A stretch of DNA of 64,000 bases from Acidobacteriaceae bacterium (lineage in GTDB: Bacteria; Acidobacteriota; Terriglobia; Terriglobales; Acidobacteriaceae), in contig JAPWKG010000008.1 in NCBI GenBank assembly GCA_028283625.1, forward strand, positions 62,001 to 126,000. The letters run 5' to 3'. The position numbers and the translations under genes were made by a program. The notes under the pieces were generated by a model. That model was given only the letters and a program-made list of their open reading frames with translations, made no database searches and was not told the origin of the DNA. Below, one piece after another: positions 1 through 64,000 of this stretch (within the stretch, counting starts at the first letter, position 1; each line of letters begins with the position of its first letter).

Positions 1-2
1 TC

Positions 3-224
3 TCTGAGGCCACCGGTGGGCAGTCCTTCTTCCCCACGCGCATGGAAGAGGTCGCCGTGGGCTTCCATAACATCGAGGTGGAGCTCCGCAGCCAGTACTC
101 GCTGATCTACGTGCCTTCCGACTTCAAGCAGGATGGCTCGTTCCGCACCATTTATCTGCAGTCGATTGATCCTCGTTTTTCCGTACGCGCCAAGAAGGGC
201 TACTTTGCTCCCAAGGCCGAGTGA
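3..224 (+). CDS. C-terminal end of a VWFA-related Acidobacterial protein (partial)
   Basis: The reading frame is open from the left edge, so the gene begins outside the window. The 73 visible residues read SEATGGQSFFPTR, then a region ending in RAKKGYFAPKAE. This matches the C-terminal end of the VWFA-related Acidobacterial family (TIGR03436 type): a check that the 'S-E-x-T-G-G' segment follows the von Willebrand A fold, then a beta strand ending in 'GY-x-P'. Two complete proteins ending in the same way (GYYPSPE, GYYALTG) lie near 50-53 kb. These are secreted proteins of unknown role. The MIDAS motif would be upstream and cannot be seen. A terminator hairpin follows at 251-274. Confidence 0.8.
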   Translation, partial: SEATGGQSFFPTRMEEVAVGFHNIEVELRSQYSLIYVPSDFKQDGSFRTIYLQSIDPRFSVRAKKGYFAPKAE

Positions 225-250
225 GGCATTCTTCCGGAAGGATTCGGGAG

Positions 251-274
251 GGCTCCGCTGCGGCGGGGCCTTTT
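251..274 (+). terminator. Intrinsic terminator after the partial VWA gene
   Basis: GGCTCCGC and GCGGGGCC (one G-U pair) flank a four-base loop and are followed by TTTT. It lies 26 bases after the stop codon of the VWA gene. Confidence 0.7.
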
Positions 275-367
275 CGTTGCCGCGCGGCAGCGTTCGTAGG
301 CTAAACCACGGGAGGGCGCAACTTCCGGCGAAGGATCGTGGTCTAACTTCAGTGAGCGAGGACCCGC

Positions 368-910
368 ATGCGTACTTTTCTGCTTTCAGCTGCCCTGTTG
401 ATCACTACCGCCGTTTCCGCCGTCGCCCAGCAGCAACCGCCAGGTGTTTCCGAAATTCTTTCCGGCTTGAGCTCTCAGCCTTCCACCCACACGGCGTTTA
501 CGCTTGATCGCGACATGCTGGATACCTTTCTGGGAGAAGGGACGCTGCCGCCCGCTGCCCTTACAGGCATCACGTTTGAACGGTATACCTTTCACCAGTC
601 GGCGTTTTATATTCCGGAAAATCTGCAGGCGCTCGTCGAGGCGTACCACGCTGCCGGCTGGAGCCATCTGGTCGATCAGGGCGTGAGCCCTGGGCAGAAC
701 GCACAGCCGGATAAGCCGATCACCGACCTCTGGATGCATCATGACGGCGCGAACATTGACCATGTCACGGTGTTGATCCGAGCCCGCTCGCAGATGAACC
801 TGATTGAAGTCAGCGGCATGTTGCGCCCGCTCGATCTCGTTCATCTGAGCGGACACTTCGGCATCCCCAAGGTCGATCAGAACGCGGTAATGGTGCCCGC
901 TCCGAAGTAA
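368..910 (+). CDS. Secreted protein of unknown function
   Basis: A 180-residue protein with a clear Sec signal peptide (residues 1-21, MRTFLLSAALL...AVAQ, cleavage expected after AVA or AVAQ). GAGG at 358-361 sits seven bases before the ATG. The mature part is mixed alpha/beta without cysteine pairs, lipobox or membrane segments. I do not recognise a domain. It converges on the adenosine deaminase gene, whose stop is ten bases away; a small CGGGTT-TAG-AACCCG hairpin (915-929) overlaps that stop. The function is unknown; the call as a real gene rests on the signal peptide, the ribosome binding site and the absence of a better frame. Confidence 0.7.
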   Translation: MRTFLLSAALLITTAVSAVAQQQPPGVSEILSGLSSQPSTHTAFTLDRDMLDTFLGEGTLPPAALTGITFERYTFHQSAFYIPENLQALVEAYHAAGWSHLVDQGVSPGQNAQPDKPITDLWMHHDGANIDHVTVLIRARSQMNLIEVSGMLRPLDLVHLSGHFGIPKVDQNAVMVPAPK

Positions 911-919
911 GGAGCGGGT

Positions 920-1948
920 TTAGAACCCGTACTGCTCTACCTCGCCCAACAGCTGCAGTTTGCGCTCGGGTTTCAGGAAGCTGGCTTCGATTGAGTTCGC
1001 TGCCAGCTCACGCATCTGCTCCAGCGTAAAGCTGAACTCGCGCTGCACAAGCTCGTACTCTTCCAGCAGGTTGGCGCCAAAGAATGGCGGATCATCGCTG
1101 TTGAGCGTGATCATCATGCCTTCTTCGAAGTAGCGTCGAATGGGATGCTCCTGCAGGGAAGGGCAGCAACCGGTTCGCAGGTTGCTGGTCACGTTCAGCT
1201 CCAGGGGAATCTGTTTCCGAACCAGCACGTCAATCAGGTCTTCATCCTGCACCGCCGTGAGCGCGTGTCCGATTCTCTCTGCCCCGATATTGATTGCCGA
1301 CCAGATGCTTTCCGGGCCCGTGGATTCGCCGGCATGGCAGGTCAGGTGCAGGCCGTTTGCCTTGGCTTCAGCAAAGATCTCGCGGAACTCATGCGCGGGG
1401 CCGCGTGCTTCGTCGCCGCCGATGCCGATGCCGACCACGGAAGGCATGGACTGCTTCAGCTCCGCAGCCTTCAGAAAGACGCGTTGACACTCCTCGACGC
1501 CGAAGTGGCGCACGGCATCGATGATCCATAGCAGCGAAACGCCAAACTCAAGCTCGGCACGCTTACGGCCACGCTCCGCTGCCTCCATCACCTCGTCGAC
1601 ATCCAGCCGCGCAAAGCGATAGAGAATGCCGATGGAGAGGTACGCCTCGGCGTGCCGCACGCCCTGCAGCGCGAGATCGCGCACCATGTTGTAGGTGATC
1701 AGCTCGTAGTCCGCCGGGGTGTGCAGCCGCTCGGTGACGGCCTTGAAGCTCATCAGGAAGCTTGGGAAGTCATGATACTGATAAACGTTGGCTGCTTGCG
1801 CCAGCGTGAGCGGAACGGCGTCATTGCGCTGGGAAAGCTCAACCAGCGTGGACGGAGTAATCGAACCCTCCAGATGAAGGTGAAGCTCTGCCTTCGGAAG
1901 CCATTGCAACCATTCGAGGGTGTCGGGAAGTGCCTGCCCACGTGCCAT
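920..1948 (-). CDS. add: Adenosine deaminase family hydrolase
   Basis: A 342-residue amidohydrolase of the adenosine/AMP deaminase family, which hydrolyses the 6-amino group of adenosine-type substrates with a bound zinc. The zinc and catalytic motifs are in order: HLHLEG (23-28), GIGGDE (175-180), HAGES (205-209, catalytic Glu 208) and NSDDPP (283-288, zinc-binding Asp). The upstream in-frame extension lacks family similarity, so I use the ATG at 1946-1948, preceded by AAGGA. Family members also include 6-aminodeoxyfutalosine deaminase of the futalosine menaquinone route, and sequence alone does not separate the two here. It follows the DUF2071 gene on the same strand by 43 bases and is probably cotranscribed with it. 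Confidence 0.88.
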   Translation of the reverse strand: MARGQALPDTLEWLQWLPKAELHLHLEGSITPSTLVELSQRNDAVPLTLAQAANVYQYHDFPSFLMSFKAVTERLHTPADYELITYNMVRDLALQGVRHAEAYLSIGILYRFARLDVDEVMEAAERGRKRAELEFGVSLLWIIDAVRHFGVEECQRVFLKAAELKQSMPSVVGIGIGGDEARGPAHEFREIFAEAKANGLHLTCHAGESTGPESIWSAINIGAERIGHALTAVQDEDLIDVLVRKQIPLELNVTSNLRTGCCPSLQEHPIRRYFEEGMMITLNSDDPPFFGANLLEEYELVQREFSFTLEQMRELAANSIEASFLKPERKLQLLGEVEQYGF

Positions 1949-1991
1949 TTCCTTAGTGTACCGGCTTCGAGGGCAAAGCCTTGCGGCGGCT

Positions 1992-2717
1992 TTATTTGAG
2001 CGGCTCGGGCGCGTGGCCGTACACGCTGATCTCAGAGCCTTCGGCGAGAAGAACATGCGCGGGCAGCTTGGGGTTGACCCCTGCCATCAGCGTGCCGCAA
2101 AGCTCGCCGAAGGATGCGGTAATGTCAAAGCGCTTGATCGCATAGGTCTCCCAGCGCGGATGATGCACCGCGTACTCCCAGGTGCTGTCATCCTTGCGGC
2201 GCGTATAGCCCCAGTAGTGCTCTGTGATGAACTCTTCGAGCGAGCCCGGCGCGAGCGGCTGCGCTGTGAGCTCGGCCTCTACGCCGACGCTTTGCCATAC
2301 GCCATGATGTTGCCAGCCGTACTCGACAAAGAGCGTGTGCTCGTTGCTGCGGATCTCGTGCTGTGTGGGCATGGTGCTGTAAGGCTCGCCATAGACGGCG
2401 CGTGCCAGCCAGGTAACCGCAGCGCGAGGAACGAACTCGCGCAGAAAGACGACACCGCGGCGAGGCTGGCCATCCGGCGCATTGGGGCGGCGTACATAAA
2501 AGCGGAGGTTGATCTCTTCAAAGCAGGTGTGCCCCGGGATCGGCAGCCCCTTCAGGCGCACGCGATCGAAGAGAAAACCTACCAGAGAGACGTAGCAGCG
2601 ACCTTGAAAAAGATCGAGTTCTACGCCTGCGGGAAGATAGGGAAGGAGGCTCTCGGGCGCAACTTCGTACTGCGCCATGATGAGCTTGCGCCACTCTGCG
2701 GTGAGGAAAGTCGACAT
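1992..2717 (-). CDS. DUF2071 (YqjF-like) family protein
   Basis: A 241-residue cytoplasmic protein of the DUF2071 family. Typical features are the opening TAEWRKLIMAQYEV, the 'PAGVELDLFQGRCYVSLVGF' type segment and the 'FEEINLRFYVRR' strand. The biochemical role of the family is unknown; the fold is a beta-barrel related to acetoacetate decarboxylase. I chose the ATG at 2715-2717, preceded by AAGG, because the 34 upstream residues of the open frame are low-complexity. It lies upstream of the deaminase on the same strand with a 43-base gap. Confidence 0.85.
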   Translation of the reverse strand: MSTFLTAEWRKLIMAQYEVAPESLLPYLPAGVELDLFQGRCYVSLVGFLFDRVRLKGLPIPGHTCFEEINLRFYVRRPNAPDGQPRRGVVFLREFVPRAAVTWLARAVYGEPYSTMPTQHEIRSNEHTLFVEYGWQHHGVWQSVGVEAELTAQPLAPGSLEEFITEHYWGYTRRKDDSTWEYAVHHPRWETYAIKRFDITASFGELCGTLMAGVNPKLPAHVLLAEGSEISVYGHAPEPLK

Positions 2718-2856
2718 TGCCTTGTTCTTAAGATGCAGAAACGAGCTGCTCGTTTCAATGGAAAACGCCGTTTGTTGTCTTGTCCTGTGTCGCGGCATGC
2801 AAGATGCGACACAAGGCAAGGCTGATGCAGCAGCCGCGTGCGTTTGAGGCTGTTAA

Positions 2857-2896
2857 CGCTTACAGGCGAGGACAATGCTGTCCCCGCCTGTAAGCG
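2857..2896 (-). terminator. Long hairpin between the Bax-inhibitor and DUF2071 genes
   Basis: Two 18-base arms (2857-2874 and 2879-2896), complementary except for one position, with a four-base loop. On the minus strand it follows the stop at 2916 by about 20 bases, so it probably ends that transcript or stabilises its 3' end. There is no good T tract after it, so factor-independent termination is not certain. Confidence 0.5.
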
Positions 2897-2915
2897 CTTG
2901 TATCCCACGCTGGGG

Positions 2916-3593
2916 CTAATCGCGTGAGCGCGAGTTGTTGTTACCAAAGATCTGCAACAGCGCCATGAAGATATTCAAGGCATCCAGATAGATGCTCAGC
3001 GCCATCTGTACCGGAGCAAGCCCCATCGCGCCGTCGCGCAGACGCATAAAGTCCACCAGTAGAAGAACGCTGAAGATTGCCAGCGAAGCCCAGGCGTAGA
3101 GCCCGGGGGAGACGATGTGCACGAACATGCCAAGTACACCGATCAGGCAGAGGCCGATCAGGCACCACATGGCGGTGCGGCCAACGCGCTGGTAGTCAAA
3201 GTTCGCTACCTGCGCAACCGTCGCCATAATGGCCATGCCGAGCGCTGTGGTTCCAGCGGCTTCAAACACAATGTGCACGCCGCCGGGGATGTGCAGATAC
3301 ATCTTAATGATGGGGCCGACTTCTACACCCATCAAAAAGGTGAAGACGTAGAAGAGCACCAGCGCGAGATTTGGGGAGCGGCGGGCTGCAAGGTTGACGC
3401 CGAAGATCAGCGCCATGGTGCAAAGAAACAGGAAGCCGAAACCGATTCCGCCCAGCAGCGCCGGGGCAACATAGGCTCCTGCCGCTGTTGTGACAAAGCC
3501 CGCCGCGGTGATCCAGAGTACCTGGCTCAGCAGGCTGGCGGTTGTCCGGGTACCGGTAACGCGAACGCCTTGGGTTACGTCGATCGTTCTCAT
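2916..3593 (-). CDS. Bax inhibitor-1/YccA family membrane protein
   Basis: A 225-residue integral membrane protein with about seven hydrophobic segments spread from residue 20 to the end. The last segment, with ALSIYLDALNIFMALLQIFG, is the family signature of BI-1/YccA (UPF0005). Bacterial members include YccA, a modulator of the FtsH protease, and the pH-sensitive calcium leak protein BsYetJ. Asp residues near the C-terminus (YLDALN) correspond to the conserved acidic pair of the leak pore; this is inferred from the motif. The gene is alone between the catalase-like gene (divergent) and the long hairpin at 2857-2896. Confidence 0.9.
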   Translation of the reverse strand: MRTIDVTQGVRVTGTRTTASLLSQVLWITAAGFVTTAAGAYVAPALLGGIGFGFLFLCTMALIFGVNLAARRSPNLALVLFYVFTFLMGVEVGPIIKMYLHIPGGVHIVFEAAGTTALGMAIMATVAQVANFDYQRVGRTAMWCLIGLCLIGVLGMFVHIVSPGLYAWASLAIFSVLLLVDFMRLRDGAMGLAPVQMALSIYLDALNIFMALLQIFGNNNSRSRD

Positions 3594-3716
3594 GGAAGTT
3601 CTCTAAGACCTCTCCTCAAGATTAGACGTTTTCCATGAAGCTTCGTCGCACAACCGCAAAGTTATGAGAAAGTAGGGCTGCACCCCACCCACACATTCCC
3701 TCAGGAGAACTACGGT

Positions 3717-4658
3717 ATGCCACTGCCCAACGATGAAGCTCTGCTTGCGCTGAGCCAGCAGCTTCTGGACCAATTTCAGACGATATTCGGTGAGCATCCC
3801 GGCTTCCGTCCGGCGCATGCCAAGGGCATCATGTTGACCGGCACGTTTGAGCCGACGGCCGCCGCCGCTGGTGTTTCGCGGGCGCAGCATCTCAACCAGC
3901 CGTCTACTCCCGTCGTGGTGCGTTTTTCCAACTCAACCGGCCTGCCATTGATTCCGGATAACGATCCGAATGCCAATCCGCGCGGATTCGCCATCCGCTT
4001 CATGCTCGCTGACCACGTGCACACCGACATCGTCAGCCACTCTACCGACGGTTTTCCGACGCGGACAGGCGCTGAGTTCCTCGAGTTTCTGCGTGCTTTG
4101 GTGGCCAGCGATCCTGCTCATCTGGACGGTTCGCCGCTGGAGGCGTTTTTCGGCGCTCACCCTGAAGCACTGGCTTTTGTGAAGACGCCCAAGCCCACAC
4201 CGGCCAGTTTTGCGACGGACACCTACTTCGGTGTGACTGCGATGAAGTTTCTCACCGCTGAGGGCAAGGAGAGCTTTGGTCGTTATCGCATCCTTCCGGC
4301 AGCGGGCAATCAGTATGCGGACGAAGCGACGCTGAAGGAAAAGCCCGCCGATTTTCTGATGGAGGAGATCGTAGAGCGGGTCAGCAAGGCTCCGGTGGTT
4401 TTCCAGGTGCAGGTGCAGCTTGCGGGCGAAGGTGACGTGGTGGACGACGCAACCAAGCACTGGCCTGAGGATCGCCCGATCGTTGATCTTGGAACGCTCA
4501 CGCTGACTGCTCCGGTGGAGGACACCGCTGTGGAGCAGAAGCACATCATCTTCGATCCGATTCCCCGGACAGACGGCATCGAACCGAGCGATGATCCCTT
4601 GCTGGAGCTGCGTGCGGCCATTTATCTCATCAGCGGACGCAAGCGCCGCAAGGCCTGA
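3717..4658 (+). CDS. Catalase-related heme peroxidase (SrpA-like)
   Basis: A 313-residue short catalase-fold protein without signal peptide. The distal heme histidine lies in PAHAKG (His 34), the Asn in FSNSTG (Asn 72), PRGFAIRF follows, and the proximal Tyr is probably Tyr 303 in the C-terminal LRAAIY segment. Full catalases are about 480 residues or more; this short form belongs to the catalase-related peroxidases (KatA-like small catalases, SrpA) that use organic or hydrogen peroxide. GGAGA lies nine bases before the ATG. It stands alone and ends in a strong terminator shared with the permease on the other strand. Confidence 0.88.
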   Translation: MPLPNDEALLALSQQLLDQFQTIFGEHPGFRPAHAKGIMLTGTFEPTAAAAGVSRAQHLNQPSTPVVVRFSNSTGLPLIPDNDPNANPRGFAIRFMLADHVHTDIVSHSTDGFPTRTGAEFLEFLRALVASDPAHLDGSPLEAFFGAHPEALAFVKTPKPTPASFATDTYFGVTAMKFLTAEGKESFGRYRILPAAGNQYADEATLKEKPADFLMEEIVERVSKAPVVFQVQVQLAGEGDVVDDATKHWPEDRPIVDLGTLTLTAPVEDTAVEQKHIIFDPIPRTDGIEPSDDPLLELRAAIYLISGRKRRKA

Positions 4659-4677
4659 TCGCAACGGCTGAAACGGT

Positions 4678-4710
4678 AAAGAGCCAGCGTTATCGCTGGC
4701 TCTTTGTTTT
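4678..4710. terminator. Bidirectional intrinsic terminator
   Basis: Perfect 12-base arms (AAAGAGCCAGCG / CGCTGGCTCTTT) with loop TTAT, then GTTTT. It serves the catalase-related gene on the plus strand; read on the minus strand it directly follows the permease stop codon. Confidence 0.9.
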
Positions 4711-6256
4711 AGCGGCTGTAGAACTCGCTTCGCTTGCGCGAGTAGAAGAAGTACACGGCCAGGCCAATGACCAGCCAGATGAAGAATCTTTCCCAGGTGC
4801 GAACCGGTAGACCGGCCATCAGAAGCAGGCAGAAGAAGACGCTGAGTAAGGGGAAGATGGGGCCGCCGGGAACGCGGAAGCCACGATAACGGTTCGGCTG
4901 TTTTCTGCGCAGCACAAGCACGCCAATACTCACGAGAACAAAGGCAAAGAGCGTGCCAATGTTGGAGAGGTCCGCCAGCGTTCCAACGTCGAAGAGGCCT
5001 GCCGGAATCGCAACCAGAACGCCGGCAAACCAGGAGGCGAAGGCTGGTGTACGAAAGCGCGGGTGCAGCTTTGAGAAAACATCCGGCAGCAGGCGGTCGC
5101 GGCTCATGGCAAACCAGACGCGCGCTTGCCCAAGCTGGAAGACCAGGATGGAGGAGACCATGCCGATGATGGCGCCGAGCAGGACAACGAGCCGCGTCCA
5201 GTGCAGTGCCGCCGAATGATTGGCAATGGTCAGCCGCTTCAGGCTGTTCACCACCGGCGCAGCGTCTCCAATCACGGTCTGCCAGGGCACGATGCCCGTC
5301 AGGACCAGTGCTACGCCCATGTACAGCACCGTGCAGGCAATGAGCGTGGCGATAATGCCGATCGGCACATCGCGCTGCGGCTGGCGGCACTCTTCGCTCG
5401 CTGTGGAGACGGAGTCAAAACCGATGTACGTAAAGAAGATGATGGAGCCGCCTGCGAGCACGCCCGACCAGCCATTCGGTGCAAACGGATGGTAGTTGGC
5501 CGAGTGTACGAAGTGCAGTCCGACGCCGATAAAGACGAGAATGGCCACCAGCTTGATGAGCACCATGATGTTGTTGGTGCGGGCAGACTCGCGGATGCCG
5601 CGAACCAGAACAAGCGTAAGCAAAATCACGATCAGGAAGGCAGGGATATTGAAGCCGAAGTGCCAGCCCGGTGCGTAGATCGTATTGCCGGTGAGATCTG
5701 TGAGTCCTTGCGGAAGGTAGGCCGGGGAGAGCCACTTTGGATCAAGCCGTAGTCCAAGCCAGTCGAGCAGGTCGACGAAGTGTGCGGCAAAACCCACGCT
5801 GACACTCATGTTGGAGAAGGCGTATTCGAGGATGAGGTCCCAGCCGATGATCCAGGCAACCAGCTCGCCCAGCGTGGCGTAAGTATAGGTATAGGCGGAG
5901 CCGGCGATCGGGATCATGCTGGCGAGTTCGGCGTAACAAAGCCCGGTGAAGCAACAGACGATGGCGACCAGAATCATCGAAAGCGCGAGCGCGGGGCCTG
6001 CGCCGGGGCGCCCTGCCACATGGCCGTGGTGCAGGATGAGGTCGATGACCGGGGACTCTTTCCAGTTGGCCAGCTGCGCCGGATTGCCGCCGATCGCCGT
6101 TCCGATCACGGTAAAGATGCCGGAGCCGATGACTGCTCCAATGCCCAGGGCTGTCAGCGAAACCGGCCCGAGCGTTTTTTTCAGCGCGGTGGACGGATGT
6201 TCGCTCTCGGCGATCAGCTTGTCGATGGACTTGGTGGCAAAAATTTGGCGGGGCAA
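4709..6256 (-). CDS. APC-family amino acid permease
   Basis: A 515-residue transporter of the amino acid-polyamine-organocation superfamily, closest in style to the YfnA/cationic amino acid transporter group. The N-terminal TKSIDKLIAESEH and 'LGIGAVIGSGIF' (first membrane helix with the substrate-binding GxG) are typical, followed by about twelve hydrophobic segments. The start must be a TTG at 6254-6256: there is no ATG between it and an upstream stop, and the family's N-terminus starts about here. A loop of roughly 25 residues after the first helix (NPAQLANWKE..) is a normal family feature. The substrate cannot be fixed from sequence. Confidence 0.88.
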   Translation of the reverse strand: MPRQIFATKSIDKLIAESEHPSTALKKTLGPVSLTALGIGAVIGSGIFTVIGTAIGGNPAQLANWKESPVIDLILHHGHVAGRPGAGPALALSMILVAIVCCFTGLCYAELASMIPIAGSAYTYTYATLGELVAWIIGWDLILEYAFSNMSVSVGFAAHFVDLLDWLGLRLDPKWLSPAYLPQGLTDLTGNTIYAPGWHFGFNIPAFLIVILLTLVLVRGIRESARTNNIMVLIKLVAILVFIGVGLHFVHSANYHPFAPNGWSGVLAGGSIIFFTYIGFDSVSTASEECRQPQRDVPIGIIATLIACTVLYMGVALVLTGIVPWQTVIGDAAPVVNSLKRLTIANHSAALHWTRLVVLLGAIIGMVSSILVFQLGQARVWFAMSRDRLLPDVFSKLHPRFRTPAFASWFAGVLVAIPAGLFDVGTLADLSNIGTLFAFVLVSIGVLVLRRKQPNRYRGFRVPGGPIFPLLSVFFCLLLMAGLPVRTWERFFIWLVIGLAVYFFYSRKRSEFYSR

Positions 6257-6316
6257 GGCGGGTCTGGAGGCTCCGTCGTGAGGAGTTTACGGGATTAACT
6301 CGATTGTAGTGGCAAA

Positions 6317-6349
6317 GCAAACGGCGGGAGCCAGGCCCCCGCCGTTTGC
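6317..6349 (-). terminator. Intrinsic terminator of the small basic protein gene
   Basis: GCAAACGGCGGG and CCCGCCGTTTGC form a perfect 12-base stem with a nine-base loop; on the minus strand it is followed by TTTG. It lies 17 bases after the stop of the 50-residue gene. Confidence 0.75.
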
Positions 6350-6365
6350 CGTAATACGTAGCGGT

Positions 6366-6518
6366 TTAGCGCTTCGACTGGCCACGGACCAGCTTCTTTA
6401 CCTTCTGCTTCTTGCTGCCGCGCGGATAGTCACGCTCTCCGAGTGCGGGAGCGGCTGCGCGGGACTTGCGCTTAGCGGCCTTGCGCTCGGCGCGATCGAG
6501 GTTCTTGGTGTTTGCCAT
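6366..6518 (-). CDS. Small, highly basic 50-residue protein
   Basis: A 50-codon frame starting ATG GCA AAC ACC and ending in QSKR. It is strongly basic (runs such as ERKAAKRKSR and SKKQKVKKLVRG) and has no hydrophobic stretch, so it is expected to bind nucleic acid or ribosomes. GGAAAGAGA lies 9-16 bases upstream of the ATG and a strong terminator follows the stop, which supports a real gene. It sits 51 bases downstream of the helicase gene on the same strand and may be cotranscribed with it. I do not recognise a named family. Confidence 0.65.
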   Translation of the reverse strand: MANTKNLDRAERKAAKRKSRAAAPALGERDYPRGSKKQKVKKLVRGQSKR

Positions 6519-6569
6519 TGAATGTTGTCTCTTTCCGAAAATTTTGCGCGGCGAGAATGCTGGGAGTTG

Positions 6570-9494
6570 CTAGAGCTTCTCAAGCTGGGCAAACTTCTCG
6601 ACCAGCTTCTTCATGCCGTGGCTGTTAAATTGTACCGTGATTTTCGCGTCATCCCCATCTCCTTCGCGAGCGAAGATGACTCCTTCCCCATATTTCGGGT
6701 GTCGAACCCGGATTCCCTTGCCCATGCCGGCCTTGCCTGCGGGGGCTGCGGCCGAGGGTTTTGCGCCGCCGGAGAACCGCTTTTCTCCGAACTTCAGCCC
6801 GGAATTAGCGGTTTTTCCAAAGAACTTTGCGGTGTTGTCGAGCGGCCCGGAGCCAAAGCGAGAGTTTGTGCCGCCTGCGAAACGCTGGTTGGCGTACTGG
6901 CGCGCGGGCCGGTGATTTGGGTCCTGGCTTTCGTCCTCATAGGAGTAGCCGGAATCATTGGAGTAATCATCGTCCCCGCGTCCGCGGCGCGAACCGTAGG
7001 CGCCACCGTGCCCAAAGTTCAGGGCGCCGCCCGGAGAGCCGAGATCTTCCATCAGCCGTTGCGGCACTTCTTCCAGGAAGCGCGAGGGAAGTGAGCTTTC
7101 CGGCATATCGTTGCCGTAGCGGCGACGGTAGCGGGCGCGCGTGAGCACCAGAGTGTCCATCGCGCGGGTCATGCCCACGTAGCAGAGGCGGCGTTCTTCC
7201 TCCATCTGGTCTGGATCCATCAGGGTGCGCGAGTGCGGGAAGAGTCCTTCTTCCATGCCGCAGAGGAAGACCAGAGGGAACTCCAGGCCTTTGGCCGCGT
7301 GCAGCGTCATCAACGTCACACGTGCGTCGGCGGAGTATTGATCTGCGTCGGAGACCAGAGCCGCGTGGTCCAGAAACTCGGCCAGCGTCTCGCCGCGCGA
7401 GGTTGCGTCCTGCGCCGCGTTCGCAAGTTCCTTGAGGTTTTCAATGCGGGAGAAGCTCTCCGGCGTCGCTTCATCTTCAAGCGCGCGGATATAGCCTGAG
7501 CGGTCGTTGAGGAACTTGATCAGTTCGGAAAGCGTTGCCGGATCGCCCGGCTTGCGAAAGGCGCGCTCGTCGGCTTCGTTGGCCGTATCGTGGTCACCGC
7601 CCTGCGCATCCAGAATGCGGTCGAGCTTGGCTTTGTTCTTCTCACGCTGCACCTCGCTGGCCGATTTTTTGAGCGCGACGGGTGCAAACGGGTTGAACTC
7701 CAGCTTGGCGGAGACGTTCTCCTCTGTGCTCGCGAAAAGGTTCAGCGGCTCAGAAGCGGCGTTTTCAGGCGCGATGGTCGAAACCTCTTCGCTGGGACCA
7801 AAGTCAAAGCCGAAGTTGAAGCTGGTATCGAAGTTGCTTCCGGCATCGTTTGCTTTGACGGTGGCCGGTGCTTCTTCTTCGCTGTTCGTTTCGCTGAAGC
7901 CAAAGTCGAAGCCTGTGTCCTCGGTTGCTGCGTCGGCAGAGGCTGCGAGCGAGTCGAGGTAGCCGTCGTCTTCGGTGGGCTGTGCGGCTGCTGGTGGCTG
8001 TGCGGCTGCTGCATCCGCCTCAAGCGCGGCCAGAAACTCAGGTCCCATCATGGCGCGGGCATCGGAGATCAACCGGCGGAAGTTCCCAAGCGCCGTAAGA
8101 GCACGCGCGGGCAGCAGCTTTTCCTTGATCGCCCGTTCAATGGCGTCCCACGTACTCATCCCCACGGTGAGCGCCATGTTCTCCAGCGTATCCATCGTGG
8201 TCTTGCCGATGCCGCGTGGGGGAGAGTTCACCACGCGGCCCAGCGCGACGGAGTCATGCGGGTTCTGCACCAGCTTCAGGTAGCTGAGCATGTCTTTGAT
8301 TTCCGAGCGGTCATAAAAGCTGAAGCCGCCGACCATGTGGTACTTCACCTGATAGCGGCGCAGCGCTTCTTCCACCAGACGCGACTGCGAGTTGGTGCGG
8401 TAGAGCACCGCGCAGCGTGGCGGCTCGGGAGCGTTGTAATCGGCCTCCCGAAGATACTTGGCGATGCGATCGGCGATGAAGAGCGCTTCGCTTTCTCCGT
8501 CCGGTGCTTCATAGAAGCCGATCAGAGAGCCGCCTTCGCGCTCGGTAAACAGGTTCTTGCCCTTGCGCTGCTTGTTCTGCGCCACTACGACGCTTGCGCC
8601 TTCCAGGATGACGGAGGTCGAACGATAGTTCTGCTCCAGACGAATCGTCTTTGCTTCCGGAAAGTCCTTTTCGAACTCAAGAATGTTGCGGATATCCGCG
8701 CCGCGCCAGGAGTAGATGGACTGGTCTTCATCGCCCACGACACAGACGTTGCTGTGCTTGCCGAGCAGCTTCATCAACTCATACTGCGGACGATTCGTGT
8801 CCTGATACTCGTCGATGAGGATGTACCTGTACTTGCGGTTGTACCGCTCGATGACCTCGCTGGAGCTCTTGAAGAGGCGCACGGTTTCCAGCAGAAGATC
8901 GTCGAAGTCGAGCGCATTGGCTTTGAAGAGCTCGTCTTTGTAGATCTTGAAGATGTGCGCGATCTTTTCTTCTGCAGGGTTGGCAGAAGCCAGGAAGTAC
9001 TCCTGCGGGTCGATCATATGATTCTTCGCCCACGAGATGCGGCCCAGCACAACGCGAGGCTTCAGCGCCTTGTCGTCGATGCCCAGTCGTTTGAGCGCGC
9101 CTTTGACGACCGCCTGCTGGTCGGTTTCATCGTAGATAGCAAAGCTGCGGGTGAGTCCTCTGCCGCCAACTCGCAGTGCTTCGATATCGCGACGCAGAAC
9201 GCGCACGCAGAAGCTGTGAAAGGTAGCCAGCGTTGGCTTGGCCAGAGTCGAGTGGCCGAGAATCTTCTCGACGCGCTCCTCCATTTCTTTCGCGGCTTTG
9301 TTGGTGAAGGTTACGGCAAGAATGTTGTCAGGGCTAACGCCGCGTTCCTGAATGAGATACGCGATGCGATGCGTGATCACACGCGTTTTGCCCGATCCGG
9401 CACCGGCAAGCAGAAGCACAGGGCCGTCGACACTTACGATGCCTTCACGCTGCTGCGGGTTCATGTTCGCGAGAAGGTCTGCCACGGCTTCCAT
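6570..9494 (-). CDS. pcrA: UvrD/PcrA-type superfamily 1 DNA helicase
   Basis: A 974-residue ATP-dependent 3'-5' DNA helicase. Visible motifs: Q-motif MNPQQREGI, Walker A AGAGSGKT (30-37), TFTNKAAKEMEER (motif Ia), DEYQDTN (Walker B), GDEDQSIYSWRGA (motif III), LEQNYRS (IV), TLHAAKGLEFP (V) and CYVGMTRA (VI). The C-terminus (GKGIRVRHPKYGEGVIF..) is the Tudor-like domain that in PcrA contacts RNA polymerase. Between about residues 490 and 645 there is an acidic, low-complexity insert with FDFGF and FNFGFDFG repeats that typical PcrA/UvrD (about 720-750 residues) lack. The ATG at 9492-9494 starts just before the Q-motif; the longer open frame upstream is not helicase-like. Confidence 0.95.
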   Translation of the reverse strand: MEAVADLLANMNPQQREGIVSVDGPVLLLAGAGSGKTRVITHRIAYLIQERGVSPDNILAVTFTNKAAKEMEERVEKILGHSTLAKPTLATFHSFCVRVLRRDIEALRVGGRGLTRSFAIYDETDQQAVVKGALKRLGIDDKALKPRVVLGRISWAKNHMIDPQEYFLASANPAEEKIAHIFKIYKDELFKANALDFDDLLLETVRLFKSSSEVIERYNRKYRYILIDEYQDTNRPQYELMKLLGKHSNVCVVGDEDQSIYSWRGADIRNILEFEKDFPEAKTIRLEQNYRSTSVILEGASVVVAQNKQRKGKNLFTEREGGSLIGFYEAPDGESEALFIADRIAKYLREADYNAPEPPRCAVLYRTNSQSRLVEEALRRYQVKYHMVGGFSFYDRSEIKDMLSYLKLVQNPHDSVALGRVVNSPPRGIGKTTMDTLENMALTVGMSTWDAIERAIKEKLLPARALTALGNFRRLISDARAMMGPEFLAALEADAAAAQPPAAAQPTEDDGYLDSLAASADAATEDTGFDFGFSETNSEEEAPATVKANDAGSNFDTSFNFGFDFGPSEEVSTIAPENAASEPLNLFASTEENVSAKLEFNPFAPVALKKSASEVQREKNKAKLDRILDAQGGDHDTANEADERAFRKPGDPATLSELIKFLNDRSGYIRALEDEATPESFSRIENLKELANAAQDATSRGETLAEFLDHAALVSDADQYSADARVTLMTLHAAKGLEFPLVFLCGMEEGLFPHSRTLMDPDQMEEERRLCYVGMTRAMDTLVLTRARYRRRYGNDMPESSLPSRFLEEVPQRLMEDLGSPGGALNFGHGGAYGSRRGRGDDDYSNDSGYSYEDESQDPNHRPARQYANQRFAGGTNSRFGSGPLDNTAKFFGKTANSGLKFGEKRFSGGAKPSAAAPAGKAGMGKGIRVRHPKYGEGVIFAREGDGDDAKITVQFNSHGMKKLVEKFAQLEKL

Positions 9495-9755
9495 TTTATC
9501 GCCCGAGGCTGAGGAAGGCGCAGCCGAGGCGATTAAGAAGAAGACGTGGGAAAGCTCGCTTCCGGATGCAGAAATCTGCACCACGTTTCGGTATTCCTCC
9601 TGAAAAGATTTTTGCGAAAAATACGGAACTAATCGTGAACCGGCCGCGTAGATCATCTTGCGACGAACAGAGCCCGAACCATGGCGGGTGAGTTCGCACA
9701 AAGTTCACCTGTTGTATGCAGGCACTTCACAAATTTTGAATTGAGGATTACTCAC

Positions 9756-10091
9756 ATGTTCCGTCGTCTCTTTTCCGCCTCCATGGTGATGGCCGCAGCC
9801 ATCAGCGTTGCTTCCACGTCGGCCGCCGTCGCCTCGCCGCTCAGCTTTCACAACCCGCTACACGCCAAGATGGGTGCCCCGTCGAACCTCAAGCCAATCA
9901 AGTTTTCGCTGCGCAACGACTCTGCCGCTGTTGTAACGGTGCAGGTTGGTTCGAAGAGCGTTTCGCTTGAGCCAGGGAAATCCCAGGACGCTGAACTGAT
10001 TGCCGGCGAGAAGGTCACCACCAGCGATGGCAGCACGGTGTATGCGGTGATCAGCAGCCAGATGAAGAACGCCACAATCGTCATCAAGTAA
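9756..10091 (+). CDS. Small secreted protein of unknown function
   Basis: A 111-residue protein with a Sec signal peptide (residues 1 to about 26, ending AAVAS). TTGAGG lies ten bases before the ATG. The mature part is about 85 residues, predicted as beta strands (IKFSLRNDSAAVVTVQVG, SVSLEPGKS), suggesting a small beta-sandwich with the flavour of a periplasmic chaperone-like or C-terminal Ig-type domain, but no family is recognised. It stands alone between the divergent helicase and the LOG hydrolase, and a terminator hairpin follows at 10138-10173. Confidence 0.7.
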   Translation: MFRRLFSASMVMAAAISVASTSAAVASPLSFHNPLHAKMGAPSNLKPIKFSLRNDSAAVVTVQVGSKSVSLEPGKSQDAELIAGEKVTTSDGSTVYAVISSQMKNATIVIK

Positions 10092-10137
10092 ACCGCTACT
10101 CAAAAATAGCGAGAGTTCCCAAGCTCGTTTGGGGAAG

Positions 10138-10173
10138 GGGAGACTTCGTACCGAGGCGAAGCCTCCCTCTTTG
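10138..10173 (+). terminator. Intrinsic terminator after the small secreted protein
   Basis: Arms GGGAGACTTCG and CGAAGCCTCCC (one mismatch) followed by TCTTTG; 46 bases after the stop codon. Confidence 0.65.
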
Positions 10174-10264
10174 TTTGCTTCTGCGTTGCGCCTTTCGTGG
10201 TTGCCTTTTGCTGGATGCGTCTGTCGGTCACAGGTCCGTTGCGTGTTCGCGGTATCCTCGTGCC

Positions 10265-10810
10265 ATGTCGACAAAGAACATTGCAGTCTTTTGTGCCGCA
10301 GCGGACGGATCGCGTCCGGAGTATCGTCAGGCGGCGGAAGATCTCGGCCGGGTGATGGCGCAGCGCGGGCTCGGGTTGGTTTACGGCGGAGCCACGGTTG
10401 GTCTGATGGGTGCGGTTGCAGGCTCTGCTCTGGCCGCGGGAGCGCAGGTCGTTGGGGTCATCCCGCAGGTACTGGTAAAGGGTGAGGTGGCGCATAACGG
10501 CCTCAGTGAATTGCACATTGTTGACACCATGCATACGCGCAAGGCCTTGATGGGAGAGCGCGCCGATGCGTTTCTGGTCTTGCCCGGCGGCTTTGGCACG
10601 CTGGAAGAGCTGTTCGAAGTCCTCGCGTGGCAGACGCTGAAGATTCACAGCAAGCCGGTCGTGTTGCTGAACACGGCTGGTTTCTACGACGGGCTGCTGC
10701 GCTTTCTGGATACCTGCGAGGCGGAAGGCATGTTGCGCGGCAACAGGAAGTGTCTTCTTTCCGCTGACACCATTGAAGAGGCACTGCGTTTGTGCGGCGT
10801 TTCGGCATGA
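10265..10810 (+). CDS. LOG family cytokinin-type nucleoside monophosphate phosphoribohydrolase
   Basis: A 181-residue TIGR00730/LOG-family enzyme, which cleaves the N-glycosidic bond of nucleoside 5'-monophosphates (known substrates: AMP and cytokinin riboside monophosphates). The Rossmann start (IAVFCAAADGS), the GGATVGLMG loop and the catalytic PGGFGTLEE motif are all present. In bacteria outside plant symbionts the physiological substrate is generally unclear. The upstream part of the open frame is not conserved in style, so the ATG at 10265 is used, though no strong ribosome binding site precedes it. The gene is followed at 57 bases by the TauE/SafE exporter. Confidence 0.92.
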   Translation: MSTKNIAVFCAAADGSRPEYRQAAEDLGRVMAQRGLGLVYGGATVGLMGAVAGSALAAGAQVVGVIPQVLVKGEVAHNGLSELHIVDTMHTRKALMGERADAFLVLPGGFGTLEELFEVLAWQTLKIHSKPVVLLNTAGFYDGLLRFLDTCEAEGMLRGNRKCLLSADTIEEALRLCGVSA

Positions 10811-10867
10811 GGGCTTTGTGCGCTCACCGCGCAGAGGGCTCGTAAATCCCCCGTAAAATAAAGGGAT

Positions 10868-11653
10868 ATGCACCTTGGTCTCATTCCCCACTGGCATTAT
10901 CTATGGCTGGTGGTGGCTTCGTTGATCGCCGGCGTGATGAACGCCATGGCGGGCGGCGGTTCCTTTATCTCGTTTCCGGCCATGATCGGTGTTGGAGTTG
11001 CGCCGGTTGAAGCGAACGCAACGAACACGGTGGCGCTTTGGCCAGGGCAGCTCGCATCGCTGGCGACGCTGCGTCGTGATGTGCGGCGCGATCTGCTGCC
11101 CGTTCTGGGAAGCGTCTGTGTTGTGGGCGGTATCGCCGGGGCGGAAACTCTATTGCATACGCAGCAGCGCACCTTTTTGCGCCTGATCCCCTGGCTGATT
11201 CTGATGGGGACCGTGCTGTTCGGCCTCAGTGGGCCTGTATCCAAATGGTTGCGGCGGCGCAGCGCGCATCACCATGCTGACCGCCCGATTCCTTTGCTTC
11301 CTCTTGCGCTGGCCTTGTTGCCGATCTGCTTCTACATCGGCTACTTCGGCGCGGGCGGAGGCTTTCTGGTTATGACCGTGCTGGCGCTCTTCGGCATGGA
11401 AAGCATGCATGAGCTGAACGCGTTGAAAGTGGTGGCGGCCACAAGCTCAAACTTCGTTGCGATTCTGACGTTTGTTGTGCAGGGTGCGGTGTTGTGGCAC
11501 TACTGTGCGGTCTCCATGCTCTTTGCCGGTCTCGGAGGCTGGGTGGGGGCGCACTTTGCACGTCGTGCCAACGGAGAGGTTTTGCGCGGCATCGTAGTGG
11601 CCACAGGCACGCTGATCGCGGCATACTTCTTCTGGAGGCAGCACAGCCTATGA
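10868..11653 (+). CDS. TauE/SafE family sulfite/anion exporter
   Basis: A 261-residue membrane protein with about eight hydrophobic segments in two homologous halves, each beginning with a Gly-rich signature (GVMNAMAGGGSFISFP near residue 25 and GYFGAGGGFLVM near 160). This is the TauE/SafE (DUF81) family, whose members export sulfite, sulfoacetate or related small anions; the substrate here is not determined. AAGGGA precedes the ATG. Its stop overlaps the start of the DUF971 gene (ATGA), so the two are translationally coupled. Confidence 0.9.
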   Translation: MHLGLIPHWHYLWLVVASLIAGVMNAMAGGGSFISFPAMIGVGVAPVEANATNTVALWPGQLASLATLRRDVRRDLLPVLGSVCVVGGIAGAETLLHTQQRTFLRLIPWLILMGTVLFGLSGPVSKWLRRRSAHHHADRPIPLLPLALALLPICFYIGYFGAGGGFLVMTVLALFGMESMHELNALKVVAATSSNFVAILTFVVQGAVLWHYCAVSMLFAGLGGWVGAHFARRANGEVLRGIVVATGTLIAAYFFWRQHSL

Positions 11654-12069
11654 GCCACGAGATTAAATTCGTCAGCGCGGAAGAAGCTGCCCGTCAGGCC
11701 AGCCGTGTACGGTTGACCGGAGAAGCGATTCAGCCCGCAAAGGTGCGAATCGATAAAACCGGAGGCACCGGGATGGAGATCGAGTGGCGTGATGGCCACA
11801 AGAGCCACTGGAGTTTTTCCTGGTTGCGCGAGGCCTGTCCCTGCGCCGGCTGCCATGAAGCGCGCGAAGCGGAAGGCCGTGAGCCCGGGGTTCCCAAGCC
11901 GCAGCCTGCCTCGTTGCTGCCGATGTATCAGGCGCCTGCATCGCCAACGGACGTTGTGCCTGTCGGCAAGTATGCGTTGAAGTTCACCTGGAACGACGGG
12001 CACGAAGCGGGCATGTATTCGTGGGATTACCTGCGCAACGTATGCGATGAAGAGCGCCGTCTGGGCTAG
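11650..12069 (+). CDS. DUF971 (GBBH-like N-terminal domain) protein
   Basis: A 139-residue protein consisting of one DUF971 domain, the fold that forms the N-terminus of gamma-butyrobetaine hydroxylase. The segment IEWRDGHKSHWSFSWLREACPCAGCH (written here as a region, residues about 40-65) contains the family's CPCAGC cysteines, which suggest metal binding, and the last third repeats the 'FTWNDGHEAGMYSWDYLR' type pattern. Stand-alone DUF971 proteins have been linked to iron-sulfur or Mrp-type cofactor biology, but no function is settled. It overlaps the TauE/SafE gene by four bases, and its TAG stop shares the palindrome CTAG with the convergent ABC ATPase. Confidence 0.88.
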   Translation: MSHEIKFVSAEEAARQASRVRLTGEAIQPAKVRIDKTGGTGMEIEWRDGHKSHWSFSWLREACPCAGCHEAREAEGREPGVPKPQPASLLPMYQAPASPTDVVPVGKYALKFTWNDGHEAGMYSWDYLRNVCDEERRLG

Positions 12070-12839
12070 GCCGGAAGCTCCGGTGTCGCAGCCAGCAGCT
12101 GTTGCGTGTAGTGTTCTCGGGGGTGTTCGCAGACCTGCTGCCAGGTGCCTTCTTCCACCAGCCGTCCGTGCTGCATGACGGCGACGCGATGGCAGAAGTA
12201 GCGCACCAACGGCATGGAGTGCGAGATAAACAGGCACGTCAGGCCACGGCGTTGCTGCAGCTCGCGGAGCAGATTAATCACCTGCGCACCTACGGAAACA
12301 TCCAACGCGCTTACCGGTTCGTCGAGCACCAGCAACTCGGGCTCCAGCGCAAGCGCCCGCGCAATGTTGATGCGCTGCCGCTGTCCGCCGGAAAACTCAT
12401 GCGGATAACGCGGCAACGCGGCGGTGTCGAGCCCTACCTCTTCCAAGAGCGCCTGCAGGCGCGCATCGAGCCCACCTTCGGGGCGTATCCGGTGAATAGC
12501 AAACGGTTCTGCGAGCGCCTGACGAACGGTCATGCGCGGGTCCAGAGCGGCATACGGGTCCTGGAAAACCATGGCCAGCCGCGCGCGCAGCGCACGCATT
12601 CTGCGCGCAGGGAGCGCGAGCAGGTCGACCTCACCGTTCTCCAGATACGCGGTGACGCTGCCGCTGGAGGGTTCGGTAAGGCGGAGAATCATTCGGGCGA
12701 CCGTGCTTTTGCCGGAGCCGGATTCGCCAACGAGGCCCAGCGTTTCACCGCGGTGCAGCGAGAGTGAGACGCCATCGACGACACGAGCGTCTCCGTAGAT
12801 TTTTACCAGGTCGCGTGCTTGGAGGAGGAGGTCGCTCAT
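12066..12839 (-). CDS. ABC transporter ATP-binding protein (OppF/DppF-like)
   Basis: A 257-residue ATPase with Walker A GESGSGKST (about 38-46), Q-loop VFQDPYAALDPRMTV, signature FSGGQRQR, Walker B LLVLDEPVSALD and H-loop FISHS. The 'QDPY-x-ALDPRMTV' segment is typical of the oligopeptide/dipeptide/nickel family OppF/DppF. No permease or binding-protein gene lies nearby, so its membrane partner must be encoded elsewhere, or it acts alone. It follows the SnoaL-like gene on the same strand by 21 bases. Confidence 0.9.
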   Translation of the reverse strand: MSDLLLQARDLVKIYGDARVVDGVSLSLHRGETLGLVGESGSGKSTVARMILRLTEPSSGSVTAYLENGEVDLLALPARRMRALRARLAMVFQDPYAALDPRMTVRQALAEPFAIHRIRPEGGLDARLQALLEEVGLDTAALPRYPHEFSGGQRQRINIARALALEPELLVLDEPVSALDVSVGAQVINLLRELQQRRGLTCLFISHSMPLVRYFCHRVAVMQHGRLVEEGTWQQVCEHPREHYTQQLLAATPELPA

Positions 12840-12860
12840 CGGTGTTGGGCGTAGAGTCCG

Positions 12861-13346
12861 TTAGTGGCTTGCGGCAGCGCTGGTAGTGTCATCGCGAACA
12901 ATCTTCCATCCCTGTTCGGTTTTTTCCAGCACGAGCAGGAAGTAGCCTTCACCGTTGCCTCCATCTTTCTGGTCGCGTACCAGATGAAACCATCCGGTTG
13001 CGGTGGCAAAGTGGGCATCGAGTGCTTGAACCTCCAGATCGGTAAAACTCAGCTTGCCCATCTGGGCCGATGTCGCATAGTGCTTCTTATAGGAGGCGCT
13101 CATTTGAGCGTAGCCGTGCTGCACCTTAGGGCCGATAAAGAGGATATCGGGGCTGTCCTTGTAGCAGTGAAGGAACGCATCCATGTTGCCCTGGTTCCAG
13201 TCTTCGGAGGACTGAATCAGACTGTGTCGGATCGCGGCTTCGTCCTGTGCTGTAAAGGCGGAGCTCGTTGCGCCGGAGCTTTGAGCGTGACCGTTAGGCG
13301 TAAGCGTGAGCGTAAGAACGAGTGCAGGCAGCAGGCGGTTGAGCAT
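12861..13346 (-). CDS. Secreted SnoaL-like/DUF4440 (NTF2-fold) protein
   Basis: A 161-residue protein with a signal peptide (MLNRLLPALVLTLTLTPNGHAQ) and one NTF2-like domain of the DUF4440/SgcJ type: 'DEAAIRHSLIQSSEDWNQGNMDAFLHCY' helix, 'DILFIGP' strand, and the C-terminal 'GYFLLVLEKTEQGWKIVRDDTTS'. The fold often makes small dimeric pockets; the substrate is unknown. I chose the ATG at 13344-13346, with GAGG about eight bases upstream, over a TTG 12 bases further up. It is divergent from the molybdopterin oxidoreductase gene. Confidence 0.85.
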   Translation of the reverse strand: MLNRLLPALVLTLTLTPNGHAQSSGATSSAFTAQDEAAIRHSLIQSSEDWNQGNMDAFLHCYKDSPDILFIGPKVQHGYAQMSASYKKHYATSAQMGKLSFTDLEVQALDAHFATATGWFHLVRDQKDGGNGEGYFLLVLEKTEQGWKIVRDDTTSAAASH

Positions 13347-13395
13347 GGGAGACCTCAAGGGGATGGAGCCGGAAGCGGCGACTTACAATCATGGT

Positions 13396-15492
13396 ATGTC
13401 GAGTCGCCAGGTTCATGCGGTCTGCACGCACGATTGCCCCGATTCCTGCGGTGTTCTGGTTACCGTTGAGGAAGCTACCGGGCGTGCCTTGAAGGTGCAG
13501 GGAGATCCATCGCACCCGGTGACACGCGGTTTCTTGTGCGGCAAGGTGGCACGCTATCTGGATCGGGTGTACTCCCCCGAGCGGCTGCTTTCCCCGATGC
13601 GACGCCGTGCCGGTGTTGCGAAAGGGCCGCTGCCTAAAGGGCAGGAAGCCGCAGCGTTTGAGCGCATCTCGTGGGAAGAGGCGCTGACCGAGATCGTTGC
13701 GCGGCTGCAGTCGGTTGCTGCGGAGTACGGTCCGGAGAGCGTTCTGCCCTACAGCTACGCGGGAACGATCGGCCAGCTTGGCTACGGCTCCATGGATCGC
13801 CGTTTTTTTTACCGGTTTGGCGCGTCGCAGCTCGATCGTACGATCTGCGCTTCTGCAGGCGCAGAAGCGCTCACGCGTGTCTACGGTACGCGTCTGGGCA
13901 TGGAGCCGCAGCAGTTTGCCGAGGCCGGCCTGATTCTGGCCTGGGGCGCGAACATTCATGGCAACAACATTCACCTGTGGCCGTTTATTGAACAGGCGAG
14001 GCGTGCGGGAGCGAAGCTCGTCGTCATCGACCCGTATCGCACGCGCACAGCCGCGCTGGCGGACGAGCATCTGGCCATTCTGCCGGGAACGGACGTGCTG
14101 CTTGCTTTGGCGATGATGCATGTGCTGTTTCGCGATGGCCTGGTCGACGAAGCGTATCTGGAGGAGTGCACCGAAGGCTGGCGCGAGCTCCGTGCTCATG
14201 CCTTACAGCCGGAGCACGCCCCGGCGGCGGTGGCAGCCACTACGGGGCTGGGCGCAGAGCGGATTGAGGCGTTGGCACGAACCTTTGGTCTCGCAGGCCG
14301 CGATGGCCGCAAGCCAGCGGCTATCCGGATGAACTACGGCATTCAGCGAGCGGAGGGTGGAGGAACGGCAGCACGCGCGGTTGCGATGCTGCCACTGCTC
14401 ACAGGGAGCTGGAAGCAGCGCGGGGGCGGTTTGTTGCTTTCGATGAGCTCCGCGTTCGGTTTCAACAGCGCCGCATTGCAGATGCCGGAGCTCGGCAAGC
14501 GCAGCCCGCTGGGACGTCTCGGGCGCATGGTGAACATGAGCCAGCTGGGCGATGCGTTGACGACGCTCAACGATCCGCCGGTGAAAGCTGTCTTTGTTTA
14601 CAACTGCAACGCCGCCGCGGTTGCGCCGGATTCGACGCGTGTGCTGCAGGGGTTGCGGCGCGAGGACCTTTTCACCGTTGTGCACGAGCAGTTCTTTACT
14701 GACACGACGGATTACGCCGACCTCGTTCTGCCGGCCACAACGTTTCTGGAACACACGGACCTGATGGGCTCCTATGGCCATCGCTTCGCGCAGCTCTCGC
14801 AGCAGGCCATTGCCCCTCTGGGAGAAGCGCGATCGAACGTGTGGCTCTTCTCGCAGCTCGGACTCCGTATGGGCTTTGAGCCCGAGTTCTTTGCCGTGGA
14901 GGAAGAGGCGCTGATCGAGCAGGCGCTGGTGAGTCCTAGCCGTTTGCTGCAGGGCATTACGAAGGAACGCCTGCAGCGGGAAGGCCATGTTCCTCTGGCG
15001 TTTGAGGAGAACGCGCTTCCGTTCTCCACGCGCGAGTGGTTCGGCCATGCCAGCGCTCGTGCGCAGATGCTGCCTGTGCCGCAATGGCAGGCGCCGGTGG
15101 AGTCCATTGCTCATCGGGAGGCTGCGTTTCCGTTGCAGTTCCTGCCGCGCAAGGCGGACAACTTTATGAACACCACCTTTGCCAATCTCGCGGGACACCA
15201 GCAGATGGAGCGTAAGACCGCCGGTGTGCTGGAAATGCATACAGAGGATGCGGCCTCGCGCGGCATTGCGCAGGGGGATGAGGTGCGTGTCTGGAATACG
15301 CGTGGCAGCATCCGTTTGCTGGCGAAGCTGGGCGAGCAGGTTGGCAGGGGGGTAGTGGCGGCACGGTTGGACTGGCAGAAGCTCTCTGCAGACGGCGCAA
15401 ACGTCAATGCGCTTACAAGCCAGCGCCTCACAGATATCGGAGGAGGCGCGACCTTCTACACCACGCTTGTTGATGTCGCAAAGGTTGACTAA
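13396..15492 (+). CDS. Molybdopterin-dependent oxidoreductase (bis-MGD, DMSO reductase family)
   Basis: A 698-residue enzyme of the DMSO reductase/formate dehydrogenase superfamily. The N-terminal 4Fe-4S motif is complete (Cys 10, 14, 18 and 48: CTHDCPDSC...GFLCGK), followed by molybdopterin-binding regions (WEEALTEI, YSYAGTIG, GANIHGNNIHLWPF, VIDPYRT), 'PATTFLEHTD' and a C-terminal dinucleotide-binding domain (NTTFANL...VRVWNTRGS). No Tat signal is seen, so it is probably cytoplasmic. The residues near ICASAG are where the metal ligand lies in this family. No partner electron-transfer or chaperone subunit is adjacent. The start is uncertain: there is no good ribosome binding site at 13396, and an ATG at 13363 is possible. 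Confidence 0.88.
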   Translation: MSSRQVHAVCTHDCPDSCGVLVTVEEATGRALKVQGDPSHPVTRGFLCGKVARYLDRVYSPERLLSPMRRRAGVAKGPLPKGQEAAAFERISWEEALTEIVARLQSVAAEYGPESVLPYSYAGTIGQLGYGSMDRRFFYRFGASQLDRTICASAGAEALTRVYGTRLGMEPQQFAEAGLILAWGANIHGNNIHLWPFIEQARRAGAKLVVIDPYRTRTAALADEHLAILPGTDVLLALAMMHVLFRDGLVDEAYLEECTEGWRELRAHALQPEHAPAAVAATTGLGAERIEALARTFGLAGRDGRKPAAIRMNYGIQRAEGGGTAARAVAMLPLLTGSWKQRGGGLLLSMSSAFGFNSAALQMPELGKRSPLGRLGRMVNMSQLGDALTTLNDPPVKAVFVYNCNAAAVAPDSTRVLQGLRREDLFTVVHEQFFTDTTDYADLVLPATTFLEHTDLMGSYGHRFAQLSQQAIAPLGEARSNVWLFSQLGLRMGFEPEFFAVEEEALIEQALVSPSRLLQGITKERLQREGHVPLAFEENALPFSTREWFGHASARAQMLPVPQWQAPVESIAHREAAFPLQFLPRKADNFMNTTFANLAGHQQMERKTAGVLEMHTEDAASRGIAQGDEVRVWNTRGSIRLLAKLGEQVGRGVVAARLDWQKLSADGANVNALTSQRLTDIGGGATFYTTLVDVAKVD

Positions 15493-15540
15493 GGCCACCT
15501 TTCTTGGGCTTCGCATCTCACTTCGCTGAAAGGAGTGACG

Positions 15541-16449
15541 ATGGCCAGGACAAAGGGCAAGAACCTTTACTCTCTGCAGGACCCTACAAAGCAGTATCCG
15601 CGCCCCACCTTTCCGCGCCAGGTGCAGAAGGTTCCGGGGCTGGCTGGAAAGCTCCGGCCGCTGGCAGACCACGGTGAGACCAGCTACATCGGCAACGGAC
15701 GCCTGCTGGGGCGTAAGGCGCTGGTGACCGGTGGCGACTCCGGCATCGGGCGCGCTGCGGCCATTGCGTTCGCTCGTGAGGGAGCGGATGTGGTGATCAA
15801 TTACCTGCCCAGTGAAGAGGCGGATGCAAAGCAGGTGATTGCGCTGATTGAAGCCGAGGGCCGCAAAGCCTTTGCGCTTCCGGGGGATCTGCGGCGCGAG
15901 AGCTTTGCGCGTTCGCTGGTCAAAAGGGCGGCGAAGACGCTGGGAGGGCTGGACATTCTGGCCGCGGTCGCCGGTCATCAGCACGCGGTGGAGCGTATCG
16001 CGGAGCTCACCACGAAGCAGATGATTGAAACCTTTACGGTCAACGTCTTTTCCCTGGTCTGGGTCTGCCAGGAGGCCTTGAAGCTGATGCCGCGTGGCGG
16101 CTCCATCATCACAACGACCTCGATTCAGGCAACGCATCCCTCGCCGAGTCTGCTCGACTACGCTCCGACAAAAGCTGCGATTCTGAACTTTACGCGTGCC
16201 TTGGCCCGGCAGGTTGCGAAAGATGGCATCCGCGTGAACGCTGTTGCGCCCGGTCCGATCTGGACTCCGTTACAGGTGACAGGGGGGCAGATGCCGAAGA
16301 AGATTCCGCACTTCGGCGCGGAAACGCCAATGGGACGTGCCGGTCAACCGGTGGAGCTGGCGCCGTTGTACGTTTTGCTGGCCTCACAGGAGTCAAGTTA
16401 TGTGACCGGCGAGGTCTATAGCGCGACGGGCGGGCTCGAAGTCGGCTAG
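15541..16449 (+). CDS. Short-chain dehydrogenase/reductase, YghA/glucose dehydrogenase-like
   Basis: A 302-residue SDR with an extra N-terminal segment of about 50 residues ([18 protein letters not shown]..) typical of the YghA/YhdF/general stress protein 39 group. The cofactor loop TGGDSGIG (63-70), the 'INYLP' end of strand 2, and the catalytic YAPTK (about 207-211) are present; the usual NAG motif reads VAG. It probably reduces aldehydes or sugars with NAD(P)H. AGGAG lies five bases before the ATG at 15541, which decides the start over the GTG six bases upstream. It follows the molybdenum enzyme by 48 bases and precedes hslR by 12, a likely operon. Confidence 0.9.
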
Positions 16450-16461
16450 CCTTAGTGCTGT

Positions 16462-16839
16462 ATGGCAACACGAATGGACAAATGGCTTTGGGCTGCACGT
16501 TTCTTCAAAACGCGTGCGCTCGCGGTGAAGGCATGTGAGTTGGGGCGAGTGCGTTCGAACGGCGCGCTCGCCAAGCCGGCGCGCGAGGTGCGCGTGGGGG
16601 ACAAACTGAACATCACCAATGAAGGCGGCCTCTTTGAAGTCGAGGTGCTCGAGCTGAGTGAGGTACGTGGCCCTGCGGCGACCGCGCAGAAGCTCTACCG
16701 TGAAAGCGATGCAAGCCGCGAGGCGCGGCAGCAGCTCGCACAGGAAAAGAAAGCCTATGCGCAGTATGAGGACCTTCCCGCGGAGAAACCCACCGGCCGC
16801 GACCGGCGTATGTTGAGCCGGTTACGCGGACGCGGATAA
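16462..16839 (+). CDS. hslR: S4-domain RNA-binding protein, Hsp15-like
   Basis: A 125-residue protein with one S4 domain at the N-terminus (RMDKWLWAARFFKTRALAVKACELGRVRSNG), followed by a linker and a basic C-terminal tail (RDRRMLSRLRGRG). This matches Hsp15/HslR, which binds 50S subunits that carry stalled nascent chains so that they can be recycled. Length is close to that of the E. coli protein (133). It follows the SDR gene by 12 bases; the ribosome binding site is weak. Confidence 0.9.
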   Translation: MATRMDKWLWAARFFKTRALAVKACELGRVRSNGALAKPAREVRVGDKLNITNEGGLFEVEVLELSEVRGPAATAQKLYRESDASREARQQLAQEKKAYAQYEDLPAEKPTGRDRRMLSRLRGRG

Positions 16840-16852
16840 GCCAAGCCTGCGG

Positions 16853-17776
16853 TTAGGCCAATCCCGTGGACTGAGCCTGTTCATGCGCGTGGTAGCTGGA
16901 GCGCACCAGCGGGCCGGACTCCACGTGCTTGAAGCCCATCTGCTGTGCCTCGTGCTTCAGGAACGCGAACTCGTCCGGCGTGTAGAAGCGGGACATCGGC
17001 AGATGGTCGCGCGAAGGACGCAGATACTGGCCAATGGTCAGAATATCGACCTTGCGGTCGGCGAGATCTCGGAAGACCGAGAGCAGCTCGTGCATCTCTT
17101 CGCCCATGCCGACGATGATGCCGGTTTTGGTTACGATCGGGCCGTCCGGATGCGCGCTGGAGTCTTTCTTGGCGCTATCGAGAAAGTGCAGCGACTTTTC
17201 ATAGCGGCCGCCGGATTTAGCCACGCGGTAGAGGCGCGGCACGGTCTCGATATTGTGGTTCAGAATCTCGGGTCGTGCATCGACCACCATGCGGCGAGCC
17301 TCTTCCACGCCCTGGAAGTCGGGCGTGAGTACCTCTACCTGGCATCCTGGCGCCTGGCGGCGAATCTCCTGAATGACTTTGACGAAGGCCGCAGCCGCAC
17401 CCAGATTGTCATCATCGCGATTCACGCTGGTAATGACGGCATGTTTCAGTCCGAGCGACGCCACGGCATAGGCTACGCGCTCCGGCTCCTGATGGTCGAT
17501 CGGTTCGGGCTTACCCTTAGGCACGGCGCAGAAACCGCAGCGCCGGGTGCACAGGTTGCCGAGCATCATGAAGGTGGCGGTCTTGTGGTTCCAGCATTCG
17601 CCGATATTCGGGCAATGCGCGCTCTCGCAAACCGTGTGCAGATTCAGCTCGCGGGCCAGCTTTTTCAGGTTATGAAACGTTTCCCCCATGGGCGCGCGTG
17701 CCTTCAGCCATTCCGGCTTGGGTGCGGGTTTGCGGGGAGAAAGATCGATCTGGATAAGTTCGGAGACGGGCGGCAT
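16853..17776 (-). CDS. lipA: Lipoyl synthase
   Basis: A 307-residue radical SAM enzyme that inserts two sulfurs into protein-bound octanoate to make the lipoyl cofactor. Both iron-sulfur clusters are visible: the auxiliary cluster CESAHCPNIGEC (Cys 50, 55, 61) and the radical SAM CTRRCGFC (Cys 76, 80, 83). The C-terminal RSSYHA motif, with the Ser that ligates the auxiliary cluster, is also present. The ATG at 17774-17776 fits the family length. It lies 32 bases after a small unknown gene on the same strand. It would supply the lipoyl group for GcvH (40.4 kb) and 2-oxoacid dehydrogenases. Confidence 0.97.
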   Translation of the reverse strand: MPPVSELIQIDLSPRKPAPKPEWLKARAPMGETFHNLKKLARELNLHTVCESAHCPNIGECWNHKTATFMMLGNLCTRRCGFCAVPKGKPEPIDHQEPERVAYAVASLGLKHAVITSVNRDDDNLGAAAAFVKVIQEIRRQAPGCQVEVLTPDFQGVEEARRMVVDARPEILNHNIETVPRLYRVAKSGGRYEKSLHFLDSAKKDSSAHPDGPIVTKTGIIVGMGEEMHELLSVFRDLADRKVDILTIGQYLRPSRDHLPMSRFYTPDEFAFLKHEAQQMGFKHVESGPLVRSSYHAHEQAQSTGLA

Positions 17777-17808
17777 CGCAGCCACTATTCTAGTCCTTCC
17801 GCTTGTGT

Positions 17809-18231
17809 TCAGGCGGAACCGGAGTCGGTAAGCAGCGGGCTTACCAGGGAAAGCTCGTCCAGAAAGCTGATCTCCAGTGCGAGTTCCAGCACCCTCCTGG
17901 GCTCGGCGGCGCGATTGCGGAAGGCACGGATCGAACAGAGCTCCGTGAGCGCGAGATGGCTTCCGCGCGTTAGCTCCAGTCCGGCGGCCAGCAGGCCTGC
18001 ATAGAGCTCCATCACGGAACGAAGCTGAATTTCTAACCGCAAACGCACGCAATCGGGCCGTGAGGAGTTGCGCTCCAGAATCCAGCTTCCTGCCTGCTCC
18101 AGCGCCGCAATCGCGGCGCGTAGTGCTTGCCCGCGGTCTTCATAGGTGTACCCCTGCAGCTCAACACGGGCCATCGCCGGGCCCTGCGGCGGCGCTGGAC
18201 GAACGTTGGAGATTGGGGTCAAAGGGGTCAT
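17809..18231 (-). CDS. Hypothetical protein upstream of lipA
   Basis: A soluble, mixed alpha/beta protein of up to 140 residues, without signal peptide or membrane helix. The N-terminal 19 residues are Pro-rich, so the true start may be the second ATG at 18174 (MARVELQGYTYEDRG). I do not recognise a family. The sequence alternates amphipathic helices (QALRAAIAALEQAGSW) and strands (CVRLRLEIQL). It is 32 bases upstream of lipA on the same strand and divergent from acpS. Confidence 0.6.
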   Translation of the reverse strand: MTPLTPISNVRPAPPQGPAMARVELQGYTYEDRGQALRAAIAALEQAGSWILERNSSRPDCVRLRLEIQLRSVMELYAGLLAAGLELTRGSHLALTELCSIRAFRNRAAEPRRVLELALEISFLDELSLVSPLLTDSGSA

Positions 18232-18318
18232 AAAACGATGTGGGTTCGTCCAAACCGTTTATCGGTGAGCAGGGGCACGTACGCCATCAGTGCTTCCAAC
18301 CGCTACACTTAAAAGAAG

Positions 18319-18699
18319 ATGATCGTCGGTATCGGTACGGACATGATCGAAATCGAGCGGATTGAGCAGAGCCTCGCCCGTTTCGGAGAGAGCTTTCTGG
18401 CGCGAATCTACACGCCGGGAGAGATCGCCTACTGCCGCAGAAAGGTCAAGACCGCAAGCGAGAGCTTCGCGGCGCGTTTTGCGGCGAAAGAGGCCGGTGC
18501 GAAGGCTCTCGGCACAGGGATCAGCCGGGGTGTGGCCTGGAAGGAGATTGAGGTGACGCGCCAGCCGGGGCAGCGCCCGGAGCTGGTCCTGCATGGTCGC
18601 GCGCGCGAAATCGCCGACCGGCTTGGAATTCAGCGTTTGAACCTCAGTCTTTCTCACTCTCGTGAGCTGGCCATTGCCGTGGTGGTAGCCGAGGGGTAA
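18319..18699 (+). CDS. acpS: Holo-[acyl-carrier-protein] synthase
   Basis: A 126-residue phosphopantetheinyl transferase of the AcpS type, which transfers 4'-phosphopantetheine from CoA to a serine on acyl carrier protein. The opening IVGIGTDMIEIERI contains the magnesium-binding Asp 8, and FAARFAAKEAGAKALGTG holds the conserved WxxKEA-like motif with the catalytic Glu and Lys. SLSHSRELAIAVVV at the C-terminus is also typical. Length matches the family (about 125). Confidence 0.96.
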   Translation: MIVGIGTDMIEIERIEQSLARFGESFLARIYTPGEIAYCRRKVKTASESFAARFAAKEAGAKALGTGISRGVAWKEIEVTRQPGQRPELVLHGRAREIADRLGIQRLNLSLSHSRELAIAVVVAEG

Positions 18700-18847
18700 C
18701 CGGTAGATGCAGGGCACGGCCTGTATTTTGGCTGGAGGCTCCACTACATTGAAAGAATGTAGCCCTTCGGACGTCGAAGCTCTCTAATCGTTAAACCGCG
18801 CGGCGAACGAGGTGACACTCGGGCCGGAAGAATCTTTGAGGAGGCAT

Positions 18848-19933
18848 ATGCCCAGTCAGCAGGAAGTGAAGTGGTCGCAGCTCAAGGTGGGAGTGCTGGT
18901 TGTCGTTTCTCTGGCATCGTTGACCACGCTGCTGTTTCTGATGACAAGTGCTTCAGGCATGGGCCCCTTCTCGCACAAGATTATTTTTGATACCTATTTT
19001 GAGAACTCAAACGGCCTGAAGAAGGGGGCAGAGGTCCAGCTCGAGGGCGTAACGATCGGTGACGTGAAGAGCGTGCTGATCTCGCAGGATCCCGAGCACC
19101 GCATGGCCCCGGTACACGTCATCATGCGGGTCAGCAGCAAGTACCAGTCGCGCCTCCATGCTGACTCCAAGGCCACGCTCTCAAAGACCGGTGTCGTCGG
19201 CGATGCGACGGTGGATATCGATAGCCGTACGGCCAGTGGCCCGGAGCTGCAGAGCGGCATGACCCTCTCCTCGGAAGCTGGCTCTGACTTTGGCGCGGTC
19301 ATGTCCGAGTCAAAAAACACACTGGTGACCCTGAATCAGACGCTGATCAAGCTCTCCGGCATCGTGGACGGTATTCAGCACGGAGAAGGAACCGTGGGGC
19401 AGTTGGTCAAAAACCGCGAGCTTTTCGACAACCTGAACCTGACGGTGCGGAACCTGAATACAACGGTTGCCAACCTGAACGCAGGCAAGGGCTCGGCGGG
19501 CAAGCTGCTGCACGACGACTCGCTCTATAACCACCTGAACGATAGTGTCGAACGCCTGGACGCGATCACCGCCAGCCTGCAGGAGGGCAAGGGCTCGGCA
19601 GGCAAGCTGCTGACCGACGACCAGCTGTACAACAATCTGAATTCGACGGTTGCGCATCTGAACTCCCTGCTGGGGACCGCGGATCAGGGCAAGGGCACGC
19701 TCGGTTTATTGACCAAGGATGAGGCTTTTGCCCGCAAGGTCGACAGCACGGTCTCAAACCTGAACCTCATGCTGGGCAACGTGAACGCAGGCAAGGGAAC
19801 CATCGGCAAGCTGGCTACTGACGATCAGGCTTACACGAACCTGAACGACCTGCTGAAGAACTCCAGCGAGCTGGTCACCATGCTGCGCAAAGACCCGAAG
19901 AAGTACCTGACGATCCACATGAAGATCTTCTAA
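18848..19933 (+). CDS. MCE/MlaD family lipid-transport protein with 34-residue repeats
   Basis: A 361-residue protein with a single N-terminal membrane anchor (about 11-32) and a MlaD/MCE domain (about 45-127: FENSNGLKKGAEVQLEGVTIG..) that in known proteins forms hexameric rings passing lipids between the two membranes. The C-terminal part consists of five units spaced by exactly 34 residues, starting at residues 179, 213, 247, 281 and 315, each opening with G[KE]G(S/T)xGxL and continuing with an Asn/Leu-rich helix. GAGGAGG lies just upstream of the ATG at 18848, which decides the start. No MlaE or MlaF homologue is adjacent. Confidence 0.9.
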   Translation: MPSQQEVKWSQLKVGVLVVVSLASLTTLLFLMTSASGMGPFSHKIIFDTYFENSNGLKKGAEVQLEGVTIGDVKSVLISQDPEHRMAPVHVIMRVSSKYQSRLHADSKATLSKTGVVGDATVDIDSRTASGPELQSGMTLSSEAGSDFGAVMSESKNTLVTLNQTLIKLSGIVDGIQHGEGTVGQLVKNRELFDNLNLTVRNLNTTVANLNAGKGSAGKLLHDDSLYNHLNDSVERLDAITASLQEGKGSAGKLLTDDQLYNNLNSTVAHLNSLLGTADQGKGTLGLLTKDEAFARKVDSTVSNLNLMLGNVNAGKGTIGKLATDDQAYTNLNDLLKNSSELVTMLRKDPKKYLTIHMKIF

Positions 19934-19969
19934 AACCTCGGAATCGGATCGTCGATTGGCTTTTTCGCA

Positions 19970-20016
19970 TCAGGCCCGTGGCTTCTGCAGAAGTTTTGCA
20001 GAAAGTGCGGGCCTGA
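19970..20016 (+). terminator. Two-part hairpin after the MCE gene
   Basis: Outer arms TCAGGCCCG / CGGGCCTGA enclose inner arms TTCTGC / GCAGAA. It lies 37 bases after the MCE stop. There is no T tract downstream, so its action as a terminator is uncertain. Confidence 0.4.
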
Positions 20017-20144
20017 AGTGCGTCCTGTCCCGGCTCTGCTGCGTCCGTAGAGGAACGCCTTCTTTCATCTGTAGCGAGTGTCGCAGGGTGGAGCGTTCTC
20101 TTCTCGTTCCATGCGATGTAAGCTGAATACCCATTAGGAGATCT

Positions 20145-22202
20145 ATGCGTTCAAAAGTACTGTTGTCCTTTCTGGCTCTGCCCTTTGCTGCCGTGTCGAT
20201 TCTTGCTCAGGCACCTGTACAGCCGAAAAAGCCCGTCATGATGGACGTAACCGCGATCGACAAGACCGCCGATCCTTGTACGAACTTTTATCAATACGCC
20301 TGCGGGAACTGGCGTAAGCAGAACCCGATTCCGGCAGATCAGGTGCGCTGGGGGCGCTTCAACGAGCTTCATGAGTACAACCTCTACTCTCTGAACCAGA
20401 CGCTGGTGGCGGCTTCTGCCGACCCGAAGACGCCGTTGCAGACCAAGTACGGCTCGTTCTACGGTGCCTGCATGGATACGGCGCGTGTTGACTCGCTGGG
20501 CGACAAGCCGCTGCAGCCTGAGTTGGCGCGTATCGCTACGATGAAGACCATCGCCGATCTTCCGGCCCTCAACGTGGACTTCTCAAACAACGATGGCTCC
20601 GCCTTCTTCTTCCGCGTTCAGGTCATGCAGGATCAGAAGGACTCCACCAAGCAGATTCTTGCTACCGGACAGGGTGGCCTCTCTCTTCCGGATCGCGACT
20701 ATTACCTGACCGACGATGCGCGCTCCAAGGATCTGCGCGACAAGTTCGTTGCGCACATGGAAAAGATGTTCGCGTTCGCAGGAGACAGCCCGGAAGAAGC
20801 CAAGCGTGAAGCTGCCGACGTGCTCCGCATCGAAACCGCTTTGGCGCAGGGTTCCATGGCGCGCGTGGAGATGCGTGACCCGGCTAAGCGGTATCACATC
20901 ATGACGATGGACGAGGTGCAGCAGCTCTCTCCCGTGTACGCCTGGCAGCCCTATCTCACGGGGATCGGGGTGAACACGGCCAAGACGCTGAACGTTTCCT
21001 CGCCCGGCTACGTGCAGACCGTACAGAAGGTGCTGACGGCCGAGTCTCTGCCCGCAGTAAAGAGCTACATGCGCTGGCACGTAATTCACAGCTCGGCCGA
21101 GTGGCTCTCCAAGCCGTTCGTGGACGAGAACTTTGCGTTCTTCCACCAGACGCTTCAGGGCCAGAAGGAGCAGGAACCGCGCTGGAAGACCTGCACCAGC
21201 GCAACCGATGGAGTGCTGGGTGAGGCCGTCGGGCAGGACTGGGTTAAGCAATACTTCCCCCCGTCCTCCAAGGACAGCATGGAAAAGCTGATTAAGGCGC
21301 TGGAAGCGTCGATGGCGATCGATATCGCGCATCTGGACTGGATGAGTCCGGAGACGAAGGTACAGGCGAAGGCCAAGCTGGATGCGATTGCGGACAAGAT
21401 CGGCTATCCCGAGCACTGGCGTGATTACACGGCATTGGCCGTGCAGCAGAACGACCTGTTGGGCAACATGCAACGGGCCAGCGTCTTTGAGGAGCGCTAC
21501 AACCTGAACAAGCTCGGCAAGCCGGTGGACCTGACCGAGTGGGGGATGACGCCTCCGACGGTCAATGCCTACTACATGCCTTCGCAGAACAACATCAACT
21601 TCCCGGCTGGCATTCTGCAGCCGCCGTTCTACGACCCCACGCTGGATGATGCGGTGAACTTTGGCGGTATCGGTGTGGTGATCGGCCACGAGATGACGCA
21701 CGGCTTCGACGATCAGGGCGCCAAGTATGACCTGAAGGGGAACGTGCGGCAGTGGTGGACCGAGGAAGATAAGTCCAAGTTCGAGTCCCGGACCAGCTGC
21801 CTTGCCGATGAGTATTCGAGCTTTGAGTCCGTTCCCGGTACCCACCTGAACGGCCGTCTTACGCTCGGAGAAAACACCGCCGATAACGGTGGTCTGCGGA
21901 TCGCCTTCCAGGCGCTGCAGCAGGCCATTGCTCAGGACAAGGCAAAAGCGCTGCCCGGCTACGAGAGCGGCAAGCGCGACGGCTACACCGAGCAGCAGCG
22001 CTTCTTCCTGGCCTACGCCCAGGTCTGGTGTGAAAACGTAACCGACGAGGCAGCGCGCGTTCGTGCCAAGACGGACCCGCATTCTTCGGGCCAGTGGCGT
22101 GCAAATGGTGCCGTTCAGAACTTCGATGAATTCGGTAAAGCGTTTGGCTGCAAGGCGGGCCAGCCGATGATGCCGGCCAACGGTGGCTGCCGGGTCTGGT
22201 AG
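20145..22202 (+). CDS. Secreted M13 family (neprilysin-like) zinc endopeptidase
   Basis: A 685-residue peptidase with a signal peptide (MRSKVLLSFLALPFAAVSILAQ) and the M13 domain pair. The N-terminal domain starts with ACGNWRKQNPIPADQ; the catalytic domain has HEMTH (515-519), ENTADNGGL (Glu 576 as third zinc ligand) and the C-terminal CRVW that ends almost every M13 protein. The conserved NAYY and 'PAGILQPPF' segments are also present. It should act in the periplasm or outside the cell on peptides. GGAG precedes the ATG. A terminator follows the stop. Confidence 0.96.
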   Translation: MRSKVLLSFLALPFAAVSILAQAPVQPKKPVMMDVTAIDKTADPCTNFYQYACGNWRKQNPIPADQVRWGRFNELHEYNLYSLNQTLVAASADPKTPLQTKYGSFYGACMDTARVDSLGDKPLQPELARIATMKTIADLPALNVDFSNNDGSAFFFRVQVMQDQKDSTKQILATGQGGLSLPDRDYYLTDDARSKDLRDKFVAHMEKMFAFAGDSPEEAKREAADVLRIETALAQGSMARVEMRDPAKRYHIMTMDEVQQLSPVYAWQPYLTGIGVNTAKTLNVSSPGYVQTVQKVLTAESLPAVKSYMRWHVIHSSAEWLSKPFVDENFAFFHQTLQGQKEQEPRWKTCTSATDGVLGEAVGQDWVKQYFPPSSKDSMEKLIKALEASMAIDIAHLDWMSPETKVQAKAKLDAIADKIGYPEHWRDYTALAVQQNDLLGNMQRASVFEERYNLNKLGKPVDLTEWGMTPPTVNAYYMPSQNNINFPAGILQPPFYDPTLDDAVNFGGIGVVIGHEMTHGFDDQGAKYDLKGNVRQWWTEEDKSKFESRTSCLADEYSSFESVPGTHLNGRLTLGENTADNGGLRIAFQALQQAIAQDKAKALPGYESGKRDGYTEQQRFFLAYAQVWCENVTDEAARVRAKTDPHSSGQWRANGAVQNFDEFGKAFGCKAGQPMMPANGGCRVW

Positions 22203-22213
22203 CTGCAACCCTC

Positions 22214-22258
22214 TGCGGGGCCGCGGGCGAGCCCTCTCGTTCGCGGCTCCGCATTTTC
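22214..22258 (+). terminator. Intrinsic terminator after the M13 peptidase gene
   Basis: Arms TGCGGGGCCGCG and CGCGGCTCCGCA (one mismatch) followed by TTTT, about 12 bases after the stop codon. Confidence 0.7.
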
Positions 22259-22411
22259 GGATGGGTTTTTTGCCTCGGAAATTGGCGAAACCCCTTTTAT
22301 CCATCTACAATCGCTGGTAGGTTTGTACTCCTCCCCCGAGACAGGTTTCCCTGGGCTACGGACAGTGCCAATGAGGGCTGTTCTTAAGCAGCAGGTGATT
22401 GAAGGAAACGC

Positions 22412-23632
22412 ATGAAGTTGAGTTTGTTCGGCCGTTCTGCATTGGCCCTATTTGCAACAGCGATTTTAGGACTAGGCATGACGGGATGTGGCGGCGGTAC
22501 CATCGCATTCCTCTGGGTGCTTGGTCAGCAATACAACCAGATCGCTGCGTTTAAGGTCGATGACTATACCGGTAACTTGACCCAGACGCCTCACGAGCCA
22601 TTTGTTTCTGGCGGCTCGAAGCCGATCCAGATCCTGGTGAAGTCGGGTGGACGCTACATCTACGTTCTGAACCAAGGAACCGGCGGTGCTCAGGGTACCC
22701 ATGCTACCCAGGGCAATGTCTCGGTGTTCTCGGTCGGTGGCGACGGCGTGCTTACCTTCCAGCAAAGTTACGTCACGCAGGGCTACAACTCGCAGTGGAT
22801 GGCCTTTGACTCCACGGGTGAGTACCTTTACGTTCTCGACCAGTACTCACCCTCGGCTGACGGCAATGGTTCGATTACGGCCTATCAGATTAATGACAGC
22901 TCGGGCCGCCTCTTCCTGGTGCAGAATACCCAGTCGGTAGCGAACGGCCAGGCTGCGCTGACCTACTTTGAGGTTGGCAGTGCATCGTCTGCAATCCCTT
23001 CGCCGATCATGATGAAGCAGGCGGGCAGCTGCCTCTTTGCGACCAACGCGAATACGATCCAGGCCTATACCTTCTCGAGCGGTCAGCTGGTTACGACCAC
23101 CAACGGTGGCATTCAGCTTTCGAACTCCAATATCACGTCGATCAACGGCAACGGCTCGTTGCTTTCGGTGACCGATAACCTGAACAACTCGATCTCGCTG
23201 TACCAGATCGGCTCCACCTGCGCTCTGGCTGCTGTAAACGGCGGCTCGGCAACGATGACCAGCCTTGGTACGGAGAACCCCCAGTACTCCATCATCGACA
23301 GCAGCGGCAAGTACCTCTACGTACTGAACCAGACGAACAACGGAACGTTGCCGTCGATCCCGTATAGCTCGATCATGGCGTACACCATCAACTCCGCCAA
23401 CAACCAGATTCAGGCTATCGCCGGTGCTCCTTATCCGACGGGTGCGAATCCGGTCTGCATGGTGGAAGATCCGACCAATCAGTACGTGTACACCTCGGAT
23501 CACGATGCGGGAACGATCACAGGTAAGAGAATCGATACCACGACGGGTATTCTGTCGAACCTAACGCGTGGATCTACCTTCTCCGCGACCGGCGAGGCCT
23601 CATGCCTTGCGATCTCAGGTTCGATCGACTAA
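22412..23632 (+). CDS. Lipoprotein with beta-propeller (lactonase-like) fold, copy 1
   Basis: A 406-residue lipoprotein. The signal ends in the lipobox LGMTGC (Cys 26), so it is membrane-anchored. The remainder is made of repeating four-stranded blades with the signature 'YxYVLNQ', 'GEYLYVLDQ' and 'GKYLYVLNQTN', as in the 6-phosphogluconolactonase/YncE beta-propeller family (Lactonase, PF10282 type). Enzymatic function is not implied; Acidobacteria carry many such surface propellers. AAGG lies eight bases before the ATG. It is followed by a paralogue with the same architecture. Confidence 0.85.
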   Translation: MKLSLFGRSALALFATAILGLGMTGCGGGTIAFLWVLGQQYNQIAAFKVDDYTGNLTQTPHEPFVSGGSKPIQILVKSGGRYIYVLNQGTGGAQGTHATQGNVSVFSVGGDGVLTFQQSYVTQGYNSQWMAFDSTGEYLYVLDQYSPSADGNGSITAYQINDSSGRLFLVQNTQSVANGQAALTYFEVGSASSAIPSPIMMKQAGSCLFATNANTIQAYTFSSGQLVTTTNGGIQLSNSNITSINGNGSLLSVTDNLNNSISLYQIGSTCALAAVNGGSATMTSLGTENPQYSIIDSSGKYLYVLNQTNNGTLPSIPYSSIMAYTINSANNQIQAIAGAPYPTGANPVCMVEDPTNQYVYTSDHDAGTITGKRIDTTTGILSNLTRGSTFSATGEASCLAISGSID

Positions 23633-23641
23633 GTTTTTGTA

Positions 23642-23663
23642 CCCCGGTTCGTAAGGACCGGGG
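23642..23663 (+). other. Small hairpin between the two propeller genes
   Basis: CCCCGGT and ACCGGGG with an eight-base loop, in the 62-base gap between the paralogous lipoprotein genes. There is no T tract. It may stabilise or separate the two messages. Confidence 0.4.
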
Positions 23664-23694
23664 AATTACCAGGAATACGCGAGCAAGGAAACAC

Positions 23695-24876
23695 ATGAAG
23701 TTCTCCAAACTGGGCCGCAATACGTTGGCAGCAGGTATCTCTCTGGTGATGGGCCTCGGGCTCACTGCCTGCAGTCGCGACTACACCGCCGCCTACATTT
23801 ACGCGCCTTCGGCTTCGGGTGGTGCGATCACCGCCTACGGTGTTGACTATCAAACCGGTATTCTGAACCAGATCTCCGGTTCGCCGTTCACCAGCCAGCT
23901 CAAGAACCCGATCTCTGCGATCCCCTCCCCGAACGGCAAGTATTTGTATGAAATCGGCGGCGATCAGGACAGCAAGGTCGAAGTCTTCTCGATTGGTACG
24001 GACGGTAAGCTCTACGGCCAGCAGACGCCGAACATCACGGGTACATACCCGACCGGTGCTGCGGTTGATACCACTGGCACCTTCCTTTACGTAACGTATG
24101 AGTACCAGATCGGCTACGGACCGGCTTCGACCGGCCCTGGCGGCGTTACGATCTTCCCGATTCAGTCGGACGGAACGCTGGGTACGGCCGTGAACGTCAA
24201 CCTGGATTATGCTCCGGTTGGCATTGCGATCACCGCTCCTGTAACGAACTCCGGCAACGCTGTTTTCGCGTATGTCGCGCAGCAGGAGACGACCTCGGAC
24301 GGCGTTGTGACCGAGTATCAGGTCAACACCACCACCGGAAACCTGACGGCGATCGGCTCCATCCATGCCGGTGTCAATCCGTCGGCGATCATCGTCGAGC
24401 CTACGGCACGTTACGTTTACGTCTCGGATAAGACCTCGAACCAGATCTATGGCTTCCAGCTCAGCGCTTCAGGCACTCTGTCGGCGCTTTCGTCCAGCCC
24501 GTACTCTACGGATCTGTACCCGCTGGCAATGACGATCGATCCTCGTGGCAAGTACCTCTACACCGCGAACTACAACGGCAACACCGTTTCGGGCTTCACG
24601 ATCAACCATGCGGATGGCTCGCTGGGTGCGATCTCCGGAACGGGTACCTTCAAGACGTCGACCGGCCCACGCTGCGTAGTCGTTGACCCGGCAGTCGGCA
24701 ACTATCTTTACACCGCCAACTACCTGGACAACTCGGTCTCCGGCGCACAGCTGAAGAGCGAAGACGGTACGCTGAGCTCGGTTGCGAATACGCCGTTTAC
24801 TGGCGTGACGGAGCCCTCCTGCGTTGCAACGGTACCGAACGGCGATCACGCACTCTCGTACGTGTACCCGAACTAG
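23695..24876 (+). CDS. Lipoprotein with beta-propeller (lactonase-like) fold, copy 2
   Basis: A 393-residue lipoprotein with lipobox LGLTAC, then seven-bladed propeller repeats ('GKYLYEIGG', '[17 protein letters not shown]', '[17 protein letters not shown]', '[16 protein letters not shown]'). The blades are closer to the Lactonase family consensus than those of the preceding gene. AAGGAA lies before the ATG at 23695; the open frame extends upstream into the neighbouring gene without family similarity. It shares the arrangement and probably the operon with copy 1; a duplication is likely. A strong terminator follows. Confidence 0.87.
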
Positions 24877-24899
24877 TTTCACGGTTCCTCGAAACAGAG

Positions 24900-24930
24900 A
24901 AGGGCAGGCCACACCGGCCTGCCCTTTCCC
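24900..24930 (+). terminator. Intrinsic terminator after the propeller genes
   Basis: Perfect 11-base arms AAGGGCAGGCC / GGCCTGCCCTT with a five-base loop, then TCCCCTT, 23 bases after the stop. Confidence 0.7.
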
Positions 24931-24965
24931 CTTGTGTAGTCCTGCTCAAATACACTGGAGTTCTT

Positions 24966-25799
24966 ATGTCGCATCCGCAGTCGTTCCAGCTAGGTTCTCT
25001 TCCGATCGGTTCTTCCCAGCTTTTTCTCATCGCAGGCCCGTGCGTGCTGGAGGGCGAGGCACATGCCCGGACGCTGGGAGCCTCGATTGCTCGCATCGCC
25101 TCCGATCTTGGCATCCCGTACGTCTTCAAAGCCAGCTTCGATAAAGCAAACCGTACTTCGATCCACTCGTTTCGTGGCCCTGGACTGGAAGAAGGCTGCA
25201 GGATACTGCGCGCGGTAGGCGAGGAGCTGGGCGTTCCAGTGTTGACCGACATCCACACTCCCGATCAGGCCGCGCAGGTTTCGGATGCGATCGGCGACGT
25301 CGACGTCATGCTGCAGATTCCTGCGTTTCTATGCCGTCAGACGGACCTTCTGGTGGCTGCGGCAAAGACCGGGCGCGCGATCAACGTCAAGAAGGGGCAG
25401 TTCGTCGCACCCTGGGACATGAAGCACGCGGTACAGAAGGTGCGGGACTCCGGCAACGATCGCGTTTCCTTGACCGAGCGTGGTGCAAGCTTCGGCTACA
25501 ACAATCTGGTGGTGGATATGCGCTCGTTGCCGACGATGCGCGGCCTGGCGCCGGTAATCTTTGACGGAACGCACTCCGTGCAAACTCCGAGCGGCAACAA
25601 CGGTGTCTCCGGCGGTCAGCCGGAGTTCATTCCGGTTCTGACGCGCGCAGCGGTGGCTGCGGGGGTGGACGGCGTGTTCCTGGAGGTGCATGAAAACCCC
25701 GCCGCGGCGAAGTCTGACGGCGCCAACGCGTTGCATTTGAACAACCTGAAGCCACTGCTGGAGACGTTGCTTGCCATCAAGGCCGCGGCCGCGGTGTAG
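24966..25799 (+). CDS. kdsA: 3-deoxy-8-phosphooctulonate (Kdo-8-P) synthase
   Basis: A 277-residue class I DAHP/Kdo8P synthase that joins phosphoenolpyruvate and arabinose 5-phosphate in Kdo synthesis for the inner core of lipopolysaccharide. Diagnostic motifs: [56 protein letters not shown] and [16 protein letters not shown]. The Cys in AGPC suggests the metal-dependent subclass. GGAG lies before the ATG. No other Kdo gene is adjacent. It supports a Gram-negative envelope. Confidence 0.97.
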
Positions 25800-25817
25800 C
25801 TTTCTGCCGGGTAAATG

Positions 25818-25858
25818 CAAGAGCGGGAGGACAATATACGTCCTCCCGCTCTTGTTTT
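25818..25858. terminator. Bidirectional intrinsic terminator after kdsA
   Basis: Perfect 15-base arms (25818-25832 and 25840-25854) with a seven-base loop, then TTTT on the plus strand. It separates kdsA from the convergent membrane-anchored protein. Confidence 0.9.
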
Positions 25859-25867
25859 CGTTACGGT

Positions 25868-26377
25868 CTACTTTGTGCTGACGCCGATGGCGATCAGACC
25901 CGGCAGCTGGGTATCCCAGGTATCGTTTACGCCTTCAAAGATCAGGCGGAAGTCCGCTCCTGCCCCGGGAGCCAGCGGCGCACTGCTCAGAGGAACGGTA
26001 TCGATCTCCGGTTCGCGCATACGAATGATCTGGATCGGCGCAACCAGCCTCTGCGTCGTGTCGGCTGCATGGAAGGCTGCCTGCACAGTAATGCCGGTTA
26101 CCGTCTCCGAACCGTTATTGGTCACATGGCCTTCGAGGTACGTCATGTGTCCGCCGCTCATGTTGCTGGATTCGCTCATGGTTAGCTTGGAGAGATCCAG
26201 GTGCGAGGCATACGCTGCGGGCGGTTGTGGCTGGCTGGGGTCGAAGGCGGGCCCATGCCGGCGGCCGAGCAGAACCAGCACCGCAATCAGAATCAGCACC
26301 GCGACTGCAGCGATGGCTACCGCCGTGGCCGGAAACTTGCGCTCGTCTTTGGGAGTTTCAGCAAACATCGCGCTCAT
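25868..26377 (-). CDS. Membrane-anchored protein, possibly DUF2393-like
   Basis: A 169-residue protein with a short cytoplasmic head (MSAMFAETPKDERKF), one membrane helix (about 17-37) and a periplasmic beta-sandwich domain: 'YLEGHVTNNGSETVTGITVQAAF' and 'PLAPGAGADFRLIFEGVNDTWDTQLPGL'. The strand pattern and the 'NxG-x-x-V-x-x-x-x-V-x-A-F' motif resemble DUF2393 and FxLYD-type domains known in Acidobacteria; I assign this with caution. The function is unknown. It is divergent from tldD and convergent with kdsA. Confidence 0.7.
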   Translation of the reverse strand: MSAMFAETPKDERKFPATAVAIAAVAVLILIAVLVLLGRRHGPAFDPSQPQPPAAYASHLDLSKLTMSESSNMSGGHMTYLEGHVTNNGSETVTGITVQAAFHAADTTQRLVAPIQIIRMREPEIDTVPLSSAPLAPGAGADFRLIFEGVNDTWDTQLPGLIAIGVSTK

Positions 26378-26466
26378 GCGCTGATTTTAGTGGATGGGCG
26401 CAGTTGCTGCAGGGCCAGGGAAATCTGCATTCTCAAAGGGATTACGCAGGCGCTCTACAATAGAGC

Positions 26467-27933
26467 ATGGCCGCTGCTTCCAGCCCCGTCCCTTTCGACT
26501 CCCTTGATCACAAGCGCTACTTCTTTGAGAAGTTAGGTCTTACGGAGCGCCTTCTGGAGCGCTGTCTTAGCGAGGCGCTGAGCGCAGGCGGCGAGTTTGC
26601 CGATCTTTACTTTGAAGCCGTGAGCTCGACCTCGCTCGGTATGGACGAGGGCATCATCAAAACGGCTTCGCAGGGCATCAGTGTCGGTTGCGGCGTACGT
26701 GTGCTGAGTGGAGAGCGCACGGGCTTTGCCTATACCGATGATCTTTCGCCGGAGCGTTTGCTGAAGGCTGCACGCACAGCCGCATTGATTGCAAGCGGTC
26801 CTCAAACGCAGCGCGTGCAGGGATTTACCGAGACGCGTTCGCCGCAGCTGTACCCCGTTGCGGGCGCAAGTGCCGATGCGGAAATCGCGGAGAAGATCAA
26901 GCTGATTGAGCGCGCGAACCAGGCAGCGCGTGCTTTTGATCCTCGGATCGTGCAGGTTCGTGCGAGCATCAACGACGAGTTGCGCCGCATTCTCATTGCG
27001 GCAAGCGACGGTACCTTTGCTTCCGATACACAGCCGCTGGCACGCTTCAACGTCTTCGTCATCGCCAAGGATGAGCACAACACCGCGCGCGGCAGCTCGG
27101 GCGGCGGTGGTCGCGTCACGCTTGAGCACTTCGATCTTGCGGGGAAAACGCCGGAACACTTCGCGCAGGAGGCTGCCCGCACGGCGCTTCTGCAGCTTGA
27201 TGCTGTAGCCGCGCCTGCAGGGGAGATGGAGGTAGTGCTCGGGCCAGGCTGGCCGGGTGTGCTGTTGCACGAAGCCGTGGGGCATGGTCTGGAGGCAGAT
27301 TTCAATCGCAAAAAGACAAGCGCCTTTGCCGGACTCATCGGGCAGCAGGTCGCCTCCAGCAAGGTAACCGTAGTGGACAACGGAACCATGCCTGGCCGTC
27401 GCGGTTCTCTGAATGTGGACGATGAAGGCAATGCGACGCAGGAGACGGTGCTCATTGAAAACGGCATCCTGCGGGGGTATCTGACCGACAAGCTCAGCTC
27501 GCGGTTGATGGGCATGGCCAATACAGGCTCCGGCCGCCGCGAAAGCTACCAGGCGATTCCCATGCCGCGAATGACCAACACGTACATGCTGGCCGGGGAG
27601 GATGATCCCACGGACATTCTCAAGAGCGTCAAGCGCGGACTCTATGCGGTGAACTTCGGCGGTGGTCAGGTGGACATCACGAACGGCAAGTTTGTCTTTA
27701 CCGCCAGCGAGGCCTACCTGATTGAAGACGGCAAGGTGACCGCTCCTGTAAAGGGGGCCACGCTTGTGGGCAATGGGCCTGAGGCGTTGAAGTACGTTTC
27801 GATGGTGGGCAACGATCTGGCGCTGGATGAAGGCATCGGTACCTGCGGCAAAGCCGGGCAAAGCGTACCGGTAGGGGTAGGCATGCCCACGATCAAGCTC
27901 GACCGCATGACGGTAGGTGGAACAGGACGATGA
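26467..27933 (+). CDS. tldD: TldD metalloprotease subunit
   Basis: A 488-residue TldD protein. In E. coli TldD and TldE (PmbA) form a heterodimeric zinc protease that matures microcin B17 and degrades unfolded peptides; TldD carries the active site. The HExxxH zinc motif HEAVGH is at 268-273 (GVLLHEAVGHGLE), with further family signatures 'DNGTMPGRRGSLNVDDEG', 'YLTDKLSS' and 'GSGRRESYQAIPMPRMTNTYM'. Its stop overlaps the start of the pmbA gene (ATGA), so the pair is translationally coupled. Confidence 0.97.
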   Translation: MAAASSPVPFDSLDHKRYFFEKLGLTERLLERCLSEALSAGGEFADLYFEAVSSTSLGMDEGIIKTASQGISVGCGVRVLSGERTGFAYTDDLSPERLLKAARTAALIASGPQTQRVQGFTETRSPQLYPVAGASADAEIAEKIKLIERANQAARAFDPRIVQVRASINDELRRILIAASDGTFASDTQPLARFNVFVIAKDEHNTARGSSGGGGRVTLEHFDLAGKTPEHFAQEAARTALLQLDAVAAPAGEMEVVLGPGWPGVLLHEAVGHGLEADFNRKKTSAFAGLIGQQVASSKVTVVDNGTMPGRRGSLNVDDEGNATQETVLIENGILRGYLTDKLSSRLMGMANTGSGRRESYQAIPMPRMTNTYMLAGEDDPTDILKSVKRGLYAVNFGGGQVDITNGKFVFTASEAYLIEDGKVTAPVKGATLVGNGPEALKYVSMVGNDLALDEGIGTCGKAGQSVPVGVGMPTIKLDRMTVGGTGR

Positions 27934-29354
27934 GTGTGAAGTCGCAGGTATCGAATGATCTTGAGTTGCTTGCCGAAGAGGCCGTAGCGCTTGCGCTGCG
28001 TGGCGGCGCCACGGATGCGGAGGCCGTTGGCATGGAAGGCGATGAGTTTTCCGTGCGCGTGCGTCTCGGGCAGGTGGAGGAGTTGACGGAGTCCGGTTCG
28101 CGGGCGTTGGGCCTTCGCGTGTTTTTTGAAGCCGAAGGTGGCCAGCGCACGGCCAGCGTTTCCACGAGCGATCTGTCGCGCGATGGGCTGGAGAGTATCG
28201 TTCATGCGGCGGTTGAGCTGGCAAAGGTAACCGGTGTGGATTCGTTTGCGGGCCTGCCCGAGCGCGAAGCCTTCGGCATCTGCGAAACGGATCTAGCGCT
28301 GTACTTCGATGATGTGGATGCTGTGCCCCCGGCGGAGCGCATTGAGATGGCTCGCCGCTGCGAGGCCGCAGCGATGAGCTACGACACCCGCATCCAGAAC
28401 TCGGCCGGTGCAGGCTTCGATGCCAGCTCCTCGCGTCGCGTGATGGTGAACTCGCGAGGTTTTTCGGGTGGCTATCGCCGCTCGTACTGCAGCTTTGCGG
28501 TGACGCCGATTGCGCAGGATACGAACGGCTCCATGCAGCGTGACTCCTGGTACTCGAACGCGCGCACGCCACGGCTGCTGGAGTCACCTGAAGAGGTCGG
28601 CCGCATCGCTGCACAGCGCGCTTTGCGCCGTTTGGGAGCAAGACGAGTTCCAACCCAGCAGTGTCCGGTCGTGTTTTCTCCGGATGTCTCGCGCGGCTTG
28701 ATGGGCAATCTGTTGAATGCCGCAGACGGCGATGCGATCTATCGCAACGCTTCAATGTTTGCCGGTAAGCTGGGCGAGCAGGTTGCCGGCGAAAACATCA
28801 CCATGGTGGATGACGGTACTCTCGTCTTCGAGCGAACCGTGCCGGCTACCGGTGAGTTGCTGCGCGTCGGTGGCTTTGGCACGGCGCCGTTCGATGGGGA
28901 TGGCCTGCAGACGCGCCGCACGGTTGTGATCGAACGCGGTGTTCTGAAGGAGTTGATGCTGAATACGTACACCGCGCGCAAGCTTGGTATGCAGAGCACG
29001 GGCAAGGCATCCCGGGGTCTGGCTGGAGCACCCGGGATTGGCGGGGGTTGCTACTACCTGGAGCCCGGCACGATGAGCGCCGAATCGCTTCTGGCCGAGG
29101 TGAAGAACGGGCTGTACGTTACCAGCACCATGGGCTTTGGCACGAACCTTGTGACCGGGGATTACTCGCAGGGCTGCAGCGGCTTCTGGATCGAGAACGG
29201 TGAACTGGCCTACGCGGTGGAAGAGATCACGATTGCTGGCAACATGAAGGAGATGTTCCGCAACGTCAGTGCCATTGCGAATGATTTGCACTTCCGCGGC
29301 GCTGGAGCGGTTCCCACCGTTCGCATTGAAGGCATGACGGTCGCAGGTAGCTAG
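27930..29354 (+). CDS. pmbA: PmbA/TldE metalloprotease subunit
   Basis: A 474-residue partner of TldD. As in known TldE/PmbA, the HExxxH zinc motif is missing (region 'MGNLLNAADGDAIYRNASMFAGKLGEQV'), so this subunit is expected to be non-catalytic. Further family motifs: 'DGTLVFERT', 'DGDGLQTRRTVVIERGVLKELMLNTYTARKLG' region and 'TMGFGTNLVTGDYSQGCSGFWIENGEL'. It overlaps tldD by four bases and is followed at 17 bases by the M61 peptidase gene. Confidence 0.96.
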   Translation: MSVKSQVSNDLELLAEEAVALALRGGATDAEAVGMEGDEFSVRVRLGQVEELTESGSRALGLRVFFEAEGGQRTASVSTSDLSRDGLESIVHAAVELAKVTGVDSFAGLPEREAFGICETDLALYFDDVDAVPPAERIEMARRCEAAAMSYDTRIQNSAGAGFDASSSRRVMVNSRGFSGGYRRSYCSFAVTPIAQDTNGSMQRDSWYSNARTPRLLESPEEVGRIAAQRALRRLGARRVPTQQCPVVFSPDVSRGLMGNLLNAADGDAIYRNASMFAGKLGEQVAGENITMVDDGTLVFERTVPATGELLRVGGFGTAPFDGDGLQTRRTVVIERGVLKELMLNTYTARKLGMQSTGKASRGLAGAPGIGGGCYYLEPGTMSAESLLAEVKNGLYVTSTMGFGTNLVTGDYSQGCSGFWIENGELAYAVEEITIAGNMKEMFRNVSAIANDLHFRGAGAVPTVRIEGMTVAGS

Positions 29355-29371
29355 ACCGTACACTGTGGGGC

Positions 29372-31261
29372 ATGCGTCGCTCTCTGTATTTCGCTGCTGC
29401 CATTCTGTGTGGGGTTCCCAGCCTCTTTGCTCAAAGTGCTCCGATCGCGCTGTCGGTTGATCTGACCGATGCGCCGCGACGGATTCTCTATGCAACCGAG
29501 ACCCTGCCTGTAAAGCCGGGTGAGCTTACGCTGGTGTATCCGAAGTGGATTCCCGGTGAGCACAGCCCGAGCGGCCCGATCGATCAGAGTACTGGCCTGG
29601 TGATGACCACCGATACCGGTCTGCGCGTGAAGTGGGAGCGCGACGACGTGAACATGTTCGCCTACCACCTCACCGTTCCTGCAGGCGCCACATCGCTTAC
29701 GGTCAAGATGGAGTTTCTGGCAACCGCTGCGGCGCAGGGGTTTTCCGCTGGTGCGTCGACGAGCGCCAACCTGGCGTTGCTGAGCTGGAACTCTGTGCTG
29801 CTCTATCCTGCCGGGGCAAAGGCGGCCGATGTGCAGTTCGTGCCGACGCTGCGGATTCCTGCGGAGTGGAAGTTCGGCACAGCGCTGGAGATGAGCGCAA
29901 AGCCTGAGCCGAACGTTACCCTCTTCAAGACCGTTAGTCTGGAACAGCTGATCGACTCTCCTGTGCTTGCAGGTCGCTGGTTCCGCGAGATCCGTTTAGC
30001 GCCCGATACCACGCCGCAGCACATTCTGGATCTCGCAGGCGATGGTCCGGAAGATCTCGCACTCTCTGAGGAGCACATACAGGAGTTCACTCGCCTGGTG
30101 CATGAGACCGGGGCGCTTTACAAATCGCGTCACTACGGCGAGTATCACTTTCTCGTAACGCTTAGCGATCAGGTAGCCCACTTCGGTCTCGAGCATCACC
30201 AGTCTTCTGACGACCGTGTCGCGCATCAGACCTTCTCCGATGACAGCCAGTTCGTTGCCAACGGACTGTTGCTGCCGCATGAGTTTACGCACTCGTGGAA
30301 CGGCAAGTACCGCCGTCCCGCCGGCTTGGCGACGGGGGACTACGACTCGCCGATGAAAGGCGATCTTCTGTGGGTGTACGAAGGCTTGACCGAGTACCTG
30401 GGCGATGTCCTGACCTCGCGTTCCGGTATCTGGTCTCCTGAGGTTTATCGCGATCGTTTGGCAACGGTCTACGGCTACCTGAACGATGCACGACAGGGGC
30501 GTACCTGGCGTGACCTGCAGGACACGGCCACCGCCGCGCAGCTCCTGTACTCGGCTGGCGGTGCCTATGACGCCTGGCGTCGCAACGTGGATTACTACGA
30601 CGAAGGCGAGCTTCTCTGGTTGGAGGTCGATCTTACGATTCGTGAAAAGACCAACGGAGCCAGGTCCTTGAACGACTTCGCCGCAGCTTTTGAAGGGGTC
30701 GGCGGCAATACAGGACCGAAGGTTGTGCCCTACACCTTCGACGATGTGGTGAAAGGACTCAACGCCGTTTGCCCGAATGACTGGGCTGGCTTCCTGCGCG
30801 TGCGGCTTGACTCCAACGATCTGCATGTACCGGAGCAGAAGGGGCTGGATGCGTTGTCCGGCTACAAGCTGGTCTACACGGATCAACCAAATTACTGGTC
30901 GCAGTTGCTTGAGTCGAGCGGGTATCTTGATGCACGTTACTCGCTTGGCCTGATGGTGGGTTCCACGGGATCGATCGGGGATGTTCTCTTCGACAGCCTC
31001 GCCTTCAAGGCCGGGTTGGCTCCCGGTTTCCAGATCGTGGCGGTGAACGGCCGCGCCTTTAGCACCGGGCTGCTGCGCGCAGCGATTCAGGAGGCAAAGA
31101 CAACGCAGAAGCCGATCGAGCTGATCGTCGAGAACACGGGCTACTACAAGGTCGTGCGTCTGGAGTATCACGACGGAGAACGCTATCCTTCGCTGGAGCG
31201 TGTGGATGCGGTTCCTGATCGCCTCTCCGAGATTCTGAAGCCGATGACTCCGGCAAAGTAG
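29372..31261 (+). CDS. Secreted M61 family (glycyl) aminopeptidase with PDZ domain
   Basis: A 629-residue protein with a signal peptide (MRRSLYFAAAILCGVPSLFAQ). It has the M61 N-terminal beta domain, the catalytic domain with zinc motif HEFTH (303-307) followed by SWNGKYRRP and, 20-30 residues on, 'LLWVYEGLTEYLGDVL' (third zinc ligand Glu), and a C-terminal PDZ-like domain (GDVLFDSLAFKAGLAPGFQIVAVNGRAFS). Family members remove N-terminal Gly or Ala. It follows pmbA by 17 bases. GGGG lies close to the ATG. A terminator overlaps the convergent yihY stop. Confidence 0.94.
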   Translation: MRRSLYFAAAILCGVPSLFAQSAPIALSVDLTDAPRRILYATETLPVKPGELTLVYPKWIPGEHSPSGPIDQSTGLVMTTDTGLRVKWERDDVNMFAYHLTVPAGATSLTVKMEFLATAAAQGFSAGASTSANLALLSWNSVLLYPAGAKAADVQFVPTLRIPAEWKFGTALEMSAKPEPNVTLFKTVSLEQLIDSPVLAGRWFREIRLAPDTTPQHILDLAGDGPEDLALSEEHIQEFTRLVHETGALYKSRHYGEYHFLVTLSDQVAHFGLEHHQSSDDRVAHQTFSDDSQFVANGLLLPHEFTHSWNGKYRRPAGLATGDYDSPMKGDLLWVYEGLTEYLGDVLTSRSGIWSPEVYRDRLATVYGYLNDARQGRTWRDLQDTATAAQLLYSAGGAYDAWRRNVDYYDEGELLWLEVDLTIREKTNGARSLNDFAAAFEGVGGNTGPKVVPYTFDDVVKGLNAVCPNDWAGFLRVRLDSNDLHVPEQKGLDALSGYKLVYTDQPNYWSQLLESSGYLDARYSLGLMVGSTGSIGDVLFDSLAFKAGLAPGFQIVAVNGRAFSTGLLRAAIQEAKTTQKPIELIVENTGYYKVVRLEYHDGERYPSLERVDAVPDRLSEILKPMTPAK

Positions 31262-31281
31262 CGCGACCCTTTACCGCTCGC

Positions 31282-31319
31282 ATGCCCGCAATCGCACCCG
31301 GTTGCGGGCATCAGCTTTT
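31282..31319 (+). terminator. Intrinsic terminator after the M61 peptidase gene
   Basis: Perfect 10-base arms ATGCCCGCAA / TTGCGGGCAT with a 10-base loop, then CAGCTTTTT. It overlaps the stop codon of the convergent YihY gene. Confidence 0.75.
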
Positions 31320-32351
31320 TGCTGGCGAGGGTGGTGGTGGCGGCGGCACCGCAGCGGGCTTCAGCGCGGTGCCGGCTGGCGGCGTCGTCCCCTGCAGCAG
31401 CGCGCGTTCTGCCACGGCCGCCTGAATCTCGGAGTTCACCTCGGCGCCCAGCAGCAGGGTCAGCCCGGTGACGTAGAACCACGTCAGCAGGATGATGACC
31501 GCACCAAGCGATCCGTAGGTGAGGGAGTAGCTGTTGAAGAAATGTAGATACACGCGCAGCGCAAGCGATGTGAGAATCCAGGTAAGAATGCCGATGCTGG
31601 CCCCCGGGGTGAGCCAGTGCCAGCACTTATGGCGCAGGTCTGGGGCGAAGTAGTAGATCGTGCTGAAGAGCAGCATGAGCAGCGCAATGGCAGCGACCCA
31701 CGAGATCAGGTGCAGTAAAAAGGACAGCCCGCCCCACAGCAGCGGATGAGCGATATGCGCCCGTAGCATGCGGGCAGAGTAGTCGCCTGCCAGCAGAACG
31801 CCCAGCGTTGCGGTAATGATGACGCCGAGCAGCAGGGTTACCAGCATGGCTGAGCCGCGAGCTTTCCAGTAAGGGCGAGTCTCACGAACGCGGTACACCG
31901 TGTTCATGCCGTCCTGGATTGCGGAGAAGCCCACGGATGCGGTCCAGAGCGCGGCGACCAGTCCCAGCGTGACTTTGCCTCCGCTGGAGGCCGCGGTGGT
32001 CTGGTTGAAGGTTTCGATCACCATCTGGTACGCCGAGTGCGGAACGATGAGCGAAAGATAGTTCAGCAGCTTGGCATAGATCGCATCCGCATGGCGAGCC
32101 GCCAGCCCAAGGATTGAGCTGGCGCTGATCAGCATGGGGAAGAGTGCAAACAGGAAGTAATACCCAAGCTCGGCTGCGCGCGAGAGCAGGTTGTCGGTGA
32201 GCACCGCTTCCCCGGTACGCTTCAGCACGACCTTTACCTGCACGCCTTCAAAGGTCCACAGATTCCGGATCGGGGACTGGGATACATGGTCCCAGATACT
32301 CTGCGCCTCTACGTCGACAAGACGATGATCCCTGTGCGTGCGCAGCGGCAA
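31311..32351 (-). CDS. YihY/BrkB family inner membrane protein
   Basis: A membrane protein of about 346 residues with six hydrophobic segments and the YihY/BrkB (formerly RNase BN) signatures 'RAAELGYYFLFALFPMLI', 'LWTASVGFSAIQDGMNTVY' and 'GSLGAVIILLTWFYVTGLTLLLGAEVNSE'. The C-terminus is a Pro-rich tail (PPPPPPSPAKS). The function of the family is unresolved. The start is uncertain: no in-frame ATG exists between the end of the upstream gene (32500) and the conserved part, so I give the TTG at 32349-32351. It is convergent with the M61 gene. Confidence 0.85.
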   Translation of the reverse strand: MPLRTHRDHRLVDVEAQSIWDHVSQSPIRNLWTFEGVQVKVVLKRTGEAVLTDNLLSRAAELGYYFLFALFPMLISASSILGLAARHADAIYAKLLNYLSLIVPHSAYQMVIETFNQTTAASSGGKVTLGLVAALWTASVGFSAIQDGMNTVYRVRETRPYWKARGSAMLVTLLLGVIITATLGVLLAGDYSARMLRAHIAHPLLWGGLSFLLHLISWVAAIALLMLLFSTIYYFAPDLRHKCWHWLTPGASIGILTWILTSLALRVYLHFFNSYSLTYGSLGAVIILLTWFYVTGLTLLLGAEVNSEIQAAVAERALLQGTTPPAGTALKPAAVPPPPPPSPAKS

Positions 32352-32499
32352 CAGGCGGGAGTGAAGCGGCGAGTTCTGCGGTGAATCCTGCAAGGGGCCT
32401 CGAAAGAAGAAAAGATAGAAGCAGTGCTGTGTGTGGCCACAACCGTGAAACAGCGTCGTTTTGTGCTGCCCGGCATGTGGTCTGCCGGTTTCGTACGCG

Positions 32500-33174
32500 C
32501 TATCGGGCTGCTGATGTTGCGGTGGCGTCAGCGATGCCATTGATGCCGCCGGGCAGAAGGCCGGAGTCTGCTGGAGCCTGTTCTGCGGCCGTGGCCAGCG
32601 CCATAATCCGGAAGGTGAGTGGCGCATCAGCAGGAAGACTGGCCTCGGAGCCAAGCGAAGGGAGTGCATCGGGAAGATCGCGCGTCCCGGGCTTACCGCG
32701 ATACGTCTGAATGTCGGTGTACAGGCTGCTCGATCCCAGATGCGAGAGCTCCAGAGAAAACTCTCCGACGGAAATAACGCGGCCTGCAGGTGAGGTTGCA
32801 ACGACCGTGACGATCGCTGCGGTGCCGGCAGGCAGCGTTCCATGCGGTGTGCGGATCGCTGCGGTGGTACGTGCGGCGACCTGTTGCCCATTGTGCAGGC
32901 TGCCGGAGCTGATGGCGTTGACCAGCGCTACGGGAATCGCTGTACCTGCAGGCAAGGAAGCATTAACGCCCAGACCGCCGTGGCTGGTGTCGGGCAGGGG
33001 ACTCGCCTCGTTGCTGCCATCGGTCGTGGGGCTGGTTGTGCGTGCTCCCAGCGGGCTCGCCTGCGCGGAGTTATCGGTCGGAGCGGACTGTTGCGCATGG
33101 AGCGAAAGGCTCAGAGGCGTGCTCAGAAGCAGGGCGAAAAGCGCGATCGTGGTTCGTTGCGGAAGCGGTCTCAT
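32500..33174 (-). CDS. Secreted protein of unknown function, Ala/Ser/Thr-rich
   Basis: A 224-residue protein with a signal peptide (MRPLPQRTTIALFALLLSTPLSLSLHAQ). The 45 residues after it are a low-complexity Ser/Thr/Pro linker. The folded part contains 'LPAGTAIPVALVNAISSG', 'NGQQVAARTTAAIRT' and 'LPAGTAAIVTVV', i.e. two similar beta hairpins each opened by LPAGTA. This pattern recurs in Acidobacterial secreted proteins, but I know of no function. An in-frame ATG at 33210 is an alternative start; the signal peptide favours 33174. It is divergent from the polysaccharide deacetylase. Confidence 0.7.
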   Translation of the reverse strand: MRPLPQRTTIALFALLLSTPLSLSLHAQQSAPTDNSAQASPLGARTTSPTTDGSNEASPLPDTSHGGLGVNASLPAGTAIPVALVNAISSGSLHNGQQVAARTTAAIRTPHGTLPAGTAAIVTVVATSPAGRVISVGEFSLELSHLGSSSLYTDIQTYRGKPGTRDLPDALPSLGSEASLPADAPLTFRIMALATAAEQAPADSGLLPGGINGIADATATSAAR

Positions 33175-33312
33175 AAGCTCTCGACGTTGCAGCGGCCAGA
33201 CGGGTTTCATCGCCGCACGTGTATTCGGTTTGATGGTACTGAGGGAAAGAGCTGTTGCTTGCGGCCCCTGTCTTGAAGCAAGCCGTTGCCCGGGCGATAC
33301 TAAAAGGGAACG

Positions 33313-34062
33313 ATGTTGGTCTCTTCCTCGCTTGCGGGTCCGCTGATTGCGGGCGGAGTTACGCTGGCTGCCGCTGCAGCGGTGGTGACGAATGCAGCGC
33401 TTCTTCCTGGATCGCAGATCTTCGGCCAAACGCTGATCGTCGGCTCGGACCCGAAGCAGGTCGCTCTCACCTTTGACGATGGCCCGAATGACCGCGATAC
33501 GGAAGTGCTGCTCGATCTATTTGCCGAGCATCAGGTACGTGCCACCTTCTTTATGATCGGCCGTTTCGTACTGCAACGGAAGGACCTGGCGCGCCGTGTG
33601 CTGGCTGCCGGCCACGTCGTTGGCAACCACACCATGACGCACCCCTGGCTGGCCTGGCAGAGCGGAACGCGTATTCGCGAAGAGCTCTACGGTTGCCATG
33701 CTGCGTTGCAGGACACGCTCGGGGCCCCGGTTCGTTACTTCCGTCCTCCGCACGGCGCGCGGCGCCCTCTGGTGTTGCGTCTTGCGCGCGAGCTGGGCAT
33801 GCAGACCGTGCAGTGGAACGTAATGGGCAAGGACTGGCTTCCGATCGGCGTGGAGGGCGTCTTGCGCAACGTTCGCCGGGGGCTGTCGCACTGCGCGCGC
33901 CGCGGGGTGGCGGCGAATATTCTGCTGCATGACGGCGGAGACCGGGCGCTGGGCACGGATCGCTCTGCCACCGTCGGCGCCGTGCGTTCGTTGCTTGCGG
34001 AGCTTCCAGCGCAAGGGCATCAGTTCGTCGGTGTTGACCGCTGGGTGGCTGAGCTTGGATAG
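33313..34062 (+). CDS. Polysaccharide deacetylase (NodB homology, CE4)
   Basis: A 249-residue protein with an N-terminal hydrophobic anchor (about 5-30) and a NodB domain: LTFDDGPND (catalytic Asp and metal Asp), GNHTMTHP (metal His pair), YFRPPHGAR and ILLHDGG. All five CE4 motifs are present, so it should be an active deacetylase acting on cell-wall or exported polysaccharide (chitin, peptidoglycan or poly-GlcNAc type). AAGGGA precedes the ATG. Its stop lies inside the first copy of a 17-base tandem repeat. Confidence 0.92.
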   Translation: MLVSSSLAGPLIAGGVTLAAAAAVVTNAALLPGSQIFGQTLIVGSDPKQVALTFDDGPNDRDTEVLLDLFAEHQVRATFFMIGRFVLQRKDLARRVLAAGHVVGNHTMTHPWLAWQSGTRIREELYGCHAALQDTLGAPVRYFRPPHGARRPLVLRLARELGMQTVQWNVMGKDWLPIGVEGVLRNVRRGLSHCARRGVAANILLHDGGDRALGTDRSATVGAVRSLLAELPAQGHQFVGVDRWVAELG

Positions 34063-34120
34063 CTGAGCTGCTTGGATAGCTGAGCTGCTTGGATAGCTGA
34101 GCTGCTTGGATAGCTGAGTT
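34053..34120. repeat. 17-bp tandem repeat, four copies
   Basis: The unit GCTTGGATAGCTGAGCT occurs four times head to tail (34053, 34070, 34087, 34104); the last copy differs in one base. Copy 1 contains the deacetylase stop codon. Each copy holds AGCTGAGCT, nearly self-complementary. The array ends 11 bases from the encoded CCA end of the tRNA gene. Confidence 0.97.
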
Positions 34121-34131
34121 TTGAGAGGGGA

Positions 34132-34208
34132 TGGTGCGCCCGACACGATTCGAACGTGTGACCTACAGCTTCGGAGGCTGTTGCTCTATCCAGCTGAGCT
34201 ACGGGCGC
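34132..34208 (-). tRNA. tRNA-Arg, anticodon CCG
   Basis: On the minus strand a complete cloverleaf: acceptor GCGCCCG / CGGGCGC, D-arm AGCTCAGCTGGATAGAGC, anticodon stem ACAGC/GCTGT with loop CTCCGAA giving anticodon CCG (reads CGG, Arg), T-arm with GTTCGAATC, discriminator A and an encoded CCA. The plus-strand frame that runs through here is therefore not a protein. Confidence 0.97.
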
Positions 34209-34309
34209 ATAAACCAGGTACGGTACCGGCCAGGGTAGAAAAATCCACGAACACAGGCCAGGCTCGTTGTTTCTAGCGTAGCATGAGCCTCGGAAACACA
34301 GGAGAGGTT

Positions 34310-34897
34310 ATGAATCGTATTGCTTGTTCGCTCGCCCTTTTCGTTTTGGCTACGGCCTCGGTTAGCCACGCCCAGACCGAGACCAAGCCGTGCCCAAACC
34401 CCTTGGTGCAGGGCCATGGCAAGCCTGCCGCAGGGCAGCCGCTGGCTTCTCCTGCCGCCTCGGCTGAAACGCAACTGGACGGCAAGACGGTTTCGATCAA
34501 GTACAACGCTCCCTCCATTCGTTGCCGCACGATTATGGGCGGCCTGGTGCCCTACGGCAAGTTGTGGCGTCTTGGCGCGAATGCTGCGACGACGCTTGTG
34601 ACGGATACGGATTTGACGATCGGTGACCTGAAGGTTCCTGCGGGAACGTACACGTTGTATGCTCTGCCGGCAGCGGAGGGAGCTCCGTGGCAGCTCATCG
34701 TCAACAAGCAGAATGGACAGTGGGGAACGGTGTACAACGAGTCGCAGGACCTTGGCCGGACTCCGATGGAGACCGGTACGTTGCCACAGTCGCAGGAGAC
34801 CATGACGCTGAGCTTTGAGAGCGTCAAGGGCAAGAATGCCGTATTGCATATGCGCTGGGAAAAGACCGATGTGTCCGTCCCCGTGGTAGCCGACTAG
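34310..34897 (+). CDS. Secreted DUF2911 protein
   Basis: A 195-residue protein with a signal peptide (MNRIACSLALFVLATASVSHAQ) and one DUF2911 domain: 'KTVSIKYNAPSIRCRTIMGGLVPYGKLWRLGANAATTL' region, 'DLKVPAGTYTLYALP' and 'TMTLSFESVKGKNAVLHMRWEKTDVSVPV'. DUF2911 proteins are common secreted proteins in Acidobacteria and Bacteroidetes without known function; the domain looks like an all-beta carbohydrate- or ligand-binding fold. GGAGAGG lies before the ATG at 34310. It follows the divergent tRNA gene. Confidence 0.9.
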   Translation: MNRIACSLALFVLATASVSHAQTETKPCPNPLVQGHGKPAAGQPLASPAASAETQLDGKTVSIKYNAPSIRCRTIMGGLVPYGKLWRLGANAATTLVTDTDLTIGDLKVPAGTYTLYALPAAEGAPWQLIVNKQNGQWGTVYNESQDLGRTPMETGTLPQSQETMTLSFESVKGKNAVLHMRWEKTDVSVPVVAD

Positions 34898-35258
34898 CTC
34901 CGAGCTGCACGCTATCGCCACGCCGCAAAGATATCGCTGGCTGCATCGTTTTGTCGGGGTGGCGATGGCGTTGAGCCGTTGGATTCCGCGTAAGACTAAC
35001 GGGTCAGTCTCTGGTAGAGGCTAGCTGCTGCAATGTGAAACACGCACAGGCCTATACGGAAGGCTTCGCTGCCATCGTAGGCGGTCCAGACTGCGCTTTC
35101 GCCGAGCAGGAACAGCGTGATCAGCGGCAAGCGAAGCCGATGCCCAGCAACAAAAGTCAGGCCGAACGCGAGGTTCGGCCTGACTTTTTTGTTGCTGAAC
35201 TACGGGGAAGCTTTACGGAAGCCGTGGTCCTTCTGCCAGGCAGTCTCTGCCCGTCGGT
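34898..35258. other. Intergenic region with a terminator and a possible gene remnant
   Basis: No convincing complete gene. On the minus strand, from about 35201 to 34999, a frame without an ATG encodes a membrane-like peptide (for example ITLFLLGESAVWTAYDG and IGLCVFHIAAASLYQRLTR) ending in TAG. It could be the tail of a decayed small membrane protein or chance. The strong hairpin at 35152-35190 lies inside it. Confidence 0.4.
35152..35190. terminator. Intrinsic terminator downstream of gcvPB
   Basis: Perfect 16-base arms AAAAGTCAGGCCGAAC / GTTCGGCCTGACTTTT with a five-base loop, with T runs on both strands. It lies about 70 bases beyond the gcvPB stop on the minus strand. Confidence 0.85.
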
Positions 35259-36803
35259 TTACCACTCCTTGGCAGCACTCTCCGGGGTTAAAGGTGTTGC
35301 GGCGGCAGGAGCCTTCCAGCGCAGCACCGGCTTGCGCGCGGCGGTGGTTTCGTCCAGACGCTGCAGGCGTGTGGTGTGCGGAGCCGTCTTCACCAGCTCC
35401 GGATTCTCGTCCGCTTCCTTAGCGATCTGTTCCAATGCATCCACCAGCAGGTCCAGCTCTTCCTTCGACTCCGACTCCGTCGGCTCGATCATCATCGCGC
35501 CGGGAACGACGAGCGGAAAGCTCACCGTATAAGCGTGGAAGCCATAGTCGATGAGGCGCTTGCCCATGTCGCCGGTCTTCACGCCGTTCTTGGTCTGGCG
35601 CTTGTCGGAGAACACGACCTCGTGCATCGACGGCGCATCGAAGGGCAGGTCGAAGAGGTGCTTAAGCTTGGCGCGGAGGTAGTTCGCGTTGAGCACAGCG
35701 TCTTCGGTGGTCTGGCGCAGGCCGTCCGGGCCGTTGGCGAGAATGTACGCCAGCGCGCGGATGAACATGCCGAAGTTGCCGTACCAAGCGCGCACACGAC
35801 CGACGGTCTGCGGGCGGTTGTATTCGAGGCCGAGCAGGCCATTCTCTCGCTCGACCACAACCGGCGTCGGCAGAAACGGCTCAAGGATCTTCTTGCAGGC
35901 CACAGGACCCGAGCCCGGGCCACCACCGCCGTGCGGGGTCGAGAAGGTCTTGTGCAGGTTCAGGTGCATCACGTCGGCGCCGAAGTCGCCAGGACGTGTC
36001 TTGCCGCAGAGCGCGTTCATGTTCGCGCCGTCCATGTAGAGCAGCGCGCCCTTCGCGTGAAGGATGTCGGCGATCTTGTGAATGTCTTCTTCAAAGACGC
36101 CGATCGTCGAGGGGTTGGTGAGCATCAGCGCGGCGACGTCTTCATCCACGGCTTTTGCGAGCGCTTCCAGGTCGACCATGCCGCGAGCGTTCGATTTCAG
36201 ATTGGCGATATCGTACCCACACACGGCTGCAGTGGCAGGATTCGTCCCGTGAGCCGAGTCCGGAATCAGGATCTTCTTCCGCGGGTTTCCGTTGGCCGTA
36301 TGGTAGGCCTTCGCCAGCAGGATGCCGGTGAACTCGCCGTGCGCGCCGGCTGCCGGCTGCAGCGTAATGGCGTCCATGCCCGTGATCTCGATCAGGCAGT
36401 CGCTCAGCAGCTTCATGATGCCGAGTGCGCCCTGCGAGAGCTCTTCCGGCTGGTAAGGGTGCGCTTCGGCGAGACCTTCCAGGCGGGCTACCAGCTCGTT
36501 GATGCGGCCGTTGTACTTCATGGTGCAGGAGCCGAGCGGATACATGCCGAGATCGATGGCGTAGTTCCACGTTGAAAGACGCGTGAAGTGACGCACAATC
36601 TCGATCTCGCTCAGTTCCGGCATCACGCCAAGATCCTGGCGTGTCTGCTCGCCGAGCAGCGAGGCTGCATCAACGGCAGGTACGTCCAGCTCCGCCAGGC
36701 GATAGCCCTTCTTGCCGGGGGAGGACTTTTCGAAGATCAAATCTTCGTTCTGATTGACATGGGTGCTCACCTTGCGCGGTGTGCCGACGAACTTCTCCGA
36801 CAT
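35259..36803 (-). CDS. gcvPB: Glycine dehydrogenase (decarboxylating) subunit 2
   Basis: A 514-residue PLP-dependent subunit of the two-part P-protein, which decarboxylates glycine and passes the aminomethyl group to the lipoyl arm of GcvH. The PLP lysine is Lys 285 in LNLHKTFSTPHGGGGPGSGP; GTNPATAA, YPLGSCTMKYN and MDGANMNALCG are further signatures. AAGGAG lies 13 bases before the ATG. The other subunit, gcvPA, is 2.1 kb away on the same strand, separated by a plus-strand pseudokinase gene, so gcvPB must have its own promoter in the 36804-37160 gap. Confidence 0.97.
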   Translation of the reverse strand: MSEKFVGTPRKVSTHVNQNEDLIFEKSSPGKKGYRLAELDVPAVDAASLLGEQTRQDLGVMPELSEIEIVRHFTRLSTWNYAIDLGMYPLGSCTMKYNGRINELVARLEGLAEAHPYQPEELSQGALGIMKLLSDCLIEITGMDAITLQPAAGAHGEFTGILLAKAYHTANGNPRKKILIPDSAHGTNPATAAVCGYDIANLKSNARGMVDLEALAKAVDEDVAALMLTNPSTIGVFEEDIHKIADILHAKGALLYMDGANMNALCGKTRPGDFGADVMHLNLHKTFSTPHGGGGPGSGPVACKKILEPFLPTPVVVERENGLLGLEYNRPQTVGRVRAWYGNFGMFIRALAYILANGPDGLRQTTEDAVLNANYLRAKLKHLFDLPFDAPSMHEVVFSDKRQTKNGVKTGDMGKRLIDYGFHAYTVSFPLVVPGAMMIEPTESESKEELDLLVDALEQIAKEADENPELVKTAPHTTRLQRLDETTAARKPVLRWKAPAAATPLTPESAAKEW

Positions 36804-37160
36804 GGAAGCAAACTCCTTGCGCCGCTCGCACAGAAAATGACTGTTGGAAGGCGGATAAACGCTTCTTCCAGCTTCTCATATTCAGACCCTGTTTTGCCCC
36901 ACAGAAGATATGTGGAAGACCTTCTGGACAGCGCTTTCCTGCAAACGGTTCTGTTCACCGGATCACAGGCTTTTGCATCTCGGTGAGTAACGAATCGTAT
37001 TCACGAGAAAATTTCGGTTTCTCCTTCACACCTTCTTCGCCGTCCGAGGGCATCCACTGTGATCAGGCACACCGTCTGCCTCCACCGGGGAGATTGCGCT
37101 GAGTTCGCCGCATCCCCTGGGAACGTTCCCCTTGCACGACAACAATTCTGGAGTACTTTT
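36804..37160. other. Divergent intergenic region between gcvPB and the pseudokinase gene
   Basis: 357 bases that should hold both promoters. I looked for a glycine riboswitch on the minus strand (tandem aptamer with GGAGAG and AGGAC boxes) and do not see one. No reading frame here looks coding. Confidence 0.5.
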
Positions 37161-38468
37161 ATGCACCTTTGGACGGATTACGAGGGTAAGACCGTTAACG
37201 GCGATTACCTCCTGGGCAGACTGCTTCGCTCGGAGGGACGCAACGGTTTCTTTGCCACCACCAACAAGCAGGGTCAGCAGGCCGTCATCCGGTTGACTGA
37301 AGCCCACTTTGATGAAGACCAGCAACTGGAGCGATGGCGCAAGGTTGCAGCGCTCAAGCACCCGCATCTGATCGAGATCGATCAGCTTGGCAGCACTGAC
37401 TTTGACGGTGTTTCACTGACCTATGCGTTGATGGAGGCTGAGGATGCAAGCCTGGGCGATGTCCTGAAGGACCGCTCGCTTACTCCCACGGAAAGCCTGC
37501 AGGTCGCTCGAGCCGTAGCGCAGGCACTGCGTGCCCTGCACGGCGCCGGGCTGGTGCACGAGCATATCGAGGCTGCCAACGTTCTCGCCGTAGGAGAGGT
37601 TGTGAAGCTGCGCAGCGACTGTGTGCGCGAGTGCGTTGCCGATCAGGAGTTTCTGACCCAGGAAGGTTGTGCCGCGTTGCGCCGTAAGGATGTCCGCGCG
37701 CTGGGCACACTGCTGCTGCGCTGCCTCACGCTGGAGTCCGAGCTCCGTGCGCAGCTCAAGTTGCCGGAGCCGTTTTATCGCGTGGTGCCGGGAGCTATCG
37801 ATGGCTCGTTGTCGCTGGAGCAGATCGAAGCGTTGCTCGGCCCGGAAGAGGCAGCCAAGCCTGAACCGCCATCCCCGGTGGCAAGCGAAAACGCGGTGAC
37901 TGTGCCGCCCGCAAGCCTGCCGCCTGCGCACTCGTCTCCCGTGCCAGCATCCTCCGTTCTACCGGTTTCTGCGGAAGAGGCCGCTCCGCCCCAGTTCCGC
38001 CCGCGGAATGAGCGGCGGGCTCAGGCACAGATCGAGTCGCAGGAAAGCCAGAGCAAGCGGTGGTTGTTGCTCGGAGCCTGTGCTGCGGTGTTGCTGCTGG
38101 TCATCGCCGGTGTCTGGCATCTGGCTTCAGGGAAGCCGCAGACGCAGGCTGCCGCTCCGGTGCAAGCACCCTCGTCTGCGCCAGTGCAGAGCACCCCTGC
38201 GGTGCAACCTGCAGCCACCCCGGTGGCTCCGGCGCACGGCTGGCATGTCATCGCCTATACGTACAATCACGAGGATCAGGCGCAGGCGAAGGTCAAGAGC
38301 GTCCTGCGGCATCATGCATCGCTTGAGCCGCAGGTCTTCAGCCCCGGCGGCCATGGACCGTACCTGGTTGCGCTGGGTGGAGTGATGAGCGAGCAGGACG
38401 CAAAGACGATGCTGCAACGTGCCCGGCGCTCTGGTATGCCACGCGATACATTCATCCGGAATTACTAG
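37161..38468 (+). CDS. Membrane-anchored pseudokinase with C-terminal SPOR-like domain
   Basis: A 435-residue protein. Residues about 10-225 have the shape of a bacterial Ser/Thr kinase (YLLGRLLRSEG, 'ALKHPHLIEI', 'LHGAGLVHEHIEAANVL'), but the key residues are changed: the ATP-binding Lys is Arg 44 in AVIRL, HRD is HEH (133-135), and no DFG is found (KLRSDC, 149-154). It is therefore most likely inactive. A Pro/Ser-rich linker (231-290), one membrane helix (301-321), a second linker and an extracytoplasmic domain (about 360-435) resembling SPOR follow. SPOR domains bind denuded peptidoglycan at division sites. GGAG lies ten bases before the ATG. A terminator follows. Confidence 0.75.
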   Translation: MHLWTDYEGKTVNGDYLLGRLLRSEGRNGFFATTNKQGQQAVIRLTEAHFDEDQQLERWRKVAALKHPHLIEIDQLGSTDFDGVSLTYALMEAEDASLGDVLKDRSLTPTESLQVARAVAQALRALHGAGLVHEHIEAANVLAVGEVVKLRSDCVRECVADQEFLTQEGCAALRRKDVRALGTLLLRCLTLESELRAQLKLPEPFYRVVPGAIDGSLSLEQIEALLGPEEAAKPEPPSPVASENAVTVPPASLPPAHSSPVPASSVLPVSAEEAAPPQFRPRNERRAQAQIESQESQSKRWLLLGACAAVLLLVIAGVWHLASGKPQTQAAAPVQAPSSAPVQSTPAVQPAATPVAPAHGWHVIAYTYNHEDQAQAKVKSVLRHHASLEPQVFSPGGHGPYLVALGGVMSEQDAKTMLQRARRSGMPRDTFIRNY

Positions 38469-38478
38469 GCCGTTTTCA

Positions 38479-38525
38479 AAAGATGAAGGCGGACTCTGTT
38501 TTGAGGAGTCCGCCTTCGTCTTTGT
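38479..38525 (+). terminator. Intrinsic terminator after the pseudokinase gene
   Basis: Arms 38479-38496 and 38506-38523 pair over 18 bases with one mismatch; it follows the stop by 10 bases and has TTTG at its end. It also stands between this gene and the convergent small acidic protein. Confidence 0.75.
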
Positions 38526-38550
38526 CGTTGAGCTACTGCTTTAGCCGTTC

Positions 38551-38913
38551 TTAGAACTCTTCTTCGTTCTCACCACTACCGTCCTCGGAGTAGCTGCCAG
38601 CCTCGGGCCCGTCGAGGTCCTCCTCACGCAGGCTGAGAGCGATGACCGTACCGGATTCAAACTCCACGGTCAGGGCTTCAAACTCTTCGAGCGAAGCCTT
38701 TGCGACCGTCTCGCCGATCTGCGCGCAGACACCGTTGCGGTACTCCGGCTCACCGTAGGCCAACGAGAAGTCGCTCAGCAGCAGGTGTGGCCAGGTGTAT
38801 AGGGTAAGCATCGGGCCGGCCGCGCCGCCGCTATCGGCAAAGTGTAGCCGCAGGTAGTCGGAGACGAACTCGACCGCCCACAGCTCCTGTCCTTCGATTG
38901 CGCTGATGTCCAT
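38551..38913 (-). CDS. Small acidic protein of unknown function in the gcv operon
   Basis: A 120-residue cytoplasmic protein. The first 95 residues look folded (ELWAVEFVSDYLRLHFAD, LTLYTWPHLLLSDFSLAYG), with strong alternation of hydrophobic strands; the last 20 are very acidic (EDGSGENEEEF). AGGAG lies about eight bases before the ATG, and it begins 13 bases after gcvPA on the same strand, so it should be cotranscribed with gcvH-gcvPA. I do not recognise the family. The position suggests a role linked to glycine cleavage, but this is only inferred. Confidence 0.7.
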   Translation of the reverse strand: MDISAIEGQELWAVEFVSDYLRLHFADSGGAAGPMLTLYTWPHLLLSDFSLAYGEPEYRNGVCAQIGETVAKASLEEFEALTVEFESGTVIALSLREEDLDGPEAGSYSEDGSGENEEEF

Positions 38914-38926
38914 CGAACCGCTCCTG

Positions 38927-40285
38927 TTAGCGAACGCCTTCCGCCGCGGCGTCGATCTGTGCCTTGGTGGTCAGCTCCGTTGCGCACCACAGCGAAGCTC
39001 CTTCGCCCAGCTCCGGATACCACTTTGCCAGCGACAAGCCACCGATGATCTGCTTTTCGAGCAGCTTGGCGTTGGTTGCCTCCGCGGTGGCCGGAAGAAC
39101 GACGGCGAACTCATTGAAGCTTGGACCGCTGAAGAGCTTCTTTGCGCCAGAGCGTTCCAGCGAGCTGCGCAGATACTCGGCCTTGGCCAGGTTCTGCTCG
39201 GCGAGTTCCTTCAGGCCCTGCTTGCCGTAGACGGTGAGGTAGATCGTCACCATCAAGGAAACCAGCGCCTGATTGGTGCAGATGTTCGAGGTCGCCTTCT
39301 CCCGGCGGATATGCTGTTCGCGGGTTGAGAGCGTGAGCACGAAGCCGCGCTTGCCGTTGGAATCTTTCGTTTCACCGCACAGGCGGCCCGGCATCTGGCG
39401 CAGGAACTTCTCCTTGCAGGCCAGCACGCCGCAGTACGGTCCGCCGAAGCCGACCGCCACGCCGAAGCTCTGGGCCTCAAGCGAAACGATATCTGCTTCA
39501 ACTGGCGGCTTCACAATGCCGAGCGAAAGCGCTTCTGCGATCGAGACGATCAGGAGTGCGCCCTTCTTGTGCGCGATCTCTGCCAGCGCAGCCACATCTT
39601 CAATGGTGCCGAAGAAGTTCGGGCTCTGGATCAGTACGCAGGCCGTGTCCTCGGTGATGGTGGCCTCAAGCGCGTTCAGGTCCACTCGTCCGGTTGTCGT
39701 GTCAAACGCAACCTCGGTGACCGGGATGCCCTGATGTTGAACCGTGGTGTGCAGAACTTCGCGGTACTCCGGGTGTACGCTGCGCGCAACCACTGCTCCG
39801 GAGCGTCCGGTAACGCGCACCGCCATCATGACGGCCTCGGCGCACCCGGTCGAGCCGTCGTACATGGACGCGTTGGCGATCTCCATGCCGGTCAGCTCAC
39901 AGATCATGGTTTGGAACTCAAAGGTAGCCTGCAGCGTGCCCTGCGCGATCTCCGGCTGATAGGGCGTGTAGCTGGTCAGGAACTCGCCACGCTGTACCAG
40001 AGAATCGATCACAACGGGGCGGTAGTGGCGGTAGGCTCCCGCGCCCAGAAAGCTCGCATACTGCGTCGCGGTCTGCGCTTCGGCAAGTTCGCCTGAGGCC
40101 ACGTTGGCCGCAAAGGCCTTGAAACGGTCGAGCACTTCGCTTTCCGAGTGCTGGCGCGGAATGTTTAGATCGCGTGTAAGGCGGAACTCGGCGGGTACGC
40201 TTTCAAAAAGCGAATCAATCGACGGCACACCGATGGCTTCGAGCATCTCGATGCGGTCGGTCGGAGACTTGGGTAGATAGCGCAT
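38927..40285 (-). CDS. gcvPA: Glycine dehydrogenase (decarboxylating) subunit 1
   Basis: A 452-residue subunit of the split P-protein. Signatures include [15 protein letters not shown] at the start, '[18 protein letters not shown]', '[22 protein letters not shown]', '[15 protein letters not shown]' and '[24 protein letters not shown]'. As expected for subunit 1, the PLP lysine motif is absent. It lies 92 bases downstream of gcvH on the same strand and 13 bases upstream of the small acidic protein. Confidence 0.97.
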
Positions 40286-40377
40286 GGCCTGATCTTTCTT
40301 GGGCGGGCGCAGCCTCCAGCGGATGACTCCGCCGGGCCACGGTATGAAACAAAGACAACAGGAAAACGGGAAACGGC

Positions 40378-40767
40378 TTAGTGTCCGGTCTCTTCTGCGA
40401 CGAACTTTTCGTAGTCCGCGGCGGAGATCAGCGCATTGGCTTCGTCGGTGTTGGTGACCGCGAGCTTGATGAGCCAGGTGGCGTTGGCGTCGGTGTTGAT
40501 CGTCTCCGGTGCCGAGTTCAGGGCCTCGTTCACTTCCGTGACGGTGCCAGTGACAGGAGCGTAGAGGTCGGAGACTGCCTTGACGCTCTCGACCGAGCCA
40601 AAGGTAGAGCCGGCTTCAATCTCTTGGCCAACCTTCGGCAGTTCCACGAAGACGATGTCGCCGAGCGAGCTCTGCGCATAGTCGGTGATGCCTACGGTGC
40701 CGGTTTCGCCGTCGAGCGCAAGCCACTCGTGGGACTTGGCGTAGCGGTAGTTCTGGGGATAGCTCAT
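40378..40767 (-). CDS. gcvH: Glycine cleavage system H protein
   Basis: A 129-residue lipoyl carrier that shuttles the aminomethyl intermediate between the P, T and L proteins. The lipoyl lysine is Lys 63 in [16 protein letters not shown], and [20 protein letters not shown] is the typical N-terminal hairpin. Length fits the family. Immediately upstream of its ATG lies an inverted repeat (40768-40786) where a ribosome binding site would be expected. LipA at 16.9 kb would complete its cofactor. Confidence 0.98.
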
Positions 40768-40786
40768 GCCGTCATTTTATGACGGC
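40768..40786 (-). promoter_or_regulatory. Inverted repeat directly before the gcvH start codon
   Basis: GCCGTCAT-TTT-ATGACGGC is a perfect eight-base inverted repeat that begins at the base next to the gcvH ATG. No Shine-Dalgarno-like sequence is seen at the usual distance. It could be an operator or an RNA hairpin that controls translation. Confidence 0.45.
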
Positions 40787-40832
40787 TTGAGCTGCGGGAA
40801 TTTTTCCTGCGGCGAATCGGTGAATCTTTTAT

Positions 40833-40844
40833 TTCGATATCGAA
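40833..40844. promoter_or_regulatory. Palindrome TTCGATATCGAA upstream of the mhqO-like gene, candidate MarR-type operator
   Basis: A perfect 12-base palindrome 57 bases before the ring-cleaving dioxygenase gene, whose operon ends with a MarR-family regulator. MhqR of Bacillus binds a palindrome of the form ATCTCGAxxTCGAGAT; the resemblance of the CGA/TCG core supports, but does not prove, autoregulation. Confidence 0.45.
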
Positions 40845-40900
40845 TCATATGAAGTGGAAACAGTTGGGCGCCCGCCGCCCGGAAAGGATTCACCCCTACC

Positions 40901-41893
40901 ATGAACCCCATCGTTGGACTCCACCACGTCACCGCTATCGCTTCTAATCCTCAGCAAAATCTTGATTTTTATACCGAGGTTCTCGGGCTTCGCCTGGTAA
41001 AGCGCACGGTGAATTTTGACGATCCCGGCACGTATCACTTTTACTTCGGGGACGATACGGGGACTCCGGGGACGATTCTGACCTTCTTCCCCTGGCCCCA
41101 CGCTCGTCGTGGAACCCCGGGTGCGGGCGAGGTTTCGCACACCGCCTTTAGCATCCCGGCTGGCTCTGTAGAGTACTGGCACGAGCGCCTGACGCAGAAG
41201 GGGGTGCTGGTAGAGCGCACCGGCAAACGCTTCGGCGGCAGGGAAGAGGTGTTGACCCTGGCGGACCCCGACGGCATGAAGCTGGAGCTGGTTGCGTACA
41301 TGGATGTTCCGGAGCTGACTCCGGCGCGCTACGCAGATGTACCAGCAGAGCACGCGATCCGTGGCTTCTTTGGCGTGACCATGCTGCACCGCGAGCTTGC
41401 TCCGACCGAAGGCGCGTTGAACCTGCTCGGCTTCGTCAAAGTGGCCGAAGAGGGAAGCCGTGTCCGCTTCCGTTCGCCGGATGGAGCTGTGCTGGGGAAC
41501 CAGATCGACGTTGTTGTCGACCCGAACGCGGGCTGGGGCCGTCCCGGTGCTGGAAGCGTGCATCACATCGCCTTCCGCAATCAGGATGACGCCGCGCAGG
41601 CCGAGTGGCACGAGAAGGTGGCACCGCACCTGGGCGTAACCCCCGTGCAGGATCGCCAGTACTTCCACTCGATCTACTTCCGCGAGCCTGGTGGTGTGCT
41701 CTTTGAGATGGCTACCGACACGCCGGGCTTCCTGTACGACGAGCCTGTCGAATCTTTGGGCGAAGCCCTGAAGCTTCCCACCTGGGTGGAGCCGCAGCGT
41801 GCTTTGATCGAGGCCCGCGTTCTGCCGATCACCATGTCGCAGAGCTCCGCGCAGCTCAACGCTGCGAGCAAGAAAGAAGAGGTGCAGGTATGA
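40901..41893 (+). CDS. mhqO: Ring-cleaving dioxygenase, MhqO-like (VOC superfamily)
   Basis: A 330-residue two-module glyoxalase/extradiol dioxygenase-fold protein. It begins with GLHHVTAIASNPQQNLDFYTEVLGL and has the second module from about 150 (GFFGVTMLHREL). His and Glu metal ligands are visible (HHVT near residue 8, SVHHIAFR near 221, GGVLFEMATD near 267). MhqO/CatE-like enzymes open quinone- or catechol-type rings during quinone stress. Its stop overlaps the hydrolase start (ATGA), and a MarR regulator follows, the mhqODR arrangement of Bacillus subtilis (gene order differs slightly). Confidence 0.88.
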   Translation: MNPIVGLHHVTAIASNPQQNLDFYTEVLGLRLVKRTVNFDDPGTYHFYFGDDTGTPGTILTFFPWPHARRGTPGAGEVSHTAFSIPAGSVEYWHERLTQKGVLVERTGKRFGGREEVLTLADPDGMKLELVAYMDVPELTPARYADVPAEHAIRGFFGVTMLHRELAPTEGALNLLGFVKVAEEGSRVRFRSPDGAVLGNQIDVVVDPNAGWGRPGAGSVHHIAFRNQDDAAQAEWHEKVAPHLGVTPVQDRQYFHSIYFREPGGVLFEMATDTPGFLYDEPVESLGEALKLPTWVEPQRALIEARVLPITMSQSSAQLNAASKKEEVQV

Positions 41894-42531
41894 ACACGCA
41901 TCCGCATGGAGGAGCGCCGCTTGTATGGGGTGGCGCTCCGGTAGCGTCGGCCAAAGGAGCCATCGTGCTCCTGCATGGCCGCGGGGGCTCGGCGCAGGAC
42001 ATTCTGACGCTGGGGCCGTTGCTGGGACAGCCGGAGTTTGCTCTGGTGGCTCCGCAGGCCGCCGGGCATACCTGGTATCCGCAGTCGTTTCTTGCTCCGC
42101 GCGAGGCAAACGAGCCGTATCTGAGCTCGGCTCTGCAGCGTGTCGCCGAGACGGTGGCGGAGCTGGAGCAGCAGGGAGTGGCGCGGGATCGCATTGTCGT
42201 TGCCGGCTTCTCTCAGGGTGCTTGCCTTAGCTCGGAGTTTGTCGCGTCGCATCCGGCGCGATACGCAGGGTTGATCGCCTTCACGGGAGGCCTGATCGGG
42301 CCTCTGGACGCTGACCTGCACCACGAAGGTTCGCTCGACGGCACACCGGCGCTATTGCTTTCGGGCGATCCTGACCCGCACGTTCCCTGGGCGCGGGTAG
42401 AGGCGACCGCGGCCGAGCTGGAGCGCATGGGGGCAAGCGTCAGCAGCAAGCGCTTCCCCGGCCGCCCTCACACGGTCTCCGGGGAAGAGATCGAGCTGGC
42501 GCGGCAGTTCCTGCGCGTAGCGTTAGGATGA
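41890..42531 (+). CDS. mhqD: MhqD-like alpha/beta hydrolase (carboxylesterase/phospholipase family)
   Basis: A 213-residue alpha/beta hydrolase with the oxyanion region 'VLLHGRGGSAQDIL' and nucleophile elbow AGFSQGACLS; 'SGDPDPHVPW' holds the acid residue and 'RPHTVSGEEI' the His of the triad. It matches phospholipase/carboxylesterases such as MhqD, which works with the ring-cleaving dioxygenase in detoxifying quinones. It overlaps its neighbours on both sides by four bases, so all three genes are coupled. Confidence 0.88.
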   Translation: MNTHPHGGAPLVWGGAPVASAKGAIVLLHGRGGSAQDILTLGPLLGQPEFALVAPQAAGHTWYPQSFLAPREANEPYLSSALQRVAETVAELEQQGVARDRIVVAGFSQGACLSSEFVASHPARYAGLIAFTGGLIGPLDADLHHEGSLDGTPALLLSGDPDPHVPWARVEATAAELERMGASVSSKRFPGRPHTVSGEEIELARQFLRVALG

Positions 42532-43001
42532 AGGCCATGCCTGCGATCAGCTTCAACAAACCCTCTTCCACGAGCAGCGCGGCCCTTTGGGTCGTGCTTG
42601 CCCGTGCTTACCGTTCCATGGCTGCGTTTGTGGAGCACTCCGTGGCAGGGTTGGGGATCGGGTTGAGCGACTTCATGATTCTCGAAGCGCTGCTGCACAA
42701 GGGGGCCATGACCATGAGCGCTTTGTGTGACGTGGTGCTGCTGAAGAATGCTTCGATGACCGCAGCCGTGGATCGCCTGGAAGAGCGCGGGCTGGTGCAT
42801 CGTGCCAACGACGAGCACGACCGGCGCGTGCGTTTTGTGCAGCTCACGGCAGAAGGCACAACCGTGATCAAGCGGCTTTATGCCCGGCACGAGCGTGATC
42901 TGGATGAGGTGATGGCCGGCGTGCCGGAAGCTCAGCGTGAGGAGCTGCGCCGCACGCTCAAAACCATCGGGCTTACCGCGCAGTCCCGTATACGGCAGTA
43001 A
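42528..43001 (+). CDS. mhqR: MarR-family transcriptional regulator, MhqR-like
   Basis: A 157-residue winged-helix regulator. The DNA-binding domain covers about 50-115 (LSDFMILEALLHKGAMTMSALCDVVLLKNASMTAAVDRLEERGLV region) with the wing DEHDRRVRFVQLT. MarR proteins of this kind repress neighbouring detoxification genes and leave the DNA when modified by quinones or aldehydes; the Cys in SALCDVV could be a sensor, which is inference. It ends the mhqO-mhqD-mhqR operon and is followed by a very strong terminator. Confidence 0.88.
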   Translation: MKAMPAISFNKPSSTSSAALWVVLARAYRSMAAFVEHSVAGLGIGLSDFMILEALLHKGAMTMSALCDVVLLKNASMTAAVDRLEERGLVHRANDEHDRRVRFVQLTAEGTTVIKRLYARHERDLDEVMAGVPEAQREELRRTLKTIGLTAQSRIRQ

Positions 43002-43043
43002 TCGCCTTCTATGGAAGACGGCTTTGCCGTAAACAGATTTCAC

Positions 43044-43093
43044 AAACAGGAGAAAGGGGCAGACCGGTAATGGTCTGCCCCTTTCTCCTGTTT
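43044..43093. terminator. Very long perfect terminator hairpin
   Basis: Perfect 22-base arms (43044-43065 and 43072-43093) with a six-base loop. It ends the mhq operon on the plus strand and lies 75 bases beyond the gcvT stop on the minus strand; an A run on one side gives T residues for both directions. Confidence 0.9.
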
Positions 43094-43167
43094 GGTGCTC
43101 GGTCTGTTCTTTACCGTTACGGTGGAGGAGTCCACGGCCTTCTTACCGGTGAATGTTCAGTGGGGGA

Positions 43168-44337
43168 TTAGCTTTTTCCTGAAATGGAAGTCGCAGGCTT
43201 GGGCCGCTTGTAGAACGGCGTCGGTACGACGACCGCTTTGACGGGTTGGTTGCGAATCTCGACGAAGACCTCCGTGCCCAGCTCCGTGAGCTCGGCCGGA
43301 ACGTATGCGAGAGCCACGTTCTTCTTGAGGAAGGGAGCGGGAGAGCCTGAGGTGACCTCGCCGATGAGCTGCCCGTCGGCCGAGCGAACCGGGTAGCCGT
43401 CCCGGCCGATGCCGCGCTCTACCATCTCCAGCCCGACAAGTTTGCGCTGCGGTCCGCCTGCTTGCTGGACCTTCAACAGAGCCTCGCGGCCTACGAAGTC
43501 GGTTCCCTTGTCGAGCTTGCAGTAGCGTCCCAGACCCGCTTCAAAGACGTTGATGGTGTCGGAGATTTCATGGCCATAGAGCGCCATCGCGGACTCCAGG
43601 CGCAGCGTGTTGCGCGCGCCCAGGCCGCAGGGCTGGATGCCGAACTCGGCGCCAGCGTCGAGTACCTCCTGCCAGACGCGAGCGCTGGTGGGTTCATCGG
43701 AGGGGACGTAGATCTCGAAGCCGTCTTCGCCGGTGTATCCGGTGCGTGCGATCAGCACGTTATGCAGGCCGCAGACCTGCCCCCACTTGAACCAGTAGTT
43801 TTTGATCTCGGAGAGGTCGACACCGGTCAGCTTCTGCAGGGTGTCCTTGGCGCGGGGGCCCTGAATGGCGATCTGCGTGTAGTAATCGGAGACGTCCATG
43901 ACGTGCACGCCGCTCATGTTGCCGATGACCGAGCGAACCCACTTCACGTCCTTCTCGCGCGTACCTGCGTTGATCACAATCAGGTAGTCGTTTTCGCCGA
44001 GCTTGTGCAGCACGACGTCGTCGACAAAGGTGCCTTCGGGGGTCAGCATCGCCGAGTAGTGCGCCTGGCCGATCTGCAGTTTCGAGGCGTCGTTCATCAG
44101 CAGCTTCTGCACAGCGGCCAGCGAGTTCGGCCCACGCAGCTGGATGTCACCCATGTGCGAGACATCGAAGATGCCGACGCGTTCCCGCACCGCCATATGC
44201 TCTTCAATCAGGCCGGAGTATTGAACCGGCATATCCCAGCCTCCGAAGTCGACCATGCGAGCCTTGTGGGCATGGTGGGTGCTGTGGAGTCCGGTGCGGC
44301 GAAGAGGAAGAGCGTTGGCGAGCGTCGTGTTATCCAT
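43168..44337 (-). CDS. gcvT: Glycine cleavage system T protein (aminomethyltransferase)
   Basis: A 389-residue tetrahydrofolate-dependent aminomethyltransferase that releases ammonia from the H-protein intermediate and forms methylene-THF. Signatures: 'MVDFGGWDMPVQYSG', 'VGIFDVSHMGDIQLRGP', 'TGYTGEDGFEIYVP' with the catalytic Asp in IFDVSHMG, and 'GLGARNTLRLESAMALYGHE'. GAGGG precedes the ATG. Unlike the usual gcvTHP order, the plus-strand mhq operon separates it from gcvH. Confidence 0.97.
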   Translation of the reverse strand: MDNTTLANALPLRRTGLHSTHHAHKARMVDFGGWDMPVQYSGLIEEHMAVRERVGIFDVSHMGDIQLRGPNSLAAVQKLLMNDASKLQIGQAHYSAMLTPEGTFVDDVVLHKLGENDYLIVINAGTREKDVKWVRSVIGNMSGVHVMDVSDYYTQIAIQGPRAKDTLQKLTGVDLSEIKNYWFKWGQVCGLHNVLIARTGYTGEDGFEIYVPSDEPTSARVWQEVLDAGAEFGIQPCGLGARNTLRLESAMALYGHEISDTINVFEAGLGRYCKLDKGTDFVGREALLKVQQAGGPQRKLVGLEMVERGIGRDGYPVRSADGQLIGEVTSGSPAPFLKKNVALAYVPAELTELGTEVFVEIRNQPVKAVVVPTPFYKRPKPATSISGKS

Positions 44338-44418
44338 ACGCCCTCAAGTGTACCCGTGGGCGCGGCGCAGATTGCGGCTCGCGTTTGGGAAACACGTTCT
44401 GGGTCATGTGGATAGCTG

Positions 44419-44871
44419 TCAGGCGCGGCGATCGCGGCGTCGGGCTCGCAGGAAGCTGGAGAGCGAGAAGTAGCTGAAGAGAACGAAGAAGAGCAGGTAG
44501 AGCCACAGCTTGTGGCGTTCCTCGGCGTTTGCGGCAGCGGCAAACGCTGCACGTTGCTGCCAGACCGCGCGGCCCAATGTGAGGGCGAAGAGGGCGAAGA
44601 AAACACCGACGACCTGCAGGGTCACGACGGTAGAGAACTTTTTCACGGGTGCGAGAACCCCTTTCCCCACCTGCTTTCCAGCGCGTGCCGTTTTTGCCTG
44701 CGTCTGGCGAAGCTGTTCGGCAGCCTGGGCGTAGGGTGTGGGGTGGGGAGCGGCTCTGCGGGCCGAAGCGCGCGGATCAGGCGAGGTCGCCGCATCGGCG
44801 GCTTCGGCCAGAGACTTTGCTGCAGCGCGTGCTCCTTTTCCCAGGGCGCGTCCGAATCGAACCTTATCCAT
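44419..44871 (-). CDS. Membrane protein of unknown function upstream of gcvT
   Basis: A 150-residue protein with a basic, Ala-rich cytoplasmic head (about 1-75), two membrane helices (about 78-98 and 118-138) and a basic tail (RARRRDRRA). No named family is recognised. It is 81 bases upstream of gcvT on the same strand. The open frame extends further upstream, but the ATG at 44869-44871 follows a stretch without hydrophobic or coding features. Confidence 0.65.
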   Translation of the reverse strand: MDKVRFGRALGKGARAAAKSLAEAADAATSPDPRASARRAAPHPTPYAQAAEQLRQTQAKTARAGKQVGKGVLAPVKKFSTVVTLQVVGVFFALFALTLGRAVWQQRAAFAAAANAEERHKLWLYLLFFVLFSYFSLSSFLRARRRDRRA

Positions 44872-45179
44872 TGCCTCTTCAGTGTACGCAGGGCGGCCCG
44901 GGGGAGGCGATGATGTCATCCATGGAGTCTTTTTCCTCGTCAGAGCTCTCAAAGATGAACCGTTGCAAGCTTAGCTGCATCGGAGAGATAAGAGGCTTTG
45001 TGGTCTGTTTTGCACAGGAGCCCGGGAAGATTCGCCCCTTGGCACGTTCGGGGGAGCGGCGTAGTCTACAAGAACAGGTTGACCCGCAGTTGCCGTTCTC
45101 TCCCGGTTTTGAGCATGTTTCGGAGGGAATACCCACCCGCGGCCCACAAGCGCAAAACACTGCCACGCGGGAGGTGCGA
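44872..45179. other. Divergent intergenic region
   Basis: 308 bases between the minus-strand membrane protein and the plus-strand acidic protein. Open frames cross it, but none has a credible start and composition. I see no repeat or structured element that I can name. Confidence 0.4.
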
Positions 45180-45500
45180 TTGAACCAGCAGGTCAAAGAT
45201 CTCATTCAAAAGCTCGGTGAAGCGATTCACGAATCGGTGTCGGAAAGCGAAGACATCGCTGGAGTCGTGCGGGAGATCCGCGAACAGGGCTTTGATGTGT
45301 TGCTGATGCTGGAGGCCACGATCGGTCTCAATGAGGTCAGCGAAGAAGAGGACGCGGTCGAGTCCGAAGAGGGCAATGAGTCGGAAGACGGTGGACCGTT
45401 CACTCGCAATGACATCACGTTTCTAAAGAGCCTGCGCATCACGACCGAAGATCAGTCCGGTGCTGCAGATACGGAAACGGTCGAACCGGACGAAGCCTGA
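45180..45500 (+). CDS. Acidic protein of unknown function, TTG start
   Basis: A 106-residue cytoplasmic protein. GGGAGG lies five bases before a TTG at 45180, giving the N-terminus (M)NQQVKDLIQKLGEAIHESVSES; this is far better than any start in the long upstream frame. The first 55 residues form amphipathic helices, followed by a Glu/Ser/Asp-rich stretch (EEEDAVESEEGNESEDG) and a short C-terminal segment. The family is not recognised. A terminator follows directly and glgC lies downstream. Confidence 0.6.
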   Translation: MNQQVKDLIQKLGEAIHESVSESEDIAGVVREIREQGFDVLLMLEATIGLNEVSEEEDAVESEEGNESEDGGPFTRNDITFLKSLRITTEDQSGAADTETVEPDEA

Positions 45501-45524
45501 GTTGTTCTCCGGTGAAGATCCCTG

Positions 45525-45564
45525 AGGCGAGATTCGCATTGCGCGAGTCTCGCCTTTTTCTTTT
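45525..45564 (+). terminator. Intrinsic terminator before glgC
   Basis: AGGCGAGA and TCTCGCCT arms with an internal TCGC/GCGA pairing, then TTTTTCTTTT. Confidence 0.8.
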
Positions 45565-45714
45565 CACGTCTTCCCATTTCTTGTCTTCAGACGGCACACT
45601 TCTCTGTGGCCGTTTTTTCACCGACGCGGTGCGCAACGCGGGCGGCTGCGTTGTTCTAATTTGCGTCAAACCGAACAAGAAGAACCATAACGGATAGAAC
45701 GAGGTCCGAAAGCT

Positions 45715-46977
45715 GTGGCGATTATGAGAGATACACTGGGCGTTTTGCTTGCGGGTGGCGCAGGCGAGCGACTGTTTCCTTTGACGCGCGATCGCGCTAA
45801 GCCCGCGGTTCCTTTCGCAGGCCAGTACCGCATTATCGACATCACGTTGTCCAACTGCATCAACTCTGACCTGCGGCACGTCTACATCTTGACGCAGTAC
45901 AAAGCGCTTTCCTTGAACCGGCATATCCGCGAAGGCTGGGGCTCGGTTGTGGCCAACGAGCTGGGAGAGTTTGTCGAAATTCTTCCGCCGATGCAGCGTG
46001 TGTCCAAGAGCTGGTATCAAGGCACCGCCGACGCCGTGTTTCAGAACATCTATTCCATTGGCTCAGAAGAGCCGAAGTATGTGCTGATTCTCTCCGGGGA
46101 CCACATCTACAAGATGAACTACGCGCTGATGCTGGAGCAGCATGTGGCTTCGGGGGCCGATGTAACGCTGGCAACACTGCCGGTTGCGCCGAGTGAGGTC
46201 GCACAGTTCGGCGTTGTCGACGTTGCACCAAACGGCGAGGTGCGCGGCTTCGTCGAAAAGCCGAAGGAGACCAACATCCGTTCTCCGTTCAATCCGGAGA
46301 TGGTGGACGTCTCCATGGGCATCTACATCTTCAACACGGATGTGCTTTTGCCCGAGCTGGCCCGCGATGCGGAAGACCCGAGCTCCAAACACGACTTTGG
46401 GCACAACATTCTGCCGAGCCTGCTGGGGCGTTACCGCATGCATGCGTATAACTTCGTGGACGAGAACAAGCAGCATGCGCTCTATTGGCGCGATGTCGGT
46501 ACGCTCGATGCCTACTACGAAGCCAATATGGACGTGGCCGCCGTCGCTCCTGTCTTCAACCTGTATGACAAGGCGTGGCCCATGCGTTCGCGCGCCTACC
46601 AGTACCCGCCGGCCAAGTTCGTCTTTGGCGAGCCGGGCCGCACGGGCATGGCGATCAACTCCATTGTCAGCTCAGGCTCTATCGTCTCCGGCTCCGTGGT
46701 GCGAAACTCAGTGCTCTCGCATGACGTGCGTGTGAACAGCTATGCCGATGTTGATAGCTCCATCATCTTTTCGCACGTCAACATCGGCCGCCATTGCCGG
46801 ATTCGTCATGCGATCATCGATCGCGATGTGCACATTCCGGACGGTACGGTGATTGGCTACGACCCGGTGGAAGATCGCAAGAACTACTTCGTGACCGAGT
46901 CCGGTCTTACGGTGGTGACACGCGATTACTCGGTGTATGAAAACCCGGTCAGCGCCGGTTTCATGCAGCAGAAGTAG
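45715..46977 (+). CDS. glgC: Glucose-1-phosphate adenylyltransferase (ADP-glucose pyrophosphorylase)
   Basis: A 420-residue nucleotidyltransferase that makes ADP-glucose for glycogen. Signatures: GVLLAGGAGERLFPLTRDRAKPAVPFAGQYRIID (catalytic N-terminus), YQGTADAVFQN, LSGDHIYKMNY (metal Asp), 'GFVEKP', 'SMGIYIF' and 'YWRDVGTLDAYYEANMD'; a left-handed beta-helix with hexapeptide repeats (NSYADVDSSIIFSHVNIG) forms the C-terminus. GAGG at 45701-45704 suits the GTG at 45715, with an ATG nine bases later as alternative. Confidence 0.97.
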   Translation: MAIMRDTLGVLLAGGAGERLFPLTRDRAKPAVPFAGQYRIIDITLSNCINSDLRHVYILTQYKALSLNRHIREGWGSVVANELGEFVEILPPMQRVSKSWYQGTADAVFQNIYSIGSEEPKYVLILSGDHIYKMNYALMLEQHVASGADVTLATLPVAPSEVAQFGVVDVAPNGEVRGFVEKPKETNIRSPFNPEMVDVSMGIYIFNTDVLLPELARDAEDPSSKHDFGHNILPSLLGRYRMHAYNFVDENKQHALYWRDVGTLDAYYEANMDVAAVAPVFNLYDKAWPMRSRAYQYPPAKFVFGEPGRTGMAINSIVSSGSIVSGSVVRNSVLSHDVRVNSYADVDSSIIFSHVNIGRHCRIRHAIIDRDVHIPDGTVIGYDPVEDRKNYFVTESGLTVVTRDYSVYENPVSAGFMQQK

Positions 46978-46988
46978 CATCCCCTTGT

Positions 46989-47036
46989 AGACAGCACAAA
47001 GGCCACGCGAGATGCGTGGCCTTTGTGCTGTCTTTG
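46989..47036. terminator. Bidirectional intrinsic terminator after glgC
   Basis: Perfect 20-base arms (46989-47008 and 47014-47033) with a five-base loop. It separates glgC from the convergent outer-membrane protein gene, whose stop is 12 bases away. Confidence 0.9.
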
Positions 47037-47047
47037 TAGCGCTCGGC

Positions 47048-47839
47048 TTACTTGCTCTTCTTGTGGGAAGACGGGCCGCCGAAGCGGTAAACCGCACCGA
47101 GAGAAACCGAGAAGAACTCGCGTGTTTCTGTTCCGTAGTGCTCGAAGATGATATCTGGCTGCAGGCGGAAGGCAAGCTTGGAGCTGTTGTTGAAGTCGAT
47201 GCTGATGCCTGCTGTGCCGTAACCCGTGGTGCTGTTGCAGTAGGTTCCGAGGCTGACCGGGTGTGTTGCGTCTACCTGCGCCGGGCAGGCTGCAATGGTC
47301 AGCGCGCTCTGGTCCGGGTAGTTGCGGATCGAGTGGTCATACATGCCGTGTGCCATACCGGCCAACGCGTGTGCTTCCACTGAGGCATAGCGGTTGCGGA
47401 ACGGGGTGCGGTACACCACGCCGCCTGTGACAATGTTCTGCATCACGAGCACACGGTTGAAGTTGTACTTCGGATTATTGGCAACGGGGTTCACCGCGGT
47501 CGTACCTGCGCCGATACGGTAGTCACCGGCCACGCCCCACTTCTTGATCCGGGCTTTGCCCAGCCAGTAGGTGGCCATCAGTTCACCGCCGCCCATGTTG
47601 TAGCGATACTGCAGATCCTGACCAGCCTGGCCGTTCATGTACAGCAGACCGCCGTACGCTTCCCAGCGGTTGTCATACGCCGGACCGGTGTAGGCGGGGG
47701 TAGCGGTTGCAGCTTCGCGAATGCGCATGGGCGCGGTACCGGGTGCAGCAACCTGGGCGGAAGCGCCGGCGGTAATCCCCAGCAGACTGAGAGTAACAAC
47801 GGCTGCGGCGCGCGCAGCGGAAAAACGGAACATCCCCAT
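47048..47839 (-). CDS. Outer-membrane beta-barrel protein
   Basis: A 263-residue protein with a signal peptide (MGMFRFSAARAAAVVTLSLLGITAGASAQ), then strands alternating with turns ('RWEAYGGLLYMNG', 'GELMATYWLGKARIKKWGVAGDYRIG', 'FSVSLGAVYRFGG'). It ends, apart from a Lys-rich tail (SSHKKSK), in a barrel-closing strand with Phe, YRFGG. Such OmpA-like or PorV-like barrels are plentiful in Acidobacteria; no ligand can be named. An ATG six bases later (47833) is also possible. Confidence 0.8.
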   Translation of the reverse strand: MGMFRFSAARAAAVVTLSLLGITAGASAQVAAPGTAPMRIREAATATPAYTGPAYDNRWEAYGGLLYMNGQAGQDLQYRYNMGGGELMATYWLGKARIKKWGVAGDYRIGAGTTAVNPVANNPKYNFNRVLVMQNIVTGGVVYRTPFRNRYASVEAHALAGMAHGMYDHSIRNYPDQSALTIAACPAQVDATHPVSLGTYCNSTTGYGTAGISIDFNNSSKLAFRLQPDIIFEHYGTETREFFSVSLGAVYRFGGPSSHKKSK

Positions 47840-48016
47840 CAGCAAACCTACTTGTCCTTTGCCTCCGGCTTCGCAAAACCGCTGGCAGGCGGGGGCGCGA
47901 AATCGGCACACTCGATTGAATCTCATTCAGGATATACCGGCGGCGCGAACGTGCGACAATGAAGAGGCGTCTGCTGCTGCGCGAAAAGACCGTGCGGCAC
48001 CAATGGAGGCTTCATC

Positions 48017-48238
48017 ATGGGTGAACTATTTACGCCCACGCATTTGATTGTTCTGGCCATCCTGGCCGTAATCCTGTTCGGCGGCAAGAAGCTGCCGGAA
48101 CTCGGCAAGGGTCTTGGCGAAGGATTGCGCGGGTTTAAAGACGGTATGAAGGGTGTGGCCGACGAGGTCAACAAGCCCAGCGAAGCGGCACACACCGTAA
48201 CGCCAAAGGCTGACGAAACCACCAAGCCTGCCGCCTAG
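48017..48238 (+). CDS. tatA: Twin-arginine translocase subunit TatA/E
   Basis: A 73-residue protein: short periplasmic start MGELFTPTHL, one membrane helix (about 8-22), the hinge FGGKKLPELGKGLGEGLRGFK with the conserved Phe-Gly and amphipathic helix, and a charged C-terminal tail. TatA polymers form the pore for folded proteins. No tatB or tatC is adjacent. GAGG lies before the ATG. Confidence 0.96.
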   Translation: MGELFTPTHLIVLAILAVILFGGKKLPELGKGLGEGLRGFKDGMKGVADEVNKPSEAAHTVTPKADETTKPAA

Positions 48239-48291
48239 GCCGTTTCGCAATCTACAAGCTGGCCAGCGCCGGAACCGGGCACTGGAAAAAG

Positions 48292-48321
48292 ATGCGAGAG
48301 CTGTGTTTACAGGTCTCGCAT
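48292..48321. terminator. Hairpin after tatA
   Basis: ATGCGAGA / TCTCGCAT with an inner CTGT / ACAG stem and a G-G mismatch. It lies about 53 bases after the tatA stop. The best T tract is on the minus strand, so its direction is ambiguous. Confidence 0.45.
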
Positions 48322-48406
48322 TGTTGCGTCTGCACGTAAGTTACTGAAAAGAATCCTTTTTGCGACTTCGTGGAACACAAGGCGTCTGAAGTGCATCTCA
48401 CAGGGG

Positions 48407-49282
48407 ATGAAGGTGAAGACGTCGTCATTCCTTGTGAAGCCGAGCGCGAATCCTCGGTTGGAGAAACTACGGGCTGATGTTCATCCCGGAGTTTCGGAAA
48501 AAGCCTCCACAGAGTTATTGCAAAAACATCGTGAACAGCTAAGCGAGCTGCAGGAAGTGCTCTATGCTTCGCAATCCAAGGCTGTCCTGCTTGTGCTGCA
48601 GGGCATGGATACCGCGGGGAAGGATGGCACGATCCGGCATATTTTCAGTGGCATCAACCCACAAGGCTGCGATGTTGCTTCGTTCAAGGTGCCGAACTCT
48701 CTGGAAGCCCGTCATGATTATTTGTGGCGTTGCCATGCGCAGGTCCCTCCGCGCGGCATGATCGGCATTTTTAACCGCTCGCATTATGAAGACGTCCTCT
48801 CGCCGGTGGTGCATGGGCACGTCGACAAGAAGACCGCCCGCAAGCGCATGGACGAGATCAACGATTGGGAAGCCATGCTGGCTGCGAACAATGTGCTCAT
48901 CCTCAAATTCTTCCTGCACATCAGCCAGAAAGAGCAGACAGAGCGCCTGCAGTCGCGTATCGATACCCCGGATAAGCACTGGAAGCTCTCTGAATCGGAT
49001 TTCGCTGAGCGTCAGTACTGGCCACAGTACCAGGATGCCTACGAGCAGATTCTGCGCCATACGTCCAAGAAGCACGCTCCCTGGTTCGTGATCCCCAGCA
49101 ATTACAAGTGGTTCCGAAACGTCGCCATTTCGCAGATTCTGGTCGATGCGCTGAGCGCTCAGAAGCTGCAGTACCCTGCGCCCAGCTTTGATCCTTCAGG
49201 AATCAACCTGCAGAAGAGCTCCGCCAAGACCGCGGCCAAGATGGTTGAGGCGCGTGTGCAGCTGGCGAGCGAGAAGAGCTAG
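48407..49282 (+). CDS. ppk2: Polyphosphate kinase 2
   Basis: A 291-residue PPK2-family enzyme that moves phosphate between polyphosphate and nucleotides. Walker A is GMDTAGKDG (66-74); the lid and Walker B regions are 'GMIGIFNRSHYEDVL' and 'LHISQKEQTERLQSRI'; 'KHAPWFVIPSNYKWFRN' follows. The short length, single domain and no N-terminal duplication fit class I or III, which phosphorylate NDP or NMP. Its TAG stop shares CTAG with the convergent EamA gene. The upstream ATG region has a weak ribosome binding site. Confidence 0.94.
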   Translation: MKVKTSSFLVKPSANPRLEKLRADVHPGVSEKASTELLQKHREQLSELQEVLYASQSKAVLLVLQGMDTAGKDGTIRHIFSGINPQGCDVASFKVPNSLEARHDYLWRCHAQVPPRGMIGIFNRSHYEDVLSPVVHGHVDKKTARKRMDEINDWEAMLAANNVLILKFFLHISQKEQTERLQSRIDTPDKHWKLSESDFAERQYWPQYQDAYEQILRHTSKKHAPWFVIPSNYKWFRNVAISQILVDALSAQKLQYPAPSFDPSGINLQKSSAKTAAKMVEARVQLASEKS

Positions 49283-50148
49283 AAGGCGATCAGTCCGACG
49301 GCCAGCACAGCCAGGCCCATCCCGATCTTTTGCCGGCGGGATGGGCGCTCGTGCAGTCTCCAGGCCGCAAGCAGAATCGTTCCGGCCGGGTAGAGCGAGC
49401 CGAGAACGGCGGCTACGTCGAGCCTTCCCAGCCGGGTCGACCAGATCAGGCAAAGATTCCCTATCGTATCGAGCACGGCAACGGACGCGATCCAGCGCCA
49501 GGTCGTGCTGGAAAAGCGCGTTGTGTGGCTTTGGCCGCGCCGTACCGCGATCCAGAGCGTGGTGCAGGTGACAAGGCTTGCGGCACGCGCCAGCGCCAGA
49601 GGCTCGAAGACTCCCAATGGATTGGCCAGCCGCAGCGCGGTGAAATAGAGTCCGAAGCCAGCGCCGCTGAGTACCGCCAGCCGCATTGTTCCGGGAGCAT
49701 CCGGCGTATTTTCTCCCGCAGCGATCGTCCAGATCGCGCCGCAGGCGATCAGAAAGCCCACAAGCTGGAGCAGGTGAGGCGCTCCGTCCAGCAGTGCGGA
49801 GACCGCTGCCGGAAGAACGGCGGCGAGCAAAGCGCTTACGGCAGCGGATGGGCCCATGCTGCCGCGCGAAAGCGCCTGGTAGAACGCGGCTACGGAGACT
49901 CCTGCCAACATGCCGGCGATAAGACCCCACAAGAGGGGCATTCCGTGCGGGTAGGGCGCATGCGTCAGCCAGCAGATCAGCGCCAGCGCGACCAGTGAGA
50001 GCGCGTTCGAGGCGATGACGATGAGCAGAGCCGCGCTCGTGGTGCCACCGGCGCTCTTGGAGCCCATGCCTCCGGAGAAATCGCCTCCACCCCACGAAAG
50101 AGCGGCCGCCAAGGCGGCCGCTGCTCCTGCTGTTGCACTGTTTGCCAT
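49279..50148 (-). CDS. EamA/DMT family transporter
   Basis: A 289-residue membrane protein with ten hydrophobic segments in two similar halves, the EamA (drug/metabolite transporter) architecture: 'AAALAAALSWGGGDFSGG' at the start of half 1 and 'LRLANPLGVFEPLALARA' near the start of half 2, 'LGRLDVAAVLGSLYPAGTILLAAW' before the last helices. The substrate is unknown. It shares its stop with ppk2 and starts four bases after the stop of the VWA gene on the same strand, so it may be cotranscribed with it. Confidence 0.87.
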   Translation of the reverse strand: MANSATAGAAAALAAALSWGGGDFSGGMGSKSAGGTTSAALLIVIASNALSLVALALICWLTHAPYPHGMPLLWGLIAGMLAGVSVAAFYQALSRGSMGPSAAVSALLAAVLPAAVSALLDGAPHLLQLVGFLIACGAIWTIAAGENTPDAPGTMRLAVLSGAGFGLYFTALRLANPLGVFEPLALARAASLVTCTTLWIAVRRGQSHTTRFSSTTWRWIASVAVLDTIGNLCLIWSTRLGRLDVAAVLGSLYPAGTILLAAWRLHERPSRRQKIGMGLAVLAVGLIAF

Positions 50149-50152
50149 GCTT

Positions 50153-51526
50153 CTAGTGCGAGGTCTGCGGTCGCTGGTCTTCCGGCGACGGGTAGTAGCC
50201 GTCCTTGGCGATAACGGTCAGGTTCGGCTTCATCACGCGTACTTCCACCTTGCGGAACTTGCCGTCCAGCACCGGCTCATGCGAGTAGTAGCCGACGGTG
50301 TACTGGGTGCGAACCGTCTCTGCAATCTTGGCAAAGCTCTGTTCGATGCCCTTGGGGCGGAACTCCGGGTCGCACTGTCCGCCGGTCGCGGCAGCGTAAC
50401 GGGGCAAAGCGTCGTCGCGCATGGTGGTCGGAAGGTGGATGCGGTCCAAAAAGCCCATGCCGGGGATGCTGGCATCGCCCACCAGCGTCGCGTAGACGGC
50501 GATCTTGTTGGTCTGCAGGTACTTGATGACGTCCTTGGCCTTAGCTACGGAGCCGTATTCCTTGCCGTCGGAGATGACAAAGATAATGCGGCGGCGGCCG
50601 CGGCCAGCGGTGGAAAGCTCCTGCGCGGCTGCCAGAATCGCATCGTTCAGCGGATGGAACTCGCGCTCCGGCTTATCGAAGCCATGCTTGGTCGCATAGC
50701 TATCGGTATTCGGGTCGACACCGTGGTTGTTGATGTTGGTGGTCTGCGCGATCGGTCCGCCCAGCGGCATGATCGGGTCGCGGCCCTTGCCCTTGGAGCG
50801 GTCAAGCACCACGCCCAGACGAGCGCTCTGTGCTGCGGTAAAGTCTGTCTGCTTCTTTACGCTGCTCGCGTAGGTAAAGACCGAGATCTCGTCGTAGGGA
50901 GTAAAGGCGCCCTGCAGTGCCGAAAGCGAAGCGTTGATCTTCTCCATGGTGTCGAAGGTCACGCTCTGGTCGATGACGAGAGCAACGGAGATCGGGAAGG
51001 GATCCGTGGTGAAAACACTCATGTGCTGCTGCACGTTGTTTTCATACACACGCACGTCGCGCCAGGTAATGCCCGGTACGGGTTCGCCGTGCGAGTCCTT
51101 CACCGTAAAGGGGATTTCCACGAAGTTGACGTGCACACGCAGCGGGGTCATGGCCAGGTCCGCAGTGCCTGGAGCGGGCAGCTCCGGTGCGGGGCCTTCG
51201 TCCTGAGTCTGCTGAGCCGCCTGCGTGGGAGCCGGGGTGTCGGGCAGTGAGGAAGGAACCGCGTTAGGATCGGTCGTGCTTGCCTTGGTCGTGGTGTCGG
51301 CGGGCGGAGCGATGTAAGGCGCTGTCGGAACCAGAGGGTCCATGGACGGCAGCGTCTGCGGCTTCGGCCCATCGGGCAGTGACTGCTCGGAGGTGGAGCT
51401 GGTGGAGGAGGCGGGCTGCTGCTTCTGGTCCTGCTGTTGTGGACGGACCATGGCCAGCCCCGTGGCCGCCGTCATGGCTGCGATGGCGAGTGTACCCGCG
51501 ACTCTTGTCTTGCTGCCGAACTGCAT
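50153..51526 (-). CDS. VWFA-related Acidobacterial secreted protein, minus-strand member of a divergent pair
   Basis: A 457-residue secreted protein. Signal-like N-terminus (MQFGSKTRVAGTLAIAAMTAATGLAMVRP), then a Pro/Ser/Thr-rich linker (about 30-125), a beta-strand region (LRVHVNFVEIPFTVKDSHG..ITWRDVRVYENN) and a VWA domain (about 160-435) with VIDQS as degenerate MIDAS (DxS), 'IIFVISDGKEYG' and a C-terminal GYYPSPE end. The family is found chiefly in Acidobacteria; no function is known. AGGA precedes the ATG at 51526. It is divergent from a second member. Confidence 0.88.
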   Translation of the reverse strand: MQFGSKTRVAGTLAIAAMTAATGLAMVRPQQQDQKQQPASSTSSTSEQSLPDGPKPQTLPSMDPLVPTAPYIAPPADTTTKASTTDPNAVPSSLPDTPAPTQAAQQTQDEGPAPELPAPGTADLAMTPLRVHVNFVEIPFTVKDSHGEPVPGITWRDVRVYENNVQQHMSVFTTDPFPISVALVIDQSVTFDTMEKINASLSALQGAFTPYDEISVFTYASSVKKQTDFTAAQSARLGVVLDRSKGKGRDPIMPLGGPIAQTTNINNHGVDPNTDSYATKHGFDKPEREFHPLNDAILAAAQELSTAGRGRRRIIFVISDGKEYGSVAKAKDVIKYLQTNKIAVYATLVGDASIPGMGFLDRIHLPTTMRDDALPRYAAATGGQCDPEFRPKGIEQSFAKIAETVRTQYTVGYYSHEPVLDGKFRKVEVRVMKPNLTVIAKDGYYPSPEDQRPQTSH

Positions 51527-51699
51527 CGTTCCTGCTCTCTCCTGAAAAGCGCACCCGCCTGCGGTGCTTACTGTTGAGGGTATCAGCCTTGAAGTCAGAA
51601 TGTGCTTCTTTCCTTTCAGACGCATCCGAAGGAGTGATCGTTGTGTGTCTTGGCGGCCGATGGTCGCCCAAATCCGCCCAAAGGTCGTCTAATAGGGGT

Positions 51700-52767
51700 A
51701 TGGGAATCGTTCGCCCCGGTTTGCTCTGGGTCCTGAGCCTTTTGGCTCTGGCCTCTGTCGCTGCGCCTTTGCAGGCGCAGGAGTCTACCTCGCCCGATGC
51801 ACCGCCGCCGGCCAGTACGGCACCGCCGCCGGATGTCGAGGATCTGCCGGCGACGCAGCGTCTGAAGGTCGGGGTCAATCTGGTCAACGTGTACTTTTCG
51901 GCACGCGACAAGACCGGCTTTGCCGCTGGGTTGACCAAAAATGACTGCGATGTGGCCGAGGATCACCAGCCCCAGACCATCAAAGAGTTCACGCAGGAGA
52001 AGAATTTGCCGCTGACGATCGGCATCCTGCTCGACACCTCCGGCTCGCAGGAGCACGTCCTTCCGCTCGAGCAGGACTCCGGAGCGCGCTTTCTGCGCGA
52101 GGTCCTCACCAAGAAGGACGAAGCGTTCCTGATCTCCTTTGACGTCAACGTCGATCTGCTGGCGGACTTTACCGACAGCCCGAACGAGCTCAAGCGCGCC
52201 ATCGACAAAGCTTCGATCAACGCTGCCAGCTCCTCGGCCGGTATCCCCGGCATCGGTGGTGGGCCCATGCCTACCTCGAACCCCCGTGGCACGTTGCTGT
52301 ATGACGCCGTCTATCTGGCCTCGCATGACAAGCTGCAGGCTCAGGTGGGCCGCAAGGTTCTCATCATTCTGACTGACGGCCAGGATCAGGGGTCGCAGGA
52401 GACGAGCAAGAGCGCGATCGAGGCGGCCCAGAAGGCAAACGTGATTGTTTACCCCATTCTGATTGCCGATCGCGCAGGCTACGCCGCGGCGGGCATGATC
52501 TATACGGGCTCGTCGCAGATGGAGCAGCTTGCGCATGAAACCGGTGGCCGCGTGATCAATGTTGGAAACTCCGGCCGCAAGCTGGAAGATGCTTTCGATC
52601 AGATTCAGGACGAGTTGCGTACGCAGTACCTGCTCAGCTACACGCCGACCAACAAAACCGCTGACGGGAAATATCGCCATATTGAGATGGAATGTGGCAA
52701 GGGGCTGAAGGTGCAGGCTCGTCAGGGATACTACGCTCTCACCGGCGAGGACAACGCGAACGATTAA
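51700..52767 (+). CDS. VWFA-related Acidobacterial secreted protein, plus-strand member of the pair
   Basis: A 355-residue protein with a signal peptide (MGIVRPGLLWVLSLLALASVAAPLQAQ), short Pro-rich linker, the conserved 'LKVGVNLVNVYFSARDKTGFAAGLTKNDCDVAEDHQ' region and a VWA domain with a canonical MIDAS DTSGS and ILTDGQDQ. It ends LVQARQGYYALTG-like, as the partial protein at the left edge does. The gap to the divergent partner is 173 bases. A terminator follows. Confidence 0.9.
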   Translation: MGIVRPGLLWVLSLLALASVAAPLQAQESTSPDAPPPASTAPPPDVEDLPATQRLKVGVNLVNVYFSARDKTGFAAGLTKNDCDVAEDHQPQTIKEFTQEKNLPLTIGILLDTSGSQEHVLPLEQDSGARFLREVLTKKDEAFLISFDVNVDLLADFTDSPNELKRAIDKASINAASSSAGIPGIGGGPMPTSNPRGTLLYDAVYLASHDKLQAQVGRKVLIILTDGQDQGSQETSKSAIEAAQKANVIVYPILIADRAGYAAAGMIYTGSSQMEQLAHETGGRVINVGNSGRKLEDAFDQIQDELRTQYLLSYTPTNKTADGKYRHIEMECGKGLKVQARQGYYALTGEDNAND

Positions 52768-52798
52768 GCTGCAGCGGAAAGTATGGAACGCAAAAAAT

Positions 52799-52834
52799 AG
52801 GGGCACAGTGGATGCATATCGCTGTGCCCCTTTG
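52799..52834. terminator. Terminator between the VWA gene and the phosphodiesterase gene
   Basis: AGGGGCACAG / CTGTGCCCCT, 10-base arms with a 13-base loop, followed by TTG; an A run on the other side gives T residues on the minus strand, where the convergent gene's stop is nine bases away. Confidence 0.75.
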
Positions 52835-52842
52835 CAGTGAGG

Positions 52843-54171
52843 CTACTTGGTAACCGAGACCGGCTGAAGCGGTGCATCGGGGATCTTGACGCCGAGCAGT
52901 TCCGCGAGCGTCGGTGCGATCTGGCGCATATCGATTACGCCGAGGTCTTTGCCTTTGGCAATCTCATCGCCCTTCACCATGAAGCTCGAGCGCAGTGCCG
53001 CGCGGTCGGAGAGATAGCCGTGCGTACCGGTGTGCGGTGCGCCGGTTACGAGTGGGCCGTAGTAGTTGTCGCCTTCGCTGTAGGTGTCGGCAAAGTCCAC
53101 GAGATAGGCTGCGTTCGGAAAGCCGCCGCGCTGGACGATTTCTTCCTGTGTCAGCACGCGAGCGATTCCGTTTGCAGGATCGGCCTTGAGCTTGCTGAGC
53201 AGCGCGCCTACCCTCGCCGTGATCGCTGGGTCGTTGTCCTTCACGACAATCGTTGCCACACCACCGGAGCCCCACATCGCTGCGGTCCAGCTCTCCACCT
53301 TCGGATGCTTGTGTTCCTTCTTGCTTTCCGCAAGCGTCACAAAGCCGTTCTGCACTAACGCGACGTTCAGGTTTACATGGTGCTCTACGGGCAGAAACCC
53401 GTGATCGGAGACGATGACGATGCGCGTATGCGGGTTGACCTTGTGTGCGGCCTCATCGATTGCCTGGACATTGGCGTCGATCTTCTCCAGCTCCGCATCT
53501 GCTTCCGTGCTGAAGGGGCTATGCAGATGTTCCTGGTGGTCCAGGCCGATCAGGTGCACCAGCAGCAGGGAGGGCTTCCACTTGTTTAGGATGCCCACGG
53601 CTTCCTGCGTGCGGAAATCATCCGTGTTCTCCGGTGTGCCCAGTCCGAGCTGCGAGAGAATGTCGCTCGGGTGATACGGCGAGTCGGGTGGCAGGTCCGT
53701 GCGTTCTGACTGCATGCCTTCTGCGATGTTGTAGTCAATCGGCGCACCGACCGTAACCGGCCAGCTTACGGCCGCGGTCTTCAGCCCGGCGGCATCGGCC
53801 ACGGTATACAGCGTGGGAACCTTGATGTCGCGGAAGTCCCAGTACCACTGCCCAGGATGCTCGTCGAGAGGATCGAAGAGCGTGTTGTTGATCACTCCAT
53901 GCTGCGCTGGCCATACGCCGGTCACAATCGTGGTGTGGCTCGGGTAGGTGACGGTGGGGACAACGCCCTGCACGCCGTCAGCGTAGGTGCCCAGCTTCAG
54001 AAAAGAGCGTAGCTCCGGAATCCTCAGGCCGTGTTCCTCGGCATGGGTGACGTACTCCGGCTTCATGCCGTCAATGGAGATCACCACGAGTGATTCCGGC
54101 TTTTGCGCAAACGCGGAAAGCGCAACACAGCTCAGGCCCGCGAGGGCAAGCGAGCGCATGCATGTCTTCAT
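52843..54171 (-). CDS. Secreted nucleotide pyrophosphatase/phosphodiesterase (alkaline phosphatase superfamily)
   Basis: A 442-residue protein with a signal peptide (MKTCMRSLALAGLSCVALSAFAQ). The domain has metal-binding 'VVISIDGMKPEY', the nucleophile Thr in 'VPTVTYPSHTTIVTGVWPAQHGV', 'HLIGLDHQEH', 'VSDHGFLPVEHHVNLN' and 'GTHGYLSDRAALRSSFMVKG', all typical of NPP enzymes. It should hydrolyse phosphodiester or pyrophosphate bonds in nucleotides or lipids outside the cytoplasm. An upstream GTG adds two residues, and the ATG at 54171 is preferred. Confidence 0.92.
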   Translation of the reverse strand: MKTCMRSLALAGLSCVALSAFAQKPESLVVISIDGMKPEYVTHAEEHGLRIPELRSFLKLGTYADGVQGVVPTVTYPSHTTIVTGVWPAQHGVINNTLFDPLDEHPGQWYWDFRDIKVPTLYTVADAAGLKTAAVSWPVTVGAPIDYNIAEGMQSERTDLPPDSPYHPSDILSQLGLGTPENTDDFRTQEAVGILNKWKPSLLLVHLIGLDHQEHLHSPFSTEADAELEKIDANVQAIDEAAHKVNPHTRIVIVSDHGFLPVEHHVNLNVALVQNGFVTLAESKKEHKHPKVESWTAAMWGSGGVATIVVKDNDPAITARVGALLSKLKADPANGIARVLTQEEIVQRGGFPNAAYLVDFADTYSEGDNYYGPLVTGAPHTGTHGYLSDRAALRSSFMVKGDEIAKGKDLGVIDMRQIAPTLAELLGVKIPDAPLQPVSVTK

Positions 54172-54233
54172 GCACACGATGCTCGCAGAGTTGTGTTGCG
54201 CTCAGGTTTCAGCGCGTCGTCTGTTTCGGGAAA

Positions 54234-54938
54234 CTACGCGTTCATCACCCCGGAGTAGACGGCCATGCCGGCAACAGCGTCCACGCCCATCGCGTCCAGC
54301 GAATCGACCTCGGCCTGTTCCTTGATCCCGCCGGCAACGATGAGTTGTTTGGCCGTTGTGGAGCGCAGAATGGCTGCGACATCGATCGGGAAGCCCTGCA
54401 TGGTGCCCTCTGTATCCACGTGGGTGTAGAGGAAGGCGGCGCAGGAGTCTTCAAGCCAGGTCACGGCTTCTTCCGGTGTCAGGGATACGGTTTCCTTCCA
54501 GCCGCGTACCGCTACGTTGCCGCCCTTGGTGTCGACGGAGAAGCACAGCGCGTCTTCTCCTACGGCCTTCTTCAATGACTCGGCGAACTCCAGCCGAATG
54601 AGCTTATGGCGGCGCTTCGGCTCCTCCTCGGCCTGCGCGCCAAAGAGCGAGCTGCCGAAGATCACGCGCTTGGCACCGAGTGCAAGCAGACGCTGTGCGT
54701 CGTCCGCTGTGCGCAGGCCTCCACCCACCTGGCAGGGAAGACGCTTGCAAATCATCTCGATCAGGGCACGATTCTCTCCCTGCCGCATCGCTGCGTCGAG
54801 GTCGATCAGCTGTACGAGTGGGTACTTGGAGAAGCGGTCAATCCAGTAGTCAAAGTCGTCGAAGCTGAGTTTGAGCTTTTCGCCCTGCACAAGCTGGACG
54901 ATCTTGCCGCCCATAAGGTCAATCGAAGGAATAAGCAC
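54234..54938 (-). CDS. hisA: Phosphoribosylformimino-AICAR ribotide isomerase
   Basis: A 234-residue (beta-alpha)8 barrel that isomerises ProFAR to PRFAR in histidine synthesis. Catalytic Asp residues are visible: Asp 7 (IPSIDLMGGK) and Asp 136 or 175 (FSVDTKGG, THVDTEGT); VGGGLRT and VAGGI bind phosphate. The protein is rather divergent from the E. coli type ('KLKLSFDDFDYWIDRFSKYPLVQ' region), but the position as last gene of the his operon supports the call. The start is GTG at 54936-54938 with AAGGA ten bases upstream. It is 60 bases downstream of hisF. Confidence 0.93.
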   Translation of the reverse strand: MLIPSIDLMGGKIVQLVQGEKLKLSFDDFDYWIDRFSKYPLVQLIDLDAAMRQGENRALIEMICKRLPCQVGGGLRTADDAQRLLALGAKRVIFGSSLFGAQAEEEPKRRHKLIRLEFAESLKKAVGEDALCFSVDTKGGNVAVRGWKETVSLTPEEAVTWLEDSCAAFLYTHVDTEGTMQGFPIDVAAILRSTTAKQLIVAGGIKEQAEVDSLDAMGVDAVAGMAVYSGVMNA

Positions 54939-54998
54939 GGAGGGTTGTCCTTGAAGGTTGATGCCGCGGTATGCGGTGGTGAAGAAAAGTGCGTTGGT

Positions 54999-55769
54999 TC
55001 AGCAGGGCAGGCGCATTGCGACACCGCTGCGCGCAACCTCTGCCTTGAGCGCACGGCTATCGGTAACGCCGAAGTGGAAGATGCTGGCTGCAAGCGCAGC
55101 ATCGGCTCGTCCGCGTGTGAAGACTTCTGCAAAGTGCTGAGCATTGCCTGCGCCGCCCGAGGCGATGACGGGAATCTGCACCGCTGCGGAAACCGCTGCG
55201 GTCAGCTCGCAATCAAAGCCGTTGCGTGTGCCGTCGGAGTCCATGCTGGTCAGCAGGATTTCTCCCGCGCCGCGCTGTTCGGCCTCCTGAGCCCACTCCA
55301 CCACCCGCCGTCCCGTCGGCTTGCGTCCACCGCTGGCGAAGACTTCGGCTTCGCGCGGGTCTTTACCTTCGCGGCGTGCGTCGATAGCCACAATGACCGC
55401 TTGCGCGCCGAAGCTGCTACCGATTTCGCCAATCAGCTCCGGCCGCACAAGGGCAGAGGAGTTGATCGAGACCTTATCGGCGCCTGCGTCGAAGACCGCG
55501 GCCGCGTCTTCCGCTGAGCGAATGCCTCCGCCGACGGTGAAGGGGACAAAGAGCTTTTCCGCCGTGCGCTTTACGGTGTCGAGCAGTGTGCTGCGGCCTT
55601 CATGCGTGGCTGTAATGTCGAGCAGCACAATCTCATCGGCGCCTGCAGCAGCATGGCGATGCGCCAGCTCTGCGGGGTCGCCCGCATCGACGATATCGAC
55701 AAACTGAATGCCTTTCACGACGCGTCCTCCGCGGACATCCAGGCAGGCGATCACTCGTTTGGTCAGCAT
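54999..55769 (-). CDS. hisF: Imidazole glycerol phosphate synthase subunit HisF
   Basis: A 256-residue cyclase subunit barrel. Asp 11 in ACLDVRGG and the second Asp in 'VAIDARR' are the catalytic pair; 'FTVGGGIRS', '[12 protein letters not shown]' and '[12 protein letters not shown]' are also present. It uses ammonia from HisH to form imidazole glycerol phosphate and AICAR. It starts seven bases after the hisH stop. The upstream extension of the open frame belongs to hisH. Confidence 0.98.
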
Positions 55770-55776
55770 ATGAGTC

Positions 55777-56388
55777 TTAGAGCTCCAGAAAGTTACGCAG
55801 CACCTGCAGGCCTGTCTCTGCGGATTTCTCCGGATGAAATTGCACGCCCATGACGTTGCCGCGCTCAACGGCGGCCGTAAAGTCTCCGCCATACGGGGTC
55901 GTCGCAGCGGTGTCGGCACTTACCGGGGCACGCCATGAATGCGTGTAGTACACAAAACTTCCGTCCGCAACGCCGGCAAACAGTTTGGAGTCCGGACGGA
56001 TTTTCTCTATCGAGTTCCATCCCACATGAGGCGACTTCAGCTCTCCGCCGTTGTAGCGTGCAGGGAAGTGTTCGCAACGTGCGGCGAAGTGTCCCAGCCC
56101 CTCTGTTTCAGGAGCCTCGGTCGAGCCTTCGTACAACCACTGCAGCCCGACGCAGATGCCCAGAAACGGTGTGCCGTTTGCCGTGGCCTCGCGAATGCTT
56201 TGCGTCAACTTCAGGTCGTGCAGAAGCTGCGTGGCGCGGAAGTGTCCCACGCCCGGCAGCACCACCTTGCTGGCACGCAGAACCTCTTCCGGAGATTGCG
56301 TGACAACGATGTTCTCTGCGCCAAGATGCTTCAACGCTTTCACCACGCTGGTAAGATTGCCCGCTTTGTAATCAATGACTGCGATCAT
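55777..56388 (-). CDS. hisH: Imidazole glycerol phosphate synthase glutaminase subunit HisH
   Basis: A 203-residue class I glutamine amidotransferase. Catalytic triad: Cys 79 in LGICVGLQW, His 185 and Glu 187 in QFHPEKS. The opening IDYKAGNL and 'VLPGVGHF' are typical. It is 11 bases downstream of hisB and 7 upstream of hisF, so the two subunits are made together. Confidence 0.98.
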
Positions 56389-56399
56389 GTGCGCCTCGA

Positions 56400-57038
56400 T
56401 TACAGCAAACCCTTGGTGCTTGGCAGCAGATCCTTCATGCGTTCGTCCTTCGAGCAGGCCCCGCGCATCGCACGGGCAAATGCCTTGAAGATAGCTTCAA
56501 TCTTGTGGTGATTGTTGCGGCCGTACATCGTCTTCACGTGGATGTTGCATTTGGCGCCGCGGGCAAAGCCATCGAAGAAGTCCGGAACGAGCTCCGTCTG
56601 CAGATCGCCGACAACGGGGACGGTCAACTGGTCGTCCACCACGCAGGCAACGCGCCCGGAAAGATCGACAGCGCAGACCGCGAGCGTTTCATCCATGGTC
56701 ATTACGAAGTAGCCCGCACGCAGAATGCCGCGCTTGTCGCCCAGTGCCTCTGCGAAGGCTTCTCCCAGAGCGATGCCTACGTCTTCCACCGTGTGGTGCT
56801 GGTCGACGTCAAGATCGCCGATACACTTCAGCTCCAGATCGAATCCGCCGTGCTTGGCAAAGCTTTCAAGCATATGGTCGAAGAAGCGTATGCCGGTCGA
56901 AATCTTGTATGTACCCATGCCGTCTACGTTCAGACGGAGGTTGATGTCAGTTTCCAGCGTCTTGCGCTCGACCTTGCCGATGCGTTGGATTTCGCTTGAG
57001 GCAAGCTTGGTTCCGATCTCTTCTACAGCATCACTCAT
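56400..57038 (-). CDS. hisB: Imidazoleglycerol-phosphate dehydratase
   Basis: A 212-residue monofunctional dehydratase (no N-terminal histidinol-phosphatase as in E. coli HisB). Manganese-binding motifs: '[22 protein letters not shown]' region (reads [11 protein letters not shown]), '[18 protein letters not shown]' and '[18 protein letters not shown]'. Its start ATGAGTGATG overlaps the end of hisC by eight bases, so the two are coupled. Confidence 0.98.
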
Positions 57039-58272
57039 AATCGCGTTCTCCCTTGGCGGTGCGGCCTTGCGCCAGTACGCTTTCGGCTGGCGTCCATTGA
57101 ATTTCATCGAGTGAAGCACGCAGCGCGTCGAGCCCGGCGGTGACCTGTTGCTCTGAGCCGATGGTGATGCGGACGTAGCCATCGCAACCGGGGTCTGCGG
57201 AGCGGTCGCGCAGCAGGACGCCACGGCGACGCATCGCGTCAACCAGCAGCTTGTGCTTGGCGCCGATATCCATCAGCACGAAGTTTGCAGCGGATGGCCA
57301 TGTGCGGATGCCCCACTGTTTGCAGGTTTCCTGCACGCGCTCGCGGCCCTGGTGGATGAGCGTCGTATACGAATTCAGGTACTCCTGATCCGCAACGGCC
57401 TCCGGCAGCACTGCCAGCGCAACGCCGTTCACGTTGTACGGCGAGCTGACTTTGCGTACGAAATCGATCAGGCGCTTCGGCCCGCAGAGCATGCCCGCGC
57501 GCAGATTCGCAAGACCGTAGGCCTTGGAGAAGGTCCGTGCGACGATGATGTTCGCGATACTGCCGACATCGCTCATCACGCTGTCGCCGTGAAAGTGGTA
57601 GTAGGCTTCGTCGACCATCAAGACCGCCTGCGGTGCGGCCTCCGCAATCGCGAGCAGGTGCTCACGTGAGATCGTCGAGCCGGTCGGATTGTTTGGAGAC
57701 GCGACGATGATGAGCTTGGTGCGTGGCGTAATGGCATCGAGGAAGCGTTCGAAAGGGAACTCGAAGCTGTCATCGCACTGCACCTTCACCAGACCGCTGG
57801 TCATCATTGCGACCGAGACGTCATACATGAAGAAGGTCGGCGTGCAGATGAGAGCTTCATCGCCTTCGTCGAGAAACGCGCAAGCCATCAGGTGAATCGC
57901 TTCATCAACGCCGTTGGTCAAAAGAACCTGCTCGGCGGTCAGGCCATGCGCTTGGGCCACGATCTCTTCAACGGCCTGACGCTCGGGGTAAATCGTCAAG
58001 GTTTCGGCCGTGATCTCGCGCATCTTAGCCAGCACGCGCGGGCTAGGAGCGATCGTGTTCTCGTTGAAGTCGAGTCGAAGCGCATTACGCCCTGCGAGCG
58101 GCGGATGGTACTCCGGCATCTCGAGCACGCGCTTGCGTGGTTGCACCTCGGCCATCGCAGGCAGGTGGCTCAGTTTGTGCAGAATTTCATGCTCGAGCGT
58201 TCCTCCGGAGGAGCGAAGCTCTTCGAGCAGTGATTGAGGGATTCCTTTGGCTAACTTTGACGCAACGCTCAT
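57031..58272 (-). CDS. hisC: Histidinol-phosphate aminotransferase
   Basis: A 413-residue class II PLP aminotransferase. Lys 250 in [15 protein letters not shown] carries PLP; '[14 protein letters not shown]', 'NNPTGS', 'DEAYYHFHG' and the final '[11 protein letters not shown]' are present. It is about 50 residues longer than usual at the N-terminus ([16 protein letters not shown]..), and because the ATG overlaps the hisD stop (ATGA), I keep this start; the extension may be an added helix region. Confidence 0.96.
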
Positions 58273-59528
58273 CGCATCCTCACCCGCACGCTGTCCGCGT
58301 GTCCTTTGAGTCCTTCAGCTTCAGCCAGCGCTATGGTGTGCGGGCCGATCTCGCGCAGTGCATCGCGCGTGTACTGCTGCACGGTTATGACCTTCACGAA
58401 GTCGAGCACGCTCAGTCCACCGCGAATCCGTCCATTGCGGCCAGTCGGCAGCACATGGTTGGGGCCGGAGATGTAATCGCCCATGGACTGCGGCGTGTAA
58501 TGGCCGATGAACACAGAGCCTGCGTTCTTGACCCAGCGAAGATCGGAGCCTGCATCGACAGTCAGATGCTCCGGCGCAAGGCGATTGGTGAGCGTCTGCG
58601 CTTCTTCTGCATCTTGAGTGACAAAGGCATAGCCTTGTGCCGCAAGCGAGGTCAACGCAATCTCATTGCCCCTGGCCTGCTCGGTAGCCTGTTGCGTTAC
58701 CTCTTCTGCCAGAGCTGCGTTGCTCGTAATCAGAATTGGCAGCGCTTCAGGATCATGCTCGGCCTGCGCCACAAGGTCGGCTGCAATTCCCGCGGCATCG
58801 CCCGTTTCGCTGGTGACAACAATCTCGGTAGGCCCTGCGGGCATATCGATGCCGGTTTCCTGTGAGATGGCTTGCTTGGCCGCCGTTACATAGAGATTGC
58901 CGGGGCCGACAATCTTGTCGACCGGCGCAATCGTCTGTGTGCCGTACGCCATGGCGGCGATCGCTTGCGAGCCGCCTACACGGTAAAACTCGGTAATGTT
59001 TGCAAGGTAAGCGGCTGCAAGTGTTTCGCGTGCCGGTTTGGGGCTGCAGACCACGATGCGCTCCACTCCGGCAACCTGTGCCGGAGTCGCCGTCATAAAC
59101 AGCGTGGAGGGCAAAGGATAGCGTCCACCCGGGACGTAGCAACCCACAGCGCCGAGCGGACGAACAATCTGTCCGACCTCCATGCCTTCTACAGGGCGAA
59201 AGCTCCAGGCGCGCGGAAGCTGGCGCTCCGCAAACGCACGGATATTGGCTTGCGCCAGACGCATGGCCGCCTTCAGCTCTTCACTGGTTTCGTTCCAGGC
59301 GGCTTCCATCTCTTCCCGTGTAACGAGCAGCGGCTGTGCGTCGGTAAGGCCGTCGAACTTTGCTGCGAACTCACGAAGCGCTTCATCGCCTCGCGTGCGA
59401 ACAGCGTGGAGTACCTCGCGTACTACGGGATCAACCTTGGCGGTGTTGGTCGCGCCGCGTTGTTCCAGTTCACGAAGCACGGCCTCTGTGGCCGCAGCGT
59501 TCTCGCCGAATGTCTTGAGGATCTTCAT
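58269..59528 (-). CDS. hisD: Histidinol dehydrogenase
   Basis: A 419-residue zinc-dependent NAD enzyme for the last two oxidation steps to histidine. Signatures: 'VPGGRYPLPSTLFMTATPAQVAGV', 'GSQAIAAMAYGTQTIAPVDKIVGPGNLYVTAAK', 'IDMPAGPTEIVV' and 'FIGHYTPQSMGDYISGPNHVLPT'. It begins 24 bases after the stop of the membrane protein gene and overlaps hisC by four bases. Confidence 0.98.
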   Translation of the reverse strand: MKILKTFGENAAATEAVLRELEQRGATNTAKVDPVVREVLHAVRTRGDEALREFAAKFDGLTDAQPLLVTREEMEAAWNETSEELKAAMRLAQANIRAFAERQLPRAWSFRPVEGMEVGQIVRPLGAVGCYVPGGRYPLPSTLFMTATPAQVAGVERIVVCSPKPARETLAAAYLANITEFYRVGGSQAIAAMAYGTQTIAPVDKIVGPGNLYVTAAKQAISQETGIDMPAGPTEIVVTSETGDAAGIAADLVAQAEHDPEALPILITSNAALAEEVTQQATEQARGNEIALTSLAAQGYAFVTQDAEEAQTLTNRLAPEHLTVDAGSDLRWVKNAGSVFIGHYTPQSMGDYISGPNHVLPTGRNGRIRGGLSVLDFVKVITVQQYTRDALREIGPHTIALAEAEGLKGHADSVRVRMR

Positions 59529-59552
59529 GATGCCCTTATCGTTGCGAAGACG

Positions 59553-60047
59553 TTACTGGTATCGGCGCTTGCTGCCGCCGTTGTTCATGTTGGGCGGCAT
59601 ATAGCCTTTGGGAGGCGTCGGGATACCACGCTGAGGATTGCGCATCTGCGCCTCCATCAGGCGGCGTTCACCACGCGGCCCCGTCATGACGGCGCGCTTG
59701 GAGGACTCCTGCGAAGCCGGATAGATGCGCTTGGGATTCTTCGGGTCGAGAACCACGGGCACACGCGAGCCGGGCTGCATCTGCGCACGCGGGTCGAGAC
59801 GCGAACGCATGGTGACTTCGTGCGCTGCGCTTGCGCCTGGCTCCTGCACGCGCAGGGTGATCTTGTACAGATCACCCTGAATTCTGCCGAACATCTTGAC
59901 CGGTTGCATGGAGACAAGTGTGGCGAAAACGACCGTGCCGGTAGCGTCTATCTTCTTCTGCCGGCGCTGCTCCCAGAAGAAGCGCACAAGCGTGAAGAGT
60001 GCGGCCGCCGCAATCACATAGCCAAGAATCGAGAAAAAGATCTTCAT
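59553..60047 (-). CDS. Unknown single-pass membrane protein inside the his operon
   Basis: A 164-residue protein with one N-terminal membrane helix (about 4-24, KIFFSILGYVIAAAALFTLVRFF), a basic stretch, a beta domain of about 75 residues (ATGTVVFATLVSMQPVKMFG..YKITLRVQEPG) resembling DUF3592/OB-type small domains, and a basic, Pro/Asn-rich tail (PKGYMPPNMNNGGSKRRYQ). AGGGG precedes the ATG. It lies 12 bases after hisG and 24 before hisD, on the same strand. I do not recognise a histidine-pathway role. Confidence 0.75.
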   Translation of the reverse strand: MKIFFSILGYVIAAAALFTLVRFFWEQRRQKKIDATGTVVFATLVSMQPVKMFGRIQGDLYKITLRVQEPGASAAHEVTMRSRLDPRAQMQPGSRVPVVLDPKNPKRIYPASQESSKRAVMTGPRGERRLMEAQMRNPQRGIPTPPKGYMPPNMNNGGSKRRYQ

Positions 60048-60059
60048 AGCGTCAACCCC

Positions 60060-60935
60060 TTACAGAACAACCTTGCTAAGCGGGAACTCAACGATACCTG
60101 TACCGCCGGCGTTCTTTAGCTGCGGAATGATGTCGCGCACGGTGTGCTGTTCAAGAATGGTGTTCACCGCAACCCAATTCTTATCGCGCAGCTCGCTTAC
60201 CGTCGGCGAGTTCAGCGCCGGGAGTACGTCGAGTACCGCATCGAGGTTTGCCTTCTCCACGTTGAGCATCAGGCCCACCTGGTTCTGCGCGGCCATGGCG
60301 CCATTGAGCATCAGGCTTAGCGTCTCGATCTTCTTGCGCTTGAAGTCATCTTGCCACGCAGCTTTGTTTGCAATGAGCTGCGTTTCGGACTCCATCAGCA
60401 CCTCGATGATGCGGAGCCGGTTGGCGCGTAGAGAGCTGCCTGTTTCCGTAACTTCGACAATCGCATCTGCGAGCATCGGCGGTTTGACCTCGGTTGCACC
60501 CCAGCTGAACTCAACCGTTACCGGAATATTGCGTTCAGCAAAGAAGCGCTTGGAGAACTCCACCAGTTCGGTCGCGATGGTCTTGCCTGCAAGATCTTCG
60601 GCCTTCTGGTACGGAGAGTCTTCCGGGACGGCAAGCACCCACTTCACCTTGGTGCGGCTGGCCTTGGAGTAGGTCAGGGAGGTAACGCGTTCGACGTCGG
60701 CCAGGTTCTCGAGCACCCAATCGTTGCCGGTCAATCCGGCATCCAGCGCACCGTGCTCTACGTAGCGAGCCATCTCCTGCGCTCGCACCAGCATGCACTC
60801 GATTTCGGGATCGTCGATGGAAGGGAAGTAGGAGCGGCCGCTGGCGTAAATGTTCCAGCCTGCACGCGCGAACAGCGCAAGTGTTGCTTCCTGCAAACTA
60901 CCCTTGGGAATTCCGAGCTTCAGTTTGTTGCCCAT
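60060..60935 (-). CDS. hisG: ATP phosphoribosyltransferase, long form
   Basis: A 291-residue HisG_L, which commits ATP and PRPP to histidine synthesis. '[23 protein letters not shown]', '[13 protein letters not shown]' and '[25 protein letters not shown]' mark the catalytic domains; the C-terminal ACT-like regulatory domain (about 220-291: [22 protein letters not shown]..) means it does not need HisZ and is likely feedback-inhibited by histidine. AAGGA lies before the ATG at 60935. It is 68 bases downstream of hisI. Confidence 0.97.
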
Positions 60936-61003
60936 ATGTCCTTTCACACGCATTACAGCGAAGAAAACGTTGTTGGTTCAGAAGTGTTGGCAGAGAGCCG
61001 CAG

Positions 61004-61351
61004 TTATTTGGCTGCGTCGGCAATCGGCTTCGTGAAGCAGCTCACCGTGCCTTCATGGCAGACCAGACCATCGCCTTCGACGACGACGCGGAACAGCAGC
61101 GCATCGTTGTCACAATCGGTGGAGGCAGAGACGATCTTCAGGCGATTCCCGCTGGTTTCGCCCTTCATCCAGAGCTTGTTGCGTGTGCGGGACCAGAAGG
61201 TGACAAAGCCGGTTTCGAGCGTCTTGGCATAGCTCAGCTCGTTGAGAAAGCCCAGCATCAGAACCTGTCCGGTGTTAGCGTCCTGCACGATGCCGGCGAC
61301 GAGGCCGCCAGCTTTTTCAAAGTCGATTGCGAGAGTGTCGGTTGCGGTCAT
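61004..61351 (-). CDS. hisI: Phosphoribosyl-AMP cyclohydrolase
   Basis: A 115-residue cyclohydrolase (third step). Signatures: 'DANTGQVLMLGFLNELSYAKTLETG', 'WSRTRNKLWMKGETSGN' and the metal-binding 'STDCDNDALLFRV' with 'CHEGTVSCF'. There is no fused HisE (pyrophosphohydrolase) domain, and hisE is not next to it. It is the first structural gene of the operon, preceded at 129 bases by the stop of the His-rich leader and, in between, by an intrinsic terminator. Confidence 0.96.
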   Translation of the reverse strand: MTATDTLAIDFEKAGGLVAGIVQDANTGQVLMLGFLNELSYAKTLETGFVTFWSRTRNKLWMKGETSGNRLKIVSASTDCDNDALLFRVVVEGDGLVCHEGTVSCFTKPIADAAK

Positions 61352-61412
61352 GGGGAAAGAAATCTTTCTTTTGTCTGCTGCTGTTCTGTGGTTCCGCTTC
61401 CTCGAGCGCAGC

Positions 61413-61446
61413 AAAAAGCCCGCTCGCTGATTCGCGGAGGCGGGCT
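61413..61446 (-). terminator. Putative attenuator terminator between hisL and hisI
   Basis: On the minus strand AGCCCGC and GCGGGCT (61440-61446 and 61417-61423) pair, with an inner CGC/GCG, followed directly by TTTTT (shared with 61413-61417). It ends about 60 bases upstream of hisI inside what should be its leader RNA. The stretch GAGTGGGC in the leader (61512-61519) can pair with the 5' arm (GCCCGCCTC, one bulge) and form an alternative antiterminator; that pairing is my inference. Confidence 0.75.
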
Positions 61447-61479
61447 GCTCGTGTCCTTGTTGGAAACTTCGGCTGTGCG

Positions 61480-61566
61480 CTACTGCTTGGCCGCACCGGA
61501 CAGAACCACTCGCCCACTCGCGTGGTGATGATGGTGATGACCGTGATGATGCTGGCGTGCGCTCAT
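61480..61566 (-). CDS. hisL: Histidine-rich leader peptide of the his operon
   Basis: A 28-codon frame on the minus strand starting ATG AGC GCA CGC CAG and then encoding HHHGHHHHHH, nine histidines in ten codons, and ending TAG. GGAAGGA lies just upstream. It sits between the bestrophin stop and hisI and is followed by an intrinsic terminator. In enteric bacteria the his leader has seven consecutive His codons that sense charged tRNA-His; ribosome stalling there prevents formation of the terminator. The same logic is expected here. A metal-binding peptide is a less likely alternative. TTGACA (61603-61608, minus strand) lies upstream, with a poor -10 hexamer. Confidence 0.85.
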   Translation of the reverse strand: MSARQHHHGHHHHHHASGRVVLSGAAKQ

Positions 61567-61620
61567 GTTCCTTCCACTACGCTACGGGCAATTGGCTTGC
61601 CGTGTCAATCCCGTGGCTGT

Positions 61621-62535
61621 TTACCAAAGGACGCCGTGAATGGGTTTTTCCGGCTCCGGAAAAGCGGTTTCTCCGAGGAGCTGGCGCAGATTTATCTCAA
61701 TGCTCTTGGTAATGGAGGTCATCGGAACGTCAAAGATCGTGTTGTCGAAGGGGTCTTCGAGATCGCGTCCGATCTTGTCCAGCGCCAGAAACATGAACCC
61801 AACCAGCGTGGAACCAAGCGGGGTAAACCAGCCCAGGTGTTCGACCATGCCCATGGGGAGCACCAGGCAGTAAATATTCACGAAAAGCTGCGGGAAGTAG
61901 TCGTACTGCTTCGGCATGGGGGTGTTTTTGATGCGCTCTAGGCCACCCTGCGCATCCGCCAGATCGTCAAGGTTACGATCCAACGCCTGCCAGGCAAGCG
62001 CGTCGAACCAGTTGCGCTCACGCGCCTGCTGCAGAAGTTGCCCCATGCGGAGCTGAAGCTCCAGCGGCACATTCGCACGAGTCCGCAAATAGGCTAGATC
62101 TTCGCCTGGAAGAATACGTTCCAGCTCCTCCCAGGGAGGAAGCTGGCGTAGGTGCTGTCGCAGCGCATGGACGAATGCGATCTGATGATGGACCAGATCG
62201 CGTATCAACGCATTTACCTCAGCCTGTTCTTCGGCTTTCGGCGACCGAATGATTGTGATGGCTTCGCGTGCCAGGGAGCGGGAGTTGTTCACGACCGAGC
62301 CCCAGAGCTGGCGGCCCTCCCACCAGCGCCCATAGGCCGAGTTGTTACGGAAGCCTACGACGACACCAATGGCTGAGCCGTAAAGCCCGAGGGGAACATG
62401 GGGAGAGCCGACCCACTCCCAGTACAGCAGCTTGAACGCCAGCACGATGGCGAAGTCCCACAGCAGAAGCAGAACAACAGGGAAGCCGACGTAGGCCACC
62501 ATCCGTTTGAGCTGTGGGGTGCTGGGAACGATCAT
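61621..62535 (-). CDS. Bestrophin-family anion channel
   Basis: A 304-residue membrane protein of the bestrophin/UPF0187 family (YneE-like). Signatures: 'FPVVLLLLWDFAIVLAFKLLYWEW' (first helix), 'LGLYGSAIGVVVGFRNNSAYGRWWEGRQLWGSVVNNSRSLAREA', and 'PFDNTIFDVPMTSITKSIEINLRQLLGE' at the C-terminus. Bacterial members form pentameric channels for chloride or other anions; algal bestrophins carry bicarbonate to carbonic anhydrase. Here the gene overlaps the carbonic anhydrase gene by four bases (ATGA), which suggests bicarbonate as partner ion; that is inference. Confidence 0.93.
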   Translation of the reverse strand: MIVPSTPQLKRMVAYVGFPVVLLLLWDFAIVLAFKLLYWEWVGSPHVPLGLYGSAIGVVVGFRNNSAYGRWWEGRQLWGSVVNNSRSLAREAITIIRSPKAEEQAEVNALIRDLVHHQIAFVHALRQHLRQLPPWEELERILPGEDLAYLRTRANVPLELQLRMGQLLQQARERNWFDALAWQALDRNLDDLADAQGGLERIKNTPMPKQYDYFPQLFVNIYCLVLPMGMVEHLGWFTPLGSTLVGFMFLALDKIGRDLEDPFDNTIFDVPMTSITKSIEINLRQLLGETAFPEPEKPIHGVLW

Positions 62536-63167
62536 GCAGGGGTGACCGCGGTGAAGGTCTCACCGTCCGTGGTGATGTGTACGACACCGGTGCCAAGTTC
62601 ATAGACCCAGCCGGAGACGGTGAGCTCACCCTTGGCCATGGCGCCAGCCACGGAGGGGTGCGTCTTGAGGTGCTGGAGCTGGAGAAGGACGTTGCGCTCC
62701 GTCAGGCGGTGGAGGAAGTGGCTGGGCTTCTCGTCCTTAGGGGAGAGCATCTTGGCTACTTCCGAGGCGGCATGCGCGTTGCGCAGCCAGCTCTTAACGG
62801 TGGGCAGGCTGTCGAGCGACGAGGGGTTCTGCAGGGCCTTCATCGCACCGCAGTCCGAGTGACCGCAGATGACGATGTGTTGCACCTTCAGGGCGGAGAC
62901 CGCGTACTCGATGACAGCGGAGACGCCGCCGAGCATTTCTCCGTAGCCGGGAACAAGATTGCCGACGTTGCGCGTGGTGAAGAGCTCGCCGGGCGCTGAG
63001 CTGGTCAGCGTTTCTACGTCGATACGGGAGTCGGCGCAGGCGATCATCAGCGTGTGGGGCTGCTGAGGGGTTGTAGCGGCCTGCTGGTACTTCTCAGCGT
63101 TTTCAAGGTAAACGCCGGACTGGAAGCGGCGAATGCCGTCCTTCAAACGATCAAGAACACTTTGCAT
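62532..63167 (-). CDS. can: Beta-carbonic anhydrase
   Basis: A 211-residue beta-class carbonic anhydrase that interconverts carbon dioxide and bicarbonate. Zinc ligands: Cys 44 (CADSR, with Asp 46 and Arg 48), His 103 and Cys 106 (GHSDCGAMKAL). No signal peptide, so it is cytoplasmic. It overlaps the preceding gene by one base (TGATG) and the bestrophin gene by four, so all three are coupled. Confidence 0.96.
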   Translation of the reverse strand: MQSVLDRLKDGIRRFQSGVYLENAEKYQQAATTPQQPHTLMIACADSRIDVETLTSSAPGELFTTRNVGNLVPGYGEMLGGVSAVIEYAVSALKVQHIVICGHSDCGAMKALQNPSSLDSLPTVKSWLRNAHAASEVAKMLSPKDEKPSHFLHRLTERNVLLQLQHLKTHPSVAGAMAKGELTVSGWVYELGTGVVHITTDGETFTAVTPA

Positions 63168-63517
63168 CAGAAACCTTCTTTTTGTGAGTCACTTACTGAG
63201 TTGCAGGAGTCGACTGTGGGGATGCCTTCTGCGAGCAAAGTTGCCGCGATCCGCTCCCATTCCTGGTCGAGTGTGTTTCGGGAAGGTGATTTGCCGGCCT
63301 GACGGTACCAGTAACCGGCGTTCCAGTCGTCGCCTTCCTTGCGATGGAGGTAGGCATGGACCCAGGAGCCGCCGGGGGTGGCGATCTCCTGCGCGACGGC
63401 GTGGGATTGCTCCCAGTTGCCCTGGGCGTCGTGCCAGAGGGCGAGCAGAAGGGGAGGAAGCGAGGCGGCCTGAGCGGCGGTCAGGCCACGGAGCTGGCTG
63501 GGGGAGGTGGGGTTCAT
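63167..63517 (-). CDS. Hypothetical protein coupled to carbonic anhydrase
   Basis: A 116-residue soluble protein with 'PPLLLALWHDAQGNWEQSHAVAQEIATPGGSWVHAYLHRKEGDDWNAGYWYRQAG' as the conserved-looking part, about residues 22-75. The WxxSH and HAYLHRKEGDxxNAxYWY segments, rich in Trp, His and Tyr, look like a TPR-like or small metal-free domain known only as hypothetical in Acidobacteria and relatives. Its stop overlaps the carbonic anhydrase start. A real gene is supported by this coupling. Confidence 0.75.
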   Translation of the reverse strand: MNPTSPSQLRGLTAAQAASLPPLLLALWHDAQGNWEQSHAVAQEIATPGGSWVHAYLHRKEGDDWNAGYWYRQAGKSPSRNTLDQEWERIAATLLAEGIPTVDSCNSVSDSQKEGF

Positions 63518-63531
63518 GGGCTCTGTTCAGC

Positions 63532-63921
63532 TTAGAAGATCTTCTTGACACCTTTTCCTATGCCGCGGCCGGCACCCTTGGCCATTTTGCCGGTCCCTTT
63601 CACCGCGCCGACACCGATATCCTTGCCGCCGACGGCAGCGCCTTTGCCGACGGACTCTGCGCCGGAGACGGGGTGAAGCGTAACGACGTCGACGGCTCCT
63701 TTTCCGGTGCCTTCGGCGATTTTTCCTGCTCCTTTTCCGGTGCCTTTGCCGATGTCCCCGGCCCCGGAGCCGACGTCTCCGCCCGGGCTGCGGCCGGTGC
63801 CGGTCTCGGGGGCCTGCCCGGCCTGGGGCGCGGGGGGAGTGCTCTGCTGCTGGGCGTGGAGGGAGGGGATACCGAGCAGGGTGAAGACGGCAAGGGGGAG
63901 AAGGGTGAGGGTGAAGCGCAT
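63532..63921 (-). CDS. Secreted Gly/Lys-rich repeat protein of unknown function
   Basis: A 129-residue protein with a signal peptide (MRFTLTLLPLAVFTLLGIPSLHAQ), a Pro/Gln stretch, then many short GxGKG units (IGKGTGKGAGKIAEGTGKGA, MAKGAGRGIGKGVKK). It is basic and free of Cys, probably disordered. AGGAGG lies six bases before the ATG. It starts the probable four-gene cluster that ends with the bestrophin gene (14 bases before the next stop). The function is unknown. Confidence 0.7.
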   Translation of the reverse strand: MRFTLTLLPLAVFTLLGIPSLHAQQQSTPPAPQAGQAPETGTGRSPGGDVGSGAGDIGKGTGKGAGKIAEGTGKGAVDVVTLHPVSGAESVGKGAAVGGKDIGVGAVKGTGKMAKGAGRGIGKGVKKIF

Positions 63922-63942
63922 GGCGGATGGCCTCCTGTGGGG

Positions 63943-64000
63943 TTAGATGCCGGCGGTGGGGAGGAGGTGGGCGGGCTGAGGGGGCGGTGCGGTCTGGTTG
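63943..64000 (-). CDS. C-terminal end of a further gene (partial)
   Basis: On the minus strand a frame enters from the right edge and ends with TAA at 63943-63945: ...NQTAPPPQPAHLLPTAGI. It lies 21 bases upstream of the next gene on the same strand. Only 18 residues are visible, Pro-rich, and no family can be assigned. Confidence 0.35.
   Translation of the reverse strand, partial: NQTAPPPQPAHLLPTAGI

Follow-up and report, generated by a model that had tools for sequence, protein, structure and literature searches.

The his attenuator of Escherichia coli is a multi-stem scheme with more pairing segments than the acidobacterial element described here, while the trp attenuator is made of three alternative helices in the order pause, antiterminator and terminator, as is predicted for the acidobacterial element, in which, however, the regulatory codons specify histidine and the leader ORF itself contains the predicted antiterminator strand. 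With E. coli hisL the acidobacterial element shares two features ahead of the his operon, a short leader peptide in which His codons follow one another and a terminator of the intrinsic type; the first gene of that operon is hisG in E. coli and hisI, or sometimes hisG or hisZ, here. The alternative pairings of the E. coli his attenuator are laid out in the available text of PMC3896937. His attenuators are named in Proteobacteria, and new candidates in Firmicutes, in the accessible sections of PMC9413887. The Firmicutes candidates (the Bacillus cereus group, Peptostreptococcaceae and relatives, and Erysipelotrichales in PMC9413887; hisS and hisZ leaders in PMC2965389) come from comparative genomics and, in the passages available from these two papers, are likewise credited with a His-rich leader peptide and with terminator and antiterminator hairpins; by the same description they differ in belonging to another phylum, in having three to five His codons in a row and in occurring in a few lineages.

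Two described systems resemble the element at the 5′ end of the transcript. The attenuator RNA of Sinorhizobium meliloti trpL (rnTrpL) begins with the leader start codon according to an excerpt of PMC7298713, and mycobacterial polycysteine sORFs are leaderless leader-peptide attenuators according to the title of a work in the reference list of PMC13236596; both concern another amino acid, operon and phylum, and leaderlessness is a prediction in our case. As to Acidobacteria, a 2010 survey predicted attenuators in this phylum but could link almost none of them to a function, as far as the available part of PMC2965389 goes, and short leader genes close to other genes were read as aids to reinitiation in the accessible portion of PMC4833913. 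In the literature searched we recognised no paper describing a his attenuator in Acidobacteria, the surveys of Lopatovskaya 2010 and of Vitreschak 2004 (proteobacterial) being ones that might mention the phylum. The principle is known; what is new, as far as we searched, is its occurrence in this phylum, together with a start that is probably leaderless and a sequence distant from the curated family.

A histidine-rich leader ORF and a predicted terminator precede hisI

The window (the whole stretch of 64,000 nucleotides that was analysed) carries on its minus strand, between a bestrophin ORF that lies upstream and ends at 61621 and the gene hisI, a short ORF rich in His codons followed by a predicted terminator and a his operon:

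61566-61480, minus strand: leader peptide ORF, hisL-like, 28 codons from ATG to TAG, encoding MSARQHHHGHHHHHHASGRVVLSGAAKQ and kept upstream of hisI in relatives
61551-61522, minus strand: putative regulatory His codons, nine of ten codons being His (HHHGHHHHHH)
61446-61413, minus strand: predicted intrinsic terminator, with hairpin AGCCCGCCTCCGCGAATCAGCGAGCGGGCT at 61446-61417 and a U-run to 61413, 33 nt behind the leader stop codon
61351-61004, minus strand: hisI, phosphoribosyl-AMP cyclohydrolase, the first gene predicted to be regulated (Pfam PF01502, PRA-CH, E 3.9e-29)
60953-54234, minus strand: remainder of the his operon (hisG, a 164-aa ORF, hisD, hisC, hisB, hisH, hisF, hisA), each with a Pfam match except the 164-aa ORF

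An earlier note on this DNA had drawn attention to a 28-codon peptide with HHHGHHHHHH in front of hisI, and reading of the strand bore out both its coordinates and its sequence. The same note had considered nine His residues in ten improbable by chance; consistent with this, a single copy of the motif CAY x6 is present in the window and none in 100 shuffles, and the ORF scan of relatives against shuffles reported below agrees. The GC-rich hairpin with T-run which it had also placed before hisI was located at 61446-61413, and is separated from hisI by 61 nt. A generic terminator scan of the window missed this hairpin because its stem is interrupted. As regards the operon, Pfam gives only the family for hisC, hisH, hisF and hisA (an aminotransferase in the place of hisC, a glutamine amidotransferase in that of hisH, and two His_biosynth proteins as hisF and hisA), and the member within each family was taken from gene order. 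The 164-aa ORF between hisG and hisD (59553-60047, minus strand) matched no Pfam family at E 0.001.

The element stands apart from the curated family of his leaders. At the Rfam cut-off, RF00514 (His_leader) found neither the window nor any of 27 related loci, and at E ≤ 10 it had no match in positions 60900-62000, while the E. coli control scored 131.6 bits. The E. coli trp attenuator model (RF00513, Trp_leader) gave 16.5 bits on the window, below its cut-off of 41; the best-matching part was the terminator, and we took this weak match as a terminator match.

Conservation of the leader within the class

The class was sampled with 101 genomes (that of the window and 100 relatives), 84 of which have hisI. 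When a leader was defined as a short ORF upstream of hisI in which some stretch of ten residues holds four His or more, it was found in 72 of these 84 loci, namely in 49/49 of the own family, 10/10 of the same order outside the family and 13/25 elsewhere in the class. Among named contigs, all of them from near relatives and 12/80 of them exact repeats of a leader from outside the named set, 79 of 80 carried the leader, including Terriglobus roseus DSM 18391, Edaphobacter modestus and several Granulicella; the single exception (L153) is a contig that begins inside the leader. A scan for His-rich ORFs in loci with at least 450 nt upstream, which are related to one another, returned 149/160 loci, compared to 2/160 on the reverse strand and 11/3200 mononucleotide shuffles. 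Terminator-type hairpins with a T-rich tail were detected automatically in 71 of 73 leaders (L042 and L058 were missed). A stricter terminator scan missed L025, L027, L042 and L160, which were dropped, leaving a set of 135 distinct leaders. In some relatives no more than a few nucleotides separate the terminator from the approximate hisI start.

Alignment of the hisI upstream regions of Terriglobia, the check proposed in the earlier note, revealed that the His codons, the terminator and the alternative pairing of its 5′ arm are all kept; close relatives have both the His codons and the hairpin, whose lack had been named there as an objection to look for.

Twelve of the 84 class loci were devoid of a leader by the four-His definition, ten of them from families f4, f9 and f10. 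In eight of these ten (L079-L083, L085-L087), inspection by eye placed a hisF-like frame upstream of hisI, either directly or within about 120 nt; L056 and L084 have other content upstream. In the remaining two loci, L075 and L076 of family f5, the ORFs contain only three His codons, and a hairpin with a T-run was seen by eye behind them. A displacement of the leader further upstream in f4, f9 and f10 was considered and rejected for eight of the ten loci: L079-L086 were read 7.6-14.5 kb upstream (L168-L175) and scanned for ORFs that start with ATG, span no more than 45 residues and contain four His in ten, and the sole match, in L171, is by eye a tail behind another frame.

A putative leader promoter and the predicted 5′ end of the mRNA

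The best promoter-like site upstream of the leader in the window adjoins the leader gene:

61608-61603, minus strand: -35 hexamer TTGACA of the putative leader promoter (score 13.7, spacer 18)
61584-61579, minus strand: -10 hexamer TAGCGT, with 12 nt between it and the leader start codon

A generic promoter scan of the window missed this site because TAGCGT has too few consensus letters. The arrangement TTGACA-N16-18-TAnnnT was found again in most relatives. In a set of 152 leaders (the 135 distinct ones and 17 from outside the class, many of them closely related), the -10 box of the best promoter-like site lay 5-14 nt ahead of the start codon in 142, compared to 68 of 760 shuffled sequences, and the gap was 8-9 nt in 105. 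Under the same scoring, the -10 candidates of E. coli hisL lie 82 nt (best) and 38 nt (second) upstream of the ATG, as opposed to 12 nt in the window and mostly 8-9 nt in its relatives. Predicted binding of the anti-Shine-Dalgarno sequence before the leader was -1.70 kcal/mol (shuffled, -2.11), whereas 108 hisI starts gave -5.08. Bacterial transcripts usually start about 6-8 nt behind the -10 box. Given this usual distance, the position of the -10 box 5-14 nt from the start codon and the absence of a Shine-Dalgarno signal, the leader is probably leaderless or nearly so, with the 5′ end of the mRNA on the start codon or no more than a few nucleotides away from it. Leaderless genes were predicted at 13.3% on average in three Acidobacteria genomes, according to the available text of PMC3160421.

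The sequence GGAAGGA, which the earlier note had placed before the leader, is indeed present at 61575-61569. Its role as a Shine-Dalgarno sequence did not hold up as a general feature, binding being no better than in shuffled sequences across the 152 leaders. In the window itself, where the -10 gap is 12 nt and the Shine-Dalgarno-like energy -4.9, such a role is possible, and the motif would sit at the very 5′ end of the transcript.

Transcription of hisI from a start downstream of 61413 had been raised as a further objection. In 107 loci compared, the promoter-like score was higher upstream of the leader than in the gap between terminator and hisI in every case; no site in that gap scored at least 13 in any of them, while 102 of the 107 had such a site upstream of the leader.

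Predicted alternative RNA helices

The segments predicted to take part in alternative folds of the leader RNA lie as follows:

61525-61514, minus strand: predicted pause or protector hairpin CCAC-GCGA-GUGG, formed between the last His codons and the antiterminator strand, spotted by eye
61522-61512, minus strand: putative antiterminator strand CGCGAGUGGGC, inside the ORF and starting where the His run ends (RNAduplex energy of pairing to the terminator 5′ arm, -18.2 kcal/mol)
61502-61452, minus strand: predicted hairpin around the leader stop codon, pairing UGUCC (61502-61498) with GGACA (61456-61452) and, inside, GUGCG with CGCAC, spotted by eye
61445-61433, minus strand: 5′ arm of the terminator, common to terminator and predicted antiterminator

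In the window, the antiterminator would pair CGCG and GUGGGC (within 61522-61512) with GCCCGC and CGCG (within 61445-61433). The earlier note's suggestion that GAGTGGGC (61519-61512) may be the antiterminator fits this picture, in that it overlaps the strand predicted for this lineage, and an equivalent helix is conserved in relatives. The subclade of the window (L001, L002 and L013) uses a shifted register for the antiterminator and pause helices, and the best duplex of L013 is weak (-13.0). Pairings similar to the stop-codon hairpin are suggested in the tails of 37 leaders from the own genus and near it (alignment A2).

Covariation was assessed in alignment A1, which holds 56 diverse Acidobacteriaceae leaders chosen from the 135 distinct ones with a detected terminator. 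Standard pairs made up 87.9% of cells in the terminator helix, compared to at most 52.1% in slid registers; 92.7% in the antiterminator, the helix of the 5′ arm with the leader stretch, mostly of the type GUGUYRGCGG, that follows the His codons (at most 47.2% slid); and 89.8% in the pause hairpin formed by the last His codons with the antiterminator segment (at most 71.3% slid). In both cells paired and covariation score, all three helices exceeded 500 of 500 shuffles and every slid register, the slid controls leaning toward the proposed helices because these structures were proposed from the same sequences; the pause helix slid by +2 came close in covariation score (0.272 vs 0.285 unslid). 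By the number of pairs changed on both sides, the terminator beat all 500 shuffles, while 28 of them reached the antiterminator and 204 the pause helix; in further pair types, shuffles reached the antiterminator in 24/500 and the pause helix in 138/500. Sliding the antiterminator by +1 gave as many cells changed on both sides as the proposed register (16 vs 16), and sliding the pause helix gave slightly more pairs changed on both sides (4 vs 3 at -2 and +2) and more further types (10 vs 9 at +2).

Controls that replaced codons by synonymous ones showed the antiterminator to be modestly stronger than expected over the 152 leaders (mean z -1.36; 33% at p ≤ 0.05) and the effect on the local pause hairpin to be small (mean z -0.59; 10% at p ≤ 0.05). 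In folding with a ribosome footprint masked on the first four His codons rather than at the stop codon, the 5′ arm was predicted to pair more with the leader in 81/152 cases and less in three, the difference being within 0.1 in 68/152. With the full hairpin present, the terminator dominated on average in every ribosome state (mean 0.79-0.88) and dropped by more than 0.1 on stalling in just 36/152 leaders. Folding of the whole leader of the window gave z = -1.63. In the window, neither the antiterminator (p 0.47) nor the local pause hairpin (p 0.55) was better than its synonymous-codon controls, and static folding with the ribosome masked revealed no switch (0.86 with the ribosome on the first six His codons vs 0.86 at the stop).

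Leaders outside the class and joint absence with histidine biosynthesis

A covariance model, R1, was built from the 56 Acidobacteriaceae leaders and run on 396 genomes of the phylum. At E ≤ 0.01 it matched 88 of them and left 308 without a match. The phylum sample lists 44 genomes of the own family, and R1 matched all of these but G004 and G037, which have no hisI (42 of 44). R1 is weakly sensitive to divergent leaders, and missed G078 and G095, whose leaders were found by the ORF scan. It also matches E. coli hisL from end to end at 41.1 bits, indicative of a like organisation; a match to R1 alone is therefore no proof of common descent.

Outside the class, 45 genomes matched. The 17 matches with E below 3e-4 were inspected, leaving aside 28 with E from 7.6e-4 to 0.01 and loci L176-L205. 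All 17, from nine families, have a His-rich ORF (three with a GTG start, read by eye) followed by a hairpin and T-run. The gene behind the leader was hisI in 13, hisG in two and hisZ in two; the hisG and hisZ calls were made on 160-residue pieces, and the hisZ scores and one hisG score fall below the curated cut-offs because the pieces are that short. Sixteen weak R1 matches were checked as well: L223, L224 and L229 proved to be real leaders in genomes with hisI, and the other 13 had no His leader at the match, L228 having one His-containing ORF elsewhere. Judging by these sequences, the element is not confined to Terriglobia; what they establish is its presence in distant classes rather than its frequency there, which is beyond the reach of R1 because the model misses divergent leaders. 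In two genomes of family f30 (L218 and L222), the His leader precedes hisZ, suggesting a switch of the same kind before another his gene.

Seventeen of 17 sampled genomes without hisI (G003, G004, G020, G028, G031, G034, G037, G038, G041, G049, G050, G052, G061, G066, G072, G074 and G087) were also without HisG, having neither a protein match nor Pfam PF01634, whereas three of three positive controls, genomes that have hisI, matched PF01634. No His leader was found in them by R1 and an ORF scan of its matches, with the reservation that R1 misses divergent leaders. Thirteen of the 17 are at least 90% complete; G004 belongs to the own genus, has a completeness of 100% and lacks hisI and HisG. 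These genomes have either lost histidine synthesis or replaced it by something unrecognised.

Proposed mechanism and alternative explanations

From the parts of the element, their conservation, the covariation within Acidobacteriaceae and the failure to find a leader in genomes that lack hisI and hisG together, we consider it highly likely that the element is a ribosome-mediated transcription attenuator of the histidine operon. Such an attenuator is very probably real and functional; the start of the transcript, the behaviour of the ribosome and the response to histidine are inferred. The promoter would adjoin the leader gene and the mRNA begin on the leader start codon or no more than a few nucleotides from it, and because of this ribosomes would probably load without a Shine-Dalgarno sequence. 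When charged tRNA-His is ample, the ribosome would trail RNA polymerase through the His codons and across the segment behind them; the covered segment could not pair with the 5′ arm, the terminator hairpin and its U-run would form, and transcription would stop before hisI. When charged tRNA-His is scarce, the ribosome would stall in the His run and leave the segment free to pair as antiterminator with the 5′ arm of the terminator, so that polymerase would read into the his operon. The small hairpin of the last His codons with the segment is a candidate pause or protector, which might favour termination in the absence of a ribosome. In the window, a ribosome waiting at the stop codon would leave the antiterminator strand uncovered, so that the decision is tentatively placed in the race between ribosome and polymerase.

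The hairpin might instead hide the ribosome site of hisI or act as a fixed, leaky terminator, giving translational or constitutive control with no alternative fold. We regard this as improbable: the close approach of the terminator to the approximate hisI start in some relatives, and the failure of static folding to reveal a switch in the window, would suit it, whereas the T-rich tail that accompanies the hairpin in 71 of 73 leaders, the 61 nt between hairpin and hisI in the window and the conservation of an antiterminator strand matching the 5′ arm all argue against it. It is more improbable still that the ORF encodes a functional His-rich microprotein, for example a metal-binding one, with the hairpin as its own terminator. 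Relatives that have the ORF keep it open, and in and near the own genus the residues that follow the run of His are kept as well (AVSG.AK), as would be expected of a working peptide; however, the segment behind the His run coincides with the RNA pairing segments, sequence outside the run varies freely between families, and no promoter-like site from which hisI could be separately transcribed was seen between terminator and gene in the 107 loci scored. The ORF, moreover, precedes his genes in the inspected loci and was found in none of the genomes without hisI and hisG.

Least credible to us is regulation by a T-box, a protein repressor or another riboswitch, the His-rich ORF being incidental. 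Firmicutes his genes are under T-box and HisR control according to the available text of PMC9413887, so that such regulation has a precedent; against it, no Rfam family reached its cut-off in the window except a distant tRNA, nor did any in 27 acidobacterial loci, and an incidental ORF is difficult to reconcile with its occurrence in 149/160 loci vs 11/3200 shuffles.

Returning to ribosome-mediated attenuation, a broader proposition is that Acidobacteriota ancestrally possessed a his attenuator on a leaderless transcript, with the 70S ribosome loading at the mRNA 5′ end just behind polymerase and the antiterminator located in the codons after the His run, and that this element, outside the curated Rfam family, was inherited, moved and lost within the phylum. 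We find the case for and against this evenly balanced, since no more than 17 genomes are confirmed outside the class and R1 gives no measure of the element's frequency there. If true, attenuation would provide a concrete mechanism of amino acid control for a common soil phylum and would mean that transcription and translation are closely coupled in these bacteria; with a leaderless start, as predicted, one can put to the test how ribosome loading is timed to polymerase in attenuation without a 5′ UTR.

Additional observations

A search of the own genome for Trp leaders by TGGTGGTGG was too unspecific to be used, yielding 114 matches vs 101 for the reversed control. The second His run of the genome (L031) lies inside longer overlapping frames and is no leader. 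One leader, L102, is filed under a Verrucomicrobia record name and has DNA identical to that of the acidobacterial L016, and the record name is probably wrong. ARAGORN called a second tRNA-Arg (anticodon tcg) at 46225-46308 on the plus strand, which is below the cut-off of the Rfam tRNA model; the tRNA-Arg at 34132-34208 was found by both ARAGORN and the Rfam tRNA model, alone in this among the tRNA-Arg calls.
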